This document shows positions 1 to 64,000 of a stretch of 64,000 nucleotides of DNA, piece after piece. The translations under genes and the position numbers were made by a program. The notes below the pieces were generated by a model that saw only the letters and a list, made by a program, of their open reading frames with translations, was not told the origin of the DNA and did not search any database. The stretch is from Candidatus Kapaibacterium sp. GTDB lineage: Bacteria > Bacteroidota > Ignavibacteria > Kapaibacteriales > NICIL-2. The stretch lies in contig BPHJ01000001.1 in the NCBI GenBank assembly GCA_026003475.1, positions 677,189 through 741,188 on the forward strand, read 5' to 3'. How positions within the stretch are numbered: the first letter of the stretch is position 1; every line of letters starts with the position of its first letter.

Positions 1-25
1 GTTTCGCGAAAGCTGTAAGTCAGCG

Positions 26-772
26 TTACAAATTCGATGCGACCCAAATGCGAACAAGGGTGAGCGGTGGGACGCGGACGCCTGCTGCCGGTTCTTGTCG
101 AATGACGGTCCCCGGAGCAAAGGTCTCGTCGTGCTGCAATATCACTTCGCCGAGTTGAAGGTTTGCTTGCGAGACGATCTGCCCAGCTTCGTCGCGACTG
201 CGGTAGAGCAAATTCGGGACGGTGACCAGTTCCGTTGTATCCTGGCAGATTGTCAAATCAACCGGTGTGGCAATGCGCACGCTGATTCCCGCTGGTGGTT
301 GCTGTGCGATAATGCCGCTGGTAGCCGACGAATCACAGGCGACCACCTGTACGCGGCCAAGGTGTAACCCTTCGCGCAACAGCAGCAGCTGCGCCTCACG
401 CAAGGTCATACCGAAGAGTGATGGCACGCGCACTGTTTCATCGCCACGGCTTGTAACCAGGTACACGCGCCGTCCCTTGCGGACAGTCGCACCTGGATAG
501 GGAGATTGCAGCACAATACGGCCAGCAGGCTGGGTGCTATCGTACTGCTGCCGGACGTCCTGGACGACCAAACCCGACTCTGTCAGTATCGCGATGGCTT
601 GTTCGCTCGGCATTCCAACGACGTTTGGCATCGCGATGGTAGCATTGCTATGCACCACCAGTGGCATGATAAGCTGGTCGAGCAGGATAACACCAACAAC
701 GATACCGGCAATCGTCAGCAGAATTCTGCGTTTTTTTCGCTCATGAATGAAGCTCGTCAGAAAACGAACCAT
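26..772 (-). CDS. PASTA-domain membrane protein
   Basis: This 248-residue protein starts with a short basic cytoplasmic segment (HERKKRR, residues 10-16), then one membrane helix (about 17-38), then three consecutive PASTA repeats (about 46-108, 113-178 and 184-247). Each repeat opens with the typical VPxLxG/MPNVVG turn and ends before a QxPxxG motif (QSPYPG, QQPPAG, QEPAAG). PASTA repeats bind peptidoglycan or muropeptides outside the cytoplasmic membrane. There is no kinase or transpeptidase domain, so this is a stand-alone anchor or sensor, a form common in Bacteroidota and Chlorobi. The exact role is unknown. It is divergent from the phosphoesterase at 822, with about 50 bases between starts. 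The stop codon is at the very edge of the window, so downstream operon partners cannot be seen. Confidence 0.85.
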   Translation of the reverse strand: MVRFLTSFIHERKKRRILLTIAGIVVGVILLDQLIMPLVVHSNATIAMPNVVGMPSEQAIAILTESGLVVQDVRQQYDSTQPAGRIVLQSPYPGATVRKGRRVYLVTSRGDETVRVPSLFGMTLREAQLLLLREGLHLGRVQVVACDSSATSGIIAQQPPAGISVRIATPVDLTICQDTTELVTVPNLLYRSRDEAGQIVSQANLQLGEVILQHDETFAPGTVIRQEPAAGVRVPPLTLVRIWVASNL

Positions 773-821
773 ACGCGTTGTCGCAAGGGCACAATGATTG
801 CAAACTTACCACCAATTCTGG

Positions 822-1961
822 ATGCCTGAGGCGCAACAGTATTTCGTGTTTGCACTGCTCGGGACGCTTACCGTAGCTGGTGTCTTGGGGCTTGCGCTTG
901 TGCATCGGTGGAAACGTACATCGCGCCGCGAGCGAGCTCTTGCAACAAGCGTTGCTGCTTTTGTTCTTGGAGTGGTAGGGTATTGGCTTCTTGGGTACAA
1001 AGCGTTGCCACCGCTCGGTGGGCATACAACGTGGATGGTGGCTTGGGTGCTTGCTATTGCCGGTGGGCTGTGGCTTGTGCTGAGTGCATGTCTTGCATTG
1101 GCACTCCCGGCACACGTGCACGAAGAACGACGGCGTTTTCTCCGCAATGGCATTGCCGCCAGCATAGGTGTGGTCGTATCCAGTCGAGTTGCTTCCTACG
1201 ATCCTGCTGATGTTGTCATCGAGCGGCACGACGCGTATCTGCCCTCGCTACCGCTGTCGGACGATGGAATGACACTGGCGGTTCTAAGTGATATTCACGC
1301 CGGTCCATTCATCGAGCCGAAGCATGTTGCTTACTACGCAACGCTGATCAACGATGCCAAACCCGATCTGATCCTACTGCCAGGCGATTTCATTACGGCG
1401 CGTGCAGAGGAGTTGCTCCAGTATCGCTCGGCGCTTTCTGCGCTGCGTGCTTCGCGTGGGGTATTCGCAGTGCTTGGCAATCACGATTACTTCAATGCTG
1501 CTGCACCGCATGTTGCGGCAATGCTCAAGCAGTGGGGTATCACGCTGCTCAATGATCGCAGTGTTGGACTCGATTCCCTGGAACTGTTTGGTATCAGTGA
1601 CGAGCGGCGGTTCGCTGTTGAGCAGTATTGCCGAGATCAGAAACCGCAGCCATTGTTCGAGCGGCTTGTTCATTCGCAACAACCGCTGGTTCTCGTGCAT
1701 CGGCCATTTGTGTTCGATGCACTGGCAGCGGTCAATCCACGGGTGCTCGTCATCGCTGGTCACACGCACGGCGGACAGATTTGCGCCGAGCTTCCCGATG
1801 GACAGGTGGTGGCGGTCAACCGATTGTTTTCACCCTATGTTCGCGGATGGTATCGAACCGGAACTGCACAGCTCTACGTTACGCGTGGCGTCGGTACGAT
1901 CGGTCTTCCGCTCCGCATCGGCGCCCCTCCAGAAATTACGTTCATCACTCTCCGACGATAG
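822..1961 (+). CDS. membrane-anchored metallophosphoesterase
   Basis: A 379-residue calcineurin-like phosphoesterase. Three hydrophobic helices (about 8-28, 44-59 and 71-96) lie before a basic stretch (RRRFLR, about 103-108) and the catalytic domain. The metal-binding motifs are complete and in order: DIH (157-159), GDF (188-190), GNHD (219-222), and GHTHGG near residue 322. This layout matches the YkuE/YaeI-type membrane phosphodiesterases, some of which act on lipid pyrophosphates; the substrate here is not predictable. I start at ATG 822; a TTG at 798 would add eight residues but the hydrophobic N-terminus fits ATG 822 better. The stop is one base before the DHH phosphoesterase start, so the two are probably co-transcribed. 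Confidence 0.85.
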   Translation: MPEAQQYFVFALLGTLTVAGVLGLALVHRWKRTSRRERALATSVAAFVLGVVGYWLLGYKALPPLGGHTTWMVAWVLAIAGGLWLVLSACLALALPAHVHEERRRFLRNGIAASIGVVVSSRVASYDPADVVIERHDAYLPSLPLSDDGMTLAVLSDIHAGPFIEPKHVAYYATLINDAKPDLILLPGDFITARAEELLQYRSALSALRASRGVFAVLGNHDYFNAAAPHVAAMLKQWGITLLNDRSVGLDSLELFGISDERRFAVEQYCRDQKPQPLFERLVHSQQPLVLVHRPFVFDALAAVNPRVLVIAGHTHGGQICAELPDGQVVAVNRLFSPYVRGWYRTGTAQLYVTRGVGTIGLPLRIGAPPEITFITLRR

Positions 1962-1962
1962 C

Positions 1963-3000
1963 ATGTTTCCTGATGATGTTCAGCAGTATGCCCACGCAGC
2001 ACGAGCAATTGCCGAGCTGCTCGATCAAAGCAAACACCTTGTTCTGACAACACACGTCCGTCCTGATGGCGATGCAATCGGTTCATTGCTCGGCTTAGGA
2101 AATGCGCTTGCTGTGCGCGGGAAAAGGCCATTGCTCCTTGTGCCGTCGCCAGTGCCACCGTTTCTTCGGTTTTTGCCGGGGGTCCAGGGAATCGAGGTGT
2201 ATGATCCCTCTTCCCAGCACAACCGTGCGCTCGGCGCTGCCGATGCTATTGTGTGTTTGGACTTCAACACACTTGCTCGGCTCGATCAGATGGAATCCCC
2301 TGTGCGCGGTTCAACGGCACTTCGCATTTTGATTGACCACCATCTTGATCCAGAAACCGGATTTGCTGCAGCTCTGCATGATGCGAATGCAACTTCGACA
2401 GCAGAACTTGTCAGCGCGCTGGTTTTGCTCGAATACCCCGAGGCACTGACACCCGATGTCGCAGCGCCGCTCTACACAGGAATTCTCACCGATTCTGGAA
2501 ACTTCCGATTCCCCCGTGTGAGTGCACGTACGCATCGGATCGTTGCAACCCTGATCGAACATGGTGCCGATCCTGTCTCGATCTACGATGCAATCTTCAA
2601 CACGAATACACCCGCACGAATTCGACTGCTCGGTGAAGTTCTCCGCACACTCGACATCGCGTGCCAAGGGCGATGTGCTGTGCTCTCGCTTTCACAGGAG
2701 CAAGCTGCTTGCCACGGTGCTACGCTCGACGACACGGAAGGATTTGTTCAGCATACACTCACGATCGAGGGTGTGTGTGTCGGTGTGTTCTTGAGCCAGA
2801 TGCCTGGTCGTGATGCGGTCAAAGTATCGCTTCGATCAAAGGGGAATGTTGATGTTCAGCGTGTTGCTGAGCAACTCGGCGGCGGTGGACACCTCAACGC
2901 TGCCGGTGCCATCATCGAGCGGGTAACTCTCGGGGATGCCAAGCAGCAGGTTCTCGGTCTCATTGATGCGTTACTGAGCCAACAACAGCAGAACTGCTAA
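1963..3000 (+). CDS. DHH-family phosphoesterase, NrnA-like (oligoribonuclease / pAp phosphatase)
   Basis: A 345-residue protein of the DHH/DHHA1 family. The N-terminal domain has the THVRPDGDAIGS metal motif (30-41) and the name-giving DHH triad (125-127). The C-terminal DHHA1 domain has the glycine-rich GGGGHLNAAGA motif (about 305-316). Length and motif order match bacterial NrnA, which degrades 2-5 nt RNAs and dephosphorylates 3'-phosphoadenosine 5'-phosphate in the cytoplasm. RecJ is excluded because it is much longer. Start ATG 1963 follows the previous stop by one base. An in-frame upstream extension exists but lies inside the phosphoesterase gene and is not credible. The last 41 bases overlap the convergent motA gene. 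Confidence 0.87.
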   Translation: MFPDDVQQYAHAARAIAELLDQSKHLVLTTHVRPDGDAIGSLLGLGNALAVRGKRPLLLVPSPVPPFLRFLPGVQGIEVYDPSSQHNRALGAADAIVCLDFNTLARLDQMESPVRGSTALRILIDHHLDPETGFAAALHDANATSTAELVSALVLLEYPEALTPDVAAPLYTGILTDSGNFRFPRVSARTHRIVATLIEHGADPVSIYDAIFNTNTPARIRLLGEVLRTLDIACQGRCAVLSLSQEQAACHGATLDDTEGFVQHTLTIEGVCVGVFLSQMPGRDAVKVSLRSKGNVDVQRVAEQLGGGGHLNAAGAIIERVTLGDAKQQVLGLIDALLSQQQQNC

Positions 3001-3781
3001 TTGTTGCATCGTGATCGAGCAATTGTTGTTGCTGAGTATCGGGAAGCAGTGTTGCGAGCCGATAGCGAGTTAGAAGGGGCGTCGAGCCACTTGCAACCAG
3101 CCGAGCAGCCTCGACGTGAAGTCGGTCAATAGTGCGTTGTTCCTGGAGCATTGATTCAAAGCGCTGGGCAATCGGCAGCCAGAGAAAGTTTGCTGTAACT
3201 AAGCCCCAGAGCGTCGCACTGAACGCAAAGCCAATTCGCTGGAGGAGAAGGGTTGCGCTATCACCGCCGCTGGCAAGCGCCGATGCAAGACCGATGACCG
3301 TGCCGACGATGCCCATCGTTGGTGCATAGCCAGCGATGCGACGGAAGAACACAATCGCGCGCTGGTAGCGCTCAGCGTTGGTGGTAAGGAGCTGCTCGGT
3401 CAAGCGTGCGATTTCGTCAGGGTCGAAGCCATCAGCACAGAACTGGAGAATTGTTGCTGCAGACGGACTTGGCGCAGTCCCGATGAACTGTTGCAGAGCA
3501 CTAATTCCTTCACGGCGCCAGGCAGTATTCGTTGCGATCCACCATTGAGCAATACTCATCGCGTTTGGCTGTCTCGAAATGAGCGCGGGCAGTAGCTTGA
3601 TTGTTTCTGCAAGGTGTCGCGGTGTAGAGCCGGCAGCTGCAGCAATCAGCGATCCACCAACGACGATTGCAATCGCTTCAGGATTCCACAGAAACGCGAT
3701 GCTTCCCGTCGCAAGCCCTGCGGCAAGGGTCACCAAACCAATGCCCAGAGCGATGGCGATCATCGTTGAGTAACGACTCAT
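2960..3781 (-). CDS. motA: flagellar motor stator protein MotA
   Basis: A 273-residue MotA/ExbB-family proton-channel protein. The N-terminus (GIGLVTLAAGLATGSIAFLW, then AIAIVVGGSLIAA) has the two closely spaced helices of MotA. A cytoplasmic domain follows, then two C-terminal helices carrying the conserved prolines (APTMGIVGTVIGL near 160 and NFLWLPIAQR near 205). It is the last gene of the flagellar operon; its start overlaps the flgL stop by four bases, indicating translational coupling. MotB, the peptidoglycan-binding partner, is not next door: the downstream neighbour is the convergent DHH gene. A TolQ/ExbB role is less likely given the flagellar context and the early helix pair. Confidence 0.88.
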   Translation of the reverse strand: MSRYSTMIAIALGIGLVTLAAGLATGSIAFLWNPEAIAIVVGGSLIAAAAGSTPRHLAETIKLLPALISRQPNAMSIAQWWIATNTAWRREGISALQQFIGTAPSPSAATILQFCADGFDPDEIARLTEQLLTTNAERYQRAIVFFRRIAGYAPTMGIVGTVIGLASALASGGDSATLLLQRIGFAFSATLWGLVTANFLWLPIAQRFESMLQEQRTIDRLHVEAARLVASGSTPLLTRYRLATLLPDTQQQQLLDHDATISSSAVVGSVTHQ

Positions 3782-4776
3782 TGGAGAAAATCGAACAGCG
3801 ACAGATTCAGCATACGCGCCCCGATCTTGAGGCTGTACTCGTAGGCAATTTGATCGCGTTGCAGTTGCATGGTGGCTGCTGCAACATCAGTATCGGTCAA
3901 TCGCGAGAGGAATTCGCGCTGGCGCGTAATGTCTTCAGCAATCTGCTCGTGCTGTGCAGTCATGCGGTCAGTGCGAATGCCGACTTCAGCTGTTGCTTGG
4001 TTGACGGTGGTGGTTGCATCGGCAATTTGTTTGATATATGCAGCAACGCGATCGAGTTCCTCTGCGGTCGGGAGTTGTCCGTCACTGCGTGGGGTTCCGT
4101 CGGGAGCATAAGCGAATGTGTTGTAGAGAGCGATCAGGGTTGTGAAGACTTCTGTCCCGCCGCTACCGAAGACTTTGTCGGCAGTGGTGGAAACTTGCTC
4201 GGTATGTCCGTCGCCTGTTTGGACAAAGCGTGCCTCAGTGTTTCCCTTGAATCGAACCTCCAGACCAGATGGATTTGCTGGCGTGGGAGATGTTGTTACC
4301 AGTTCAAAAGGCATCTGCGTTGTTTCGAGGGGCGCTGTTGGTTGAAGCGATGCAGCAGTGTTCTTCGTTCCAGCCAGCACATAAATGTCACCATGACTGG
4401 TGTTGGCAGCTTCGATGATCGCTCGAATGTTGCTGAGCAGGTGTTGGGCAAACACATTCCACTTGTCGTGGTTGGCAATCTGCTGTGCATCAATGCCGAG
4501 TGTTTGCACATTGGAAAGTGTTGTCGCGATGGATTCGAGTGCAGTCTCCGTCGTCCCCTGCTCGGCAAGGGCGCCATCGAGCGTGGAGGAGTATCGTTGC
4601 AAGCGGGCAATCGTGCTGCGGTAGGAGGTAATGTCGGCAATGTCGCTTGGTGCATCCGAGAGTTGAAGCAGACGCTGACCAGTCGCGATGCGCGTTTGCT
4701 GTTGCGCTTGCCGTGCCGAAAGATCGGTCAGCGTTGATTGCAGCCGCGTGGTCAGTGATTGTAGAGTGACTCGCAT
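3778..4776 (-). CDS. flgL: flagellar hook-associated protein 3 FlgL
   Basis: A 332-residue flagellin-family protein. The N-terminal coiled segment (RQAQQQTRIATGQRLLQLSD) and the C-terminal segment ending SLFDFLQ are the D0/D1 signatures of FlgL, which forms the second ring of the hook-filament junction. It follows flgK and precedes motA in the same direction, the canonical flgK-flgL order. The C-terminus carries the long heptad-containing helix expected for polymer packing. Flagellin itself would be longer or show a different C-terminus, and the position after flgK settles the call. The product is exported through the flagellar type III apparatus, probably chaperoned by the FlgN-like protein at 6237. 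Confidence 0.92.
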   Translation of the reverse strand: MRVTLQSLTTRLQSTLTDLSARQAQQQTRIATGQRLLQLSDAPSDIADITSYRSTIARLQRYSSTLDGALAEQGTTETALESIATTLSNVQTLGIDAQQIANHDKWNVFAQHLLSNIRAIIEAANTSHGDIYVLAGTKNTAASLQPTAPLETTQMPFELVTTSPTPANPSGLEVRFKGNTEARFVQTGDGHTEQVSTTADKVFGSGGTEVFTTLIALYNTFAYAPDGTPRSDGQLPTAEELDRVAAYIKQIADATTTVNQATAEVGIRTDRMTAQHEQIAEDITRQREFLSRLTDTDVAAATMQLQRDQIAYEYSLKIGARMLNLSLFDFLQ

Positions 4777-4787
4777 ACCGCCTCCGA

Positions 4788-6227
4788 TTACCGTCCGAGA
4801 TTGACCAGGGTCGAGAGCATGTCCGACGACACCGTAACCACCCGTGCAGCTGCTTCGAACGCGCGCTGATAGGTGATCAGATTCGTTGCTTCTTCGTCGA
4901 GGTTGACGCCGCTGAGTGATTCACGCTCCGTGGTGATTTGTTGCAGCACTGTCTTAGCTGCGGTCAAGCGATCATTTGTTCCCGCGCCAATCTGTGCTAA
5001 CTGTGCGGTGATCGCGCCATAGTACCCTTCGGGCGTCATCGAGTCGAGAAAGGTTCCGTCCGATGCCAGCGCTGCAGTTGCGGCGATAATGTCGCTGTTG
5101 CCAGGTGTGTTCGGAGTCGAGCTTGTCGGCACTGCTGCGGGATCGGCCAGCAGAGTTGTGTTCACTGCAATCGTACGAGCAGTGATTGCTGGACCGCCAG
5201 CGGGGACAAAGAGTGCTCGCCCCGGTGGTACTGGGCCAGTGTCGTTGAGCCCGTAGCCCGTTGTCATGAATGCATTGACGCGATCGGCGAGGGTAGATGT
5301 CAGACGATCCAACTCGCGAGCAATCGAGAATTCTGTGCTCGAGCTTAGAGGATTGAGCGTAACGTTGTAACTCTTCGCCAGTGAAGCAAGCTCGCCACTC
5401 CGTGGCTGGAATGTCCCAATTGTCGTGCCATCGGGTTTTCGAATGCTGAAACTGAGCGTCGTTTCGCCAGTTGAGGCGTTGAGCTGCTGCAGCGCATTGA
5501 CAGACAGAGCAGTATTGAGCGAAACCAACACCATACCACTGCTGGTTACGTTGACGGTACCGGTTGGCTCGCGGGATACACTGACATCGAGGTATTGGGA
5601 GAGTTCCTGGAGTGCTTGTGTTTGGCGATCCACTAATGACGCTGCAGGCTGCCCGGATGCATCGAGCGTAGCGTTGATCTGTTGGTTGATGCTTGCCAGG
5701 GTTGAGAGCAACTCGTTGATGCGGTTGGCAGTGCTGGTGGCTCGGTCGAAGGTGCTTGAGCGAAGACTCTCGATTGCATTTCCTGTTCGGTTGAGGGCAG
5801 CAGCAAGGTCAGATGCACGTGCTAAGAACAGTTGCCGATCGGCAATACGTGATGGATTCGCAGCAAGTTGGCTGGCAGCATCGAAAAATTGCTGCATCGC
5901 GGTCTGAATGGTTTGGTCGCCTGGTTCACCGAGTGCGGTCTCGATACGTTGGAGAGTGGTGGCTTCCTGTTGGTAGTAGCTCTGCGTCGAGGTGGAAGAG
6001 CGGTAGTCTCGTTCAATGAGTTCATCGCGGAATTGTCGGATTCCAGCACTGAGGACTCCCATCCCGAAGTACAGGCCACCAGCAGGGATGGATTCGCCAG
6101 GTTGGAGCATGAGCGCCTGCCGTGCATAGCCTGGTGTGTTGACGTTTGCGATGTTATTCGACGTAACGTCGAAGCCGCGCTGGTTGGCGATGAGCGCTCG
6201 CTTACCGATTTCGAGGGAACGAATCAT
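4788..6227 (-). CDS. flgK: flagellar hook-associated protein 1 FlgK
   Basis: A 479-residue protein with the basal-body rod-type N-terminus (SNNIANVNTPGYARQ, about 23-37) and the characteristic FlgK C-terminus (SGVNLDEEATNLITYQRAFE, about 438-457). FlgK forms the first ring of the hook-filament junction. The central domain is variable, as usual in the family. The start ATG is preceded by a nine-base gap to the flgN-like gene, and flgL begins 11 bases after its stop, so all three sit in one transcription unit. Confidence 0.94.
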   Translation of the reverse strand: MIRSLEIGKRALIANQRGFDVTSNNIANVNTPGYARQALMLQPGESIPAGGLYFGMGVLSAGIRQFRDELIERDYRSSTSTQSYYQQEATTLQRIETALGEPGDQTIQTAMQQFFDAASQLAANPSRIADRQLFLARASDLAAALNRTGNAIESLRSSTFDRATSTANRINELLSTLASINQQINATLDASGQPAASLVDRQTQALQELSQYLDVSVSREPTGTVNVTSSGMVLVSLNTALSVNALQQLNASTGETTLSFSIRKPDGTTIGTFQPRSGELASLAKSYNVTLNPLSSSTEFSIARELDRLTSTLADRVNAFMTTGYGLNDTGPVPPGRALFVPAGGPAITARTIAVNTTLLADPAAVPTSSTPNTPGNSDIIAATAALASDGTFLDSMTPEGYYGAITAQLAQIGAGTNDRLTAAKTVLQQITTERESLSGVNLDEEATNLITYQRAFEAAARVVTVSSDMLSTLVNLGR

Positions 6228-6236
6228 GGCTTCACC

Positions 6237-6743
6237 TTACAGCGCAGTGTTGACAGCATGAAGGTTTCGCTCTTGCACAAAAGCGATGGTCGCATTGATG
6301 CTATTGCGTCCGCGTAGTGCAAGCATGCGATTGATGCTGTTGGCAAGCTGGAGCTGAGCGCAGTGTTGGCGCAAGCGCTCGGCACACGGTGCAAGACGCT
6401 GGCGTTCTTCGGGCAGCAGGAGCTGCATCAATTCCGATAGGGTCAGACTGCGTGCACGTTCCAGCGTAAGATCAAAACGAGCAGCAACGAGCTCCCACCG
6501 TTTCCGCTCCATTTGTTGGAGCAGGCCGAGAAGCGATTCTTGCTCGCGGGCGAGGTTCTCAATGCCTGCTGAATCGAAGTGGATAAGGCACGCTTGGAGT
6601 TGATGCGCGAGCGTGAGCATGGTTTCAACCGCAGCCGACTCCTGCTCGAGGAGGGCGAGCAGTTCGATCGGACGAGAAGTATCCAGTTGGCAATCCATTG
6701 CTGATCTTCCGAACGTGAGGACGTCCGCAATAGGTATCGGCAC
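6237..6743 (-). CDS. flgN: FlgN-like flagellar export chaperone
   Basis: A short (168-residue or, if the internal ATG at 6698 is used, 153-residue) helical protein of low conservation. It is rich in Leu, Gln, Arg and Glu, with the REQESLLGLLQQMERKRWEL segment typical of FlgN helices. FlgN binds the C-termini of FlgK and FlgL in the cytoplasm and delivers them to the export gate. The call depends on the helical pattern plus its position immediately upstream of flgK, the usual place. The first 15 residues look unlike the family, so the start at 6698 is plausible. Confidence 0.72.
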   Translation of the reverse strand: MPIPIADVLTFGRSAMDCQLDTSRPIELLALLEQESAAVETMLTLAHQLQACLIHFDSAGIENLAREQESLLGLLQQMERKRWELVAARFDLTLERARSLTLSELMQLLLPEERQRLAPCAERLRQHCAQLQLANSINRMLALRGRNSINATIAFVQERNLHAVNTAL

Positions 6744-6761
6744 AAGCTGCGAGAACTGAAG

Positions 6762-7694
6762 CTACGTGCGCTGTTGAAATTGTCGGGCATAGGCTTCCAC
6801 TCGGCGCACGTATGCTTGGGTTTCGGCATAGGGCGGAACGCCGCCATAGCGCGCGACAGCACCGGGGCCAGCGTTGTATGCTGCCAGTGCAAGGCGTACC
6901 GAACCAAAGCGATCGAGCATCATGCGGAGGTAGCGCGTGCCGCCGAGGATGTTGTCGGCTGGATCGAAGACATTTTCGACGCCGACATCGGCAGCAGTCG
7001 CATCCATCAACTGCATCAAGCCCTTCGCGCCTGCAGGGGAAACTGCATCGGTTCGTCCGGCAGATTCCGCTGCAATGACTGCTTTGATGAGCCAAACGGG
7101 GACGCCGTACTGGCGCGATGCCTGCTCAATTGCCGGTGAGTGTGCGGCAAGCCGCTGTTCGATCTGATCCAGGATGGGTGAGCTTCGCATTGCCACGGTC
7201 TGCGAGCGCATAGCCTCTGCCGCTGTGTTGTCGCCTGTTCTGGGAAGCTCTATCTCTTGCGATGCGGGGAGAGTGCTTTGCAACAACGATTGCGCAGAAG
7301 CTGCGGCCCCTGGGTGTATGGTTGTCGTGACCGGTAGCGTTGGGCTGCCTGTCAGATGTTGATATACCAAGCGAGCGATACCAACACCTTGGGAACTTTG
7401 GGATAATTGGTTGGCAAGCTCGATGCCGCCGAGCGTGTCGAGAACGTCTGCACCAAAGCTAAGGTCGCCCGTCTCGGCGTCGGTATCGTCGAGCATAGCT
7501 TGGCGCATGGTCTTGTAGAGCTCATGGATGAAGAGTGCTTCGAATTCGCGCGCAACACGAGCTGCTTGGTCAGGCGCAATTGCGTTACCGGCTGATTGCT
7601 GCAGTTGCGCGAGCGTTTGGGTGGCTGCACGATCCTGCAGTGCTAGTCGGGCACGGTCGAATCCATCCGTTGTTGGTGCTATGTCCATTGTCAC
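6762..7694 (-). CDS. flgJ: FlgJ-type rod-binding protein fused to a lytic transglycosylase (SLT) domain
   Basis: A 310-residue two-domain protein. Residues about 46-100 form the rod-binding (FlgJ N-terminal) domain, including [21 protein letters not shown] low-complexity linker (about 115-170) follows, then a lytic transglycosylase domain (about 182-305) with catalytic Glu in AAES (E210), the GAKGLMQLM motif (222-230) and [12 protein letters not shown] (269-280). It would cap the growing rod in the periplasm while opening the peptidoglycan. In enterobacterial FlgJ the second domain is a glucosaminidase, so the enzyme domain here is of a different family. Its ATG overlaps the flgI stop by four bases. 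Confidence 0.88.
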
Positions 7695-8791
7695 TGAATG
7701 ATAAGTTCAGCTTGTAACGACCCGGCTTGCTTGAGTGCTTGGAAGATCGCGACCAAATCCCGTGGGGAAACCTTGAGCGAATTGAGGGCATTAGCTAATT
7801 CTTGAACCGTCGCTGTAGCTGGAAGCGCAACGGCTGGATTGGTCTGTTCCTGTGTCCGGACGATTGCGTTCGATACGCGTTGAGTGGTGCCTATCGTAAA
7901 AGGTGCTGGCTGGACGACCGTGTTGAGCTGCTGGATTTCGATTTCCAAACCGCCGTGAGCAACAACTGCTGGCAATAGGCGCACATTTCCCCCGACAACG
8001 ATTGTTCCTGTTCGCTCATTGATGACAACCTTACCGGCGACATCAACAGCAACATCTGCCATTTCGATCTGCGCGATGTATTCGATTGCTTGTGCTTGCG
8101 TCGTCCCCTGGGGGAAGCGAACCAGCACCGTTGCCGGATCGAGTGCTTGGGCAGCATTAGTCAGTCCATTGAGAGCGTTGATTGCAGCGGCGATGCGCGT
8201 TGCTGTGGTGTAATCGGGATGGTTGAGGATAATGCGTACTTCCGATGGTGATGCAAGAGAACCTGGCACTGCGCGCTCGAGAACCAAACCTCCAGGCACG
8301 CGACCGGTATTGGTCAGATTTTTCCCCGACCGAGACCCAAGCGAGCTGATGTCGTAGCCACCAACGCTGAGTGGTCCTTGTGCCATTCCGTACACAACAC
8401 CATCGCTGGCAACCAGTGGGGTCAAGATGAGCGTACCGCCTTGGAGAGAGCGAGCATCCCCGATGCTGGAGACGGTAACATCCACTTTAGTTCCGGCACG
8501 CGCAAAGGCTGGGATGGTTGCGGTAACCATTACTGCAGCGACGTTCTGGGTACGCTGCAGTAAAATGCTCTGCTGCGGAGTGATCCCGAATCGCTTGAGC
8601 ATATTGAGGACAGACTGAATGGTGAAGCTCGATCGCGGTGAGTCTCCGGTATTGTTGAGTCCGGTGACCAGTCCGTAACCGACCACCTGGATGCCACTAC
8701 CGCCCTCGATAGTCGCGATGTCTTTGATGCGGTCAGCCGAACAGGTGACCACCGCCAATGCTGCAAGGAGAAGCGAGATCGCTGCTTTCAT
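7691..8791 (-). CDS. flgI: flagellar P-ring protein FlgI
   Basis: A 366-residue protein with an N-terminal signal peptide (about 1-19, cleaved near CSA-DRIKD) and the FlgI hallmark [20 protein letters not shown] followed by [12 protein letters not shown]. Length matches the family. FlgI forms the periplasmic P ring around the rod at the peptidoglycan layer. It lies between flgH and flgJ, the conserved order, separated from flgH by only a few bases. Presence of a P ring implies a Gram-negative envelope with peptidoglycan and outer membrane. Confidence 0.95.
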
Positions 8792-8794
8792 AGC

Positions 8795-9358
8795 TCAGAA
8801 GAGAAAACGCAGGAACTTCGTGAATAAGCCTGGTTCTTGTGTGCGCGAGATGACGCCGTCGCCGTTGTAGATGAGCACAAGATCGGCAATCTGAAACGAG
8901 TAGATGGTATTGTCCGGTGCAATGTCAACGAAGCGAACAAACCCACGGAGCGTGATGGTTTGCGTTTCACCGTTGATAGTGACGGTCCGTGTTCCTTCGA
9001 TTTGGAGCGCGTTGAGATTGCTTGCATCGGTGATGCGAGCAGTCAGTTTTGCGCGGATGCGTTCGGAGCGGTTGGTTGTTCCCTGACCGTTGAAGGTGTT
9101 GGTCGTTCCAATGCTGGCGCCAGCACTGCCTTGCGTGTTTCCAACGGAGCCGGATGCTTGGACACCCAATTCTGTTTGAGATGAGTTCCGCGTTGTGGCT
9201 TGATTGTCTGCTTGTGCATCTTCGACGATCAAGATTGTGACCACATCGCCCCTCCGAAATGCTTTGACATCCGAGTAGAGCGAGCGCGTAGCACTTTCCG
9301 GAAATTGCGCTATTGATGGTACGGTAAGCGCGACCCACAGCACAAAAAGGGTTCTCAT
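8795..9358 (-). CDS. flgH: flagellar L-ring protein FlgH, without a lipobox
   Basis: A 187-residue FlgH: signal-like N-terminus (about 1-18), then SLYSDVKAFRRGDVVTILIV, the conserved beta-rich domain, and the C-terminal RTQEPGLFTKFLRFLF. FlgH forms the L ring in the outer membrane. The family is normally a lipoprotein with a lipobox cysteine. This sequence contains no cysteine at all, so it cannot be lipidated in the usual way. The four-base overlap with flgA upstream and the position before flgI support the identity. Confidence 0.92.
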   Translation of the reverse strand: MRTLFVLWVALTVPSIAQFPESATRSLYSDVKAFRRGDVVTILIVEDAQADNQATTRNSSQTELGVQASGSVGNTQGSAGASIGTTNTFNGQGTTNRSERIRAKLTARITDASNLNALQIEGTRTVTINGETQTITLRGFVRFVDIAPDNTIYSFQIADLVLIYNGDGVISRTQEPGLFTKFLRFLF

Positions 9359-10119
9359 GGATTGGTGGTAGTTGGTGATGTTCCCAGGTCAACGACAACA
9401 GTTTTAGCGTCGGTCAAAGTGCCGACAAAAACAGCGCCGGTATCGTTGCGGCGAACCTTGAGCATATCACCACATGCAGCGGCATGGAGCGCTTGTGCTT
9501 TTGTTCGAATCGTGATTGCGCCACTTTGCAACACCAGAGTGAGCATTTCGCCACTACGAACGCTTCCGCTGCTGAGCAGGTGCGTTCGGAGGAGTACGGT
9601 GCCAGTGTGGACGCTTTGGGCAAGACGAAGTCCGAGGACTGAATCGGGCAGAAGTTCAACCTGACGTGTGACATCGCGCAGTTCGAAGGTTACGTCGTCA
9701 GCACCAATGATCTGGCCGCGGTGAAGATGATGCCTGGCAACAGGCACCATACGCTTTGCAGTGACCACGACAGGAACACGCAGACGCTTGATCTCCTGTC
9801 CGTTGGTTTGGAAGGAAAGTTCGACCTCTGTTCGTCCCCAGGCTTGGCCGCTCGGCAGGCGACAGAACGCCACGACGGGACCCTGGTCAAACTGCACGTC
9901 CTCGATGGGGGTGGGGAACGTGATTTCGTCGCTATCGTGAATGTACTCGCGCAGGAATGCTTCGATGCCGCGCTGCAGCGTCGTCGCAGAAAACCGTGCG
10001 CTGCGCTGCTGATCGGCAATGGCCATGCTCGACAGTATTGTCACACCAAGAGCCAAAACCTGTAGAAATACAGGCAGGGAAGATGCGGGCTTACCAGAGA
10101 TGCGAAGAATCGCTGCCAT
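9355..10119 (-). CDS. flgA: flagellar P-ring assembly chaperone FlgA
   Basis: A 254-residue periplasmic protein with an N-terminal signal segment (about 17-35) and a C-terminal SAF-type domain. The SAF motif is visible in AKRMVPVARHHLHRGQIIGA followed by DDVTFELRDV, and the final beta domain ends near GTLTDAKTVVVDLG. FlgA is the chaperone for FlgI polymerisation into the P ring. It follows flgG by two bases and overlaps flgH by four, inside the rod/ring operon. The conserved C-terminal VRRNDTGAVFVGTL supports FlgA over other SAF proteins such as CpaB. Confidence 0.9.
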   Translation of the reverse strand: MAAILRISGKPASSLPVFLQVLALGVTILSSMAIADQQRSARFSATTLQRGIEAFLREYIHDSDEITFPTPIEDVQFDQGPVVAFCRLPSGQAWGRTEVELSFQTNGQEIKRLRVPVVVTAKRMVPVARHHLHRGQIIGADDVTFELRDVTRQVELLPDSVLGLRLAQSVHTGTVLLRTHLLSSGSVRSGEMLTLVLQSGAITIRTKAQALHAAACGDMLKVRRNDTGAVFVGTLTDAKTVVVDLGTSPTTTNP

Positions 10120-10121
10120 GC

Positions 10122-10916
10122 TTAGCGCTTGAGATTGACCGCAGTACCAAGGATGCTATCAGCTGTTTGTACTGATTTTGAGTTGATTTCGTACGCGCGT
10201 TGTGCGATGATCATGTTGACCATTTCCTGCACCAGATCAACGTTGGAAGATTCCAAGTGTCCTTGAATCAGTTCGCCCGCGTTATTTGTGCCGGGTTGTT
10301 CTTCGATGGGCACACCGGATGCAACTGTTGCGACGAACAGATTGTCACCGATCGAGCGCAGACCTGCTGGATTGACAAAGCGAACGATGGTAATCCGCCC
10401 GATTTCTTGCTCGTCGGGTGGATTGCCGCTCTCAAGCACTGCGGTGACGATGCCATCGCGGCTGATGCGGACCGATGTTGCGTTGTCGGGGACTGTGATG
10501 CGCGGTTCGAGGAAGTAGCCTTGCGAGGTGACAATGTCACCATTGCGATTGACCGTGAAGGAACCGTCGCGCGTGTAGGCAATGGAGTTATCGGGTCGGA
10601 GAACCTGGAAAAAGCCCTCGCCGTTGATGGCGATGTCGAGCATGTTGCCGGTTTCGGTGATGGTCCCTTGTGCAAATTGGCGGGTGGTTGCAACCAGTTC
10701 GGTTCCGCTTCCAATCTGGACGTCGGGTAGCGGCTCAACGCCAGCAGCAGTCGTCGCACCCATCGGACGGACTGTTTCGTAGAGGAGGTCTTGAAATTCG
10801 GGGCGCACTTTTTTGTAGCCGGTTGTGTTCACGTTCGCCAAGTTGTTGGCGATGACTTCCACGAAGCGTTGTTGAGCGCTCAATCCGGTAGCAGCAGTTG
10901 TCAGTGTTTTATCCAT
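10122..10916 (-). CDS. flgG: flagellar distal rod protein FlgG
   Basis: A 264-residue rod protein. The N-terminus (GLSAQQRFVEVIANNLANVN, followed by TTGYKK) and the C-terminus (EMVNMIIAQRAYEINSKSVQ) are textbook FlgG. The middle has DIAINGEGFFQVLRP and YTRDGSFTVNRNGDIVTSQG, the FlgG-specific hook-basal-body segment. FlgG forms the distal rod that passes through the P and L rings. It follows flgF, as in most flagellar operons, with 23 bases between. Confidence 0.96.
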   Translation of the reverse strand: MDKTLTTAATGLSAQQRFVEVIANNLANVNTTGYKKVRPEFQDLLYETVRPMGATTAAGVEPLPDVQIGSGTELVATTRQFAQGTITETGNMLDIAINGEGFFQVLRPDNSIAYTRDGSFTVNRNGDIVTSQGYFLEPRITVPDNATSVRISRDGIVTAVLESGNPPDEQEIGRITIVRFVNPAGLRSIGDNLFVATVASGVPIEEQPGTNNAGELIQGHLESSNVDLVQEMVNMIIAQRAYEINSKSVQTADSILGTAVNLKR

Positions 10917-10939
10917 GGCTGGAATCTCTGTGTGAATGG

Positions 10940-11722
10940 TTATGCAGTGAATCGGCCAATATCAATGGAGCGGTCAAGCGTGCCATCGTTGGTTTGGATG
11001 ACTTTCTGCCCCAGCTCGAACATGCGCTGGAGTTGGATCATCGTAACCATTTCCGAGATGATGTTCACATTCGATGCTTCCAGGTATCCTTGCTGGACAC
11101 GGATGTCGTGTGGGTCAAGCTCGCGGATGTCGCTGTCGTCAGTAGGGAGGAAGCATGTTGCCGAGGAGCGTTCGAGTGTCTGGGGATTGGCAACACGCAC
11201 AACACGAAGTTGGGCGACGAACTGTCCGTTCAGTTGCAGTTCACCTTGAGGGGAAAGTTGAATTTGCCGAGCCAGGTGGTCGCTGGGCGTGCCATCATTG
11301 GGTGTTGGGATCTCGATCTGAATCGGACCACTTGTGGATAGAAGCAGTTTGCCATCACCGGTAACGACGAAGCCCCGTGCATCGAGTGTGAATTGTCCGG
11401 CACGGGTTAGATGTTCTGTTCCATCACGGTCGGCAACAACGAAGAAGGTATCCTCACCATCGAGTGCAAGGTCGAGCGGATTGCCCGTTTTCTGGAGTGC
11501 ACCCGTGCGGAAATCCACGTACTGCCGGAGGGGGAGATCTTCGGTTTCCGCATCACCGCGAACATTGAGGAGATTCTCTCGTGCTTCAATTAGCGACTGC
11601 TCGAAGATGCCACTCCGCTTGAAGCCCGCGGTGTTCGCGTTGGCGATATTATTGGCGGTGATTTCCAGCCGCGTCTGCTGGGGGAGCATGCCCAGCGCCG
11701 CTGTGTAAAGTTCTTTGAGCAT
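10940..11722 (-). CDS. flgF: flagellar proximal rod protein FlgF
   Basis: A 260-residue hook/basal-body protein, related to FlgG but more divergent. The N-terminus has RLEITANNIANANTAGFKRS and the C-terminus EMVTMIQLQRMFELGQKVIQ. The core has LDLALDGEDTFFVV and LTRAGQFTLDARGFVVTGDG. Placed first in the operon and directly before flgG, it is best called FlgF, a proximal-rod component. Its start ATG is about 60 bases downstream of a sigma-54-like promoter, so it is the leading gene of the ten-gene flagellar unit. Confidence 0.88.
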   Translation of the reverse strand: MLKELYTAALGMLPQQTRLEITANNIANANTAGFKRSGIFEQSLIEARENLLNVRGDAETEDLPLRQYVDFRTGALQKTGNPLDLALDGEDTFFVVADRDGTEHLTRAGQFTLDARGFVVTGDGKLLLSTSGPIQIEIPTPNDGTPSDHLARQIQLSPQGELQLNGQFVAQLRVVRVANPQTLERSSATCFLPTDDSDIRELDPHDIRVQQGYLEASNVNIISEMVTMIQLQRMFELGQKVIQTNDGTLDRSIDIGRFTA

Positions 11723-11779
11723 CCTGCTACACTGGTGATAGTGCGTCCAATCATCATGCGTGTATGCACCAAGATAGCC

Positions 11780-11795
11780 GCAAGTTTTATGCCAA
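11780..11795 (-). promoter_or_regulatory. sigma-54 (RpoN)-type promoter of the flagellar operon
   Basis: Read on the minus strand the site is TTGGCATAAAACTTGC: a -24 GG and a -12 GC separated by exactly ten bases, with TGGCA and TTGC both intact. It matches the sigma-54 consensus TGGCACG-N4-TTGC closely. The expected transcription start (near 11769) would leave a leader of roughly 45 bases before flgF. Sigma-54 control of middle flagellar operons is well known in other bacteria. No activator gene is in the window. Confidence 0.7.
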
Positions 11796-11815
11796 GCGGT
11801 TGCTCATCAAAGGCA

Positions 11816-11845
11816 ACGGGCGAATGCTGTGCTGCATTCGCCCGT
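11816..11845 (-). terminator. hairpin terminator downstream of the T9SS/VWA gene
   Basis: A perfect 12-base-pair inverted repeat (11816-11827 with 11834-11845, core CGGGCGAATGC / GCATTCGCCCG) around a six-base loop. It lies about 30 bases past the stop of the large minus-strand gene and just upstream of the flgF promoter. The run after it on the minus strand is only moderately T-rich (TTGCCTTTGA), so it is a fair but not ideal intrinsic terminator. Confidence 0.65.
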
Positions 11846-11872
11846 GCGCTGGTCGTTGGCCAAGATGTTCGG

Positions 11873-14800
11873 CTATTGCGACAGAAGGATGGGCTGAGAT
11901 TTCACCGAACGCGGCGTACTCAAGCGGAGGAAGTACAGACCGCTTGGTAACACCCCACGAGGAATTGCATAGATGAATGTGCCGCGCTGATTCCCATCGG
12001 CGATGGATAGAACACTCTGTCCGAGCGGAGAATACAGTTCGAGCCGATACGGCATATCCTCGCCGATGGAAAGATCAATCACAAGATCGCCACTGGTTGT
12101 TTGGCTCGTGGTCATTGTTGTTGCTCCGACCAGGACAATTTGCCGAGCTTCCTGAGCGCAGTAGTAAGGAGTTGAGATAGTGCCATTTTCGGTCTCGACC
12201 ACCAGGCAAGGATAACTCGCCGCATTGAGCAGCGACGGTGTGATAGTGTGGCTCAGAAGCGAGTTGATATACGTTACCATTGGCACCTGAAGCTCGAGCG
12301 TTCCGCTTGTGATGCCCGCGGTGCTTGTGCCCTGGAGAATTGCGCCAGTGGGGAGATGTTGCACGGTCCACGTCCATCCATTCTGTTGGGGCTGGAAGCT
12401 GGCGTCGTCAATTTCAATGCCTGTGATTGGGTAGTTGAGACCGAGGCGAATTTGTTGGACCAGTGAACCTGCATCAGGCGCAGTTGTAAAGCGGATCAGA
12501 ATCATTTTAGATTGTCCCACATCAATCGTTGCTGATCCAACGCTGATGCGGAACTGCCGGGTTACACCAATTGCCGTCAGTGTGATGCGAGCTGGCTGGG
12601 GAAGCGCTGGAGAAGTGATGACCACGACGATCGTGCGCGTGCCTGCCGTTGGGGTGTACTGAACGGTGATTGTTGCTGTGCCGCCAGGTGGAATGGTGTC
12701 GTTGCTGGTGATAACGGTGAAGTCACCAACATCGCCTTGGGTCGAGACAGTGAAGCGTTCGGTCTGGCTTCCGGGGTTGGTTAGGGTAATGACCCGGGAC
12801 AAGGTTGACGCACACAAGAGCACTTCGCCAAAGTCTTCCGGTGTCGAAATCTGCAGTGATAAGCCAATACCACTCAGCGTTACGGTTGTTGTTACGCTTG
12901 GATCAAGTGATGGCCCAGCAGCAGCGTCGGAGGTGATGGTGACGGTACCGGTATTCATTCCTGCTTGTGCAGGACGGAATCGTACGGGAAGCACAAGGGA
13001 ATCGCCAATCGGGATCGTGTAGGGCAGCGCCGGGAGAGGAGCATCGTACCAGAAGCTTGGGTTATCAGGCGATGAAATGTTCTTGATCACAAGCGCTGCT
13101 GTTGTGCTTGTGTTGCGAATGACCAACGATTGAATCTCTGGGGAAAGTGTGCCTGTTGGCCATGGTTGGAATGTGACGTCGGGAGCAGAGATCTTGGGAA
13201 GAATTCCTGAGCCGCTTGTCTGAGCAGCAACGGGGTCGAGCAGACCATCCACGATGACCTCGACGACTTCAGAAAAATCGCCTTCAGTTTGTGGGGTGAA
13301 TTCCACGTCGAAGGTGATCTCCTGTTGCGCGGCAATGGTAATGGGAAGCGATGGAAGGTTCGTTAGGCGGAAGTGTGGGTTAGCTGCATCGCGGAGGCGG
13401 ATCTGCCGGATGACCCCATCGAGCGTGTCGTTGGTATTGCGAATGCGGGCTTGAAGTGTCGTTGTGGTTGCAACCCGCCGTGCCCCAAATTGGGGAACCG
13501 TCAGCGCCAACTGTGGCGCCAAACCAATGCCCGTGATTGCTTGTTGGCGGGTGCCACCGCACTTAGAGGGTAGCTCGATCTCGAACAATGTAGTAGCGAT
13601 ACCTGCGACGCTTGGTGCAAAAGTGATGTCAACGGTCAAGCATTGCCCCGGCGGAATATCGAACGGACAACCGGTTGAGTTGATCGTGCAACCCGTTGCT
13701 GGTATGGATACCGTGAATGCACTGGTGGGGTCGTTGGTAAGCTTAACTGTGCCCACTAAGGGTTCCGGACCATCGTTGCGAAGGAGGCAAAGTCCCGTCT
13801 GTTGGCGCGAGAGTCCAACGCTTGTGGTCAGCGTCATTGGTGGTGTGATGGTGAACTTGCACGGCGGCAACCCAATCCCGCTGACATTGACGGTTGCAGG
13901 GTTGCCACAGTTACCTTGCACGGTCAGCGTAGCAGTATGCTGTCCCTCAAAGGCAGGGAGGAACAATACTTCGATGCTGATACATTCGCCAGGTTTGAGG
14001 ACATAGTCTTTCCAGTTCGAAACGAGTTGGAATTGAGCTGCATTCGGTCCGCTCAAGCTCATTGTGGTAATGATGACGGGAATCTCGCCGTTGTTGCACA
14101 GCACACCGCTGAATACCTGGCTGGTACCATCACCAACAGCTATGGAGCCGACATCGAGCGAAGGCACCCGGAATTGCACCAGGGGCGATTGCACACGGAA
14201 GGTTGTGTCGCTGACGTCTTCCGAGCCAGGGACAAAGCCAAATTTGCGGACATAGACGTCGGTTCCCCCTCGGCTGGTGAGTCTGGTTGAGCCCACCTGG
14301 AGTTGGTTCTGGAATCCACCGGTTTCGTAGCGATTGCCGTTGTTGTCTTGGATAGTCGGTTTGGTGTAGGACGCCGGAAGATAGGTCCGCTGCAGGTTCG
14401 TAACGTTGAGTGTCGCTGTCGAGAAAACCGCCGTGAATGGATCGAAGCGGTTTTGATTGGCACTGGTGATGAACGTGCTTGGTGTCGTCGAAAATTGCAA
14501 GCGTCCTTTGAAACGACCATAGACATAGATCGAGCCGCTGGTGTATGCGATGGAGTCGACGTACACTTCGCAAGATGTGGTCGAGGAACCACCACCGACG
14601 GCGACTTGAACTGCGTTACCGCTCGAGTTATAGAGTGCCAGGTACGCATTGGTTACATCCAAGGTGCTTGCTCGTGTGACTGTCACACCACCGAACTGCG
14701 CCGTGGGGCTCCGGAATATGCCGGCAACGAACAAGTTGTCGTTGTTATCAATTGCCAGACAGCAACCTTCGTCGCTACGATTGCCACCGCCATTGCGGAT

Positions 14801-16501
14801 CCAGATGAGGTTTCCATCGCTATCGAAGCGAGCGACGAACATGTCGCTTTCGCCGTAGCTGGTCAGCGTTGTCCCGTTGACCGATGTACTGTTGGCAAAT
14901 GTGCCTGCTACGTGGACGTAGAGCTGACGCGAATCGAGCACAATCGAGCGACACGTATCGAAGGATGCACCCCCGATTTGCTGTGCCCAGACGTAGCCTG
15001 AATCCGGTGGTACTACGACTCGGATGCGATAGTTCTGTCCGGCCTGCGGAGGTTTCCAGCGATATGAGAGTCCGCTGATACGTTGGGCAATCGGTTGCCA
15101 GGTCGGATTGGGCTGATTCCCGTTGAGTGCGTAGTAGATGTCAACTCCTTGGGTGGGATCTACCCCAGCCCATCGAATGTCAACCGAGTCACACGTTGAA
15201 AAGAGTTCACCGCCGTTGGGAGAGAGGACAATCGCTTTCGAGACACCGCCAATAAGGGTAATGGATGTGGGACAGGGGTCACCTTCGAATGTTAGAGTAG
15301 CTTGGCGGTACTGCTTAGAACCCTGTTGCGTAAACTGGACCGTTGGTTCCCACACTTCACCTGGCTGCAGCGTAAATGGTGGTGTCCTGCCCGCCATATC
15401 CACGATGGTGTAATAGCCGGTCGGTACGATGGGGACACCGGTGATCTGCATCGGAGCACCGACGGCTTTGATGCTGAGTTTGACCGTTGTGGACGTACCA
15501 GGGTTTGGATTGCCGAAATACGCAACTTGTGGTGTAACCTCGAGCCGAGCAATGGACTGTGGTGGAGCGATGTACTGCAACGTTGCGTTCATCGGTGGCG
15601 TGGGACGAAGGAAGCTTACGGCAACATTCCGAATGCGATCGCGCTCAGTACAGCTCCAGGGAGCAATCCACTCCAGGTAGCACTTGTAGCGAATGATTGC
15701 TTCCAATGCAATCAGGCGGTAAATTTCCTTGAGTCGGTCTTTGGTGAAGACAGCAAATGTTTTTCCCCCTGTTGCACGCGCAATTCGATCGAGTTCGCCG
15801 TTCATGCTCAATCCAACCGTGATGGCATAGAACGTGATTGCTTCACGGCGGCAGCGTGCGATGATGGTATCCGTGCTTGGTTGGGTATCAGGCTGACCAT
15901 CGGTCAAAAAGACTATGATGCGGCGTACGTCGCGTGGTTTTTGGGAAAGGAGTTTTATCGCTCCAATGAGCGAATCGAGGAGGGGCGGATCGTACTTGGT
16001 CGAGCCTTGCGGGCGGATTCGTTCCATTGCATCAATGATCGGCTGTGCCGATGTGCGGAAATCGCTTTCCAAATAGGCTTCCCCCGCGAACGAGACCAGT
16101 GCAACCGACGACGGAGGCGTGAACGGAAATTGGGTAACAAATTCCCGTACACCTTCTTTCACCCAGTCCCAACGGGTTTCTGGTGGGTTTTGGTTGACCA
16201 CTTCCAACATCGAGGTGCTTTTATCCACGATGAGAACGATGTGTGCTGTTGGATCCTCAAGGCTTTGCTCGCACGATACCTGGAGCGTTGCCTGCATGGA
16301 GCGGCCATTCTCGCGGATGGAAAAATCGCTCGGTTGGAGATTCTGGTACTGGTTTCCCCATTGGTCGAAGGCGATGAATTGGGAACGGACGCGCGGGAAT
16401 GCGCTTACATCGGCATCAACGAGTGTGAATGATTGTCCCCACACCCCAGGGGTAAGCAGGACTAATCCAAGAACCCACACACAGAAGAAGAGTCGCTGCA
16501 T
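11873..16501 (-). CDS. large secreted VWA protein with ASH-like repeats and T9SS type A sorting domain
   Basis: A 1542-residue exported protein. Residues 1-22 are a signal peptide. A von Willebrand factor A domain follows, with the MIDAS motif DKSTS (93-97). After a mixed beta region, the second half is a series of immunoglobulin-like repeats of the choice-of-anchor D/ASH type, recognisable from motifs such as LDVGSIAVGDG, GECISIEVLFLPAFEGQHTA and LVLPVRFRPAQAGMNTGTVT. The last roughly 80 residues (LELYSPLGQSVLSIADGNQ through LPSGLYFLRL) match the C-terminal domain recognised by the type IX secretion system. The protein is likely surface-attached or released and may act in adhesion; its ligand is unknown. 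It is monocistronic, between two minus-strand units. Confidence 0.87.
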   Translation of the reverse strand: MQRLFFCVWVLGLVLLTPGVWGQSFTLVDADVSAFPRVRSQFIAFDQWGNQYQNLQPSDFSIRENGRSMQATLQVSCEQSLEDPTAHIVLIVDKSTSMLEVVNQNPPETRWDWVKEGVREFVTQFPFTPPSSVALVSFAGEAYLESDFRTSAQPIIDAMERIRPQGSTKYDPPLLDSLIGAIKLLSQKPRDVRRIIVFLTDGQPDTQPSTDTIIARCRREAITFYAITVGLSMNGELDRIARATGGKTFAVFTKDRLKEIYRLIALEAIIRYKCYLEWIAPWSCTERDRIRNVAVSFLRPTPPMNATLQYIAPPQSIARLEVTPQVAYFGNPNPGTSTTVKLSIKAVGAPMQITGVPIVPTGYYTIVDMAGRTPPFTLQPGEVWEPTVQFTQQGSKQYRQATLTFEGDPCPTSITLIGGVSKAIVLSPNGGELFSTCDSVDIRWAGVDPTQGVDIYYALNGNQPNPTWQPIAQRISGLSYRWKPPQAGQNYRIRVVVPPDSGYVWAQQIGGASFDTCRSIVLDSRQLYVHVAGTFANSTSVNGTTLTSYGESDMFVARFDSDGNLIWIRNGGGNRSDEGCCLAIDNNDNLFVAGIFRSPTAQFGGVTVTRASTLDVTNAYLALYNSSGNAVQVAVGGGSSTTSCEVYVDSIAYTSGSIYVYGRFKGRLQFSTTPSTFITSANQNRFDPFTAVFSTATLNVTNLQRTYLPASYTKPTIQDNNGNRYETGGFQNQLQVGSTRLTSRGGTDVYVRKFGFVPGSEDVSDTTFRVQSPLVQFRVPSLDVGSIAVGDGTSQVFSGVLCNNGEIPVIITTMSLSGPNAAQFQLVSNWKDYVLKPGECISIEVLFLPAFEGQHTATLTVQGNCGNPATVNVSGIGLPPCKFTITPPMTLTTSVGLSRQQTGLCLLRNDGPEPLVGTVKLTNDPTSAFTVSIPATGCTINSTGCPFDIPPGQCLTVDITFAPSVAGIATTLFEIELPSKCGGTRQQAITGIGLAPQLALTVPQFGARRVATTTTLQARIRNTNDTLDGVIRQIRLRDAANPHFRLTNLPSLPITIAAQQEITFDVEFTPQTEGDFSEVVEVIVDGLLDPVAAQTSGSGILPKISAPDVTFQPWPTGTLSPEIQSLVIRNTSTTAALVIKNISSPDNPSFWYDAPLPALPYTIPIGDSLVLPVRFRPAQAGMNTGTVTITSDAAAGPSLDPSVTTTVTLSGIGLSLQISTPEDFGEVLLCASTLSRVITLTNPGSQTERFTVSTQGDVGDFTVITSNDTIPPGGTATITVQYTPTAGTRTIVVVITSPALPQPARITLTAIGVTRQFRISVGSATIDVGQSKMILIRFTTAPDAGSLVQQIRLGLNYPITGIEIDDASFQPQQNGWTWTVQHLPTGAILQGTSTAGITSGTLELQVPMVTYINSLLSHTITPSLLNAASYPCLVVETENGTISTPYYCAQEARQIVLVGATTMTTSQTTSGDLVIDLSIGEDMPYRLELYSPLGQSVLSIADGNQRGTFIYAIPRGVLPSGLYFLRLSTPRSVKSQPILLSQ

Positions 16502-16537
16502 ATACGTTTGCGTGTCGAAGATTCAACAATGCAATAA

Positions 16538-16598
16538 CCATCGCTCCGAGCGACGAAAAGACTTCGTCTCGATTGCACTCGCAATAATGCAGCGATGG
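16538..16598. repeat. nested inverted repeats forming a possible three-way junction
   Basis: An outer 8-base inverted repeat (16538-16545 CCATCGCT with 16591-16598 AGCGATGG) encloses two hairpins: one at 16547-16571 (GACGAA / TTCGTC core, five-base loop) and one at 16572-16585 (ATTGC-ACTC-GCAAT). It occupies the whole gap between the LD-carboxypeptidase stop and the VWA gene start, both on the minus strand. It could end the upstream transcript or be a small structured leader; there is no long T-run. Confidence 0.5.
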
Positions 16599-16612
16599 GG
16601 ATGTTGGTTTCA

Positions 16613-17644
16613 TCAAATAATCTCAATCGGCGATTCGAGAATGCGGAGTGAGCGTGTGTGTGTATCCAACAATGCCCGGACACCAATCGGAAGAGTAACC
16701 TTGCTCCGAATGTGACCGATGGGGAAATTTGCCAAGAGGGGAATCTGACGCTGCTGGCAATAGTCTGCTGCAATTGCTGCGATTGGAGTACCTGTTTGTT
16801 CTGCGTCAGCTTCTCTGCTGTTGGGTGACTGCTTGGTGAATGCACCAAGCACCATACCACGGACGCTATCGAGCTTGCCTGCAAGCGCCAGTTGTGTGAG
16901 CATGCGATCAACTTTGTAGGGTTCTTCGCCAACGTCCTCGAAAAAGAGGATGCAATCCCGTGTATCCGGTTCAAACGGTGTGCCAAGCATCGAACAAAAG
17001 ACGCTCAGATTTCCACCGAGCAGTGTGCCCTCTGCGGTTCCCTCGACAACCGGAACAAATTGCTCGTCGGTGTAGGTGAGTTGAACTTCGGTGGGGGAAA
17101 GGTGCTCACTTTCGAATTGAAACAGGGTTGCCTGAAACGAGCCTGCTGTCGTCGAATCGAATTGGCTTGACGCCATGGGTCCATGGAACGTAATCAGTCC
17201 GGTTTGTTGGTAGAGTGCGATCAAGAGCGCTGTAATGTCGCTGTAGCCAACGACTGGTTTGGTGCATTGCTTGAGTACATCAAAGTCCAACAGGGGAAGG
17301 ATCCGCAGTACCCCATACCCACCGCGCGCACAGACAACCGCGTCAATATCAGGACGGAGCAAGAACTCAGTGAGCTCCTGTGCGCGGTCGCGGTCTGGGG
17401 CGGACAGGTATCCGGTGCTGCTATTGAGGTAGCGTCCGAGGACCACGCGGAGCCCTAATGATTCGAAGAACGCGATACCATCACGCAATTGGCGCGGCGT
17501 TACTGGGCTTGCAGGCGCGACAATTCCAACGGTCATTCCCTGTCGGAGTGCATGGGGGCGCCGTTGGAGGTGTTGGCGCTGGCTTAGCCGCAGACCAACG
17601 CTTCCAACCGCAAGGAGTCGGAGGACGTCGCGTCGAGAATACAT
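16613..17644 (-). CDS. Tat-exported LD-carboxypeptidase (peptidase S66)
   Basis: A 343-residue S66-family serine peptidase. This family trims the terminal D-alanine from tetrapeptide stems during murein recycling (LdcA) or cleaves microcin-type amides (MccF). The nucleophile elbow is GYSD (in KPVVGYSDITALL); upstream is CARGGYGVLRILP and downstream the ILFFEDVGEEPYKVDRML region with the conserved Glu. Residues 1-24 carry SRRDVLRLL, a twin-arginine export motif, so it probably acts in the periplasm. I chose ATG 17644: a longer reading frame continues upstream but runs antisense through the tRNA-Ser and the sigma-factor gene and is not real. A TAAATTCG box (17671-17678, minus) lies 27 bases upstream. 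Confidence 0.87.
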   Translation of the reverse strand: MYSRRDVLRLLAVGSVGLRLSQRQHLQRRPHALRQGMTVGIVAPASPVTPRQLRDGIAFFESLGLRVVLGRYLNSSTGYLSAPDRDRAQELTEFLLRPDIDAVVCARGGYGVLRILPLLDFDVLKQCTKPVVGYSDITALLIALYQQTGLITFHGPMASSQFDSTTAGSFQATLFQFESEHLSPTEVQLTYTDEQFVPVVEGTAEGTLLGGNLSVFCSMLGTPFEPDTRDCILFFEDVGEEPYKVDRMLTQLALAGKLDSVRGMVLGAFTKQSPNSREADAEQTGTPIAAIAADYCQQRQIPLLANFPIGHIRSKVTLPIGVRALLDTHTRSLRILESPIEII

Positions 17645-17670
17645 CGAGCCTATTGAATCATCGCACGATG

Positions 17671-17678
17671 CGAATTTA
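17671..17678 (-). promoter_or_regulatory. -7 promoter element upstream of the LD-carboxypeptidase
   Basis: TAAATTCG on the minus strand, one base off the Bacteroidota -7 consensus TAnnTTTG, 27 bases upstream of ATG 17644. No clear -33 TTG is visible, so the call is tentative. Confidence 0.4.
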
Positions 17679-17704
17679 GAACAGCACACTGGCGCATGTG
17701 CCTG

Positions 17705-17712
17705 TATTTTTG
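17705..17712 (+). promoter_or_regulatory. -7 promoter element upstream of tRNA-Ser
   Basis: TATTTTTG, a perfect Bacteroidota-type TAnnTTTG box, 17 bases before the tRNA 5' end. The following CGC is shared with several other boxes in this window. No TTG is found at the usual -33 spacing. Confidence 0.6.
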
Positions 17713-17729
17713 CGCACGCTGATGATTTC

Positions 17730-17817
17730 GGAAGGATGCAGGAGTGGCTGAACTGGCACGCCTGGAAAGCGTGTGTACCCGATGAGGGTACCGAGGGTTC
17801 GAATCCCTCTCCTTCCG
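17730..17817 (+). tRNA. tRNA-Ser (GGA)
   Basis: 88 bases with a complete cloverleaf: acceptor GGAAGGA / TCCTTCC, anticodon stem CACGC / GCGTG around loop CTGGAAA (anticodon GGA), the long variable arm of class II tRNAs (GTACCCGATGAGGGTAC) and T-arm GAGGGTTCGAATCCCTC. CCA is not encoded. The ECF sigma factor starts 28 bases downstream with no terminator between, so the two may share a transcript. Confidence 0.95.
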
Positions 17818-17845
17818 CACTGATTCCTGACCAAGCGCCTTGTGT

Positions 17846-18451
17846 ATGAGTGATGAACGTCACCGCGACATTGATGCTGATGATCTGGCCACGGTTCGCG
17901 CAGTCCTTGCAGGGGATACCAATGCATTCGCTACCATTGACCGCAAATACCGTCGCCGCCTCTACGTGCTGATTCGCCACATCATCCGCAATGACCGCGA
18001 TGCCGAAGACTTGGTCCAGGATACGCTCTTGAAAGCGTTTCGTGCACTGGAATCGTTCAAGCCTGAGTACTCGTTCGAAAAATGGCTCTTCAAAATCGCC
18101 TCGAACACCTGCATTGACTACCTCCGCCGAGCGCGTTTTGCACCGGAGCCTCTCCGCCTTGATGACAGTGATGATGATGCGCCACCGCGGCAGTATGCCG
18201 ATCCCAATAGCCCACGGCCGGATGAGGTGCTCGAACACGCAGAACGCCAGGAAATTCTCCGTGCTGCGATAGCGTCGCTCCCGGAAAAATATCGTATCGT
18301 AATCCACCTCCGGCATGAGCTGGAGCTCGACTACAACGATATCGCCGCGCGATTGGGCGTGCCACTGGGAACGGTCAAAGCCCACCTGTTCCGTGCACGG
18401 CAGCTTCTGCTCAAAAAACTTGAACCTCACCGCCACCTTTTCCAACCATGA
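17846..18451 (+). CDS. ECF-type RNA polymerase sigma factor
   Basis: A 201-residue sigma-70-family factor of the extracytoplasmic-function class. Region 2 contains the core-binding and -10-recognition motif RDAEDLVQDTLLKAFRALES and EKWLFKIASNTCIDYLRRAR; region 4 has the helix-turn-helix LDYNDIAARLGVPLGTVKAH. The acidic linker (DDSDDDAPP) is unremarkable. Start ATG 17846 is preferred to a TTG two codons upstream. No anti-sigma factor follows: the stop overlaps the ATG of a solute-binding lipoprotein by four bases, a tight and unusual coupling. The signal it answers is unknown. Confidence 0.9.
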   Translation: MSDERHRDIDADDLATVRAVLAGDTNAFATIDRKYRRRLYVLIRHIIRNDRDAEDLVQDTLLKAFRALESFKPEYSFEKWLFKIASNTCIDYLRRARFAPEPLRLDDSDDDAPPRQYADPNSPRPDEVLEHAERQEILRAAIASLPEKYRIVIHLRHELELDYNDIAARLGVPLGTVKAHLFRARQLLLKKLEPHRHLFQP

Positions 18452-19674
18452 TGTCTCTGCAACGACTGTTATACGTTCTTGCGGTTGCTGTGTTCTTCTT
18501 TGGCGGCTGTGGTCGCCAACAACAAACAACGTCGGTCCTGCGTGTTTGGCATTTCTGGAGTGCACCACAACACCAGTTTGTCTTGGATTCGCTGGTGCGC
18601 CAGTTCGAACGCCAGTACGATTGCCGAATTGAACTCACACCATTGAGCTGGAGCGAAGGGAAAACCAAGCTCATGGCCGCATTCAGTTCGGGAACTGCTC
18701 CCGATGTCCTTGAACTTGGTTCGGACTGGATCGCACAGTTTTCCTCCAGCGGGGTATTGGCTGAGCTCGCGCCCGATCAGGTGGAACCATCCGCGTGGCT
18801 GCCGTGGGCGTTGCCACCCTGCATGTGGAAGGGGAAATACTACGCTGTTCCTTGGCTTGTGGACACGCGGGTATTGTTTGTCAACACTGCCTTGCTCGAG
18901 CGTGCTCGTGTAGCGCTCCCCTCAACGCTCGATGAATTGGTCGAGGTGTGTCAGGCGGTGCAAGACCGAACCGGTGCCGCTGGCTTTGGTGCCACAGGTG
19001 CTGATGAACACCGGCTCTACAAGAAAATCTTGCCATTGATGTGGACGCTGGGCGGAGATGTCCTCGATAGCAATGGGCGGTGCGTTCTTGCATCAGAGGC
19101 AAATGTTCGAGCCTTGGAACTCTATGCAGCGCTCTCGCGAACGGGAATCATCGACACACAAAAGCAGCTCGACGCAGCGTTCGTCCGCGGGGAGATTGCT
19201 GTCTGGAATTCTGGAAGTTGGCTTATTGACAAGATTCAACAAGAACAGCCCTCGCTCCCATATCGTACGGTCGTAATGCCAGGAGCTACTGCCCAGTTGC
19301 CGGGTATTTCATTTGCAGGCGGGGAATACTGGGCCATTGCTCAAACCAGTAACACCAAAGACCTTGCCCGTGCATTTATCCGCTTCATGACCAAGGCCCA
19401 ACACGTGCTGCACTTTTGCCAGCGTATTCCCGAAGCAGGATTTCCTGCACGGCGGGATGTCTATGGCGATAGCAGCTTGGTTGTTCATCCAGCCAAGCGC
19501 ACCTTTGCAGAGCAACTCAACGCTGCACGGATGACGCCGGTTCATCCCCGTTGGCTTGATATTGAGCGGATCATCGAAGCAGCAGTCGTTGATGTGCTCT
19601 ACGGGCGAATGGATGCACGCACTGCACTCCGGAGCGCTCACACCAAAGTGACGGAGGTACTTGGGCAGCGCTAG
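18448..19674 (+). CDS. extracellular solute-binding lipoprotein (sugar ABC transporter type)
   Basis: A 408-residue family 1 solute-binding protein. The N-terminus is a lipoprotein signal with lipobox FGGC (Cys21). The mature part begins LRVWHFWSAPQHQFVLDSLV and has the signature KTKLMAAFSSGTAPDVLELG followed by DWIAQF. It would capture a sugar or other small solute in the periplasm for an ABC importer. No permease or ATPase gene follows, since the next gene is convergent, so it is an orphan. Its start overlaps the sigma-factor stop (ATGA), so they are translated together. The ligand cannot be inferred. Confidence 0.85.
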   Translation: MMSLQRLLYVLAVAVFFFGGCGRQQQTTSVLRVWHFWSAPQHQFVLDSLVRQFERQYDCRIELTPLSWSEGKTKLMAAFSSGTAPDVLELGSDWIAQFSSSGVLAELAPDQVEPSAWLPWALPPCMWKGKYYAVPWLVDTRVLFVNTALLERARVALPSTLDELVEVCQAVQDRTGAAGFGATGADEHRLYKKILPLMWTLGGDVLDSNGRCVLASEANVRALELYAALSRTGIIDTQKQLDAAFVRGEIAVWNSGSWLIDKIQQEQPSLPYRTVVMPGATAQLPGISFAGGEYWAIAQTSNTKDLARAFIRFMTKAQHVLHFCQRIPEAGFPARRDVYGDSSLVVHPAKRTFAEQLNAARMTPVHPRWLDIERIIEAAVVDVLYGRMDARTALRSAHTKVTEVLGQR

Positions 19675-19678
19675 CCAA

Positions 19679-20482
19679 TTATGACCCGCTGAGAAACTCG
19701 ACGCTTCGTTGCATACGGATCGGCTGAGGGTAGAGACTCATGAGCTGGAGAAATTCCTCCGGGATATCCGTGCGAACGTTCAAACCCAGTTCTTGCGCCA
19801 TCTGCGGAGTGATGGGAAAATCGTGCGTCCATTGGCCAGAGGTCAGCGCCGTTGCAACGCGTTCGACAACCTCGGCCGGATAATTTTTGGCTAAGAGCTC
19901 GGCGACAGCATGCCGCATTTGGTCGAGCGCTTTTTCGGCAATGTCGGCGAGAATGAGAGTGCGGTCGTCGGTCTCGTTGATGTCTTTGGAGCGGCGGAGT
20001 GCGACAAGCGACGGTGCTGGGAATTCTCCAATTTGTGGATCAATCGGGCCGAGGACGGCATTCTTGCTCATGATGATTTCGTCGGCGGCAAGCGCGATGA
20101 GCGTCCCACCACTCATGGCGTAGTGGGGAACGATGACGCGTGTTTTTCCGCGGCGTCGTTGAATAGCGCGTGCGATCTGGAGTGCAGCAATCACCAAACC
20201 ACCCGGAGTATGGAGCACCAGATCAATGTCGCGATCCTCGTCGGTGCTTTCGAGTGCCCGGAGCACGTCTTCTGAATCTTCCATGCTCAAGTATTTGAGC
20301 ACGGGGAATCCCAGCAGCCGCATTGTTTCTTGACGATGCACGATCAGGATAAGCCGGCTTTTGCGCTGCTCCTCGATTCGTGCAATAAGCCGCTGCCGTG
20401 CCGCTTCGATCAGGCGTTGCCGAAGGATCGGTTGCAGCGAGCTGATCATCACAAAGAGCCAAAACAGCGAGACAATATCCAT
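19679..20482 (-). CDS. SDH-family Clp-fold serine protease, membrane-anchored
   Basis: A 267-residue protein with one N-terminal hydrophobic helix (about 3-20) and a ClpP/SppA-like fold. The motifs are VLHTPGGLVIAA (89-100), the nucleophile region HYAMSGGTLIALAADEI (120-136, Ser124) and AVLGPIDPQIG (142-152). These fit the SDH (Ser-Asp-His) proteinase family, related to SppA-type and NfeD-linked membrane proteases. The domain probably faces the cytoplasm or periplasm next to the membrane; topology is uncertain. It sits nine bases downstream of a rhomboid protease gene on the same strand, suggesting joint membrane proteolysis. Confidence 0.82.
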   Translation of the reverse strand: MDIVSLFWLFVMISSLQPILRQRLIEAARQRLIARIEEQRKSRLILIVHRQETMRLLGFPVLKYLSMEDSEDVLRALESTDEDRDIDLVLHTPGGLVIAALQIARAIQRRRGKTRVIVPHYAMSGGTLIALAADEIIMSKNAVLGPIDPQIGEFPAPSLVALRRSKDINETDDRTLILADIAEKALDQMRHAVAELLAKNYPAEVVERVATALTSGQWTHDFPITPQMAQELGLNVRTDIPEEFLQLMSLYPQPIRMQRSVEFLSGS

Positions 20483-20491
20483 CCTTCCTCC

Positions 20492-21217
20492 TTACGCGTA
20501 GTTGATATACGATCGGTTGTACTCGTCGCCAAAGAGAGCACGATATCGCTTCCGCGCAAAGATGCGGTAGAGTACCGCTCCCGCGATAAACCCACCGATA
20601 TGTGCCCAAAAGGCAATCCCACTTGCCGATTCGGTAATGGCAAGCACGGTGATACCGCTGATGAGTTGCCCGACGAACCATAACCCGATGTAGAGCAAGG
20701 CAGGCAGTTCAACAAAATATGGCAGAAACAGCAGCGGGATAAAAAACACAATCCGACTGTGAGGGAATAGAAACATGTAAGCTGCCATGACGCCCGAAAT
20801 CGCTCCCGATGCACCGATTGCTGGGATGGTCGAATCCGCATGGAGAAACACATGGGTCAATCCAGCAACAATGCCAGTGAGCAAGTAAAACACAAGGTAT
20901 CGGAACGAACCCATACGATCTTCGACGTTGTCTCCGAAGATGTAGAGCGTCCACATGTTACCGAAAAAATGCCCCCAGCCACTATGAAGGAACATGTTTG
21001 TCAGGAGCGGTGCAAATCCCGTCGGATGCCCTGTCCACTTTGCCCATTCTGGGTCAGTAATCGAGAGCGGAACTAAACCATAAATGTGAATCAGCGTTTC
21101 GAGTTCGTAGCTCGATAGCGTCAGTTCATAGATGAACACCACGGTGTTTGCCAGGATGATGAGCCAATTGACAAGGGGCAACTGTCGCGATGGGATGGTA
21201 TCATGCAAAGGGAACAT
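20492..21217 (-). CDS. rhomboid-family intramembrane serine protease
   Basis: A 241-residue polytopic membrane protein with six predicted helices. Rhomboid hallmarks are HSGWGHFFGNMWTLYIFG (78-95), the catalytic serine in GASG (Ser137) and the catalytic histidine in AHIGGF (His206). Rhomboids cut transmembrane segments of substrates within the lipid bilayer. The gene is first in a two-gene unit with the SDH protease. The cytoplasmic C-terminal tail (about 220-241) is short and basic, then polar. Substrates are unknown. Confidence 0.92.
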   Translation of the reverse strand: MFPLHDTIPSRQLPLVNWLIILANTVVFIYELTLSSYELETLIHIYGLVPLSITDPEWAKWTGHPTGFAPLLTNMFLHSGWGHFFGNMWTLYIFGDNVEDRMGSFRYLVFYLLTGIVAGLTHVFLHADSTIPAIGASGAISGVMAAYMFLFPHSRIVFFIPLLFLPYFVELPALLYIGLWFVGQLISGITVLAITESASGIAFWAHIGGFIAGAVLYRIFARKRYRALFGDEYNRSYINYA

Positions 21218-21261
21218 CGGTCATCCTTGGGTAGTGCTGGCGCGAAGTTAGTGCCTGAAAT

Positions 21262-21296
21262 CAAAAAGCGCTGATGCGAATGCGTGCACCAGCGCT
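21262..21296 (-). terminator. intrinsic terminator of tRNA-Pro
   Basis: On the minus strand a stem AGCGCTG / CAGCGCT (21290-21296 with 21267-21273) closes a 16-base loop and is followed at once by TTTTGATTTC. It begins 10 bases after the tRNA-Pro 3' end and lies ahead of the rhomboid gene. Confidence 0.75.
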
Positions 21297-21305
21297 CATG
21301 CGCAG

Positions 21306-21379
21306 TCGGGGTGAGAGGATTTGAACCTCCGGCCCCTTCGTCCCGAACGAAGTGCTCTACCGGGCTGAGCTACACCCCG
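21306..21379 (-). tRNA. tRNA-Pro (CGG)
   Basis: 74 bases. Acceptor CGGGGTG / CACCCCG, D-stem GCTC / GAGC, anticodon stem CTTCG / CGAAG with loop TTCGGGA (anticodon CGG) and T-arm GGAGGTTCAAATCCTCT. The discriminator is A and CCA is not encoded. Confidence 0.95.
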
Positions 21380-21387
21380 AGCAGGCG

Positions 21388-21395
21388 CGAAAATA
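21388..21395 (-). promoter_or_regulatory. -7 promoter element of tRNA-Pro
   Basis: TATTTTCG on the minus strand, followed by CGC, ends eight bases before the tRNA 5' end. That is the expected distance if transcription starts at or next to the mature 5' end. Confidence 0.6.
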
Positions 21396-21479
21396 CGGCA
21401 AGACGTCCTGCTCCCGCATCAAATTTTCGGTGCTGTTGTTCGTTGCAGCGCTGTTGTACATACCACCGGTCGAGACTTG

Positions 21480-23648
21480 ATGGAGACGTTACATCTGGAA
21501 ATCGGTACGCACTGGCTGTGGCTTGCAGGTATGTTTCTGGCCATCGTCGTCGCAACAGTGTGGTACTACCACCGTCACCGCGCGTTGCTCACAGCTCGGC
21601 AGCGTGTGACGCTGAGTGTGCTGCGCTCGCTGGGTCTTGGGCTGCTTGCGGTGGTACTCTTGATGCCAGTCGTGCGGATGGTGTCTTCCCATCGTGAATC
21701 ACCACGTGTTGCGGTCCTCGTTGATAACTCTGCTTCGATGGCACTGCGCGATGGTCGCTTCGATCGAGCAGCGCTGGTACGCCGAGCATTGGAGGGCATC
21801 CAGCGTTCGTTCCCCACCGAGAGTATTCTTGCGTATCGCTTCGGGAGAACTGCCGAGCAGCTTGCGGCCTTTGTGCGCGATTCGTTCCGCCTCGACGAGC
21901 CAGCGACGAATTTGGAGCTACCGCTCACGATGCTTGCTGATCGGCGTGATGAGAACGTGCAAGCAGTTGTCTTGGTTACCGACGGAGCCTACAACACCGG
22001 TGGCATGCCGCTCTATGCTGCTGAAAGCTTTGGCAAACCTGTGTTCGCAGTCGGTGTTGGTGACACGGTACCGGTCAAGGATGTCGCCCTTACCTCGATT
22101 GTAACCAGCGAGCGTGGCTACAAGGGAGTGGAACTGCCCGTGCACATCGGTTTCACTGCCGATGGCGTTGAAGCCGATGCAACGGTTGTCTTGTCAGAAA
22201 ACGGAACAGAGGTAGCTCGGACAACCGTGCACTTATCACCCAGCCAGCGATTCTATCGAACGGTGCTTGCCTTCACGCCAAAAGCGGAGGGAGTTCGCAA
22301 GCTTACCGCACACCTTCAGCCTGTTACAGGAGAATACACCACGCTCAACAACACACGATCCGAATTTGTAACCATCTTACCCAACGAACGCCGCATTGCG
22401 CTGATTGCTGGGTCACCGAGTCCAGATGTTGCATTCATCACTCAGCTTCTGAGCACCGATCGAAGCATCCGACTTCAACCATTCATCCAGAAGTTTGGCG
22501 CCGAGTTCTATGGTGCCGCGCCCACGGCTGCAGACTTGCGCGCAGCCGAGAGCATTGTGTTGGTAGGTTTTCCGATTGCATCGTCGCCAGAAAATATCCT
22601 CGCACTCATCGCTGAGGAAGCTCGCCGAGGCAAACCCATTCTGTTCGTTGCGTCGTCAGGTATCGATAGTCGGAAACTTGGAATGCTCGAACCATTTCTG
22701 CCGTTTACCATCGAACGATGGGGTACCGCTGAAATGCAAGTAACCTGCCAGCTCACCGATCGGGGCGCTTCGCATGCACTCATGCAGGTTGGCCAAAGTG
22801 GTGGGGATGTGTGGAACACGCTGCCGCCGATCTTCCGGCCCGAGGTATTCATCTCGCCCAAACCAGGTGCGGAGGTTCTGGCCAATATCAAGGTTGGGAC
22901 GACCACGCTTGATGAGCCACTCATTCTCGCCCGGACCAACGGCAATCAGCGCACCGTTGCATTGCTCGGCTACGGTCTTTACCGCTGGAAACTTCTCGGC
23001 GAAGGTATGGAGGCATCGCGTGGCGGACGTTCAACATCGGTGCTGCAGTCGTTCCTGGATAACACGCTGCGGTGGCTTGCAAGCAACGAGAATGCAGAGA
23101 AGGTCCGTATTCGCACCAGCAAACGACATTACACAAGCGGTGAGCCGGTTGAATTTATTGCCGATGTCCACGATGATGCACTTCACCCGATTGATGACGC
23201 AGTGGTAAGCGTCACGGTCCGGCGGAGTGATCAACAGTTTGATGTCGTGCTCCAGCCTACCGGGAATGGACGCTACCTTGCAACGCTTGCATCCCTGTCG
23301 GGAGGTGATTACGCCTTCACCGGAAAAGTGATGCGTGGCAGCCAGCTCTACGGTACCGATGTAGGGCGATTCACGGTGGGTGAAATTGCGCTCGAGTACC
23401 AGAACCTGCGCATGAATGCGGAACTATTGCGTGTCCTTGCCGAACGGACGGGAGGTGCATTTGTCACCGCTGACCAATTCGATGCAGCCAAGCTTTGGGC
23501 ACGCATTGAGTCACTGCCAACATTCCAACCGCGGATCATCACCGAAGCACGGACTATTGCCGTCTGGAATCATTGGCTATTGCTGGCGCTGGCGATCGCT
23601 GCGTTAGCGCTCGAATGGTACCTCCGCAAACGCTTTGGGGTTATTTAG
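21480..23648 (+). CDS. VWA-domain membrane protein, possible glutamine-amidotransferase-like fold
   Basis: A 722-residue protein with two N-terminal membrane helices (about 12-32 and 45-65), a von Willebrand A-like domain with the MIDAS-type sequence DNSASMA (about 81-87), a long extracytoplasmic region and one C-terminal helix (WLLLALAIAALALEWYL). Middle residues (about 305-470) resemble the class I glutamine-amidotransferase-like fold that accompanies VWA domains in BatA/CARF-free envelope proteins of Bacteroidota (KPILFVASSGID region). No catalytic triad is evident. The role is unknown; related proteins are annotated only as VWA-containing. Start ATG 21480 is used. The last eight bases overlap the convergent gcvP. 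Confidence 0.75.
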   Translation: METLHLEIGTHWLWLAGMFLAIVVATVWYYHRHRALLTARQRVTLSVLRSLGLGLLAVVLLMPVVRMVSSHRESPRVAVLVDNSASMALRDGRFDRAALVRRALEGIQRSFPTESILAYRFGRTAEQLAAFVRDSFRLDEPATNLELPLTMLADRRDENVQAVVLVTDGAYNTGGMPLYAAESFGKPVFAVGVGDTVPVKDVALTSIVTSERGYKGVELPVHIGFTADGVEADATVVLSENGTEVARTTVHLSPSQRFYRTVLAFTPKAEGVRKLTAHLQPVTGEYTTLNNTRSEFVTILPNERRIALIAGSPSPDVAFITQLLSTDRSIRLQPFIQKFGAEFYGAAPTAADLRAAESIVLVGFPIASSPENILALIAEEARRGKPILFVASSGIDSRKLGMLEPFLPFTIERWGTAEMQVTCQLTDRGASHALMQVGQSGGDVWNTLPPIFRPEVFISPKPGAEVLANIKVGTTTLDEPLILARTNGNQRTVALLGYGLYRWKLLGEGMEASRGGRSTSVLQSFLDNTLRWLASNENAEKVRIRTSKRHYTSGEPVEFIADVHDDALHPIDDAVVSVTVRRSDQQFDVVLQPTGNGRYLATLASLSGGDYAFTGKVMRGSQLYGTDVGRFTVGEIALEYQNLRMNAELLRVLAERTGGAFVTADQFDAAKLWARIESLPTFQPRIITEARTIAVWNHWLLLALAIAALALEWYLRKRFGVI

Positions 23649-26514
23649 CCTCGGCGTATGCTGCCGTTGGCGGGCACACGCACATGATGTTGCGGTCGCC
23701 GTAGGTGTTGTTGATACGTGCAACAGAAGGCCAAAACTTTCGTTCTGCGACAAAGGGCAAGGGGAATGCTGCTTTCTGTCGCGAGTAGGGATGGGACCAT
23801 TCGTCGCTTGTGACCATGCGCTGGGTATGCGGAGCGTTTTTGAGGACGTTGTCGGTTCGGTTGGCGTGGCCTTGTTCAATCTCGTCAATTTCAGCTCGGA
23901 TACTGAGCATTGCCTGGCAGAAGCGGTCGAGCTCCTCGAGTGATTCGCTCTCGGTTGGTTCAATCATGAGCGTACCGGGAACCGGGAACGAGACCGTTGG
24001 AGCATGAAAGCCGTAGTCCATCAGCCGCTTGGCAACGTCTTCGGCATCCACGCCGGTTCGCTGACGGAAGGGGCGAAGGTCCACGATCATTTCGTGTGCG
24101 ACAAATCCACTTTCGCCAACATACAAGATGGGGTATGCATCCTGAAGCTGGACTTTGAGGTAGTTTGCTGCAAGCAATGCAACCTGCGATGCACGACGTA
24201 ATCCCTCAGCGCCCATCAGCCGAATGTATGCCCACGAGATCAGCAAGATGCTTGCGCTTCCCCACGGAGCGGACGCAACGGTACCGATGCTTTGGTGATG
24301 ATCGTTGCTGGGGATAACTGGGTGTGTCGGTAGGAACGGTGCAAGCTCTTTTCGAACTGCAATCGGCCCCATACCTGGCCCACCGCCCCCGTGTGGTATG
24401 CAGAAGGTTTTGTGCAGGTTGATGTGGCACACGTCGGCGCCAATGACACCAGGGGAGGTGAGTCCAACTTGCGCATTGAGATTGGCACCGTCCATGTACA
24501 CCAAGCCACCGACATCGTGAATTCGTTGGCAAATGGTGCGGATGTGTTCTTCGAAGACTCCATGCGTGGAAGGGTAGGTGACCATCAAGCAGGCGATTTG
24601 GTCACCGTACTCAGAGAGTTTGCGTTCGAGGTCTTGGCGGTCAATGTATCCGCGCTCGTCGCTGGCGACGACGACAACCCGGAATCCTGCCATCACCGCA
24701 CTAGCGGGATTGGTACCATGCGCCGATGCGGGTATGAGCGCTATCCGGCGATGATGTTCGCCACGGCTGCGATGGTAGGCACTGATGACCAGCAAGCCAG
24801 TGTACTCACCTTGCGCACCGGAGTTCGGTTGGAGGGAAACAGCATCAAGACCAGTAATCGTTGCCAGATCACGTTCCAGCTCGGCAATGAGTTCGCGGTA
24901 GCCGTCGGCTTGGTCGAGGGGAATAAATGGGTGGAGTTGGTTGAACTCAGGCCACGTGATCGCCATCATTTCGACGGCAGCATTGAGCTTCATCGTGCAC
25001 GACCCCAAGGGGATCATCGAGTGGACCAACGACAGGTCCTTGTTCTCGAGTCGCTTGAGGTAGCGCATCATTTCTGTTTCGCTGTGGTACGAGTTGAAAA
25101 CCGGATGCTGCAGGTATGGCCGAATGCGGGCAAATGGTGCGGGAAAGGTCGTTTCGTCGGCTATGACCATACCATTGGAAAGCGAAACTCCAAGCGCATC
25201 GGCAAAGACAGCTACGATGTCGGCAACGTCGCGGTCGGTGGTTGTTTCGTCCAGGGAAATGCCAATGGCGCCATCGGAGAAATAGCGGAAATTGATCTGC
25301 CGCGCCAGTGCAGCATGACGAACGGCTTCTTGCTGTTGTCGGCTCAGGTGGAGGTAGAGCGTGTCGAAGAAGAGCTGATTTTTCTGCTCAATGCCCATAG
25401 AACGGAGTGTGGCATTCAAACGTGCCGTCAATCGGTGAACGCGCTCAGCAATACAGCGCAGTCCCTCGGGGCCGTGATAGACCGCATACATTGCAGCGAC
25501 GTTCGCCAGCAATGCTTGAGCAGTGCAGATGTTGGAGGTTGCTTTATCGCGCTTGATGTGTTGTTCGCGGGTTTGGAGCGTCATGCGATAGGCTGGGCGG
25601 CCTTCAGCATCAACGGAGACACCAATGATGCGTCCAGGCATATAGCGAATGTAGCGTTGCTGACTGGCAAGAAATGCCGCGTGCGGGCCGCCATAGCCGA
25701 GCGGTACGCCGAATCGCTGTGCGGAGCCGACAACAATATCAGCACCCCACGCACCAGGCGGTTCGAGCAGGCAGAGCGCGAGCAAATCGGTGGCAACGCA
25801 GAGCAAGCCTCCAGCAGCGTGAAGCTGATCGGCAAGCTCGCGATAATCCTCGATGGCCCCAACACCATTGGGGTATTGCACAACGCCTCCGAGTGTGTGT
25901 TCGTCGAGTCGCCAGGATTGCCAGGGTGCAATCCGCAGCTCAACACCGAGCGCGCTGCAGCGAGTCGAAAGCACTGCAAGCGATTGCGGGAACAGCGATG
26001 AATCGGCGTAGAGAATGTTGCGGGTGCTGTCACTGCCGGCGATCGAAAACATCATGTGCATCGCTTCTGCGATTGCAGTGCCCTCATCCAGTAGCGAGGC
26101 GTTCGAAATTTCCATCCCGACCAGATCGCTGACCATTGTTTGAAAGGTCAGCAGTGCTTCAAGTCGTCCTTGGGCGATTTCTGCTTGGTAGGGTGTGTAG
26201 GGTGTGTACCAGCCCGGATTTTCGAGCATGTTTCGTTGGATAACTGCAGGGGTGATTGTCCCGTAGTACCCCATACCGATGTACGACCGGTAACGACGGT
26301 TTTGTGCTGCCAGTACGCGGAGACGTTCGAGCACTTCTACTTCCGTCATTGGTGCCGGCAGGTCCAGATCCTTGGGAAGCCGAATATCGGCGGGCACAAC
26401 AGCCGCACTGAACTCGTCGAGAGACGAAAAGCCAACGCTGGCAAGCATCCGTTCGATGTCGGCAGTACGGGGACCGATGTGGCGTTGGGCGAAGCGATCG
26501 CAGGATGGATTCAT
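23641..26514 (-). CDS. gcvP: glycine dehydrogenase (decarboxylating), P protein of the glycine cleavage system
   Basis: A 957-residue full-length P protein in one chain, with both the N-terminal half (FAQRHIGPRTADIERMLASV) and the C-terminal catalytic half. The pyridoxal-phosphate lysine lies in INLHKTFCIPHGGGGPGMGP. The enzyme decarboxylates glycine and transfers the aminomethyl group to lipoyl-H protein in the cytoplasm. Many Gram-positives, archaea and Thermotoga split P into two subunits; the fused form agrees with a Bacteroidota-type genome. gcvH and gcvT are not adjacent. No glycine riboswitch fits in the 36 bases between its start and the tRNA-Asp terminator. Confidence 0.97.
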   Translation of the reverse strand: MNPSCDRFAQRHIGPRTADIERMLASVGFSSLDEFSAAVVPADIRLPKDLDLPAPMTEVEVLERLRVLAAQNRRYRSYIGMGYYGTITPAVIQRNMLENPGWYTPYTPYQAEIAQGRLEALLTFQTMVSDLVGMEISNASLLDEGTAIAEAMHMMFSIAGSDSTRNILYADSSLFPQSLAVLSTRCSALGVELRIAPWQSWRLDEHTLGGVVQYPNGVGAIEDYRELADQLHAAGGLLCVATDLLALCLLEPPGAWGADIVVGSAQRFGVPLGYGGPHAAFLASQQRYIRYMPGRIIGVSVDAEGRPAYRMTLQTREQHIKRDKATSNICTAQALLANVAAMYAVYHGPEGLRCIAERVHRLTARLNATLRSMGIEQKNQLFFDTLYLHLSRQQQEAVRHAALARQINFRYFSDGAIGISLDETTTDRDVADIVAVFADALGVSLSNGMVIADETTFPAPFARIRPYLQHPVFNSYHSETEMMRYLKRLENKDLSLVHSMIPLGSCTMKLNAAVEMMAITWPEFNQLHPFIPLDQADGYRELIAELERDLATITGLDAVSLQPNSGAQGEYTGLLVISAYHRSRGEHHRRIALIPASAHGTNPASAVMAGFRVVVVASDERGYIDRQDLERKLSEYGDQIACLMVTYPSTHGVFEEHIRTICQRIHDVGGLVYMDGANLNAQVGLTSPGVIGADVCHINLHKTFCIPHGGGGPGMGPIAVRKELAPFLPTHPVIPSNDHHQSIGTVASAPWGSASILLISWAYIRLMGAEGLRRASQVALLAANYLKVQLQDAYPILYVGESGFVAHEMIVDLRPFRQRTGVDAEDVAKRLMDYGFHAPTVSFPVPGTLMIEPTESESLEELDRFCQAMLSIRAEIDEIEQGHANRTDNVLKNAPHTQRMVTSDEWSHPYSRQKAAFPLPFVAERKFWPSVARINNTYGDRNIMCVCPPTAAYAEAK

Positions 26515-26550
26515 GGCTGGAGGTGGTGGAGGTAGATGGCAACAAAATCA

Positions 26551-26581
26551 AAAGCCCACTTGGTCTGAGGAAGTGGGCTTT
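26551..26581 (-). terminator. intrinsic terminator of the tRNA-Ala/tRNA-Asp unit
   Basis: An 11-base-pair perfect stem (AAAGCCCACTT / AAGTGGGCTTT, 26551-26561 with 26571-26581) with a nine-base loop. On the minus strand it is followed by a T-rich stretch (TTTTGATTTTG). It starts six bases after the tRNA-Asp 3' end and separates the tRNAs from gcvP. Confidence 0.85.
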
Positions 26582-26586
26582 GGGTG

Positions 26587-26660
26587 CGGAACCGACGGGA
26601 CTTGAACCCGCGACCTCTGCCTTGACAGGGCAGCGCTCTAACCAGCTGAGCTACGATTCC
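26587..26660 (-). tRNA. tRNA-Asp (GTC)
   Basis: 74 bases. Acceptor GGAATCG / CGGTTCC (one wobble pair), anticodon stem CTGCC / GGCAG with loop CTGTCAA (anticodon GTC), T-arm GCGGGTTCAAGTCCCGT, discriminator G. CCA is not encoded. It lies 17 bases downstream of tRNA-Ala in the same transcript. Confidence 0.95.
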
Positions 26661-26677
26661 ACCACGCAACGAATCAG

Positions 26678-26750
<73 letters not shown>

Positions 26751-26772
26751 ACAGCGGTTCGTCATCGGTGCG

Positions 26773-26804
26773 CAAAAATACGGTGCACACACTCGTCTCT
26801 GCAA
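26773..26804 (-). promoter_or_regulatory. promoter of the tRNA-Ala/tRNA-Asp unit
   Basis: On the minus strand TTG (26802-26804), 21 bases, then TATTTTTG (26773-26780). Both parts of the Bacteroidota -33/-7 promoter are present, and the same TTG-N21-TATTTTTG arrangement recurs at the initiator tRNA. Confidence 0.7.
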
Positions 26805-26892
26805 GTTGCTCTTCCAAGGCCATGATCGGCGGTGCCAGTGGTGCGGCAAATGTTGTGCATATTTGCAGGAGAAACCGACGCCTATTGCTGCT

Positions 26893-28023
26893 ATGCTTTA
26901 TCCTGCTGTCGAAGAGACGCTCTACGAACTGCTTGAGGAACGTGCAGAAGACGTCCGTACTCTGCAGGCAAAGCAGCTCTGGGAATCGGTCCTGGCAGCG
27001 AAAGCAAATCCGATTACGACGGGGTCGCGTGCTCTCTTTTTGCATTGGTCGGCAGCGGCAACAGTTCAACTTGTCGGGGACTGGACGTTCTGGCAGCCCA
27101 GTGCACCGATGCACCGCATCGCGGGTACACAACTGCACTACATCATCGAGGAGTTCCCGGAGGATGCGCGATTGCAGTACAAGCTGGTTGTTGATAGAGT
27201 CTGGCAACTTGACCCTGCCAATGGACGGATCGTCGAGGAAGGGTTCGGATATAACAACGAATTTTGGATGCCCCGCTATCGAGACACATCGTGCCTGGAT
27301 ATTGGGCGCATTGTTCCTGCTGGGACGATCGAGCAGAGAATGATCGAGAGTGCAGTGCTTGCCGCGCATCGCGAAGTGTTTTTCTACACACCAGCACTCG
27401 AACCACTACCTCCGACGATGAAGCTTCTGTTGGTCCACGATGGACACGAAGCGATTCGCTTAGGGAAATTCCCGCAGATACTCGATAATCTCCATGCGTT
27501 AGGACTGATTGCGCCGACGGTAGCATGCTTTCTTTCGCCGCGTGATCGCAACATTGAATACGCTGCCAGCGAGGCTTACATCCATTTTTGCGTCGAAGAA
27601 CTTCTGCCTATCATTACCGATTACTATCGCGATCGCGGGATCAGCGTCGCTGACTCCGCCGAGAATGTTGCCGTCACGGGAGCATCGCTGGGTGGATTGC
27701 TGGCAACCAAAACTGCGCTGCTGTATCCCAACAGTGTTGCCAATGTGCTGGCACAGTCGCCATCATACTGGTGGAATCACGGAGAAATTTTCCGCATACC
27801 AGCGCTACGACAAGCCGGGAGCCTGCGCGTGGTCATTCAAACAGGCACCATTTGCGATGCCCGCGATCTTGCGCTGCTGATGGCGCGCCGTCTCCGTACG
27901 CTCGGTGCTCATGTTGAGTATCGGGAATATTCCCAAGGCCACACCTGGGCAAACTGGCGCTCGACGTTCGCTGATGGTGTGCGGTTACTGTTTCCACCTG
28001 CATCGGAAATTTCCACTCTCTAA
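26893..28023 (+). CDS. Fes-like alpha/beta hydrolase (esterase) with N-terminal E-set domain
   Basis: A 376-residue protein in two parts. Residues about 40-120 form an immunoglobulin-like E-set/CBM48-type domain (ALFLHWSAAATVQLVGDWTF through LQYKLVVDRVWQLDPANG). Residues about 160-370 form the alpha/beta hydrolase fold of the enterochelin-esterase-like family: nucleophile GASLGG, probable acid near ICDARD, catalytic His in SQGHTWANWR. It has no signal peptide when started at ATG 26893; an upstream extension has a Cys-rich start without support. It may hydrolyse an ester of a small molecule or siderophore. The ATP-grasp gene begins 10 bases after its stop, so the two probably work in one pathway. 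Confidence 0.78.
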   Translation: MLYPAVEETLYELLEERAEDVRTLQAKQLWESVLAAKANPITTGSRALFLHWSAAATVQLVGDWTFWQPSAPMHRIAGTQLHYIIEEFPEDARLQYKLVVDRVWQLDPANGRIVEEGFGYNNEFWMPRYRDTSCLDIGRIVPAGTIEQRMIESAVLAAHREVFFYTPALEPLPPTMKLLLVHDGHEAIRLGKFPQILDNLHALGLIAPTVACFLSPRDRNIEYAASEAYIHFCVEELLPIITDYYRDRGISVADSAENVAVTGASLGGLLATKTALLYPNSVANVLAQSPSYWWNHGEIFRIPALRQAGSLRVVIQTGTICDARDLALLMARRLRTLGAHVEYREYSQGHTWANWRSTFADGVRLLFPPASEISTL

Positions 28024-28033
28024 GGGTTCAACC

Positions 28034-29221
28034 ATGGAACGCACCGTTCTCTGTATTGCTGGAGCACTCTTTGGGCGACCGTTTTTGCTGAAAGCCAAGC
28101 GGCTCGGTTGGCGTGTGTACCTGATGACCGAGGAAAAGTACCTTCACGAGGCATGGCCACGCGAGTACATTGACGAGATTTTTGCTGTCCCGGATTTGTA
28201 CGATGAAAAAGTCGTCCGGAACGTTGTGACCTACCTTGCCCGGACAACCCGTTTTGATCGCATCGTGGGTTTGGGGGAATTCGACATCGAGGTCGCAGCC
28301 GCACTGCGCGAGCATACACGCATCGGTGGAATGGGGGAAACAACTGCCCGCTACTTCCGCGATAAACTTGCCATGCGCATGAAAGCACGCGATGAGGGAA
28401 TTCGTGTTCCAGAGTTTGTGCGGATACTGCACCACCCAGATGTTGCCGACTTCATGGAGCGCGTCGAGCCTCCGTGGGTACTCAAGCCACGGATGGGCGC
28501 TTCCTCGGCGAAAGTGCGGAAAGTGTACCATCCGAGCGAGGTCTGGGAACAACTCGAGCAGCTCGGTGACAAGCAGTCGTTCTACCTGCTCGAGCAATAC
28601 ATCCCCGGCGATGTGTATCACGTTGATTCGATCGTGTGGAAGTACAAACCGGTTTTTGCGACGGTATCGCGCTATGGTATGCCGATGCTCGATCTCAATA
28701 CGAGTGGTGGCATTTTCACAACGCGAATGGTTCGCCGCAATAGCGAGGAAGAACGCGCGCTCAAGAAGATGAATGCTGCAATCATCAAAGCATTCGGGCT
28801 CCGTCAAGGCACGACGCACATCGAGTACATCCGAAGCCGTACCGATGGGCAGTTCTATTTCCTCGAAGCGGGTGCTCGTGTTGGCGGAGCACGCATACCC
28901 GACGTGATCTGGCATGCGACGGGGGTTTGTCTCTGGCACGAATGGGCTCGGCTCGAACTTCGCGATGATGATGAGTACACACCGCCCAAGCCCGAACGGT
29001 ACTATGGCGGTGCCATCTTCACGCTGGCGCGGCAGGAGTGGCCCGACATGAGCGCATACACAGATCCCGAAATCTGCTGGGTGCAGCGCAAGAAACACTA
29101 CGCCGGCCTCATCCTCAAATCCCCCAGTCCTGATCGTATCGAGGAATTACTTGCTCAGTACTACCCACGTTTCGTGCAGGATTTTATGGCACACGTTCCG
29201 CCAGAGCTGACCAAAACTTAG
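28034..29221 (+). CDS. ATP-grasp family ligase
   Basis: A 395-residue cytoplasmic protein. After an N-terminal Rossmann-like preATP-grasp domain (TVLCIAGALFGRPFLLKAKR and MGETTARYFRDKLAMRMKAR), the ATP-grasp fold has WVLKPRMGASSAKVRKVY, the EQYIPGDVYHVDSIV hinge region and the metal-binding THIEYIRSR / YFLEAGARVGGARIPDVI motif. This is the carnosine-synthase/carboxylate-amine ligase superfamily, which joins a carboxylate to an amine with ATP. The substrate is not predictable. RBS-like AGGG lies seven bases upstream of ATG 28034. It follows the esterase closely. Its stop overlaps that of the convergent lipoprotein. Confidence 0.82.
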   Translation: MERTVLCIAGALFGRPFLLKAKRLGWRVYLMTEEKYLHEAWPREYIDEIFAVPDLYDEKVVRNVVTYLARTTRFDRIVGLGEFDIEVAAALREHTRIGGMGETTARYFRDKLAMRMKARDEGIRVPEFVRILHHPDVADFMERVEPPWVLKPRMGASSAKVRKVYHPSEVWEQLEQLGDKQSFYLLEQYIPGDVYHVDSIVWKYKPVFATVSRYGMPMLDLNTSGGIFTTRMVRRNSEEERALKKMNAAIIKAFGLRQGTTHIEYIRSRTDGQFYFLEAGARVGGARIPDVIWHATGVCLWHEWARLELRDDDEYTPPKPERYYGGAIFTLARQEWPDMSAYTDPEICWVQRKKHYAGLILKSPSPDRIEELLAQYYPRFVQDFMAHVPPELTKT

Positions 29222-29724
29222 TAGTTCGATTCATCGCGCCAGATGGCGATTGTCCAGGGATCGCTTGCACGGTTACGGATAAGCCGGAGATTGACCCGAC
29301 CCTGGATGCGGACAATATCACTGGGGGAAAAGGTGATCGTCAACACAAAGCCACGCGCAATGTCGTAGGTCAAGGAGTCGCCTGCTGCCAGTACGACGTC
29401 GTTCCAGAGCAGGTCGAGAGACTGTGCTGCCTGGAATAACCCGTTGGTGGCGAGCATCTCTTCGTCTCGTCCCCACGACAGGTCAACCCCACGGTCGTAA
29501 TTGCGGTAGAGAAACGTAAACGTTGGAGCAAGGAGCTTGCCGTACGTGAGCGTATCTTTGGTCAGGTACGCAATGCGAAAGTTTTGGAAAACACCATCAG
29601 GGGACCGTTGGTCACTAAGTCCAGCGCTGCTGGAGGGGGTATCGAGCAGTCGCGGTGCGAATGGGTTCGTGCAGCCACCCGCAAGGAGAAGGAAACAGCA
29701 GAGCACTGAAACGCCAGTACGCAT
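29218..29724 (-). CDS. small lipoprotein of unknown function (A of a pair)
   Basis: A 168-residue predicted lipoprotein: hydrophobic signal and lipobox LAGGC (Cys18). The mature part has FQNFRIAYLTKDTLTYGKLL and a C-terminal WTIAIWRDESNY. The overall pattern (one helix pair followed by curved beta strands) resembles the NTF2/SnoaL-type fold, but I cannot name a family. It begins two bases after the stop of a second lipoprotein (29727-30335) that resembles it in length, lipobox position and C-terminus. A longer in-frame start exists but would lack the signal sequence. Confidence 0.7.
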   Translation of the reverse strand: MRTGVSVLCCFLLLAGGCTNPFAPRLLDTPSSSAGLSDQRSPDGVFQNFRIAYLTKDTLTYGKLLAPTFTFLYRNYDRGVDLSWGRDEEMLATNGLFQAAQSLDLLWNDVVLAAGDSLTYDIARGFVLTITFSPSDIVRIQGRVNLRLIRNRASDPWTIAIWRDESNY

Positions 29725-29726
29725 GG

Positions 29727-30335
29727 TCAGTTGACTAAGAGTGCTTTGAGTGTGCTCCACGTGTCGGGTATCGAGTCGCTGGCTGCTGAGGGTGCGTCCC
29801 GCCAGCGGGAGATTGCCCAGAGTCCCAGCCGGTTGGGCACGATGGTCCATCGCAGCGTTCCTGCCACACGCGTGGGTACCGATGGCAGGGCTATTGGGAG
29901 TTCCAGTACATACGTTGCCACATACACTGCCGAATCCGGCAAGCGAACATCGAACCGTGCATCCGCAATTGTCAGGACGGGGGATTGATCGGGTCCCAGC
30001 CGACTAATCATCGCGACGAATGCTTGACGTTCATCGGTACGGGACCACGTTCCAAATTTATCCCCGAAGCGCGCACCGGCTTCTGCCGATGGCTCGAAGC
30101 GATATTGCTGGATGGTGGTGTATCCTTGCGACGTATCGGCAAGGCAGAGCAAATATGCTTCCGTGTTCTTTTGGCGGAGCGCATTCTGCAGGTTGCTAAC
30201 AACAATCAATTCACTGGTTGGCTGGTCGAACTGAAGCGTCCCGCTGTCGGGTGGTTCGGGGGTGCGCGTTGTGAATGCGTCGCAACCCACAAGCGCTATA
30301 CATACAATCGCTGCAGTGGTGTACTTAGCGAACAT
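29727..30335 (-). CDS. small lipoprotein of unknown function (B of a pair)
   Basis: A 202-residue predicted lipoprotein: signal with lipobox LVGC (Cys18), then a Pro/Thr-rich linker. The mature domain has VVSNLQNALRQKNTEAYLLC, a beta-rich middle, and LGLWAISRWRDAPSA, matching the WTIAIWRDESNY end of its downstream neighbour. The two look like paralogues of one envelope family with an NTF2-like pattern (inference). The start ATG 30335 overlaps the recR stop by 11 bases, so recR and the two lipoproteins form a unit. Confidence 0.7.
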   Translation of the reverse strand: MFAKYTTAAIVCIALVGCDAFTTRTPEPPDSGTLQFDQPTSELIVVSNLQNALRQKNTEAYLLCLADTSQGYTTIQQYRFEPSAEAGARFGDKFGTWSRTDERQAFVAMISRLGPDQSPVLTIADARFDVRLPDSAVYVATYVLELPIALPSVPTRVAGTLRWTIVPNRLGLWAISRWRDAPSAASDSIPDTWSTLKALLVN

Positions 30336-30927
30336 CGCTTCTGCCTGCAAGTGCTCGGGAAAGGGTGGCTTCGTCGGCAAATTCGAGATCCATTCCAACA
30401 GGAACACCGCGCGCGATGCGTGTAATCGTAATACCCAACGGTGCGATAAGCTTTGCAAGGTAGTGTGTGGTGACTTCGCCTTCCACGGTGGGATTGAGCG
30501 CTAAGATCACTTCCTCAACGCCGCCGTCCCGCAGCCGTTCCAGGAGTGGTTCGATTTTGAGCTGTTCGGCCGTAATGCCCTGGAGTGGATCGAGCGTGCC
30601 GTGTAGAACGTGGTAGAGCCCGCGGTACTCTCCCGTACGTTCGATGGCGAAGACGTCGCTTGGCTGTTCAACGACACAGATAATGCTGCGCTGACGGCTC
30701 TGCGAAGTGCATATCGAACAGGGGTCCTGTTCGGTGAAGGTGTAGCAAACCGAGCAATACCTGACATTGGCTTTGAGTTCGATCAGTGCGTGGGCTAAGC
30801 GCTCGACGCTTTCGCGAGGTTGGCGGAGCAAATGGAACACAAGGCGCTGTGCCGATTTCCGGCCGATGGTGGGCAACGAGCTGAGCGCTTCGATGGCGCG
30901 TTCGATCGAGGGCGAATAGATGGTCAT
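30325..30927 (-). CDS. recR: recombination protein RecR
   Basis: A 200-residue RecR. The N-terminus has the helix-hairpin-helix (LSSLPTIGRKSAQRLVFHLL), then the C4 zinc finger (CSVC and CSIC), the Toprim domain (IICVVEQPSDVFAIER) and the C-terminal THYLAKLIAP with TRIARGVPVGMDLEFADE. RecR with RecO loads RecA at gaps during recombinational repair. Length and motif order are standard. Two lipoprotein genes follow. A TATTTTCG promoter box lies 59 bases upstream. Confidence 0.95.
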   Translation of the reverse strand: MTIYSPSIERAIEALSSLPTIGRKSAQRLVFHLLRQPRESVERLAHALIELKANVRYCSVCYTFTEQDPCSICTSQSRQRSIICVVEQPSDVFAIERTGEYRGLYHVLHGTLDPLQGITAEQLKIEPLLERLRDGGVEEVILALNPTVEGEVTTHYLAKLIAPLGITITRIARGVPVGMDLEFADEATLSRALAGRSDVR

Positions 30928-30985
30928 GGCTGCTGTGATGGGTGCTGATGCGAAACTACAAACCCGCTACCGAAGGCGGTCGTGC

Positions 30986-31018
30986 CGAAAATACGTTCAA
31001 CAAAGCGTTGTATTTTCG
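30986..31018. promoter_or_regulatory. palindromic divergent promoter between recR and nuoD
   Basis: A 9-base inverted repeat (30986-30994 CGAAAATAC with 31010-31018 GTATTTTCG), with an inner CAAC/GTTG repeat. Each arm carries TATTTTCG, the -7-like element also seen before tRNA-Pro, one facing recR and one facing nuoD. It can serve as overlapping divergent promoters or as an operator. Confidence 0.5.
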
Positions 31019-31044
31019 TAGCGAACCATCCAGCAAACCCAACG

Positions 31045-32331
31045 ATGAGCGACACTATCCACCTTGGTCCACTGGCAACGCTGGAACGTGTCCGCACGCT
31101 GCGCCAGGAAAAAATCTACAACGAACTGCTCGATCGTGATACGACGGTCTTATTCGAGGACCCACTCGAAAACGACATGGTGCTCAACATGGGGCCGCAA
31201 CATCCAGCCACCCATGGTGTGCTTCGGGTGCTGCTCCGGCTCGATGGAGAAACGGTCGTCAAGTGTGTCCCCGAACTGGGCTACCTTCATCGCGGATACG
31301 AGAAACTGGCAGAGGAGTGCACCTACGTCGAGTTCATTCCACACACGGATCGGCTTGATTACCTTGCGCCGATGTCGAACAACGTTGCCATTGCGCTGGC
31401 AATCGAAAACGCCATGGGTATCGAAGCGCCACCGCGCGCGCAGTGGATACGGACGCTCGTCTGCGAGCTTGCGCGGATTTCGTCGCACCTTCTGGCAACC
31501 GGCGCCACAGCAATGGATGTGGGAGCGCTGACAGTTTTCCTGTGGACTTTTGCCGAGCGAGAAAAGCTCTACGACATTTTCGAGCTTATCTGTGGGGCAC
31601 GATTCACGACCAGCTACACGCGCATTGGCGGCGTCGCCAACGATATTCCCGATTGGGTGCTGCGTAAGATTCGGCAATGGGCCGATGAGTTTATCCCCCA
31701 GCTTGGGGACGTCGAAAACATTCTCTGTCGCAACCGAATTTTTATTGATCGAATGGCGGGTATAGGGTACTGTCCAGCAGACAAAGCCATCGCACTCGGC
31801 TTGACCGGTCCTGTCCTCCGCGCATCGGGTGTATCGCGTGACCTGCGGCGTGACCAACCGTATCTGCTCTACGATCAACTGGAGTTTGATGTCATCGTTG
31901 AAAACGACTGCGACTGTTACGCGCGATTCATGGTGCGGTTGCGCGAGATGCGCGAGTCCATCCGGATGATCCATCAGCTTCTCGATAAGCCAATCCCGGG
32001 CGAAGTCAAACTCAACGATCCGGTCCACGTGACGCCACGGAAGTACGAGGTGTACACGAAAATGGAGGAGCTTATCGCCGACTTCATGATCATCAACTTT
32101 GGACCACCCGCTCCACCAGGGGAAACCTACACTGCTATTGAGTCGCCCAAGGGTGAACTTGGCTTTTTCATCGTCGCCGATGGAACAGGATACCCATGGA
32201 AACTCAAGATTCGCTCGCCATCGGCGGCAAACTTGCAAGCAATGCCATACATGGCGGAAGGTTCGATGGTCGCCGATATTGTCGCTATCATCGGCGGGAT
32301 TGATCCGGTCATGGGCGAAGCCGATAAGTAA
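31045..32331 (+). CDS. nuoD: NADH-quinone oxidoreductase subunit D
   Basis: A 428-residue 49-kDa-type subunit of complex I. The signature NMGPQHPATHGVLRVLLRLD is at about 50-69, followed by ELGYLHRGYEKLAEE (quinone-site histidine region) and the C-terminal SPKGELGFFIVADG. NuoD lines the quinone-binding pocket at the membrane junction. ATG 31045 gives the usual length. No other nuo gene is adjacent: recR is upstream on the other strand and trmH follows with a one-base stop/start overlap. Confidence 0.95.
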   Translation: MSDTIHLGPLATLERVRTLRQEKIYNELLDRDTTVLFEDPLENDMVLNMGPQHPATHGVLRVLLRLDGETVVKCVPELGYLHRGYEKLAEECTYVEFIPHTDRLDYLAPMSNNVAIALAIENAMGIEAPPRAQWIRTLVCELARISSHLLATGATAMDVGALTVFLWTFAEREKLYDIFELICGARFTTSYTRIGGVANDIPDWVLRKIRQWADEFIPQLGDVENILCRNRIFIDRMAGIGYCPADKAIALGLTGPVLRASGVSRDLRRDQPYLLYDQLEFDVIVENDCDCYARFMVRLREMRESIRMIHQLLDKPIPGEVKLNDPVHVTPRKYEVYTKMEELIADFMIINFGPPAPPGETYTAIESPKGELGFFIVADGTGYPWKLKIRSPSAANLQAMPYMAEGSMVADIVAIIGGIDPVMGEADK

Positions 32332-32960
32332 TGAGCCAGCTCGAGCACTCGACCACACTCAGTAGTGCAACTCTGATCGGCACCGAGCAGCGTCGGGAGA
32401 AAATTCTGCGGATGCTCTACCGACGCCAACCGACGCTGACCGTCGTGTTGGAAAATGTGCACGATCCGCACAATGTCTCGGCAGTTATTCGTTCGTGCGA
32501 TGCTGTCGGCGTGCTCGATGTACACCTGGTGTACACCAGTGGGCAGCAGTTCCCTGAGCTTGGGGAGCGCTCCAGTGCCAGTGCGCGCAAGTGGGTGCGG
32601 CTCGTCAAGCACCGCAGCATCGAGGATTGTTACGCAGTGCTCCGCTCCAAGCAACTGCGCATTATCACAACCTGCCTTGGACAACCAGCCCAGAGTCTCT
32701 ACGACTTCGACCTCACCGAACCTGTCGCAATAGCCTTCGGCAACGAGCATACGGGGCTGAGCCGAGATGCCTGTGTGCTGGCTGATGCCAATTTGGTGAT
32801 TCCTCAAATGGGGATGGTGCAGAGTTTGAATATTTCGGTTGCATGTGCTGTCGTCCTCTTCGAAGCACTGCGCCAGCGGCTTGCCCGCGGTCTGTACCAG
32901 AGGCCACACCTTTCCGCACGTCAAATCGAGGAGTTGCTCACCTACTTTCTTTCGCGTTGA
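32331..32960 (+). CDS. trmH: tRNA (guanosine-2'-O-)-methyltransferase TrmH family
   Basis: A 209-residue SPOUT methyltransferase. Motif 1 is LENVHDPHNVSAVIRSCDAVG (N and R catalytic region), motif 2 is VAIAFGNEHTGLS and motif 3 is IPQMGMVQSLNISVACAVVL, which together form the SpoU/TrmH trefoil knot. The C-terminal extension (about 180-209) is like E. coli TrmH, which methylates the 2'-OH of G18 in tRNA D-loops. A 23S rRNA methyltransferase of the same family is the main alternative, but the short N-terminus favours TrmH. It overlaps nuoD by one base. Confidence 0.85.
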   Translation: MSQLEHSTTLSSATLIGTEQRREKILRMLYRRQPTLTVVLENVHDPHNVSAVIRSCDAVGVLDVHLVYTSGQQFPELGERSSASARKWVRLVKHRSIEDCYAVLRSKQLRIITTCLGQPAQSLYDFDLTEPVAIAFGNEHTGLSRDACVLADANLVIPQMGMVQSLNISVACAVVLFEALRQRLARGLYQRPHLSARQIEELLTYFLSR

Positions 32961-32962
32961 CA

Positions 32963-33940
32963 ATGCACCAACGCCGCATCTTAGAGCTGCTGTGGATTCT
33001 GTGCGGCGGTAGTGTCTTGGCGACGCTCGTCAGCGGTGCGATGATTGCGCTTGTGTACCATCCATCCAGTCAGGCGGTGAGCGGAGGTCTGTATCGGGCA
33101 GAAACCGCAATCACGGATGCAGTCGGGGATACCTTGCTTCGGCAGGGGGAGTGGATTGTGCTCGACAGCCTTCCCCATTCATATCGAGGAATGCTCCGCT
33201 TGGTCGGCGATAGCACTGTCCGTTGGAGTCGAGCGTTGCTCTCACACGCTGAGCTTGTGGCTCAACCTGCTGGTGCACTGTTGATCGCTGTGCATCAGGT
33301 TGCAGCGACGGTGTTAGTCTGTGCGCTGGCAGGGATTGCTGTGATGGAAATTTTGCTGGGTTACCATTGGCGATCCCATCATGCAGCTTGGATCGTGTTG
33401 CTGGTTGCTGCGTTGACTACCTCGTGGCTTGGAACTACGTTGGCAGCCGATCCACGGGCAGTGGCTGCCTATGATGTGGGGCGGGCACTCTTGACCGATA
33501 ACATTCCAGCCCTGGGGGATATTCTTGCGCTCTTGCTACCAGCGACTGCCGATGTTGCTCGGCGCTTTGCACTGCATGCGATATGGCTTGGGGCGATGGT
33601 GGTACTGCTGCTGGTGTCATTGAAGCCAGAATCTGTGCGCGCGTGGAGCAGCGGTGTGGGCTTGAGTGCCAGCGCTATCGCTGCTCTCGGCTGCATTGGT
33701 GGTACCCTCAGTCCGCCTGCGATGCTGCATACCGAAACTGCACCGATTTGGCATCTGGGAATTGTCTTTGAGCTGTTGCATCACTTGCCGATGGATGCGA
33801 CGATGCTGATTGTCCTTCTGTGGTGGGGCGGTGCGTTCGCTGCGGGCTTGAGCAAGCATCGCCTGGTTCGCACTCTTGGAGCTGCACTTGTCGTGGTATG
33901 GTTTGGTAGCGGCGCAGTACTTTCCATCGTGAGGCAGTAG
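32963..33940 (+). CDS. cytochrome b-like multi-helix membrane protein with one haem-ligand pair
   Basis: A 325-residue membrane protein with about seven helices. The first helix and following loop (SGAMIALVYHPSSQAVSGGL) resemble helix A of cytochrome b/b6, the segment PAGALLIAVHQVAATVLVCA resembles helix B, and PALGDILALLLPATADVARR followed by FALH resembles the region before helix D. In cytochrome b each of these two helices carries two haem histidines 14 residues apart. Here the first of each pair is present (His111 and His205), but the second positions are Ile125 and Ser219. If the alignment is right, only one haem could be bound. It starts two bases after trmH and precedes asnB. No Rieske gene is nearby. 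Confidence 0.55.
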   Translation: MHQRRILELLWILCGGSVLATLVSGAMIALVYHPSSQAVSGGLYRAETAITDAVGDTLLRQGEWIVLDSLPHSYRGMLRLVGDSTVRWSRALLSHAELVAQPAGALLIAVHQVAATVLVCALAGIAVMEILLGYHWRSHHAAWIVLLVAALTTSWLGTTLAADPRAVAAYDVGRALLTDNIPALGDILALLLPATADVARRFALHAIWLGAMVVLLLVSLKPESVRAWSSGVGLSASAIAALGCIGGTLSPPAMLHTETAPIWHLGIVFELLHHLPMDATMLIVLLWWGGAFAAGLSKHRLVRTLGAALVVVWFGSGAVLSIVRQ

Positions 33941-33942
33941 TC

Positions 33943-35865
33943 ATGTGTGGTATCGTCGGTATAGTTGAATACGCAGCAGCCGAACCGAGCATCACCGACC
34001 ACTTGCTCGGTCGTATGAGCGACCGGCTTGCCCATCGCGGTCCAGACGATGCGGGAACATGGGTGGCTCCGAATAGGCGGTGTGGACTGGGGTTCCGGCG
34101 GCTGGCAATCATTGACCTCTCGCCAGCGGGGCATCAGCCGATGACAACACCCGACGGACGCTACACGATCGTGTTCAATGGAGAGATTTACAACCACCGC
34201 GAGCTTCGGGCAGAACTGGAAGCTCTTGGGTATCGCTACCGTTCGCGGACGGATACCGAAACGATCCTGTATGGCTATGCAGCTTGGGGTGAGGGTGTGT
34301 TCGAGCGTATGCATGGGATGTGGGCGCTGGCGATATGGGACGACCACACCGGAGAGCTTGTCTGCGCGCGTGATCGCATCGGGAAGAAGCCATTCTACTG
34401 GTGGCACCGCGACGGCCGCTTCATCTTTGCGTCGGAAATCAAAGCGATTCTAGAGCATCCAGCTTGCACGCGAGAAGTGGAATGGGAAGAACTTCCCACC
34501 TACCTTTGCTTCTCAATGACGAGCCACGAGCGCACGCTCTTTCGGGGAATCGCGAAACTTCCCGCAGCACACCTGTTGCGCCTTCGTTCCAATGGGGAGC
34601 TTGAGCTGCGGCAGTATTGGGTACCGCGTTACCGTCCGGAGGTCGGCAAACTATCTCTGCCTGAGGCACAGGAAGAAATTCTTCGGCTACTCCGGCAAGC
34701 CATCGCCGATCGCATGATGAGCGATGTGCCCTTTGGTGTGTTCTTGAGTGGTGGACTCGATTCGAGCATCAACGTCGCATTGATGGCGGAGTTGATGGAT
34801 CGTCCGGTGGATACATTCACGGTTGGATTCCAAGGGTTAGAGCACTACAACGAGCACGCTTATGCTCGGCGAGTGAGCAAGCTTTTTGGTACTGCGCACC
34901 ATGAAGTGCTCATCACCGATCGTGATGCATTGCCGGTACTGGAGCAACTTGTTTGGCACGAGGACGAGCCCAATGGCGATCCGGTCTGCATACCACTCTT
35001 TTTTCTTGCCCAGTTGACGCGCGCATCGGGAACGATCGTTATTCAAGTCGGGGAGGGAAGCGATGAACAGTTCGTTGGCTATCCGTGGATGCTCCGAGAA
35101 TGGCGGCTGTGGCGGCGTTGGTGGCGCATGTACCAGAAGCTCCCGCAGCCATTGCGGCAGGCGCTCTACGTAATTGTCAAGCCGTTCTTCCAACAGCGAG
35201 GTGCCTACCGTGCGCTTGATTACGTTCGTCGTTCAGCAGCAAATGATCCGCTCTACTGGGGTGGTGGTGTTGACCTTGTGCCGGTTTACCTGGAGCTGCT
35301 TCTGACGCGGCAATGGGCCGAGCTTACCCAGCTCCCACGTCGGTACGCACAAAAGCTGCACGATCGAGCAGCAGCTGCTCTCCCCGATCCCACCCTGCTG
35401 CAGCAAATGGTCTGGTATGAATTCCAACACCGTTTGCCGGAGCTGTTGCTGATGCGCGTTGACAAGATCACCATGGCACATTCGGTCGAGGCACGCGTAC
35501 CGTTTTTGGATTACCGCTTAGTGGAGTTCACGCTGAATTTGCCCGACCATCTCCGGCTTCCCGACGGGAAAACGCCAAAGCTCCTCTTGAAGCGTGCTGC
35601 CGAGCGGATTCTGCCAGGCGACATCATCTATCGTCCGAAGCAAGGATTTGCTGCACCTGTTGACGTCTGGATGCGAACAGTTTGGCACGACTATGCAAAG
35701 CAGACAATCCTTGACTCGTACTTTGTTCGCAACGGCATCATCAGTCGCTTTGCAGTGCAGCATTTGTTTTATTTGCTCAAGCATAAACAGCAACGTCTGG
35801 GCAAGAGCATCTATGCTTTGCTGAACTTGACGCTCTGGCATCGGCGCTTTTTTGGTGATTGTTGA
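33943..35865 (+). CDS. asnB: asparagine synthase (glutamine-hydrolysing)
   Basis: A 640-residue AsnB. It starts MCGIVGIVEY, so Cys2 is the class II glutaminase nucleophile. The glutaminase domain includes LAHRGPDDAGTWV and FNGEIYNHRELRAELEALGY; the synthetase domain has the PP-loop FLSGGLDSSINVALMAEL. It converts aspartate, glutamine and ATP to asparagine. Length and domains are standard for the long bacterial form, which is often linked to exopolysaccharide or peptide pathways as well as primary metabolism. It starts two bases after the cytochrome-b-like gene. Confidence 0.93.
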   Translation: MCGIVGIVEYAAAEPSITDHLLGRMSDRLAHRGPDDAGTWVAPNRRCGLGFRRLAIIDLSPAGHQPMTTPDGRYTIVFNGEIYNHRELRAELEALGYRYRSRTDTETILYGYAAWGEGVFERMHGMWALAIWDDHTGELVCARDRIGKKPFYWWHRDGRFIFASEIKAILEHPACTREVEWEELPTYLCFSMTSHERTLFRGIAKLPAAHLLRLRSNGELELRQYWVPRYRPEVGKLSLPEAQEEILRLLRQAIADRMMSDVPFGVFLSGGLDSSINVALMAELMDRPVDTFTVGFQGLEHYNEHAYARRVSKLFGTAHHEVLITDRDALPVLEQLVWHEDEPNGDPVCIPLFFLAQLTRASGTIVIQVGEGSDEQFVGYPWMLREWRLWRRWWRMYQKLPQPLRQALYVIVKPFFQQRGAYRALDYVRRSAANDPLYWGGGVDLVPVYLELLLTRQWAELTQLPRRYAQKLHDRAAAALPDPTLLQQMVWYEFQHRLPELLLMRVDKITMAHSVEARVPFLDYRLVEFTLNLPDHLRLPDGKTPKLLLKRAAERILPGDIIYRPKQGFAAPVDVWMRTVWHDYAKQTILDSYFVRNGIISRFAVQHLFYLLKHKQQRLGKSIYALLNLTLWHRRFFGDC

Positions 35866-35884
35866 ACTCGTTTTGTGTGGTGCT

Positions 35885-37702
35885 ATGTACTCCATCGAAC
35901 AGCGCGACGAACAATTAGTCGGAACTCGTGCTGCGATCCGTTACCACTGTTACTTCGATCGAGCCGCGGAGCATCTGCTGCGTATCCGGATGGAAGTAGA
36001 TCTGCAAGCGGGGGAGGACGCAGTCGTCCTGGTGCTGCCCTCATGGGCACCAGGGAGCTATAAAATCCGCGACTTCATTACGCACGTCGGCAATCTCAGT
36101 GCGTACGACGATCGCTTTTGCCACTTACCTGTTGAGTGGATAGGGAAAAATCGTATCCGTATCGCAACGGGTGGCGCAGTGATGGTCGCCGTTGAATACG
36201 TGTTCTATGCCAATGAGCGAACCGTTCGGACAATGCATATCACCCGCTGGCGAGCATTCCTATTTCCGGTCAACTGCCTGTTTTACGTCGAGGGGCGTAC
36301 CGATGAAGTTCATCACGTCTTGCTCTACTACGATCGCTCTCAGTGGCGGGTGCTCACGACGGCGCTCTCGCCTGTTACTGTTGGTGATGCGGGAACAGAA
36401 CCAGTCGTGCTTGGTGCACTCAACTACGACATCCTTGCTGATTCTCCAACCGAGCTGGGGAATCACCTTGTCGCTACCTTCGAAGCGTATGGTGCACGGC
36501 ATGAAGTTGCACTCATCGCACCTGTTTCACTCAACATCGAGTGGCTTACCGAGCAGTGCAAAACAATTGTCCATACCGAAGCAGCAGTCTTCGGCGGAGT
36601 GCCCTATGACCGGTATGTGTTTTTCGTGTATGCGGGAACGAACCTGACCGGTGGCTTAGAGCATGCGCGGTGTTCGGTCAACATGTGCGACGTGCAGGCG
36701 CTCACAGATCTATCGAGGGCAAAGTCGTTGTTGGCCTTGCTGTGCCATGAGTACTTTCACGTCTGGAATATCAAGCGGATTCGCCCGCGTGAGTACGGAC
36801 CGTTCGACTACACTCGGGAAGTACACTCGCCCATGCTCTGGCTTGCCGAAGGGGTGACTTCGTACTACGACGATTTGTTTGCCTACCGAGCTGGGTTCTA
36901 CTCCCGTGAGGAATATCTCGATCTGCTTGCTCGCGACCATGTGGGGAAATTGCTTCGCGTTCCAGGCAGGCATGCGATGAGTGTGCGCGATTCGAGCTAT
37001 CTGGCATGGGTCAAGCTCTATGCACAGTCTCCCGATGGGCAGAACCGTTTCCCCTCATACTACCTCAAAGGCGGCGTGTTGTCGTGGTTGCTCGACGTGG
37101 CAATCATTTCAGACACCGATGGTGCGCGCCGTCTCGATGATGTTCTCCGGTTGCTGTGGGAGCACTATCGCCACCGGCCAGAAACTGGACTGACCGAGGA
37201 CGATGTGCTCAATGCCATTGAGGAAGTATCCTCCAAGCGTGTGCGGCAGCAGTTCTGGCATTGGCTGTCGAGCACCGACGATCCCGACATTGCAGCAGTG
37301 GTTGCGTCGTTGGGATTGGAATGGATAATTGCGCCAGTTCCGCACCAATCTGTGCTTGTTCCACCACCGCGGCGGGCTGGCCTCCAGCTGCGCAGTGAGG
37401 GCGGCCGTGTGTTCGTTGCATCGGTTGAAGATGGTTCGCCCGCTTCACGAGCGGGGATTGCCGTTGACGATGAGATCATCGCTGTTGATGGTGTTCGAGT
37501 TACATCACCCGAAGAATTCAGCCTTGTGAGTCAGTGCAGTGGTGATAGCGTGCAGCTCCTGGCAAGTTGTGATGGGAAGCTGTACACAACGATTCTGGGG
37601 CTCCCGCATGCCGAAGAGAGCTACTTGCGCATTGGTGCAGCACCATCGGATCGTGCGCAGCGCTTGCTATCACGGTGGCTTGAGCGTGCTATTGCACCGT
37701 AG
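35885..37702 (+). CDS. M61-family glycyl aminopeptidase with PDZ domain
   Basis: A 605-residue peptidase of family M61. The N-terminal beta domain (about 10-170) precedes the catalytic domain with the zinc motif HEYFH (about 288-292) in LLCHEYFHVWNIKRIRP and the downstream Glu ligand in MLWLAEGVTSYYDD. A PDZ domain (about 510-585) has the GSPASRAGIAVDDEIIAVDG carboxylate-binding loop. The family hydrolyses N-terminal Gly or Ala from peptides. No signal peptide is visible from ATG 35885, so it may act in the cytoplasm or use a non-classical route. The ORF could start earlier at a TTG but ATG is preferred; RBS-like sequence is weak. Confidence 0.88.
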   Translation: MYSIEQRDEQLVGTRAAIRYHCYFDRAAEHLLRIRMEVDLQAGEDAVVLVLPSWAPGSYKIRDFITHVGNLSAYDDRFCHLPVEWIGKNRIRIATGGAVMVAVEYVFYANERTVRTMHITRWRAFLFPVNCLFYVEGRTDEVHHVLLYYDRSQWRVLTTALSPVTVGDAGTEPVVLGALNYDILADSPTELGNHLVATFEAYGARHEVALIAPVSLNIEWLTEQCKTIVHTEAAVFGGVPYDRYVFFVYAGTNLTGGLEHARCSVNMCDVQALTDLSRAKSLLALLCHEYFHVWNIKRIRPREYGPFDYTREVHSPMLWLAEGVTSYYDDLFAYRAGFYSREEYLDLLARDHVGKLLRVPGRHAMSVRDSSYLAWVKLYAQSPDGQNRFPSYYLKGGVLSWLLDVAIISDTDGARRLDDVLRLLWEHYRHRPETGLTEDDVLNAIEEVSSKRVRQQFWHWLSSTDDPDIAAVVASLGLEWIIAPVPHQSVLVPPPRRAGLQLRSEGGRVFVASVEDGSPASRAGIAVDDEIIAVDGVRVTSPEEFSLVSQCSGDSVQLLASCDGKLYTTILGLPHAEESYLRIGAAPSDRAQRLLSRWLERAIAP

Positions 37703-37741
37703 GTGGTGAATGTTCTCGATTGTTGTTTTCACGATGTGTGT

Positions 37742-37749
37742 TATTTTGC
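37742..37749 (+). promoter_or_regulatory. -7-like promoter element before the second T9SS cargo
   Basis: TATTTTGC, one T short of TAnnTTTG, followed by G, 38 bases before ATG 37787. It is part of a group of TA-T-rich-TGCG boxes in this window and is tentative. Confidence 0.35.
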
Positions 37750-37786
37750 GCTACCGAATGATTGCTCACATTTTGGAGACACACTC

Positions 37787-39835
37787 ATGAAGCGCTTGAT
37801 TTGGTCTTTCGCGGTGGGACTCATTGCCGTCGTTGCAACGGCTGCTGGGGGTAATGGCGAGTTACGCTTGCAACCACCGGCTGATGGATTCCAACCACCA
37901 CTGTCACCGCGGGTTTGGCAATGCATGCCGCATGAGCAGTACGTGCCAGGGCCGCGTATCCAGCAGGCAAGTTATACCGTTTTCGATTCGTTGTTCAATG
38001 CATTCTCGTACTACGGGAGCAATCAAACCTGCGTGCTGTGGGAGCCGCAGACACAGACATTTTTGACGATCAAACGTGGGGCGCTACCACCATCGCCGGA
38101 TGTGACTGATAATGGGAACAACATTTTCCTTGTTTGGACCACCGATCAAGGCCAATCCTGGCGACGTGCTGGTCCTATCCTGGAGGGGACAAAAGGCGTT
38201 CTTGCCCCGAACGGTGCTCCCCGCTACCCGGCGTTAGCGCTGCTCTATGGTGACGCGCAAATTTCAACTTTGGATGCATCAGCCGTTGCGTACTTCTCGC
38301 CGGTGACTGATGGTTCAAACTGGAGTGGTCTTGCATGTGGCTACATTCCAATGACAGCAGGCTCGGTGCCGAATAATCTCTTCCTCGATAAGTATGATGA
38401 TGCAGCGCCGGATGGGAACCAGTATCTCCACTCCTATGGCACAACAGTGAATACAACGTCTTTCTCCCTCAATTCCGATGCAGTCTATGCGTTTGGTATG
38501 CTCTCCCTTTTCCCATCGCCGGCAGGGTCTGCACCAACAGCGCAGAACAATAACATTGGTCTTATCAAGGTGGATGTTTTCGGAATTGATCAGTTCATGC
38601 CGATGATTCCACCGCCACTCCGCTCGACCAACTTTGCTGATCCACAAAATGCAAATTCCCGTACCAGTTCGGAGATCGCTGTGGATATTGATGCAGAACA
38701 CAATCTCTACGCAGGGGTTTTCGGCCGATTCACAGCATCGGGGGATAATGATCCAAACCGCACGTCATTCGGCGTTGCAAAGTCAACCGATGGTGGTGCC
38801 ACCTGGAGTGAGCTCAATATTCTCCCGATGAGTGTCATTCAAGCTTATGCAGCCCAGGAAGGCGCTAATCCCGATTCATCTGGATTTACCTTTAGCTGGG
38901 CGTGGAACAACACCACCACCCGCGTTACTGCTGCAAAGGATTTCGTCGTGACTGGCGTGGATCAGTACAGCTTCGCGGCTCAATTCATGCTTGTTTCCGG
39001 CGGGCAAATTACCGGCATCCACTATGTTGAAGTGTACTACGCCAACGGTCAGTGGGGTATTCGCAAGATCGCTGATGCTACTCTATTTGAAGCGAACCAA
39101 CAGTGGGCCTTTGATAATGGCAGCGAGATATCGCCATCCCAACTTGGCTGCGAGTTGCAACTGTGCCGGACGGCCGACTATAGCACCGTTCTATTCAAGA
39201 CACTCGAAGCAAAGGTTGTGACGGTCAACAATATGGATTTTATCACCACCGACGTGGTTGTTGCCAAACGTTCTGTTGATGCGGGCCAGTGGGATGCTCT
39301 CCGCAATGCAACCGAGAGTCCTATCCTGGATCGCATTACATGGCTGCCAAAGGTTGTGCCGAATGGCTTGACCGCAGTACCGCTGTTGACGGTGCAGTCC
39401 GCAAATCGCAGCGGGACCGAATGGGATTATCTGTGGTCCAATCAGTTCTTGCTTGCCTCCGCCTCGCAAAGCCCAACCCCGGATGAAGTGTTGCGGTATC
39501 GCCAGTACGTGACGTACTCGCAGTTCGATTACGCAAGCCTTCCAGCCTGGAGTTCAGGCTCAAGTGTTGAATCGAATCCATCGCGCTCAACGATCACGCT
39601 ATCGCCGAATCCCACAAGTGAAAGCGTAACCGTTGCTCTTGATGCAGACGGCACTTCCCGTGGAGCAACACTTGCGCTTGTCAACATGCTTGGTGTGGTG
39701 GTCAAGTATGTAACGCTGACACCGGGTGAGTCCACCTACACGTTCACTGTTACGGATCTACCGAGCGGCGTCTATGCAGTCCGTTATCATTCGGGCGAGA
39801 CGACCGCAACGGCGACCATACGAATTGTTCGGTAA
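37787..39835 (+). CDS. secreted protein with Asp-box (BNR) repeats and T9SS type A sorting domain
   Basis: A 682-residue exported protein. Residues 1-19 are a signal peptide. Two Asp-box-like repeats are visible (VWTTDQGQSWRRAG and AKSTDGGATWSELN), which suggests a beta-propeller of the sialidase/BNR type. No sialidase catalytic residues are evident. The last 85 residues (ITLSPNPTSESVTVALDADG through DLPSGVYAVRYHSGE) match the T9SS type A sorting domain. Start ATG 37787 has GGAG nine bases upstream. It precedes the TonB-receptor gene on the same strand, 21 bases apart, and may be exported through the same surface system. Confidence 0.82.
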   Translation: MKRLIWSFAVGLIAVVATAAGGNGELRLQPPADGFQPPLSPRVWQCMPHEQYVPGPRIQQASYTVFDSLFNAFSYYGSNQTCVLWEPQTQTFLTIKRGALPPSPDVTDNGNNIFLVWTTDQGQSWRRAGPILEGTKGVLAPNGAPRYPALALLYGDAQISTLDASAVAYFSPVTDGSNWSGLACGYIPMTAGSVPNNLFLDKYDDAAPDGNQYLHSYGTTVNTTSFSLNSDAVYAFGMLSLFPSPAGSAPTAQNNNIGLIKVDVFGIDQFMPMIPPPLRSTNFADPQNANSRTSSEIAVDIDAEHNLYAGVFGRFTASGDNDPNRTSFGVAKSTDGGATWSELNILPMSVIQAYAAQEGANPDSSGFTFSWAWNNTTTRVTAAKDFVVTGVDQYSFAAQFMLVSGGQITGIHYVEVYYANGQWGIRKIADATLFEANQQWAFDNGSEISPSQLGCELQLCRTADYSTVLFKTLEAKVVTVNNMDFITTDVVVAKRSVDAGQWDALRNATESPILDRITWLPKVVPNGLTAVPLLTVQSANRSGTEWDYLWSNQFLLASASQSPTPDEVLRYRQYVTYSQFDYASLPAWSSGSSVESNPSRSTITLSPNPTSESVTVALDADGTSRGATLALVNMLGVVVKYVTLTPGESTYTFTVTDLPSGVYAVRYHSGETTATATIRIVR

Positions 39836-39856
39836 CACAAATAGGGCACCACTGCT

Positions 39857-42800
39857 ATGAAAATGTTTCTCTGTGTGCTAAGTATTGCTCTTGGTACAAC
39901 AGCACTCTGGGCGGGCACCAATGGAAACCTCACTGGTACGGTCAAAGACAAAGACGGCAAGCCCGTCCAAGGGGCTACCATTCGTGTGATGGGAACTGTT
40001 CGAGGTGCAAAAGCCAAGAGCAATGGTGAGTACCTGATCATCAATATTCCGGCAGGTACTTACACAATCAAGGTCACTGCCGTTGGGTACAAGGAAAAAA
40101 ATATCGAGGCTTCCATCCACGCCGATCAAACGACGACCCTCAACATCGTGCTCGAAAGTGCTGATGTGATGGGGAAGGAAGTTGTTGTGGAGTCCGCCCG
40201 TTTGAAGATGGTGGACGATAAAGCAGTTGGTATCACGCGTGGGGTGTCGGGTGACCAAATTCAGCGCACCACGCGGGAAACAGCCCAGCAGATTGCGCTC
40301 ACCCAGGCTGGCGTGCTTAGTACTGGTGGTGGGCTCTCGATCCGCGGTAGCCGTCCAACAGACACGCAAGTTCGTATTGATGGGCAAGATGTTTCAGACC
40401 AAATTACTGGTGGGTTCGGCGAAGCTGCTGCGGCTGCAGGGATTCAGTATGCTCCGACAGCGTCAGCATTTGCGACTGAAGAAGTGCAAGTCCTCACCGG
40501 GAACTTCAGCGCACAGTATGGAAATGCTATGGGTGGAGTTGTAAACCAAGTAGTCAAGACCGGAAAAACCGATGGGTATGAAGGCTTTCTCCGCTGGCGA
40601 ACCGACGTTCCATTCCTGTTCGGTACGGCAGGAAACGGATTGAAAGCGCTCGCACAGCAACAAGGGACGTACGAATTCGGCGTTGGTGGTCCGATACCGC
40701 TGCTTCAGCGCTCAACGTTCTTCGTCTCGACCAAATACGTCACCGAACAGTACCGTAATGCCGGGTTAGACGTTCGCGACCGTGCGGGCAACAGCATCGG
40801 ACAGTTGCCCGACAATACCTCGGCAGTACGCAACATCACCGGGCGACTTGCGTTCCAGTTTACCGACGACATCAAGCTCATCGTGGGCGGAACATGGGGA
40901 TTGACCAGTCTGGCGTTTGGAAACTGGGCATGGCTGTATGCCAACGCTCCCGCGATGCAACTGCGACCGAACCCCTCGACAGGACTCAACGATACCGTTG
41001 TGCTTTCTACGGTTCCAGAGCGCGTCGCGAAGGTTAATGCACTCAACAATTTCATCTACAGCTACTTTGCCCGCATTAACCACATCCTGAGCGAAACCAG
41101 TTTCTACGAGTTGACTCTCTCGTTCAACAACAACATCTCCGAAGACGGACGCCGCCGTATCTCACTGGGCGAAGGTTCGCTCATGCAAAATGGTTCGATC
41201 GTTGACCCATCGAAGGTATCAACGGCAATGCCAACCGACAACTTTTTCACGGGTTGGGATATTCTCAAACCTGCTGATGATTTTGTGCTCGATCGGTCGC
41301 GAGGAATTCAAGTTCCCAGGAACGGCTCACAGGGTGATAAAATCGTTGACTACTACGCTGAAACCTTCGGGACTGTTTATCTGGACAACGATCCTAACCG
41401 TCCGTTCTACACCCTAGTACCGAGCAACCTGACCGGATACGTCGAGGGCGGTGCTGATGTACAGGCATCGCTCAATCCGTATGGAATTACGGGCGCATTT
41501 TACACGCGTGGCAACGACGAGGGCGCAGTCAATCGTGGGTTCGAGTTCAAGAGTGCAAGCTTTTGGCAGATTGATGGGAACTATCAGCTCAACATCTTTG
41601 CCGGTGAATTCCGTCACTTGTTCAAGGCGGGAATCGATGCCCGCTACTACACTGTTCGTCGTTACTCCAATAGCCTTCCCTGGACCGGCAACCCCTTCTA
41701 CGATGTGTTCACCGACCAGTGGGGTGGAGACATCTACAGCCTCACCGAAGAGGAGCGTGCCGAAGGAAGCAAGCCGAAGAATGCAATCATTTCCGCGTTC
41801 TACGTGGAAGACCAGATTTCCTACAAGAACATCAACATCAATCCCGGCCTGCGGGTTGACATCTTCGACCCCAGCACAACCTTCCGAACCAATCCTGCAG
41901 ATGCAACATCCCCAGCTCGTACCACCGCTTCGATCAAGGTACAGCTCAATCCACGCTTGTACATCTCCTATCCCGTCGGGGAGCGGTCGTTCTTCTCGAT
42001 TGCCTACGGTTGGTACACTCAAGTGCCGCGTTTTGCATTGCTCTACAACAACACCGTTTCGGCGCTGACTCGGGGGAATAACATCGTCGGTAATCCCGAT
42101 CTTCGTCCAGAGAATGCCAAGCAGTACAATGTTGCCTACAACGTCCAGCTTTCGGACGACTATGCGCTCGACGTCCAAGCATTCTACAAGGACATCTACA
42201 GCTTGACCGGGCTTTCCTACATTCCGGACAATCGCTTCCCCTATGCTCTGTATTCCAACGGTGAGTACGGAAATGCCCGCGGTATCGAAATCACCTTCCG
42301 GAAGCGATTGACGGGTAACATTGGTTTCAATCTAAACTACACGCTCTCGTATGCACAAGGGACCTCCTCAAGCTCTGGTGCGAACTACAACGTCATTATT
42401 GCCGGTGCTGATCCCTACACCGGCGTCCGCCAATTTCCGCTGACAGAGTACCCTCTCGACTATGATCGTCGCCACCGATTCAATTACATTATTGATTTTG
42501 TCTGGGGCAAGGGCGAAGGTCCTTCCATCGGTGGTATCCACTTCCTGGAAAACGTTGCACTCAACTTTACCGGTCTGTTCCAAACAGGTGCGCCCTACAC
42601 ACGGCTCGATTTGCGTGGCAATCAGATCGGGGATTACAATGCCGAACGGCAGCCCTCGGTCTGGACAATGGACATGCGCTTGCAACGGACACTGCCACTT
42701 CGCGATCTCTTCGGCGATTCATTCGGCACCTCTGAGCTGATTTTCTTCCTCGATGTATTCAACTTACCAAATCTTACCGGTCCGATCTCGGTATATCCAC

Positions 42801-43096
42801 GCACGGCTGATCCCGATAACGACGGTGTCAGCTTGTATCGCCAGCCAGGGGACTTTCCAGCTGGACCGTGGTATGCAAAGGCCGATCCAGCTAATCCCTC
42901 AACGATTGCACAAAGCCAGTACGATCGCACTGGCCGGCGCCTCTATACAGAAACCGCAGACTTCAATCGCGATGGCATCGTGACGCAGCAGGAGCAGTAC
43001 CAATCGTATTTGCAGTATGTCAACGATGCCATGTCGCGCCGTCCGCGCTACCAGTTTCCGCGGACAGTGTTTTTCGGTGTGATGCTCCGTTTCTAA
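39857..43096 (+). CDS. TonB-dependent receptor-type outer-membrane protein with carboxypeptidase-like N-terminal domain
   Basis: A 1079-residue outer-membrane barrel. Residues 1-19 are a signal peptide. An Ig-like carboxypeptidase-regulatory domain follows (GNLTGTVKDKDGKPVQGATI and PAGTYTIKVTAVGYKEKNIE). The plug domain carries LSIRGSRPTDTQVRIDGQDV and FSAQYGNAMGGVVNQVVKTG. The barrel occupies the C-terminal two thirds and ends in Phe (GVMLRF). A TonB box is not obvious. Such proteins import ligands or, in SusC-like forms, pair with a surface partner; the ligand is unknown. Near residues 1035-1046 there is an EF-hand-like loop (DFNRDGIVTQQE). It leads a four-gene set with a giant secreted protein, PorV-like and GWxTD proteins. 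Confidence 0.88.
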   Translation: MKMFLCVLSIALGTTALWAGTNGNLTGTVKDKDGKPVQGATIRVMGTVRGAKAKSNGEYLIINIPAGTYTIKVTAVGYKEKNIEASIHADQTTTLNIVLESADVMGKEVVVESARLKMVDDKAVGITRGVSGDQIQRTTRETAQQIALTQAGVLSTGGGLSIRGSRPTDTQVRIDGQDVSDQITGGFGEAAAAAGIQYAPTASAFATEEVQVLTGNFSAQYGNAMGGVVNQVVKTGKTDGYEGFLRWRTDVPFLFGTAGNGLKALAQQQGTYEFGVGGPIPLLQRSTFFVSTKYVTEQYRNAGLDVRDRAGNSIGQLPDNTSAVRNITGRLAFQFTDDIKLIVGGTWGLTSLAFGNWAWLYANAPAMQLRPNPSTGLNDTVVLSTVPERVAKVNALNNFIYSYFARINHILSETSFYELTLSFNNNISEDGRRRISLGEGSLMQNGSIVDPSKVSTAMPTDNFFTGWDILKPADDFVLDRSRGIQVPRNGSQGDKIVDYYAETFGTVYLDNDPNRPFYTLVPSNLTGYVEGGADVQASLNPYGITGAFYTRGNDEGAVNRGFEFKSASFWQIDGNYQLNIFAGEFRHLFKAGIDARYYTVRRYSNSLPWTGNPFYDVFTDQWGGDIYSLTEEERAEGSKPKNAIISAFYVEDQISYKNININPGLRVDIFDPSTTFRTNPADATSPARTTASIKVQLNPRLYISYPVGERSFFSIAYGWYTQVPRFALLYNNTVSALTRGNNIVGNPDLRPENAKQYNVAYNVQLSDDYALDVQAFYKDIYSLTGLSYIPDNRFPYALYSNGEYGNARGIEITFRKRLTGNIGFNLNYTLSYAQGTSSSSGANYNVIIAGADPYTGVRQFPLTEYPLDYDRRHRFNYIIDFVWGKGEGPSIGGIHFLENVALNFTGLFQTGAPYTRLDLRGNQIGDYNAERQPSVWTMDMRLQRTLPLRDLFGDSFGTSELIFFLDVFNLPNLTGPISVYPRTADPDNDGVSLYRQPGDFPAGPWYAKADPANPSTIAQSQYDRTGRRLYTETADFNRDGIVTQQEQYQSYLQYVNDAMSRRPRYQFPRTVFFGVMLRF

Positions 43097-43132
43097 CCCT
43101 GATAGCAGTTGAACCTTTCTTTGATTGACCAG

Positions 43133-46100
43133 ATGCGATTCCGTCTTTTTGCCCTCGGGTTGCTTAGCAGCATTGTGGTGCTGTCTGTTCCGGCGATGGC
43201 AGCCAAGGATATAGACCGTGCAAAGTACAAGGATCGAAAGGGTCCCGCTGTTCAAGCTGCACAGTTCAATGATCTGCGCCGGAACACCATCAGCAAGTTC
43301 GATTTTTATGTAACCAATTACGGGATCCTGTTCTTGAATGTCGCACGGAACCAAGGCGGCGGATTCTGGCCGCGTGGTTCCACCAACGAGTATGCCTTTG
43401 GTGGTGGCGTTTGGTTCGGGGCAATCAAGATGATCAACGGCGAGCCGCGCAAGATGTGCGTTATTGGTTACAACCCGAACTCAGGGATTTCGTGGATGAC
43501 TCCCGGCTCGATTGATGACGGTGACCTTGGGGATCGTTCTCAAGAAGCGATCCTCAAAAACCGCATCTACATGTCCACAGATTTCGTTCGTGTGACTGGT
43601 GCTCCGCGGAATCCTGCCGACGGTCCAAACTGGCCAATCTGGGATGCAAATCCCAATGATACAATGGTCAACATTGCTACCATCAAGAACCGCTCGCGAT
43701 ACGTTGGCTACTATATCAACGACACTACTGGGCGGAATTACACGACATACCCCAAAGGTCCGGCGTTCATTTCGCAAGAGGACATTTTCTGCGTGTACAG
43801 GGATACCGATCTTCGCGCCTACGAGATCGGAGAAGACCAAGCGCGAGCACTCGGGTATCCTTTGCGTATTCAGGTTGAACAAACATTCTACACCTGGGGA
43901 TTTGGTGAGTACGGACACTTTGTGTTTGTGCGCTTCAACATCATCAATCGCTCGCCCGATACGCTCTATCAATGCTGGATGTCTGCTGCGTGCGATTTCG
44001 ATCTTGCAGCTTTTCCTAACTACGCAGCCGGTGCGGCTAACGACCGTGTGAGCTACTACTTCCAGGATACCACGTTGAATTTGGCCTATCAATGGAGCAA
44101 TACCGATCGTGGGGAACGGGGGAAGGGATTCGGATACGTGGGTATGACCTTTCTGGAAAGCCCCGCCGTTGATGAATCGTTTTTCATCCGCAAGGACAAG
44201 AGCTATTACCCACTGAACGAGCAGTTGGGATTGCGAACATTCCGCAATTGGGTTATCGCCAACGATCCCAACACCGATGTCCAGCGCTATGATTTCATGG
44301 CAGCAGGCACCCGTGATGGTGACACTGGCCCCGGCGACAAGCGTTTCTTGATGGCAACCGGTCCGTTCAACATGCGACCCAATGATACCGCACGCATTGT
44401 CGTTGGTGTGATTTTGGCTCCACCGGTCAAAGAGGAAGCCGATGGGACAGAAGAAGACTTAGTGAATTTGGTGCGTCGGACTCGCTTTGCACAGCGGGTC
44501 TATGACAATGGCTTTGCCGCACCGCAACCGCCGGAAGCACCCAAGGTAAGCTGGGAGCCGCTCAACCACGCCATCATTGTCAAGTGGGACACAACCAGCT
44601 ACGCTTCCTACGACCGCGAAGAGAAGGGAATGGATGTGATGGGATTCCGCTTGTTCCGCTCTCGCGTTCCAACGCAGGATACTTTCGATGTGGACTTCCG
44701 TTCTCCTTCGGCGGATTATCCTGGCGGGCGCAGCCCGTTCGGTTGGAAACTTATCGCTGAATGGCGCACCCCCTCACCATTCTGGACAACCGCGATCCTG
44801 TCCGATAGCAGCGACGTCAACAGCGCTCGCTATCCGTGGATTCGCGTTTTTCCCAGAACGGCAAAGGCAAATATTCGAACGCTCTATCCCGGCTTTGTGT
44901 CGGCTACGGACGTCCTCAATGATAGCATCGTGATCGTTCGCCGAATTCCTAACACGACTACTCCGCCATGGCGGTCATTCTGGTCGGGGATCATTCCACA
45001 AGGAGCTATCAGCAGCCCCAATCGGTACGATACTCTCACGCTTGGGAAGGTCATCGTACTCCCGAATGGTCAGATCCCACCCTCTCCAACGAGCACAACC
45101 GATACGACCACAATGAATCAAGCCATGGCGAGTATCTGGTCGCAGACCGCTCGTGGCACTGTCCGGATTCAGTGGATGGCTGATGATTGGGTTGATGCAC
45201 CGTGGGCTCGGCAGATTATCCGGAACTACCTCGATAGCGTCACGAACAATCGTTCCTTCCTCGATGTCGGCGATGATAACCAAGATGGTGTCATCTCGCA
45301 GGACGAAGACCTTCGCCGCCGTGAAGAAATCCTCAATAATGTTGACTACTACTACCGCGTCCTTGCCTTAGACGAAGGTGATTACCTGCAGGGTACACCG
45401 ATCAAGAATAGCGTTGCTATTGACAACATCAACGTTATCCAGGCATTCGCACTTGCCAACGGTCCACATCGCGAGCCGAGCGTTACCGTGACCGAGGACC
45501 GAGACCGACTCGGTGGCCTCTACAATTTCCGCTTGCTCCCCAAAGATGCCCAACGCTTTGCGCAGCTGTATGGCGGGCATGAAATCGAGCTGGAGTTCCA
45601 ACCTGCAGCATCTGCGACGTCGTTCTATCCATGCATTGACACGATTTGGAATAATACGCTCAGCATGCTCAAGGGCCTCTACGGCAATCGTCTCATCGTA
45701 CGCGATAAAACGACAGGCCGACAGTTAGGCGAGTACTTCGTGCTCTACGAACCGGCTGACTGCTTGTTCGACAATTTCTTCTCGGATGTTGCCATGGTGT
45801 TCGTTTCGCCCAACACCGTTTCGCAAATCAATTCGCTTTGCGAGCAGGCACAGAATGATCCAAATAGTTTTGTCCATCCCGACAACACCGATGTCACCTA
45901 CCGTGGCGGTACCTGGACCACAGACAAACCATGCTCTGCTAATACCCGAACAATCGAAGGGACTTTCGCGCTCTCGTTCGATTACTTCATCGAGCAGTAT
46001 GGTGGTATCATCCGACCCTATCGAATTGAAAAACTCAGCGGGACGGCAAACACCTTCCTCGAGTTTCGTCCGTTCCGACGCACAGACATTCCCAAGCTCG

Positions 46101-47230
46101 AGCAGGTCGCAATCAACTACCAAACTGGCCTGTACGAGCGCTTCAATAATGGCGCAGCTCGATACGAAGTCGAATTCCTTCCGGGTGGAGTCGAAACGAT
46201 AACGACCCAATTCCTCCGCGTCCGTGGTCTCGGACAGGTGGATACGCTTACCAAGACCTTCGATGTATCGTACCTCAACGTTCGAGTTCGGAACACGCTC
46301 ACCTACAATCGCCCAACCCCACAGGGTGATTCGGTACAGGTGGCCTATCCGGTTGATCTGCCCCATACGTCTGTATCCCTACCTGTTGACCTGGTTGCGT
46401 ACAGCCAGACGGGAACATCGGATGTGTATGTTTATCCGCATCCACGGGTGGTTCCCATCGGTTCATTCAACTTGAGTGCGTATGCCTGGCTCAACGGTCG
46501 CTACACCAAAGCCAACTTCACGACCAAAGAGGCTGTCACGCAACGGAACCAACAAGCTGGTTGTGCAAACAGAGGATGCCCAGTCGGTACGCAAGGGCGA
46601 TACTATCTTTCGACAATTACTCCCGAGGGCGATACGATTGACTTCACGCACGCTCTTGTGGTTGATGGTGGTACGTTCTGGCTGGACTTTCCCGGAAAAG
46701 GTGGGCGGCAAGGTACCGCTGCAGGGCGTCAAGTTGCTCTTCCACCCGATAGTTCATCTTCGACAGAAGACTTCAAAGCCGGTGACAAGATTCTCGTTGA
46801 AATCATGGGCGGACCATTCGGGCTGCCAATGCCAGGAGCAAAAGTCTCGTTCAAGGTTAGCGATGTTACCATACCCCAAGATCAACTCACCGATAGTGAC
46901 ATTGACCAAGTGCTGATTGTCCCGAATCCCTACGTGATCACACATGTTGGGCAAAAGTCCTCGTACGATGCGAAGATTTACTTTACCCGACTGCCGAAGG
47001 AATGTACGATCAAAATCTACACGGTTGCTGGCGATCTGATCCGCACGATTCATCACGTTGATCAAGATGGCACCTATCGGTATGGGATGGATGTGTGGAA
47101 TCTGCTCAGCGATAATTTGCAGCGTGCCGTTTCGCAAGGTTTGATCGCTGTGATCGAAACGCCAAACGGCGCGCAGACAGTCAAGAAATTTGCCATCGTC
47201 GTCGGTGGCGCACGCATTTTGGGTCGTTAA
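43133..47230 (+). CDS. giant exported protein, GWxTD/PorV cluster partner
   Basis: A 1365-residue exported protein with signal peptide (about 1-24; an in-frame TTG 24 bases upstream is less likely). The N-terminal 450 residues have no family I recognise. A fibronectin type III-like segment follows (APKVSWEPLNHAIIVKWDTT region, about 470-490), then an EF-hand/dockerin-like loop near residues 711-725 (DDNQDGVISQDE). The C-terminal 100 residues (PNPYVITHVGQKSSYDAKIY through WNLLSDNLQRAVSQG) resemble a FlgD/T9SS-like Ig fold. It starts 36 bases after the TonB-receptor gene and precedes the PorV-like gene. It is probably the surface partner or cargo of this receptor (inference). Confidence 0.7.
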   Translation: MRFRLFALGLLSSIVVLSVPAMAAKDIDRAKYKDRKGPAVQAAQFNDLRRNTISKFDFYVTNYGILFLNVARNQGGGFWPRGSTNEYAFGGGVWFGAIKMINGEPRKMCVIGYNPNSGISWMTPGSIDDGDLGDRSQEAILKNRIYMSTDFVRVTGAPRNPADGPNWPIWDANPNDTMVNIATIKNRSRYVGYYINDTTGRNYTTYPKGPAFISQEDIFCVYRDTDLRAYEIGEDQARALGYPLRIQVEQTFYTWGFGEYGHFVFVRFNIINRSPDTLYQCWMSAACDFDLAAFPNYAAGAANDRVSYYFQDTTLNLAYQWSNTDRGERGKGFGYVGMTFLESPAVDESFFIRKDKSYYPLNEQLGLRTFRNWVIANDPNTDVQRYDFMAAGTRDGDTGPGDKRFLMATGPFNMRPNDTARIVVGVILAPPVKEEADGTEEDLVNLVRRTRFAQRVYDNGFAAPQPPEAPKVSWEPLNHAIIVKWDTTSYASYDREEKGMDVMGFRLFRSRVPTQDTFDVDFRSPSADYPGGRSPFGWKLIAEWRTPSPFWTTAILSDSSDVNSARYPWIRVFPRTAKANIRTLYPGFVSATDVLNDSIVIVRRIPNTTTPPWRSFWSGIIPQGAISSPNRYDTLTLGKVIVLPNGQIPPSPTSTTDTTTMNQAMASIWSQTARGTVRIQWMADDWVDAPWARQIIRNYLDSVTNNRSFLDVGDDNQDGVISQDEDLRRREEILNNVDYYYRVLALDEGDYLQGTPIKNSVAIDNINVIQAFALANGPHREPSVTVTEDRDRLGGLYNFRLLPKDAQRFAQLYGGHEIELEFQPAASATSFYPCIDTIWNNTLSMLKGLYGNRLIVRDKTTGRQLGEYFVLYEPADCLFDNFFSDVAMVFVSPNTVSQINSLCEQAQNDPNSFVHPDNTDVTYRGGTWTTDKPCSANTRTIEGTFALSFDYFIEQYGGIIRPYRIEKLSGTANTFLEFRPFRRTDIPKLEQVAINYQTGLYERFNNGAARYEVEFLPGGVETITTQFLRVRGLGQVDTLTKTFDVSYLNVRVRNTLTYNRPTPQGDSVQVAYPVDLPHTSVSLPVDLVAYSQTGTSDVYVYPHPRVVPIGSFNLSAYAWLNGRYTKANFTTKEAVTQRNQQAGCANRGCPVGTQGRYYLSTITPEGDTIDFTHALVVDGGTFWLDFPGKGGRQGTAAGRQVALPPDSSSSTEDFKAGDKILVEIMGGPFGLPMPGAKVSFKVSDVTIPQDQLTDSDIDQVLIVPNPYVITHVGQKSSYDAKIYFTRLPKECTIKIYTVAGDLIRTIHHVDQDGTYRYGMDVWNLLSDNLQRAVSQGLIAVIETPNGAQTVKKFAIVVGGARILGR

Positions 47231-47253
47231 CCACTGTTGGAGTTGACGGAAAA

Positions 47254-48327
47254 ATGAAACACATTGCACGAATGCTTGCAATCACGATCGCTGGTGCTGG
47301 ACTGGCGATGGCTCAGCAACAGGGCACGCAAGGTTCCTCGGCTGGCGAGTTCCGTAAGGTCGGTGCTGCTGGCGCGCAGTTTCTCAAGATTGGCGTGGGT
47401 GCCCGCGCAAATGGTATGGCGGGTGCTTTCTCTGCCATTGCCAACGATCCGACGGCGTTGTTCTACAACAACGCTGGCATCGTTGACATTGATGGCTACA
47501 TGGGCAACTTCACCTATACCCAGTGGTTCGGCGGTTACTCCCACAACTTTATCGCAGGCATCATTCCTATCAGCGAGAAGTATCGCGCTGGACTGTCGGT
47601 CACTTCCTTCACGAGCGGACCGATTCCATTTACGACTGTGGAGAACGAGAATCGCCTCAATACCACCTACAGCATTACTGATGTTGCCATCGGCGGGACA
47701 CTAGCAGGACAACTAACCGATCAGTTTTCCTTTGGTGTTACCGTCAAGTATGTCCAGAATGGCATCGGTGGGATGAGTGCAAGCGGAATTCTTGCCGACG
47801 TGGGTACGATGTATCGTTTTCGTGGCGTGCGGCTTGGGTTTTCGGTGAGCAATCTTGGTCCACAGCTCCAGTATTCCGGTGCGGACCTGAACTTCCGGAC
47901 TGATCTCATCCGCGAACTCCAGTATCAGCAGGTTGACGCCTCCTTCTTGGTCAATCCGTACAATGCACCCATTTCCCTAAAGGCGGGACTTGTTGCGGAC
48001 TTGACCTCGGAACTATTAGGCATGTACGAATCCGATCCCAACCTTGCAGTCAACAAAGAACGCGAGCATCGGTGGCTACTGGCGCTCGATTTTGAGACGC
48101 TCTCGGATGTCCCCGAGCAACTTGCCATCGGAACCGAGTACACATGGAAAGACCTGCTTTCGCTTCGTGCCGGATATCGTTTCAATCAAAGCGCGTTTGG
48201 ATTGAGTGGTGGTGTCGGCATCCGTTACATTGGCAGTGGATTCGATGGTATGCTCGACTACTCAATCCAACCAACAACGACGCTTGGTATTGTCAATCGC
48301 TTTTCGCTGACGCTGCGGCTGAATTGA
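47254..48327 (+). CDS. PorV/PorQ-family outer-membrane protein
   Basis: A 357-residue protein with signal peptide (about 1-20). The PorV/PorQ family hallmark is near the N-terminus: FLKIGVGARANGMAGAFSAI followed by ANDPTALFYNNAGI, and the rest is amphipathic beta strands ending in LTLRLN, as in a 14-strand FadL-like barrel. PorV collects T9SS cargo at the outer membrane and hands it to the attachment complex. This copy sits in the receptor/GWxTD cluster rather than beside other por genes, so it could serve this cluster specifically. It could also be a paralogue of the main PorV. Confidence 0.82.
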   Translation: MKHIARMLAITIAGAGLAMAQQQGTQGSSAGEFRKVGAAGAQFLKIGVGARANGMAGAFSAIANDPTALFYNNAGIVDIDGYMGNFTYTQWFGGYSHNFIAGIIPISEKYRAGLSVTSFTSGPIPFTTVENENRLNTTYSITDVAIGGTLAGQLTDQFSFGVTVKYVQNGIGGMSASGILADVGTMYRFRGVRLGFSVSNLGPQLQYSGADLNFRTDLIRELQYQQVDASFLVNPYNAPISLKAGLVADLTSELLGMYESDPNLAVNKEREHRWLLALDFETLSDVPEQLAIGTEYTWKDLLSLRAGYRFNQSAFGLSGGVGIRYIGSGFDGMLDYSIQPTTTLGIVNRFSLTLRLN

Positions 48328-48394
48328 TTCGACATCGAAGCGATACCGTCGCACATTCCAACGCGAGATAGAGCAATGCTCGCGCAGACTGACA

Positions 48395-49828
48395 ATGATG
48401 ATGGCACCTCCGCTCATTATTGCGATTGGGCTACTGCTGACACTGCAGGGCAGTCCACTTGCCGCCCGTGATGAATTTCCGATGGCAGTGTCGGTGGATC
48501 AGTTTCGCGTTGACTCTACTCGAACGAGGGTAGAAATCGCATACGCCATTGCAGATACACAACTGGTATTCCGTCCTACAGCGGAGAAGAACGTTGTGCA
48601 GGCTGCCCTGGAATTGAATATTACGATTTCCAGTGCACAGCGGGCAGATTCCATTCGTGTCATCCTCGAAAGCAACAAGCCGCGTGGGCACCAGCAACCG
48701 TCGTTGCTGGTGGGAAAACGGGTGTTTATCCTTCCTTCGGATCATTACACGATTGGGATGAGGATTCGAGATGCATATCGAGAGCGCAGCGCTCAACTCG
48801 AGCGGCGAATTCCTCTTGTTGTTCGAGCATTCGAATCACAGACACTCAGTACAAGCAGCATCCAACTTGCACAGTGGATCGCCCATGCCGATACTCTTGA
48901 TCCTCGACAGGTCAACCCCTCGTTTATCAAGAATGGATTGTATATCACGCCCAACCCAACGGCAGTGTATGAGGGAACTGCCCCGATGCTCTATGCCTAC
49001 ACGGAGCTGTACAACCTGGACCAGTGCCAATGCGACAGCATCGAATTGCACTACCACATCCTCGATGCTGCACTCAACGAGGTATTCGATCTGCGCTATC
49101 GTCGCCCTGTGATAGGACATCAACAGGCAGAAGTTGTATCGGTCTCGCTCGATGGTCTTGCAACAGGGGCGTACTATCTGGCGCTGGGGATTGAAAGTGC
49201 TGATCGCGGTGAGCTCCAGCTTGCACGGAAGCAGTTTTACCTGGTCAATCCCGAACTTCCACCCGTGCAACCCCGAGCACTAAGCGAAGACGAACTGTTC
49301 CTACAAAGTCCATTTGCAACGATGGACGATAGGGAGCTTGCCATCGAGGCAGCATCTGCCCGATTAGCTGCGCGTCCGGCTGAACTTGAACCGTATGACC
49401 AATTGACCACGACGGCTGCACGACGCCGATTCTTGTTTCGCTTTTGGCTTCAACGCGATCCGGACCCAACCACACCCGTCAACGAGCGCTACGAAGAATT
49501 CCGCCGTGCCCGTGAGTATGCAGCCAAGTTCTATCGCACTGCGCGGTATCCGGAGGGATGGAATAGTGACCGTGGGCGCGTGCTCCTCAAGTATGGTTTT
49601 CCCACGCAAATTGATCGTGCATACTTCAACATGGATGGAGCGCATCCGCACGAAATTTGGCGTTACGACAACGTCCAGGGTGGGGTCATCTTTGTGTTCG
49701 TTGATCAACAGGGCACAGAAAATTTCGTGCTGGTGCATTCGACGGCGCTCAATGAAATCCGGAACGAAAACTGGTATCGGCAGTTTGCGATGCCAAATTA
49801 CCTCGACCCCAATTCTCCGATTCGATAA
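48395..49828 (+). CDS. GWxTD-domain protein
   Basis: A 477-residue exported protein. An N-terminal signal (about 1-24) precedes a beta-rich domain, and the C-terminal part is the GWxTD domain. This domain is defined by FLFRFWLQRDPDPTTPVNER and by EGWNSDRGRVLLKYGFPTQI, where the usual Thr of the GWxTD motif is Ser here (GWNSD). The function of the domain is not established; it is typical of Chlorobi, Ignavibacteria and some other phyla. It closes the receptor-giant-PorV-GWxTD unit. The downstream acyltransferase begins eight bases later and may be co-transcribed. Confidence 0.82.
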   Translation: MMMAPPLIIAIGLLLTLQGSPLAARDEFPMAVSVDQFRVDSTRTRVEIAYAIADTQLVFRPTAEKNVVQAALELNITISSAQRADSIRVILESNKPRGHQQPSLLVGKRVFILPSDHYTIGMRIRDAYRERSAQLERRIPLVVRAFESQTLSTSSIQLAQWIAHADTLDPRQVNPSFIKNGLYITPNPTAVYEGTAPMLYAYTELYNLDQCQCDSIELHYHILDAALNEVFDLRYRRPVIGHQQAEVVSVSLDGLATGAYYLALGIESADRGELQLARKQFYLVNPELPPVQPRALSEDELFLQSPFATMDDRELAIEAASARLAARPAELEPYDQLTTTAARRRFLFRFWLQRDPDPTTPVNERYEEFRRAREYAAKFYRTARYPEGWNSDRGRVLLKYGFPTQIDRAYFNMDGAHPHEIWRYDNVQGGVIFVFVDQQGTENFVLVHSTALNEIRNENWYRQFAMPNYLDPNSPIR

Positions 49829-49836
49829 CTGGCAGT

Positions 49837-50706
49837 ATGCTGGAACTCGTACTTCGGGGCGTAGGGTGGCTCGCCTGGCAAGCGGGGATGACTGGGCGAC
49901 GAGTACTGGCAGAGCTCATTGGAACCATCCTTTACATTGCTGAACCCTCTCGGCGACGCTTGACGATCGCAAACCTTCGTCGTGCCTATCCAGAGTTGAG
50001 GCATCGCCAGCTTTCTGACCTTGCACGAGAAAGCTATCGCAATCTGGCGACGGTATTTCTGGAATTGTTGGCAACACCCTACGTGGCACCTTCTCAGATC
50101 CATCGCATGTTTCGTTTCAGAAATCCGCATCTTGTTCAGCACAAACTGACGGAAGGGAAGGGCGTTATCCTTGTGAGCGCACATCTTGCAAATTGGGAAT
50201 GGTCGGCGTTAGCAGCAACAATCGAGTTTGGTAAGCCTCTACTGGTCGTTGTGAAGGAGCAACGTAATCCTCGCTTCAACGCATGGCTGGACCGCGTCCG
50301 CCGCAGCACAGGGAATGAAACAGTACCGATGTTCCGAGCAGCGAGACGAATGCTCCAATGGCTCAAGACTGGCGGCATTGTAGCTCTCTTGGGGGACCAA
50401 GCTGCCGAGCCGACAAGCGATGTATTCGTGCCGCTCTTTGGTCAGCTTGCAGCTACATACAAAGCACCCGTCGTCCTTGCCCGACGCAGCGGGGCAGCAC
50501 TTGTTTTTGCATATTGCCGCCGTGCTACTGATGGATCCTACGACGTGTTCTTCGAAACACTCCCCGAAGCAAATGACGAGCAGATCCCCGTCGAGGAGGT
50601 GGTCGCACAGTATAACCGCTTGCTCGAAACAGCAGTGCGCACTGCACCGGAGCAATGGGTCTGGCAACATCACCGTTGGAAATATCAACCACCCCAGTCA
50701 CGATGA
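49837..50706 (+). CDS. LpxL/HtrB-like lysophospholipid/lipid A acyltransferase
   Basis: A 289-residue acyltransferase of the LpxL/HtrB family. An N-terminal hydrophobic segment (about 22-35) anchors it at the inner membrane. The active-site motif is H116-L-A-N-W-E121 (HxxxxE) in VSAHLANWEWSALAAT. The sequences PLLVVVKEQRNPRFNAWLDR and GGIVALLGDQAAEPTSDVFV are typical. It would add a secondary acyl chain to lipid A, or act on a related lipid. A related SDR gene overlaps its stop by four bases. The gene lies eight bases after the GWxTD gene. Confidence 0.86.
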   Translation: MLELVLRGVGWLAWQAGMTGRRVLAELIGTILYIAEPSRRRLTIANLRRAYPELRHRQLSDLARESYRNLATVFLELLATPYVAPSQIHRMFRFRNPHLVQHKLTEGKGVILVSAHLANWEWSALAATIEFGKPLLVVVKEQRNPRFNAWLDRVRRSTGNETVPMFRAARRMLQWLKTGGIVALLGDQAAEPTSDVFVPLFGQLAATYKAPVVLARRSGAALVFAYCRRATDGSYDVFFETLPEANDEQIPVEEVVAQYNRLLETAVRTAPEQWVWQHHRWKYQPPQSR

Positions 50707-51491
50707 ACATCTCTCTTGATGGACACACTGCGCTTGTTGGCGGCGCCACAAGCGGTATTGGATGGGCAATTGCAGAGGCACTCGCTCGGGCAGGGGCACA
50801 GGTCATCCTTGTGGCTCGCTCTCAAGAGCGTCTCGAGCAGCGACTGCGTGCACTTGAGGCACAAAGCACAAAACAGCACTACGCAGTTATGGCAAATTAT
50901 GACTTGCCAGAAGCACCCCAAGCAATTCTCTCCTCACTCACACACCAGAACATTACGCCTGACATCATCATCAACAACGCTGGTGGGCCAGCTCCTGGCA
51001 GGATCGTGGATGCATCGCGCGGGGAGTTCCATCGTGCGCTCGATCGGCTTATCCTCACGACACACGAACTTGTGCACGCATTTTTCCCAACCATGCAGCA
51101 AAAACAATGGGGCAGGATCATCAACATCATTTCAACCTCGGTTCGCCAACCGATCGAGGGATTGGGTGTATCGAACACCATTCGTGCCGCCACTGCCGCA
51201 TGGGCGAAAACGCTTTCGATCGAGGTGGCGCCATACGGAATTACAGTCAATAGCATTCTCCCCGGCGCGACATTGACCGAGCGGCTTGAGGAAATTATTC
51301 GTCGCCGTGCCAATGAGCAAGGAATTCAACCCGACCAAGTGGCCGAGCAGATGCGCCACGAAATCCCGATGCAGCGTTTTGGTAAGCCCGAAGAAATCGC
51401 AGCACTCGCTGTTTTCCTCTGCTCAGACTATGCCGGCTACATCACAGGGGAATGCATTCGCGTTGATGGCGGGCGGACCCGTTGCCTATAG
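50703..51491 (+). CDS. atypical SDR-family oxidoreductase lacking the YxxxK pair
   Basis: A 262-residue Rossmann protein. The cofactor site is intact (VGGATSGIG 12-20; NNAG 91-94), and Ser144/Ser146 lies where the catalytic serine should be. At the usual Tyr-x-x-x-Lys position the sequence is SNTIR (157-161), so both tyrosine and lysine are replaced. A known subgroup of beta-ketoacyl-ACP-reductase-like SDRs shares this change. It may therefore bind NAD(P) without standard SDR chemistry. It overlaps the acyltransferase stop by four bases (ATGA) and precedes a terminator. Confidence 0.82.
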   Translation: MNISLDGHTALVGGATSGIGWAIAEALARAGAQVILVARSQERLEQRLRALEAQSTKQHYAVMANYDLPEAPQAILSSLTHQNITPDIIINNAGGPAPGRIVDASRGEFHRALDRLILTTHELVHAFFPTMQQKQWGRIINIISTSVRQPIEGLGVSNTIRAATAAWAKTLSIEVAPYGITVNSILPGATLTERLEEIIRRRANEQGIQPDQVAEQMRHEIPMQRFGKPEEIAALAVFLCSDYAGYITGECIRVDGGRTRCL

Positions 51492-51494
51492 CAG

Positions 51495-51522
51495 AAAAGC
51501 GACACTGCTGGCAGTGTCGCTT
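51495..51522. terminator. bidirectional terminator between the SDR gene and tRNA-fMet
   Basis: A perfect inverted repeat, AAGCGACACTGC / GCAGTGTCGCTT (51497-51508 with 51511-51522). The minus-strand exit is TTTTCTGC, so it ends the tRNA transcript; on the plus strand it follows the SDR stop by a few bases. Confidence 0.75.
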
Positions 51523-51528
51523 CCGAAG

Positions 51529-51601
<73 letters not shown>

Positions 51602-51614
51602 ATCATTGGCAATG

Positions 51615-51646
51615 CAAAAATACGCAATCACGGTTCAATGATGCAA
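51615..51646 (-). promoter_or_regulatory. promoter of tRNA-fMet
   Basis: On the minus strand TTG (51644-51646), 21 bases, then TATTTTTG (51615-51622), 13 bases before the tRNA 5' end. The same spacing occurs at tRNA-Ala. Confidence 0.7.
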
Positions 51647-51667
51647 TAGCTTGTCACAAGAAGCACC

Positions 51668-51675
51668 TAATTTTG
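51668..51675 (+). promoter_or_regulatory. -7 promoter element of pheT
   Basis: TAATTTTG followed by CG, a perfect TAnnTTTG box, 28 bases before the pheT ATG. No T-box or attenuator is visible between it and the gene. Confidence 0.55.
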
Positions 51676-51703
51676 CGGTTGCATTTTCCAGCCACTTCCG
51701 ACC

Positions 51704-54097
51704 ATGCGTATTCTCCTTTCTTGGTTACGTGACTACATTGAATGGACAGGCTCAGTCGAAGAGATTGCGACCACCTTGGTGCGGTCCGGTATTGAAGTCG
51801 AAGCGATAGAGCACGTTGGTCTCACGTCTAATGGTATTGTCGCAGCACAAGTGCTCGAAGTCGGACCGCATCCGAATGCAGATCGGTTGCGTGTGTGCAC
51901 CATTAGTGATGGGCACACTGAGTACCGAGTCGTCTGCGGGGCTCCCAATGTCGAAGCTGGATTGCTGGTTGCGTTTGCTCTGCCAGGCACAAGTCTTCCG
52001 AACGGTACAGCGATAACTGTCCGCACAATTCGGGGTGTCGAATCACACGGTATGATTTGTTCTGCCTTCGAGCTGGGAGTAGGTGATGATCACGATGGTA
52101 TTCTGGTGCTCGATAGAACAACGAAGCCGGGAACAGATCTCCAGGCACTGTTTCCTCCGGATGTCGTTCTGGAAATTAGCATCACTCCCAACCGTGCCGA
52201 TGCACTCTCACACTTTGGCATAGCACGAATCCTTGCTGCACGAACACACCAGCAAGCCCACTTACCAAGGGTAGAGGTTGTTGAGCAGACGTCTGCTCCC
52301 TGCACCATTGAAATTGCCGATCCGGACCTCTGCTGGCGATATGCTGCGCGCGTGCTGGAGAATGTTACGATTCGTCCATCACCGCAGTGGTTACGAGCAC
52401 GCTTGGAACGTGCGGGATTGCGACCGCGTAACGTCGTGGTTGATGTTACCAATTACGTCATGCTCGAGTGTGGCCACCCCTTGCATGCGTTCGACTTCGA
52501 TATGGTAGAGAATGGACACATCGTTGTCCGTTGTGCTCGGAATGATGAAACGCACATCGTGACGCTCGACGGTGTGACGCGACAGCTGGATACCTCGATG
52601 CTGTGCATTTGTGATGCAACCAAACCGCTGGCAATTGCCGGTGTCATGGGCGGTGCAAATTCTGCAATCACTGACAAGACGCAACGGGTGCTGCTGGAAT
52701 CAGCTTACTTCCACCCTCCTTCGATCCGACGTACTGCCAAGACACTCGGCCTGCAAACGGATGCATCGTATCGTTTTGAACGGGGAGCCGATATTGAAAT
52801 GGTCCGATATGCGCTCGATCGTGCATCTGCTTTGATTGCAGAATTAACCGGCGCTCGCATGTCCGAACCAATTGACGTCTATCCGCGACAATGGGTCCCG
52901 CCAGTGCTTACACTTCGCATGGAACGTGCCGAACGCATACTCGGCACCCAGCTCGATTCTCAAACAGTGGCAGAGTCGTTGCGTCAGGCGGGCTACAAGG
53001 TCCACGAACACACTACCAACCATCTTTCAGTGCAGGTGCCCTCGTATCGCCGAGATGTCTCCGCCGAAATTGATGTGATCGAGGATGTAGCGATTGCGAT
53101 TGGATACGATGCGATCGAACCATCACAAGCAGCAGTTGTTCCCTTTGCAGCGCGCAATATTCCGGTGCACCTGCAACCATCGCCGCATCGCGATCGTCTC
53201 CGGGATGTACTCTCGTGTCTGGGTTTTCACGAAACGCTGAGCTACCATCTGCAGGCACCGGAAACTGTGCTCGATGAGAGTGTGACAGTTGAAGTGGCCA
53301 ATGCGCTCGGACGTGAGCGGAGTGTTCTGCGTCAGTGGCTGTTTCCCTCGATGCTGGAGAACCTGTCGCGGAACGCGCGCTATGGAGCCGAAAGCATTCG
53401 ACTCTTCGAAGTAGGGAAGACCTTCCGTCTTTGCTCTGGCACAGAAGGCTCCGTTTGCGAGGAGGAACGCCTTGCGGTTGCAATAGCTGGCCAAGCTGCC
53501 GAGCGACATTGGCTCGCGAAAGAGCGTCCGGCGGACCTTTTCGATCTCAAAGGTGTCGTTGAGGCGCTAATGGATCAGTTCGGCGTTGAAATTCAGTGGG
53601 AGGTTGCAGAGCGGAAAATGCTGCACCGATGGTTCTCCGATCCGGTTCTTTCGCTCGTAACAGCAGGGGGTAGGATCGGCTATCTTGGTCACGTGCACCA
53701 ATCCATTGCCAATGCCTACGATTTACCCCCTACAACGTTCGTCGCAGAATTCTCGCTCGAACCGCTCTACCGCTCCAACGGCAGGGCATGGCAGTACATT
53801 CCGCCATCGTCGTATCCGGACGTCGTTCGTGATATTGCGATCGTTGTGGAGCACTCAGTTCCGAGTGCAACGATCGGCCGTCTCATTGCCGAGGTTGGCG
53901 GTGAACTTCTCCGAACCGTTGAGCCATTCGATGTGTTCATACACCCTTCGATTGGAGAGGGCAACAAAAGCATTGCTTTCCGATTGACGTTCGGGTCGAA
54001 GGAGCGGACACTCACCGATGAGGAAGTCAACGCCGTGCTTACGCGGATCGTGGATGCCCTCAAGCGCCAGTTCAATGCGCAATTACGCACAACCTAA
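51704..54097 (+). CDS. pheT: phenylalanine-tRNA ligase beta subunit
   Basis: A 797-residue PheT of standard length. The N-terminal tRNA-binding domain has VAAQVLEVGPHPNADRLRVC, followed by the B3/B4 editing domain (GGANSAITDKTQRVLLESAY), the B5 domain (about 400-475), the catalytic-like B6/B7 core and a C-terminal anticodon-binding ferredoxin fold (KSIAFRLTFGSKERTLTDEE). It pairs with PheS to charge tRNA-Phe. pheS is not next to it: the upstream genes are an initiator tRNA and an SDR. Downstream are the coiled-coil gene, zapA and rny, an order seen in other Bacteroidota. Confidence 0.96.
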   Translation: MRILLSWLRDYIEWTGSVEEIATTLVRSGIEVEAIEHVGLTSNGIVAAQVLEVGPHPNADRLRVCTISDGHTEYRVVCGAPNVEAGLLVAFALPGTSLPNGTAITVRTIRGVESHGMICSAFELGVGDDHDGILVLDRTTKPGTDLQALFPPDVVLEISITPNRADALSHFGIARILAARTHQQAHLPRVEVVEQTSAPCTIEIADPDLCWRYAARVLENVTIRPSPQWLRARLERAGLRPRNVVVDVTNYVMLECGHPLHAFDFDMVENGHIVVRCARNDETHIVTLDGVTRQLDTSMLCICDATKPLAIAGVMGGANSAITDKTQRVLLESAYFHPPSIRRTAKTLGLQTDASYRFERGADIEMVRYALDRASALIAELTGARMSEPIDVYPRQWVPPVLTLRMERAERILGTQLDSQTVAESLRQAGYKVHEHTTNHLSVQVPSYRRDVSAEIDVIEDVAIAIGYDAIEPSQAAVVPFAARNIPVHLQPSPHRDRLRDVLSCLGFHETLSYHLQAPETVLDESVTVEVANALGRERSVLRQWLFPSMLENLSRNARYGAESIRLFEVGKTFRLCSGTEGSVCEEERLAVAIAGQAAERHWLAKERPADLFDLKGVVEALMDQFGVEIQWEVAERKMLHRWFSDPVLSLVTAGGRIGYLGHVHQSIANAYDLPPTTFVAEFSLEPLYRSNGRAWQYIPPSSYPDVVRDIAIVVEHSVPSATIGRLIAEVGGELLRTVEPFDVFIHPSIGEGNKSIAFRLTFGSKERTLTDEEVNAVLTRIVDALKRQFNAQLRTT

Positions 54098-54109
54098 GGA
54101 GGTGAAGCC

Positions 54110-55684
54110 ATGGATCAGATGCCCGATTCTCTCCATGCTGATCTTGAGCAACTCTGGAAGCAGATTCATACGGCCGGTGCTCTCATCAAAACCTTTGCCG
54201 AGCAGCTCCGTGCTTCGCGGGATGCAACACGAAAACTTGAAGCACAGGTAGCGGAGCTGCGACAACAGCTCCATGTGCGCGATGAACAACTGGATGCTCT
54301 CCGCGCCGACATTGAACATATCGAGGAACTACGCAAGGCCCTTCGTCAAGCTGAGGGTGAACTCGATACTGCCCGAACGACGATTGATCAGCTGCGTCGC
54401 CACCTGGAGCACGTCGAGCATCAACGCGCCGACTTTGAGCATGCCCAACAGCAAACCGAGCAGCTTCATTCGGAGCTATCATCACTCCAGCAGCTCTATG
54501 CAGCGCTGACGGAGGATTATCGAGTTGCGCAGGAGCAACTTGCCAATGCAAAGTCCTACGAACAGGAACGTGCTGAGCTTCGTGCTCGCATTGCAGAGTT
54601 GGAACATGAGCACCTTCGTTCGGTAGCAGCACATGAGGAGCTTAGTTACTTGCGGGAGCAGGTCGAGCAGCTTCAACAGGAGAAGGCAGACCTTCGCGCA
54701 ACGCTCGAACAACTGCAACAACGTGCAAGCCATTACGATGAGCTGGAACGTGAACTTGAGAACCTACGCCAGCAACTCGACACCGCAACAGGTGCTCTTG
54801 CAGAAGAGAGCCAACGCCGAGCTGCTGATCAGAAACATATTGCTGATTTGACCGAACGGCTCCGCCAAGCAGAGGCTACAATTGCAGCAGCAGCTTCCGA
54901 TGAGCATGTTGCGGAGTGGAAAGCAGAACTGGAACGCCAGCTTCGTGCACGCGAGCAGGAATTAGCGCAGATACACGAGCAACATCGCGCACTCCAGGAG
55001 CAACTTGCTACTGTGCGTGCTGAGCTCGATGCGCAGATCCAGCGGAATGTGGAACTCGAGCGCCAGTATGCCCAGCATCGCACGGAACATTCTGCCGATA
55101 CGCTGACCGATGAATTAGTCAAACTGCGTCGAGAGTTGGAGCTATCCGAGCGGGCGTCTGCACAGCGCCAAGAACAGCTCGTCGAGCTATCGAACGAAAT
55201 AGCACGGTTGCGGAAGCAAATTCTCGAGAGCCAGCAGCACGAGCGTTCTGCCGATCAACGCATCGCCGAAGCGATTGCACCGTTGGAAATCAAGCTCGAA
55301 GCCGCCGAACAAGAACGAAAACACCTTCAGGTGCTACTTGTCTCGCAGCGCCAGCGCATCCATCAACTGGAGGACCAATTGCGGCTTGAGTTGGAACGGA
55401 ACATCGTTCTCAAGCGACGGATCCGACAACTAGAAGGACAGCCAACCGGCAGTCAAATCGAGCAACTACTGCACCAGGTGCAGGGCATGGCCAATACGCT
55501 CAACCGTATCGCATCACAGCCGTGTACGGGCAACGAACAACTTGCCACGGTTGTAAGTGAACTAGCCGCGCTTGTCGAGCGTATTGAGGAGCTCCTGCAC
55601 GCTCGGAATCAGTTTGTTGCCCAGGAACTCCGCGAAGCTATCCGGCAATCCCGGGCTGCCCTGGAACTGTACTTGAAGCGGTAG
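54110..55684 (+). CDS. long coiled-coil protein between pheT and zapA
   Basis: A 524-residue protein that is almost entirely alpha-helical heptad repeat, rich in Gln, Glu, Arg, Leu and Ala (LRQQLHVRDEQLDALRADIE is typical). There is no signal peptide or membrane helix, so it is cytoplasmic. No enzymatic domain is seen. It has a strong Shine-Dalgarno (AGGAGG, 54098-54103) seven bases before its ATG. It sits 12 bases after pheT and about 110 bases before zapA. A role in chromosome or divisome organisation is suggested only by the neighbourhood. Confidence 0.8.
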   Translation: MDQMPDSLHADLEQLWKQIHTAGALIKTFAEQLRASRDATRKLEAQVAELRQQLHVRDEQLDALRADIEHIEELRKALRQAEGELDTARTTIDQLRRHLEHVEHQRADFEHAQQQTEQLHSELSSLQQLYAALTEDYRVAQEQLANAKSYEQERAELRARIAELEHEHLRSVAAHEELSYLREQVEQLQQEKADLRATLEQLQQRASHYDELERELENLRQQLDTATGALAEESQRRAADQKHIADLTERLRQAEATIAAAASDEHVAEWKAELERQLRAREQELAQIHEQHRALQEQLATVRAELDAQIQRNVELERQYAQHRTEHSADTLTDELVKLRRELELSERASAQRQEQLVELSNEIARLRKQILESQQHERSADQRIAEAIAPLEIKLEAAEQERKHLQVLLVSQRQRIHQLEDQLRLELERNIVLKRRIRQLEGQPTGSQIEQLLHQVQGMANTLNRIASQPCTGNEQLATVVSELAALVERIEELLHARNQFVAQELREAIRQSRAALELYLKR

Positions 55685-55752
55685 CGCAATCGGGTTTATT
55701 TGCTGCTACAACATTGGCCGGTATTTTCCGTTTTGTTCACTGGTCATATTCG

Positions 55753-55760
55753 TAAATTTG
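55753..55760 (+). promoter_or_regulatory. -7 promoter element of zapA
   Basis: TAAATTTG, a perfect TAnnTTTG, with a TTTG 17-20 bases upstream (55732-55735). It lies 31 bases before the zapA ATG in the 107-base gap after the coiled-coil gene. Confidence 0.55.
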
Positions 55761-55791
55761 ACCAGTGCAACGATGATCATCCCGATAAACG

Positions 55792-56088
55792 ATGACAACG
55801 GTGACTGTAACGATCAGTGGACGCGAGTTTCGGCTGCGGTGCGACGACCAAGCGCGGACGCTCCGTGCCGCATCGGAAGTTGAGCGATTACTCGAGGTGC
55901 TCCGTCACGATTCTGCTGATCAATCCACGCCGACATTGGCGCTCCTTGCAGCGCTCAATCTTGCGGAACGGCAAGAAACGCTCGCCGAACACCATCGCCA
56001 CACCCTGGACTACATCCGACAGCAACTTCATTCGATGCGATCGTACCTTCGGGATGCAATGGATGTGGCGGTCGAAACTTCGGCGTAG
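55792..56088 (+). CDS. zapA: cell division protein ZapA
   Basis: A 98-residue ZapA. The N-terminus is the beta hairpin TVTVTISGREFRLRCDDQA, followed by a long C-terminal helix (ALLAALNLAERQETLAEHHR). ZapA binds FtsZ and bundles its filaments at mid-cell. Length and pattern match the family. It precedes a structured RNA and rny, the conserved neighbourhood. Confidence 0.85.
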   Translation: MTTVTVTISGREFRLRCDDQARTLRAASEVERLLEVLRHDSADQSTPTLALLAALNLAERQETLAEHHRHTLDYIRQQLHSMRSYLRDAMDVAVETSA

Positions 56089-56142
56089 CTGGCGACGCGT
56101 CGGCGCTTACAAATCAGTCGCCTGATCTTTGGAAAATCAGTA

Positions 56143-56381
56143 TTGATGCGAGCCGTACTGCATCATCGTTGCACACGCGTAGCGAAGAACCGATATGATT
56201 GAGGCAGGGAAATAGGCTCCGCATCCCAATGGCAGACTGCACCGCGCTATGGCGCGGCCATTACTGGCGGCAGGAGCCAGCGGCATGCGGGCTATTACCC
56301 ACTGTGTGCTTGAGGGTTCTTGCGATACCCGTAATCGCCTTCCATGGCGAACGATGCATGAAGTACGGCTCGTGTTTTTTT
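56143..56381 (+). ncRNA. structured RNA between zapA and rny; candidate 6S RNA or rny leader
   Basis: The 324-base gap 56089-56412 holds a long folded RNA instead of a gene. The outermost stem is an exact 11-base-pair match (56149-56159 CGAGCCGTACT with 56362-56372) extended by CAT/ATG and CATCG/CGATG. Inside are a second stem (56175-56191 with 56315-56332; AAGAACC / GGTTCTT), an open bubble (56192-56206 / 56301-56314), a third stem (56207-56224 with 56285-56300; GGGAAATAG, CCGCAT) and two apical hairpins (56242-56257; 56264-56280). A seven-T run follows at 56375-56381. The closing stem, central bubble and place downstream of zapA resemble 6S RNA. The T-run 31 bases before rny also allows a cis-acting attenuator. 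Confidence 0.6.
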
Positions 56382-56412
56382 GGTATGTACCACACCACAC
56401 CCAACAGTAACG

Positions 56413-57975
56413 ATGGAATACATGACGACGCTGGTGCTCAGTGTAATTGGCTTGGTTCTCGGTTTCGGTATCGCATACTTTGCAGGTACGCGTGCAGCGC
56501 AGACTCGCATTGCAGATGCACAACAAAAAGCAAAGTCCATTCTCGATGAAGCCCAACAAGAAGCTCGTTCGCTCAAGAAGGAACGACTGCTTGAGGTCAA
56601 AGAAGAGGTGCACAAAAAGCGTCAAGAGCTGGAGAAAGAGTACTCTGCTCGACGCAATAAGCTCCAACAGCAAGAAAAGCAGTTAGCAAACCGCGAAGAA
56701 GCAATAGAAAACAAACTCGAACTGATCGCTCGCAAGGAGAAGCAAATCCAGCAAGCCGATCAAGAACTCCAGCGCAAACAGCGCTTGATCGAACAGAAAC
56801 TCAAGGAAGCCGAAGCACTTGTTGCTGAACAGAATCAGCGTCTGGAGCGCATCACCGGGATGTCGCAGGAGGACGCCAAGCGCTATCTGATCGAAAACAT
56901 GGTCAACGAGGCGCGAGCAGAAGCGGCGCTCATGATCAAGCAAATTCGTGACGAAGCGCGCCAGCAAGCGCAGCGCGAAGCACAAAAACTCATCATCGAA
57001 GCGATCCAGCGTACGGCTTCCGATCACTGCGTCGAGACAACAGTCTCAGTGGTCAATCTGGCAAACGAAGAACTCAAAGGTCGAATCATTGGCAAGGAGG
57101 GTCGCAACATCCGCGCATTCGAATCTGCAACGGGTGTGGACCTGATCATTGACGATACCCCAGAAGCAGTTGCGATCTCGGCATTCGATCCGTACCGCCG
57201 AGAAGTGGCGCGGATTGCGCTCGAGCGTTTGCTTGCCGATGGGCGCATCCATCCCGCTCGTATTGAGGAAATCGTCGAAAAAGTCCGCAAGGAAGTTGAT
57301 GAGGAAATCGTGCGCGCTGGCGAGCACGCGGTTATGGAGCTGGGCATCCACAACATGCATCCAGAGCTCGTACGCCACGTCGGGAAGATGAAGTACCGCT
57401 CCAGCTATGGACAGAACCTCTTGGCGCACTCGATCGAGGTTGCATTCCTTGCCGGTATCATGGCGTCAGAACTTGGGCTCGACGTCCAGCATGCAAAGCG
57501 CGCTGGATTGTTACACGACGTCGGGAAAGTCCTCGACCGCAACACTGATGGTCCGCATGCGTTGTTAGGTATGGAGCTGGCCAAGCGCTATCGCGAACAC
57601 CATATCGTGTGCAATGCCATCGGTGCGCATCACGAGGACATCGAGATGGAAACCCCCATTGCTGTGCTTGTTCAAGCTGCCGACTCCATCAGTGGTGCGC
57701 GCCCAGGTGCACGGCGTGAGTCCTTGGAGCAATACATCAAACGACTCGAAAAACTTGAAGAAATCGGGATGAGCTTCGAAGGTGTCCAGAAAACGTTTGC
57801 GATCCAAGCCGGTCGCGAAGTGCGAATCATCGTCGAACCAGAAAAAGTGGACGACCTGACTGCCGATCACCTTGCTACCGAAATTGCTAAACGAATCGAG
57901 CAGGAGATGGAGTATCCAGGGCAGATCAAAGTCACCGTCATCCGCGAAAGGCGCAGCTACGCAATCGCGAAGTAG
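56413..57975 (+). CDS. rny: ribonuclease Y
   Basis: A 520-residue RNase Y. Residues about 5-25 are a membrane helix, followed by a long charged coiled coil (about 30-205), a KH RNA-binding domain (GRIIGKEGRNIRAFESATG, about 219-237) and an HD phosphohydrolase domain with LLAHSIEVAFLAG and LLHDVGK. It is the membrane-bound endoribonuclease that starts mRNA decay. I start at ATG 56413; an earlier TTG would extend into the T-run of the upstream RNA. Length and domain order are standard. Confidence 0.95.
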   Translation: MEYMTTLVLSVIGLVLGFGIAYFAGTRAAQTRIADAQQKAKSILDEAQQEARSLKKERLLEVKEEVHKKRQELEKEYSARRNKLQQQEKQLANREEAIENKLELIARKEKQIQQADQELQRKQRLIEQKLKEAEALVAEQNQRLERITGMSQEDAKRYLIENMVNEARAEAALMIKQIRDEARQQAQREAQKLIIEAIQRTASDHCVETTVSVVNLANEELKGRIIGKEGRNIRAFESATGVDLIIDDTPEAVAISAFDPYRREVARIALERLLADGRIHPARIEEIVEKVRKEVDEEIVRAGEHAVMELGIHNMHPELVRHVGKMKYRSSYGQNLLAHSIEVAFLAGIMASELGLDVQHAKRAGLLHDVGKVLDRNTDGPHALLGMELAKRYREHHIVCNAIGAHHEDIEMETPIAVLVQAADSISGARPGARRESLEQYIKRLEKLEEIGMSFEGVQKTFAIQAGREVRIIVEPEKVDDLTADHLATEIAKRIEQEMEYPGQIKVTVIRERRSYAIAK

Positions 57976-58042
57976 AACGCACGCCGCTCATCACAGCAAA
58001 GAATGATCTCTGCAGCAAGGTTAGGATGCTACAGTGGCAATG

Positions 58043-58894
58043 CTACGGTGAGCGGTGTTCGGGATCGGTTTCAGCTTCGTAGGCTTCGAGCTTATGCCGA
58101 AGGTCGTTGCAAATTTGGGTGTGGATCTGACAGATGCGACTCTCGGTCAGCCCCAGTATATCGCCGATTTCCTTGAATGTCAACTCCTCGAAGTAGTAGA
58201 GCGTGATGACCAGGCGCTTCCGCTCAGGGAGTTTTTCGATGTAGTCGCGGACAAAATCAATGCGTTCTTTGTGTGCAAGGAGGGTGAATGGATTATCCGC
58301 ATCATGGTCGGGCATTTCTTCGACCATGTCGTACTCATTGCCCTCATCGTCGTAGGTAATCTCGGAATTCTGGAGGGAGTAGGATGCAGCTGCGGCTGCC
58401 ATCGCTTCGAGGTAGGAATGGTATTCGTCGGGCGTAATGCCAAGCCGATGCTGGATTTCGTCCGGGGAGGCCTCGCGTCCGAGTTCACTCCGGAGCTGGT
58501 CACTGACTTCGGTGAACTCGTGGACTTTCCTCCGAGCTGAGCGCGAAAGCCAGTCGAGCTTTCGCATTTCGTCGAGGATGATGCCGCGTACCCTCGGTAC
58601 AGCAAACGTCTCGAACTTGATGCCGCGTTCTGGTTCAAACCGTTCGATAGCATCGTGTAATCCGAGTAACCCGACGTGGAGAAAATCTTCCTCCTTGAGG
58701 AGTGAGTGGGATGGAATGTTCATGTTGTAGAGCGCGTAGCGCACGATCCAGATGTAGTGAAGAAGCAATTGTCGCTTGATCTCTTGCTTCCGTGCTTTTG
58801 GTGTCCGTTTGGCTCGAAGCTCCTTCCACAGATGCTCGAGTGTGGTTTCTGGAATCGCGGTTGCCTGGGAAGATGACGTTTTTACTGTTGCCAT
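58043..58894 (-). CDS. fliA: flagellar/motility sigma factor FliA (sigma-28)
   Basis: A 283-residue sigma-70-family factor of the FliA/WhiG class. Region 2 has HVGLLGLHDAIERFEPERGI and FETFAVPRVRGIILDEMRKL, region 3 DWLSRSARRKVHEF, and region 4 LTFKEIGDILGLTESRICQI followed by HTQICNDLRHKL. FliA directs late flagellar and chemotaxis genes after hook completion. FlgM, its anti-sigma factor, is not visible nearby. It is the last of three genes flhF-membrane protein-fliA, with 79 bases to the previous gene. Confidence 0.93.
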   Translation of the reverse strand: MATVKTSSSQATAIPETTLEHLWKELRAKRTPKARKQEIKRQLLLHYIWIVRYALYNMNIPSHSLLKEEDFLHVGLLGLHDAIERFEPERGIKFETFAVPRVRGIILDEMRKLDWLSRSARRKVHEFTEVSDQLRSELGREASPDEIQHRLGITPDEYHSYLEAMAAAAASYSLQNSEITYDDEGNEYDMVEEMPDHDADNPFTLLAHKERIDFVRDYIEKLPERKRLVITLYYFEELTFKEIGDILGLTESRICQIHTQICNDLRHKLEAYEAETDPEHRSP

Positions 58895-58973
58895 TGTTGA
58901 CTCAACTGACGTTAGTTGACAGAGTGTTGGAGGCCGAGATTAGAACTCGAGTGTGACGTGTGAGCATAGGGTG

Positions 58974-59342
58974 TCAACCTGAGTGCACTTCAACATCATT
59001 CGGTGCTACCGCTGCCGGAGGTGTAGCAGTCGGCAGTGTCAGCGATGCAGCAAGCTTTTCTTCTTCTGCCAAGCGGAGCTTCTCGTTGAGCTCCTCTTGC
59101 TTGATGCGGTGGATAATCGAGATGCCAACAGCCATGATGATGCTTCCTGCCACTGCAACACCCATGAAGACAAGCATTGCCCGTAGGAGAATCCGGTAGA
59201 GTTCCGTTTCACCAACAGCGATCGCCAAGAGCATGCTCAGCGCTGCTGCAAGGGTGCTCAGATTGAACACAAGTCGTAGCGGCAGCTTCACTGCTTGGTC
59301 GAGTTGGCGATCAGGCGATTTTGATTTGGTGCGTTTGCTCAT
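58974..59342 (-). CDS. small membrane protein between flhF and fliA
   Basis: A 122-residue protein with a basic N-terminus (SKRTKSKSPDRQLDQ), two membrane helices (about 25-45 and 52-75) and a charged, then Ala/Pro-rich tail (EELNEKLRLAEEEKLAASL). I do not recognise the family. In many flagellar operons the gene here is flhG, the MinD-like partner of FlhF. This protein is too small and has no ATP site, so it is not FlhG. It starts eight bases after flhF, so a role with FlhF or the flagellar base is a fair guess. Confidence 0.72.
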   Translation of the reverse strand: MSKRTKSKSPDRQLDQAVKLPLRLVFNLSTLAAALSMLLAIAVGETELYRILLRAMLVFMGVAVAGSIIMAVGISIIHRIKQEELNEKLRLAEEEKLAASLTLPTATPPAAVAPNDVEVHSG

Positions 59343-59350
59343 CGGTCTGG

Positions 59351-60568
59351 CTACGAGACGGTCATGTACATCGTTGCATGCCGAGACGGTATCAGCAGCT
59401 CAAGCATATGATCGATGGTTGGTTCAGCGATATCGTCGGGGAGCTGTGTCCCAGTTGTCAGAAGCGAGATGGGAATACGCAATTCCCAAAAGAGCGGTAA
59501 CAGGTGACCGCAGGCGGGTGCTTCGTCGAGTTTGGTCAGCGCGATGCGATAGCAACTGCGTTGCGTGGCTCGCTGGAGGAATTGCCGAGCGATGTCTGCA
59601 TCGCTGGTTGCCGGCAGGGTTATAATCACAATGCCGTTGGATCGCTCAACAACATCAATGAGCTTGTCGCTGAGTCCACTGGTTCGTTTGGAGGGTGGGG
59701 GCAAATCCACCAACGTGATGGTATCTGGTGCCGTCGCAAAGGTTGATGGGATGTGTTCGCTTGTGCGGACAATATCCAGGGGCATTTGAACAAGAGCTGC
59801 AAACGAACGAATCTGTTCAATGGCGGCAATGCGCTCTGTGTCAGCAGTGAGCAGACGCAGTGTCCGCTCTGGGTATGCCCGGTGGAGCAGAATAGCAGCT
59901 TTCATGAGTGTGGTTGTTTTGCCGCTGCCACTCGGACCAGCAAAGGCAAATGCCGGCGGGGGAACTTCGGTGACCAAACGGCTTGTGGGGAGTAGTTCCG
60001 CCAACACTGCGCGGAAGCGTTGGATACACTCGCTTAGTTCGTGGACAGGGTGATCGCCCGCAATGCGAGCAATCAGGTATCCCGCATGGTGATCACTAAA
60101 TCCTGCATCGCGAAGGAGCTGGTACATTCGCCGATAAGGATCGGGCAGGATCGCGCTGTAGCGGTATGCAACAGCGTGAGAAATAGCGGTCAGTTTCGCC
60201 GAGAGACGGTGGATTTCCTCCTGAAGTGCACGAATGGCTGAATCGTTTGAGCCCGAGGGTGGCTGTTCAAGGTAGTACCGAAGTGGAATCGGTTCGGTGC
60301 TCGCATCCGTGTGCACAGGACGTGGCGCAAAGCGGGGAGCACCGGCAGCATCGGTAATTGCCTGTGGCTGTTCGATGGGTGTTCCGGTGGACATGCCAAT
60401 GACTGCTGCATAGGGTGCACCGTCGGAATCAATCCCTGACTGCGTTGCCAGTAAGAGCGCGTCCTCGCCGAGTTCTCTCCGCATCGCGTCGAGGGCTTGA
60501 CGGAGAGTCGGTGCGATAAACTTTTTCGTTCGCGGTGTTGACACGGCTTGTCTTGTGCCTCCATGCAA
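59351..60568 (-). CDS. flhF: flagellar positioning GTPase FlhF with altered G3 motif
   Basis: A 405-residue SRP-type GTPase. The N-terminus KKFIAPTLRQALDAMRRELG is typical, then a variable linker (60-130), an N domain and the G domain. G1 is GPSGSGKTTT (211-220), TADTERIAAIEQIRSFAALV (241-260) matches the family, and G4 is TKLDE (345-349). The G3 motif, normally DTAGR, is replaced by DLPPP (288-292). FlhF places the first flagellar components at the cell pole. A GTG at 60544, preceded 13 bases upstream by GGAGG, is an alternative start that fits family length better. No flhG follows. Confidence 0.85.
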   Translation of the reverse strand: MHGGTRQAVSTPRTKKFIAPTLRQALDAMRRELGEDALLLATQSGIDSDGAPYAAVIGMSTGTPIEQPQAITDAAGAPRFAPRPVHTDASTEPIPLRYYLEQPPSGSNDSAIRALQEEIHRLSAKLTAISHAVAYRYSAILPDPYRRMYQLLRDAGFSDHHAGYLIARIAGDHPVHELSECIQRFRAVLAELLPTSRLVTEVPPPAFAFAGPSGSGKTTTLMKAAILLHRAYPERTLRLLTADTERIAAIEQIRSFAALVQMPLDIVRTSEHIPSTFATAPDTITLVDLPPPSKRTSGLSDKLIDVVERSNGIVIITLPATSDADIARQFLQRATQRSCYRIALTKLDEAPACGHLLPLFWELRIPISLLTTGTQLPDDIAEPTIDHMLELLIPSRHATMYMTVS

Positions 60569-60591
60569 GTGTGTACTACAAAGAGCCTATC

Positions 60592-60608
60592 CGTAAAAAC
60601 TGTGCCAG
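60592..60608 (-). promoter_or_regulatory. weak sigma-54-like site upstream of flhF
   Basis: On the minus strand CTGGCACAGTTTTTAC: an intact -24 TGGCAC, with the ten-base spacing, but the -12 is AC instead of GC. It would give a leader suited to the GTG 60544 start. The missing -12 G makes this tentative. The surrounding 280-base gap (60569-60848) also holds a possible TATATTGC box near 60711 facing rsmI; I see nothing else in it. Confidence 0.3.
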
Positions 60609-60848
60609 CTCTCCACCAGAGGTCCATGCGCGTACCATCTCGACACACCCAGACACGATCAGAGGATCGTTGATGGCGGACATTGACCGTAGTAAATGCT
60701 CCGGAGTGACCGTATATTGCAACCAGATTTCTCAAGCATGAACGCACCAGCAGACAGTTTGTGTTCTTGTGGCACCCTCGATGCCATCCTCCATTTTTCC
60801 TGCTGCGTTGTAAGGGCGTTCGATTTACACAACTACCGTTCCGATCCC

Positions 60849-61955
60849 ATGGCAGAAGACCAATCAACCACCAGTGGACTGCTCTACGTTGTTTCCACAC
60901 CAATCGGTAACCCCGACGACATCACCCTTCGTGCGGTGGCGGTCATGCAAACCGTTGACGTTATTGTCTGCGAAAGTCGAGCTGAGGCCCAAAAACTCCT
61001 TGCATATCTTAGTATCGTAAAAGAGCTCCTTGAGCTCAATGAACACAACGATGCAGAAGCGACGATCGAATGTATGAAGCTGCTCGGTGCGGGAAAAAAA
61101 CTTGCACTCATCAGCGATGCCGGTACGCCCGTCATTGCCGACCCAGGTGGGTTACTGGTTGCAGCCGCAATTCGGTACGGGTATACCATCCACGTCGTCC
61201 CTGGACCATCGAGCATTTTAGCTGCACTAGTCCGCTCTGGCATGCCGACCGAACAGTTTCTCTACGTTGGTTTCTTGAGCCGCAAACGAGAACAGCGCCA
61301 GCAACAGGTTCGGCTCCTTGCTCTCGAACCACGGACTCTCGTTATGCTCGATACGCCATACAGACTCAACACCGTGCTCAGTACCTTGGCCGAAGAAATG
61401 CCCCAACGCCGAGCATACGTCGGGTGTAACCTGACGTTGCCGAATGAATCCCATCACTACGGCACACTGGCTGAACTCCACGAGCATTTTACCGAGCATC
61501 GTTTCCGCGGTGAATATGTCATCGTCATTGAGGGGAATCCGTCGGTGACACGGTGGTACGAACAGATGACAACTGCTCAAGCTGAATCCGCTGCTGCTGC
61601 AACGGAAAGTACCCAACAGACGCCTGCATCCGAAGCTCATCCGCTTGATACGGAGCATGAAACCGAAGCCTCCGCAGAAGAGGAAGTGCAAACACCACCA
61701 TCGAAGGATCGGCGCCCACAGCGTGGTCAGCCACACCAGAAGCGCCATTACCACTCACAGCACCATCAGCATCGTCCCCATCAGCGTCGCGAACGGTACC
61801 CATCGCGGCAGAGTCCCCACAATGGCAATCGCTATGACTACGAACAACCGATCGTCAACTACACGCTCAGCAATCCATACCAACAGCATCCGCCAATACA
61901 GCGAGAGCGTCCGCCTCAGCACACGCGCCGTCCGAAGAAGCGATGGCGGCGGTAA
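60849..61955 (+). CDS. rsmI: 16S rRNA (cytidine-1402-2'-O)-methyltransferase RsmI with a long basic tail
   Basis: A 368-residue protein. Residues 1 to about 232 form the tetrapyrrole-methylase-type fold of RsmI: LLYVVSTPIGNPDDITLRAV (11-30), ALISDAGTPVIADPGG, HVVPGPSSILAALVRSG and EGNPS near 227. RsmI methylates the ribose of C1402 in the decoding centre. The usual C-terminal helical domain is missing. Instead there is a low-complexity tail of about 135 residues: first acidic and Ala/Thr-rich, then very rich in His, Gln, Arg and Pro (RHYHSQHHQHRPHQRRERY), ending RRPKKRWRR. It is probably disordered and RNA-binding (inference). ATG 60849 is used. Confidence 0.88.
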   Translation: MAEDQSTTSGLLYVVSTPIGNPDDITLRAVAVMQTVDVIVCESRAEAQKLLAYLSIVKELLELNEHNDAEATIECMKLLGAGKKLALISDAGTPVIADPGGLLVAAAIRYGYTIHVVPGPSSILAALVRSGMPTEQFLYVGFLSRKREQRQQQVRLLALEPRTLVMLDTPYRLNTVLSTLAEEMPQRRAYVGCNLTLPNESHHYGTLAELHEHFTEHRFRGEYVIVIEGNPSVTRWYEQMTTAQAESAAAATESTQQTPASEAHPLDTEHETEASAEEEVQTPPSKDRRPQRGQPHQKRHYHSQHHQHRPHQRRERYPSRQSPHNGNRYDYEQPIVNYTLSNPYQQHPPIQRERPPQHTRRPKKRWRR

Positions 61956-61973
61956 GTGATGCCAGCGGTAGAT

Positions 61974-62240
61974 TCATTGCTTCTTGGTTCGATACAAGAG
62001 CCCGAGCGGTATCACTGCTGCGTATCCAACGACGAGCAGTATTGGTGACACCGTCACCGCAAGTGGATTGTTCCAGGCTTCTTGGTGCTTGGCTGGATCG
62101 TCGGTAATCGCGGTCAGCATGAGCAAGTATCCAAGAACAATGATTGCTACGCCGATACCCAGGATGATAAGGTTCGTCCGTCCCAAGGGGAACTGCCAGG
62201 TGACCGCTGGTTTTGCCGAGTATCGTTGCCGAATTGCCAT
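61974..62240 (-). CDS. small two-helix membrane protein, DUF3098-like
   Basis: An 88-residue protein. Two hydrophobic helices (about 22-44 and 63-83) flank a polar loop with TAITDDPAKHQEAWNN. The pattern (FPLGRTNLIILGIGVAIIVL, then a short polar loop and SPILLVVGYAAVIPLGLLYR) resembles DUF3098, a family of small membrane proteins from Bacteroidota. The function is unknown; relatives lie near ftsX-type or cell-division genes in other genomes (recalled, not checked). ATG 62240 is preferred over an upstream extension that has an atypical Cys-rich start. Confidence 0.7.
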   Translation of the reverse strand: MAIRQRYSAKPAVTWQFPLGRTNLIILGIGVAIIVLGYLLMLTAITDDPAKHQEAWNNPLAVTVSPILLVVGYAAVIPLGLLYRTKKQ

Positions 62241-62354
62241 TGCGATGGAGAGACAGTTGGTAGTACACTGAACGCAGCGCAATATACAGCACATCGGAAC
62301 GAATCGCAGCGATCGAGCACGGCCCGTTGTAATTTGCGCCACCACACGGATTCC

Positions 62355-64000
62355 CATGCAGCAAGTACCAATGCAGCTGATTTGGTTTTGCGTCGGTGTT
62401 CTCGCGATGCTCAGTGCGCAATCGTGCCAGCGAATTGTCCATTCTGCCGAACAGTACCGATACAGCGGCTCCCCTGTACACGGCGACGTCGTCTTCTATC
62501 ACCTCCTCTCCGATCCGCAGGGTCTCAATCCCTACACTTCAAATGACAACACAGCTTCGACGTTGAATCGACTCATATTCGATGCGCTCTTGGAACAAAA
62601 TCCTGAGACGCTCGAGTTGGAACCAAGCCTTGCCAGTGCACTCCCCGAGATATCAGCCGACCATTTGCGCTACACGTTCAGGCTGCGACCCAATGCGTTC
62701 TTTTCTGATGGCACACGGCTAACATCACGCGACGTGGTGTTTAGCTTCAAAGCAGTAAAAAATCCATTCATCCTCGAAGCATCTGCTCTGCGCAATTATT
62801 ACGATGATGTTGCTGATGTCACAGCGCCCGACGACACCACAGTTGTGGTTACCATGAGCAGACCGTATTTCCTGGCGCTCTACTTTCTGGGGGATTTGCG
62901 TATTCTGCCCAAGCACGTTTTGGACTCACAGGGACTAACCGATCGTTACACCATCGCAGAGCTCAATAATCCAACAACTGCTCAACGGAATCCAGCCATT
63001 CGTCAATTTGCAGAGTGGTTTTCGCGTGCTGAACTCCGCCGCGAACCGCAATATCTGATCGGGTCGGGTCCGTACATCTTCCGTGAATGGGATACCGGCA
63101 AACGTGTTGTGTTGGTACGGAATCGGCGTGCATGGAAAACACCGCTCTGGTGGCGATGGGCTTACCCCGACGCCATTGTTGGTGTTGTTATCAACGACCG
63201 CACCGCAGCACTATCGGCATTGAAAACTGAGGAGGTTGACTTTATTGATGCAATCCCGCCGGCGCTCTACGATGAACAACTCGATACTGCGCGTTTGATC
63301 TATTTGCGGAAAGGGAAGTACGAACAGTCGGTTTATACGTACATCGGTTGGAATACGCGGAAAGGGTTGTTTCGGGATCGCCGCGTTCGGCAAGCACTTT
63401 CGTATCTGGCTAATCGAGAGTATTGGATTGGCACCATCGTCCGCGGGTATGCACAACCGATTAACGGTCCTGTTTATCGGAATCGCCCTGAGTACGACAG
63501 CACGCTGCCACCCTATGAGTTCAACCCAGCGCGGGCAATGGAGCTACTCACCGAAGCTGGATGGAAAGATCGCAACGGCGATGGCATCTTGGACAACGTT
63601 ATTGATGGCAAGCTTGTCAACTTCGAATTTGCGTTGAGCTTCAATGCCGGCAACGAAACCCGAGAAAATATCGCGATTCTCTATTCAACCGAGCTGCGGA
63701 AGTACGGTATCATCTGCAACGTTCAGAAGCTCGAATGGTCGGTGTTTCTGCGCCAGCTCAGCGCGCAGCAGTTCGATGCCTACATTGGTGCATGGGTCAA
63801 CGATAATATCCCCAGCGATCCTTACCAGCTCTGGCATTCATCCCAGGCGGACAATCGTGGCTCGAACTACGTTGGATTCCGCAATCGCCGAGCCGATGAG
63901 CTCATCGAACGCAATCGCGTTGAATTCGATCCTGCCAAGCGCTTAGCATTGATGCGCGAGTTCCAACGTATCGTCCACGATGAATCACCTTACACGTTTT
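62355..64000 (+). CDS. oligopeptide/nickel-type solute-binding lipoprotein (partial, runs off the window)
   Basis: The first 548 codons of a family 5 solute-binding protein, open to the window edge. The N-terminus is a lipoprotein-like signal ending SAQSC. The mature sequence begins near GDVVFYHLLSDPQGLNPYTS and shows the family pattern ADHLRYTFRLRPNAFFSDGT, then RLTSRDVVFSFKAVKN and LIGSGPYIFREWDTGKRVVL. It binds oligopeptides or similar ligands for an ABC importer. Permease and ATPase genes, if linked, lie beyond the window. It is divergent from the DUF3098-like gene with about 114 bases between; TAATTTGCG near 62330 is a possible promoter box. Confidence 0.87.

Follow-up and report, generated by a model that had tools for sequence, protein, structure and literature searches.

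A conserved receptor, giant protein and PorV-family barrel triad suggests a surface complex built without SusD in hot-spring Kapaibacteria and their relatives

Two components of the T9SS, PorU and PorZ, retain the CTD and are tethered to PorV and PorQ, respectively (PMC5562754), and type A CTDs bind loops of PorV inside SprA (PMC10994853). Cargo with a type B CTD and PorP-like proteins are known as cognate cargo-shuttle gene pairs (PMC12618676), and in the Bacteroidota BAM a FadL-type barrel bears a surface canopy (PMC12611786, PMC12578637). The locus described here lies in the window, that is the whole stretch of 64,000 nucleotides that was analysed, within a single-contig genome of 2.16 Mb, and its core encodes a TonB-dependent receptor (TBDR), a large exported protein (GIANT) and a barrel of the PorV/PorQ family (PORV). 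Although each of these parts belongs to or resembles known families, their combination is apparently undescribed; the literature searched, outside which lay most subscription journals and preprints, contained no account of the triad, and it likewise yielded no paper on GWxTD proteins or on PorV with a TonB-dependent receptor in Ignavibacteria. We propose, with moderate confidence, that the three products form an outer-membrane complex in which GIANT would be exported by the T9SS, held by PORV and seated on TBDR, working in the manner of SusCD.

The layout given by the first-pass annotation, comprising four genes on the + strand, separated by gaps of 36, 23 and 67 bases and including a protein of 1365 residues, was recovered in full among the open reading frames (Table 1). 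The length of GIANT follows from the ATG at 43133, while the longest open reading frame begins at a TTG at 43109; the reading frames of PORV and of the GWxTD protein encode 357 and 477 aa, respectively. Counts of promoters and terminators within the operon were equal to, or under, those in shuffled sequences. Elsewhere in the window, a reading frame of 1542 aa on the - strand (11873-16501), with a T9SS sorting-domain match of 23.5 bits at genome positions 689082-689267, represents another large T9SS cargo.

Table 1. Genes and predicted domains of the locus, in window positions.
Feature	Position	Strand	Basis
Exported protein upstream of TBDR, bearing a BNR-like repeat and a canonical T9SS type A CTD (associated)	37787..39835	+	TIGR04183, 30 bits, cut-off 23
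TBDR (TonB-dependent receptor), 1079 aa, signal peptide	39857..43096	+	Pfam Plug and CarbopepD_reg_2; orthologue directly upstream of GIANT in 81/81 loci
TonB-box-like motif EVVVESA at the junction of the TBDR N-terminal domain and plug	40178..40198	+	Orthologue alignment, motif only
GIANT, exported, 1365 aa, without Pfam family	43133..47230	+	ORF; 50/58 good genomes of the order; two AlphaFold2 models
GIANT residues 43-463, predicted beta-supersandwich	43259..44521	+	VIA-align structural match
GIANT residues 464-775, predicted split fibronectin type III (Fn3) domain with large insert	44522..45457	+	VIA-align; invariant residues
GIANT residues 1248-1357, predicted T9SS-type CTD of the PorZ/PorU kind	46874..47203	+	VIA-align, hhalign, distant-homologue profiles
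PORV, outer-membrane barrel of the PorV/PorQ family, probably dedicated	47254..48327	+	NF033709; 79/79 loci; separate clade
GWxTD-domain protein (associated, non-core)	48395..49828	+	TIGR04514; adjoins triad in 56/73 loci; paralogues elsewhere in genomes
Lipid A biosynthesis acyltransferase, LpxL/HtrB type (associated)	49837..50706	+	PF03279, 2e-41; adjoining in 54/71 loci

The relatives compared were metagenome assemblies of Kapabacteria/Kapaibacterium and Ignavibacteria, from which loci were fetched by GIANT alone and their neighbours then identified by independent profiles, giving 82 distinct loci. TBDR lies directly upstream of GIANT and on the same strand in all 81 loci whose sequence reaches far enough, and PORV follows GIANT immediately in all 79 that could be tested, mostly with intergenic gaps of fewer than 120 bases, and across loci from many genera in which protein identity is about 25-45%. 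The order of the triad is kept far beyond chance. Conservation of gene order across relatives had been set beforehand as a test that might refute a dedicated module, and that claim survives it, with divergent triads found in the class and the phylum. GIANT is present in 50 of the 58 good genomes of the order, as a single copy; two families of the class, f13 and f19, have it at full length too. In the other orders of the class it is shorter or split, and TBDR, GIANT and PORV are contiguous in 14 of 20 stretches, and two further stretches keep all three clustered, with two intervening genes. Stretches from other classes of the phylum have the triad genes all adjacent in 15 of 20 cases, and one more is truncated where its contig ends; the order TBDR-PORV-GIANT occurs once among them, as does a doubling of the PORV-GIANT pair. 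Distant GIANT matches are partial, covering the central part and the C-terminal domain, often at 80-250 bits. Locus L215 (8702-17707) shows a tandem duplication, with two PORV-GIANT pairs behind a single TBDR, and in family f21 of the class (L080, L167, L180) the homology to GIANT is spread over separate reading frames of ~580-690 aa around a shorter TBDR, possibly an ancestral or split form.

Because adjacency within the triad is invariant in the testable loci, while that of the GWxTD gene extends to 56 of 73 and that of the lipid A acyltransferase to 54 of 71, the conserved unit is a three-gene core of TBDR, GIANT and PORV, to which the latter two genes are frequent but optional companions. 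The GWxTD protein is readily recognised (TIGR04514, 71.7 bits against a cut-off of 28), and occurs in the genomes of all 61 relatives, mostly in three copies, including the family without GIANT. The unit of four proteins that had been supposed therefore gives way to one of three, as 17 of 73 triads have no adjoining GWxTD gene, yet GWxTD proteins occur in every genome, triad-less ones included; incomplete adjacency, together with these paralogues, rules it out as a core subunit. The gene upstream of TBDR and the downstream acyltransferase are part of the conserved neighbourhood about as much as the GWxTD gene: a homologue of the upstream T9SS cargo, or another CTD protein, is present in 51 of 67 loci, many of these matches resting on the CTD alone. 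The GWxTD gene and the acyltransferase (window 48395-50706) themselves constitute a conserved pair, and this pairing may tell more of GWxTD function, in lipid A or outer-membrane lipid handling, than does the triad.

Linkage of the acyltransferase is also among the observations that favour the main rival to an uptake complex, namely a machine for envelope biogenesis, in which the triad would be a surface assembly or LPS-handling complex and not an importer, with the TBDR barrel as a scaffold or TonB-driven motor. Such a machine could be modelled on the PorU/PorV/PorQ/PorZ attachment complex, or on the Bacteroidota BAM, where the canopy is borne by a FadL-type barrel (PMC12611786, PMC12578637), and the CTD of GIANT is nearest to those of PorZ and PorU, both members of the attachment complex. 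Further, GIANT occurs once per genome and almost universally in the order, which suits a general envelope role as well as one uptake task. Weighing against it, a whole family (f7) lacks GIANT yet has SprA, genomes of other classes carry numerous divergent copies that resemble substrate-specific expansion, and TBDR retains both a plug and a TonB-box-like motif; we regard envelope biogenesis as unlikely.

GIANT belongs to no recognised family, as was first remarked (zero Pfam matches at E<=1), and a sequence search against solved structures also returned zero matches. Its architecture was approached through two overlapping AlphaFold2 models based on 80-82 homologues (mean pLDDT 85.5 and 85.1), in which folds were assigned to residues 43-775 and 1248-1357. 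The N-domain (residues 43-463) is predicted to be a beta-supersandwich like the N-terminal domains of GH15, GH94 and GH116 enzymes, with VIA-align Z scores up to 19.5 (against 1lf6, Z 18.7 and 8% identity across 231 residues at 2.8 A) and identities of 8-10% overall; in the model, Fn3 and other beta domains occupy the place of the GH catalytic helical barrel. The predicted Fn3 domain (residues 464-775; Z about 8-9 to Fn3 domains) has an insert ending in a DxGDDNxDG calcium-site-like loop, in which D711, G713 and D714 are invariant in 82 rows. Although the supersandwich invites the thought that GIANT binds glycans, we consider this rather doubtful, because YidC shares the fold. A canonical Por_Secre_tail scores above cut-off in short paralogues of the N-domain, and the N-domain is therefore a T9SS cargo module. 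Those at L075-L078, stand-alone proteins of 515-585 aa that often lie in tandem, mostly end in a canonical T9SS CTD, have no PorV or TBDR alongside and make up a separate cargo family.

At the other end of GIANT, among the matches listed, the CTDs of PorZ (5m11; Z 10.4, 3.0 A, 91 residues, 23% identity) and PorU (6za2_B; Z 9.3) are the top structural matches of its CTD by VIA-align, and hhalign pairs this domain with the T9SS CTDs of its own genome, including that of its PorU, at a probability of 90-91%. The PorZ tail NF052228 is the first-ranked profile for distant GIANT homologues, seven of eight matching it (best 4.6e-8), and two of eight lie above the cut-off of the T9SS sorting domain TIGR04183. 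The CTD of the window GIANT had no match to TIGR04183 or PF18962 at E<=1, and the NCBIfam PorZ model matched it weakly and in the tail only (E 0.007, 14.8 bits against the NF052228 cut-off of 260); as a whole protein GIANT falls under the cut-offs of PorZ (NF052228) and PorU (NF033707), and its N-terminal parts match neither profile. By fold, by hhalign and by its distant homologues, then, GIANT combines the signal peptide, which is without a lipobox cysteine, with the T9SS-type CTD that together characterise T9SS cargo. That weak sequence match of the window CTD, and the weak matches of FlgD models to Ig-like CTDs of this kind, would be expected if the likeness reflected a shared Ig-like (FlgD-type) fold, in which case GIANT would be periplasmic or secreted and the genes an old operon without a complex. 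Given that PorZ and PorU rank first by both fold and profile, and that the N-domain paralogues carry canonical T9SS signals, we judge this explanation highly improbable.

PORV lies above the PorV/PorQ-family model NF033709 (158 bits, cut-off 90, 4e-46) and below the canonical PorV equivalog NF033710 (65.9 bits against 250), and against solved structures it matches only PorV. Four PorV-family genes are carried by the genome, of which the top-scoring one (286.7 on the family model) lies beside PorU and is the canonical PorV. A tree built from 61 sequences sets the PORVs of triads in the order, class and phylum apart from canonical PorV and from two other paralogues with a support of 0.97, and PORV is therefore likely a dedicated partner of GIANT rather than a general shuttle. 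Together with the CTD, this dedicated barrel supports the earlier suggestion that the giant protein is T9SS cargo held by the PorV-type protein, and with good confidence we hold that GIANT would be exported and docked on PORV. Another PorV-family paralogue (G000:C1:1002419-1003606) lies directly behind a weak T9SS CTD match, with which it may form a dedicated pair of cargo and anchor that has no TBDR.

TBDR matches CarbopepD_reg_2 (8e-20) and, above cut-off, Plug PF07715 (7e-7), and its length and partial matches to receptor families point to a C-terminal barrel. Most TBDR orthologue rows have a similar hydrophobic xVxVxA motif (EVVVxA-like) at the same place before the plug, a likeness of motif only, and the genome possesses TonB and 16 plug matches. 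Of all pairs, the protein distances of TBDR and GIANT co-vary most (r 0.964; partial 0.70 given PORV, GWxTD and acyltransferase), with the GWxTD protein and acyltransferase of the same loci serving as controls, both of which co-vary less; as genes of one operon share history, this is no proof of contact. Gene order and co-variation nonetheless make an association of GIANT and PORV with TBDR fairly probable. The same evidence bears on the alternative that GIANT and PORV are a self-contained cargo and anchor pair, for example an adhesin, part of a surface layer or a glycan-binding protein, with which TBDR is merely co-expressed. Precedent exists in the cognate pairs of type B CTDs and PorP-like proteins (PMC12618676), and shorter N-domain paralogues do bear a T9SS CTD without an adjoining TBDR or PorV, but TBDR adjacency (81/81) is as invariant as that of PORV, and TBDR-GIANT co-variation is the strongest of any pair, and we consider a pair without the receptor improbable. 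Returning to the complex of three, the likening to a SusCD pair made at first reading remains plausible in function, but not by descent of the parts: GIANT has no SusD match and an all-beta N-domain, which together speak against a SusD protein, and a tail like those of PorZ and PorU, and TBDR lies far under the SusC/RagA cut-off (TIGR04056, 53.6 bits against 368).

The T9SS itself is ubiquitous in this setting, with SprA in 61 of 61 relatives, and the genome of the window also holds T9SS CTD proteins, PorU, canonical PorV, SprA and TonB; no SusD match was found in it. In family f7 (G013, G021, G028 and others), the whole of which lacks GIANT, 3-8 SusD matches per genome are present in 10 of 10 genomes, against any SusD at all in only 7 of 51 other genomes of the order. 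Since f7 is one clade, and its pattern perhaps one event, this is only a hint. Loss of the T9SS as the cause of the missing GIANT is ruled out, as SprA is present there, and strict replacement of SusD by the triad was likewise rejected, as 59 of 76 genomes with GIANT-type matches in other classes also have SusD. Genomes of f7 also mostly have just one GWxTD match, and in GIANT, SusD and GWxTD alike the remainder of the order shows the opposite.

In the mechanism that we infer, which extends to the surface location of GIANT, retention of its CTD, its contact with TBDR, its action as a lid and its ligand, GIANT would be exported by Sec and then by the T9SS through SprA. Its CTD would escape release by the sortase and dock permanently on PORV, as PorZ does on PorQ and PorU on PorV, and PORV with its GIANT cargo would associate with TBDR. 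There, GIANT may cover or feed the receptor as a lid or ligand-feeding partner, its N-domain being of a kind that helps glycosidases to hold glycans, and TBDR would move the ligand inward with energy from TonB. The role of the SusD lipoprotein would thereby be taken by a protein that the T9SS delivers and that has a barrel of its own as anchor. Our results suggest that these hot-spring bacteria assemble a surface complex for uptake in which the usual SusD lipoprotein has no part, and whose gene order persists over much of the Bacteroidota. More tentatively, and with somewhat less conviction than the complex itself, we suggest that a lid delivered by the T9SS and held for good by a PorV-family barrel is a third architecture of TonB-dependent surface complexes, extending over Kapabacteria, Ignavibacteria and further classes of Bacteroidota, with many copies per genome, and joining two energised systems. 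If so, T9SS parts would serve to build complexes for TonB-dependent uptake in lineages with few or no SusD proteins, and many PorV/PorQ-family genes without an assigned role would encode the dedicated anchors. Numerous unnamed giant proteins would thereby gain a directly testable function, and a link would be made between two outer-membrane systems commonly treated in isolation.

Like SusC/SusD (RagA/RagB), the triad has a TonB-dependent receptor with an N-terminal CarbopepD_reg_2 domain encoded beside a large, putatively surface-exposed partner; unlike them, its partner has an all-beta N-domain, no lipobox and a T9SS-type CTD replacing the lipid anchor, its third gene encodes a PorV barrel, and its receptor is under the SusC cut-off. 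With the PorU-PorV and PorZ-PorQ attachment complex it shares a CTD-bearing, putatively surface-exposed protein and a barrel of the PorV/PorQ family, whereas the N-terminal parts of GIANT are unlike PorU and PorZ, a TBDR always accompanies the triad, and the triad is separate from the genome's own PorU-PorV pair. The pairing of one cargo with one dedicated, adjoining outer-membrane partner recalls type B CTD cargo and PorP/SprF-like shuttles (PMC12618676), from which the triad differs in its PorV-family barrel, PorZ/PorU-like CTD and TBDR. A FadL-type barrel bearing a surface-exposed protein beside another barrel, as proposed for the triad, is found in the Bacteroidota BAM with BamG (FadL-type) and the BamH canopy (PMC12611786), but the triad is without BamA, GIANT is not a lipoprotein, and among solved structures PORV matches PorV, not BamG. 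The best reading, drawn by analogy, is that the triad would work like both SusCD and PorZ-PorQ while belonging to neither.
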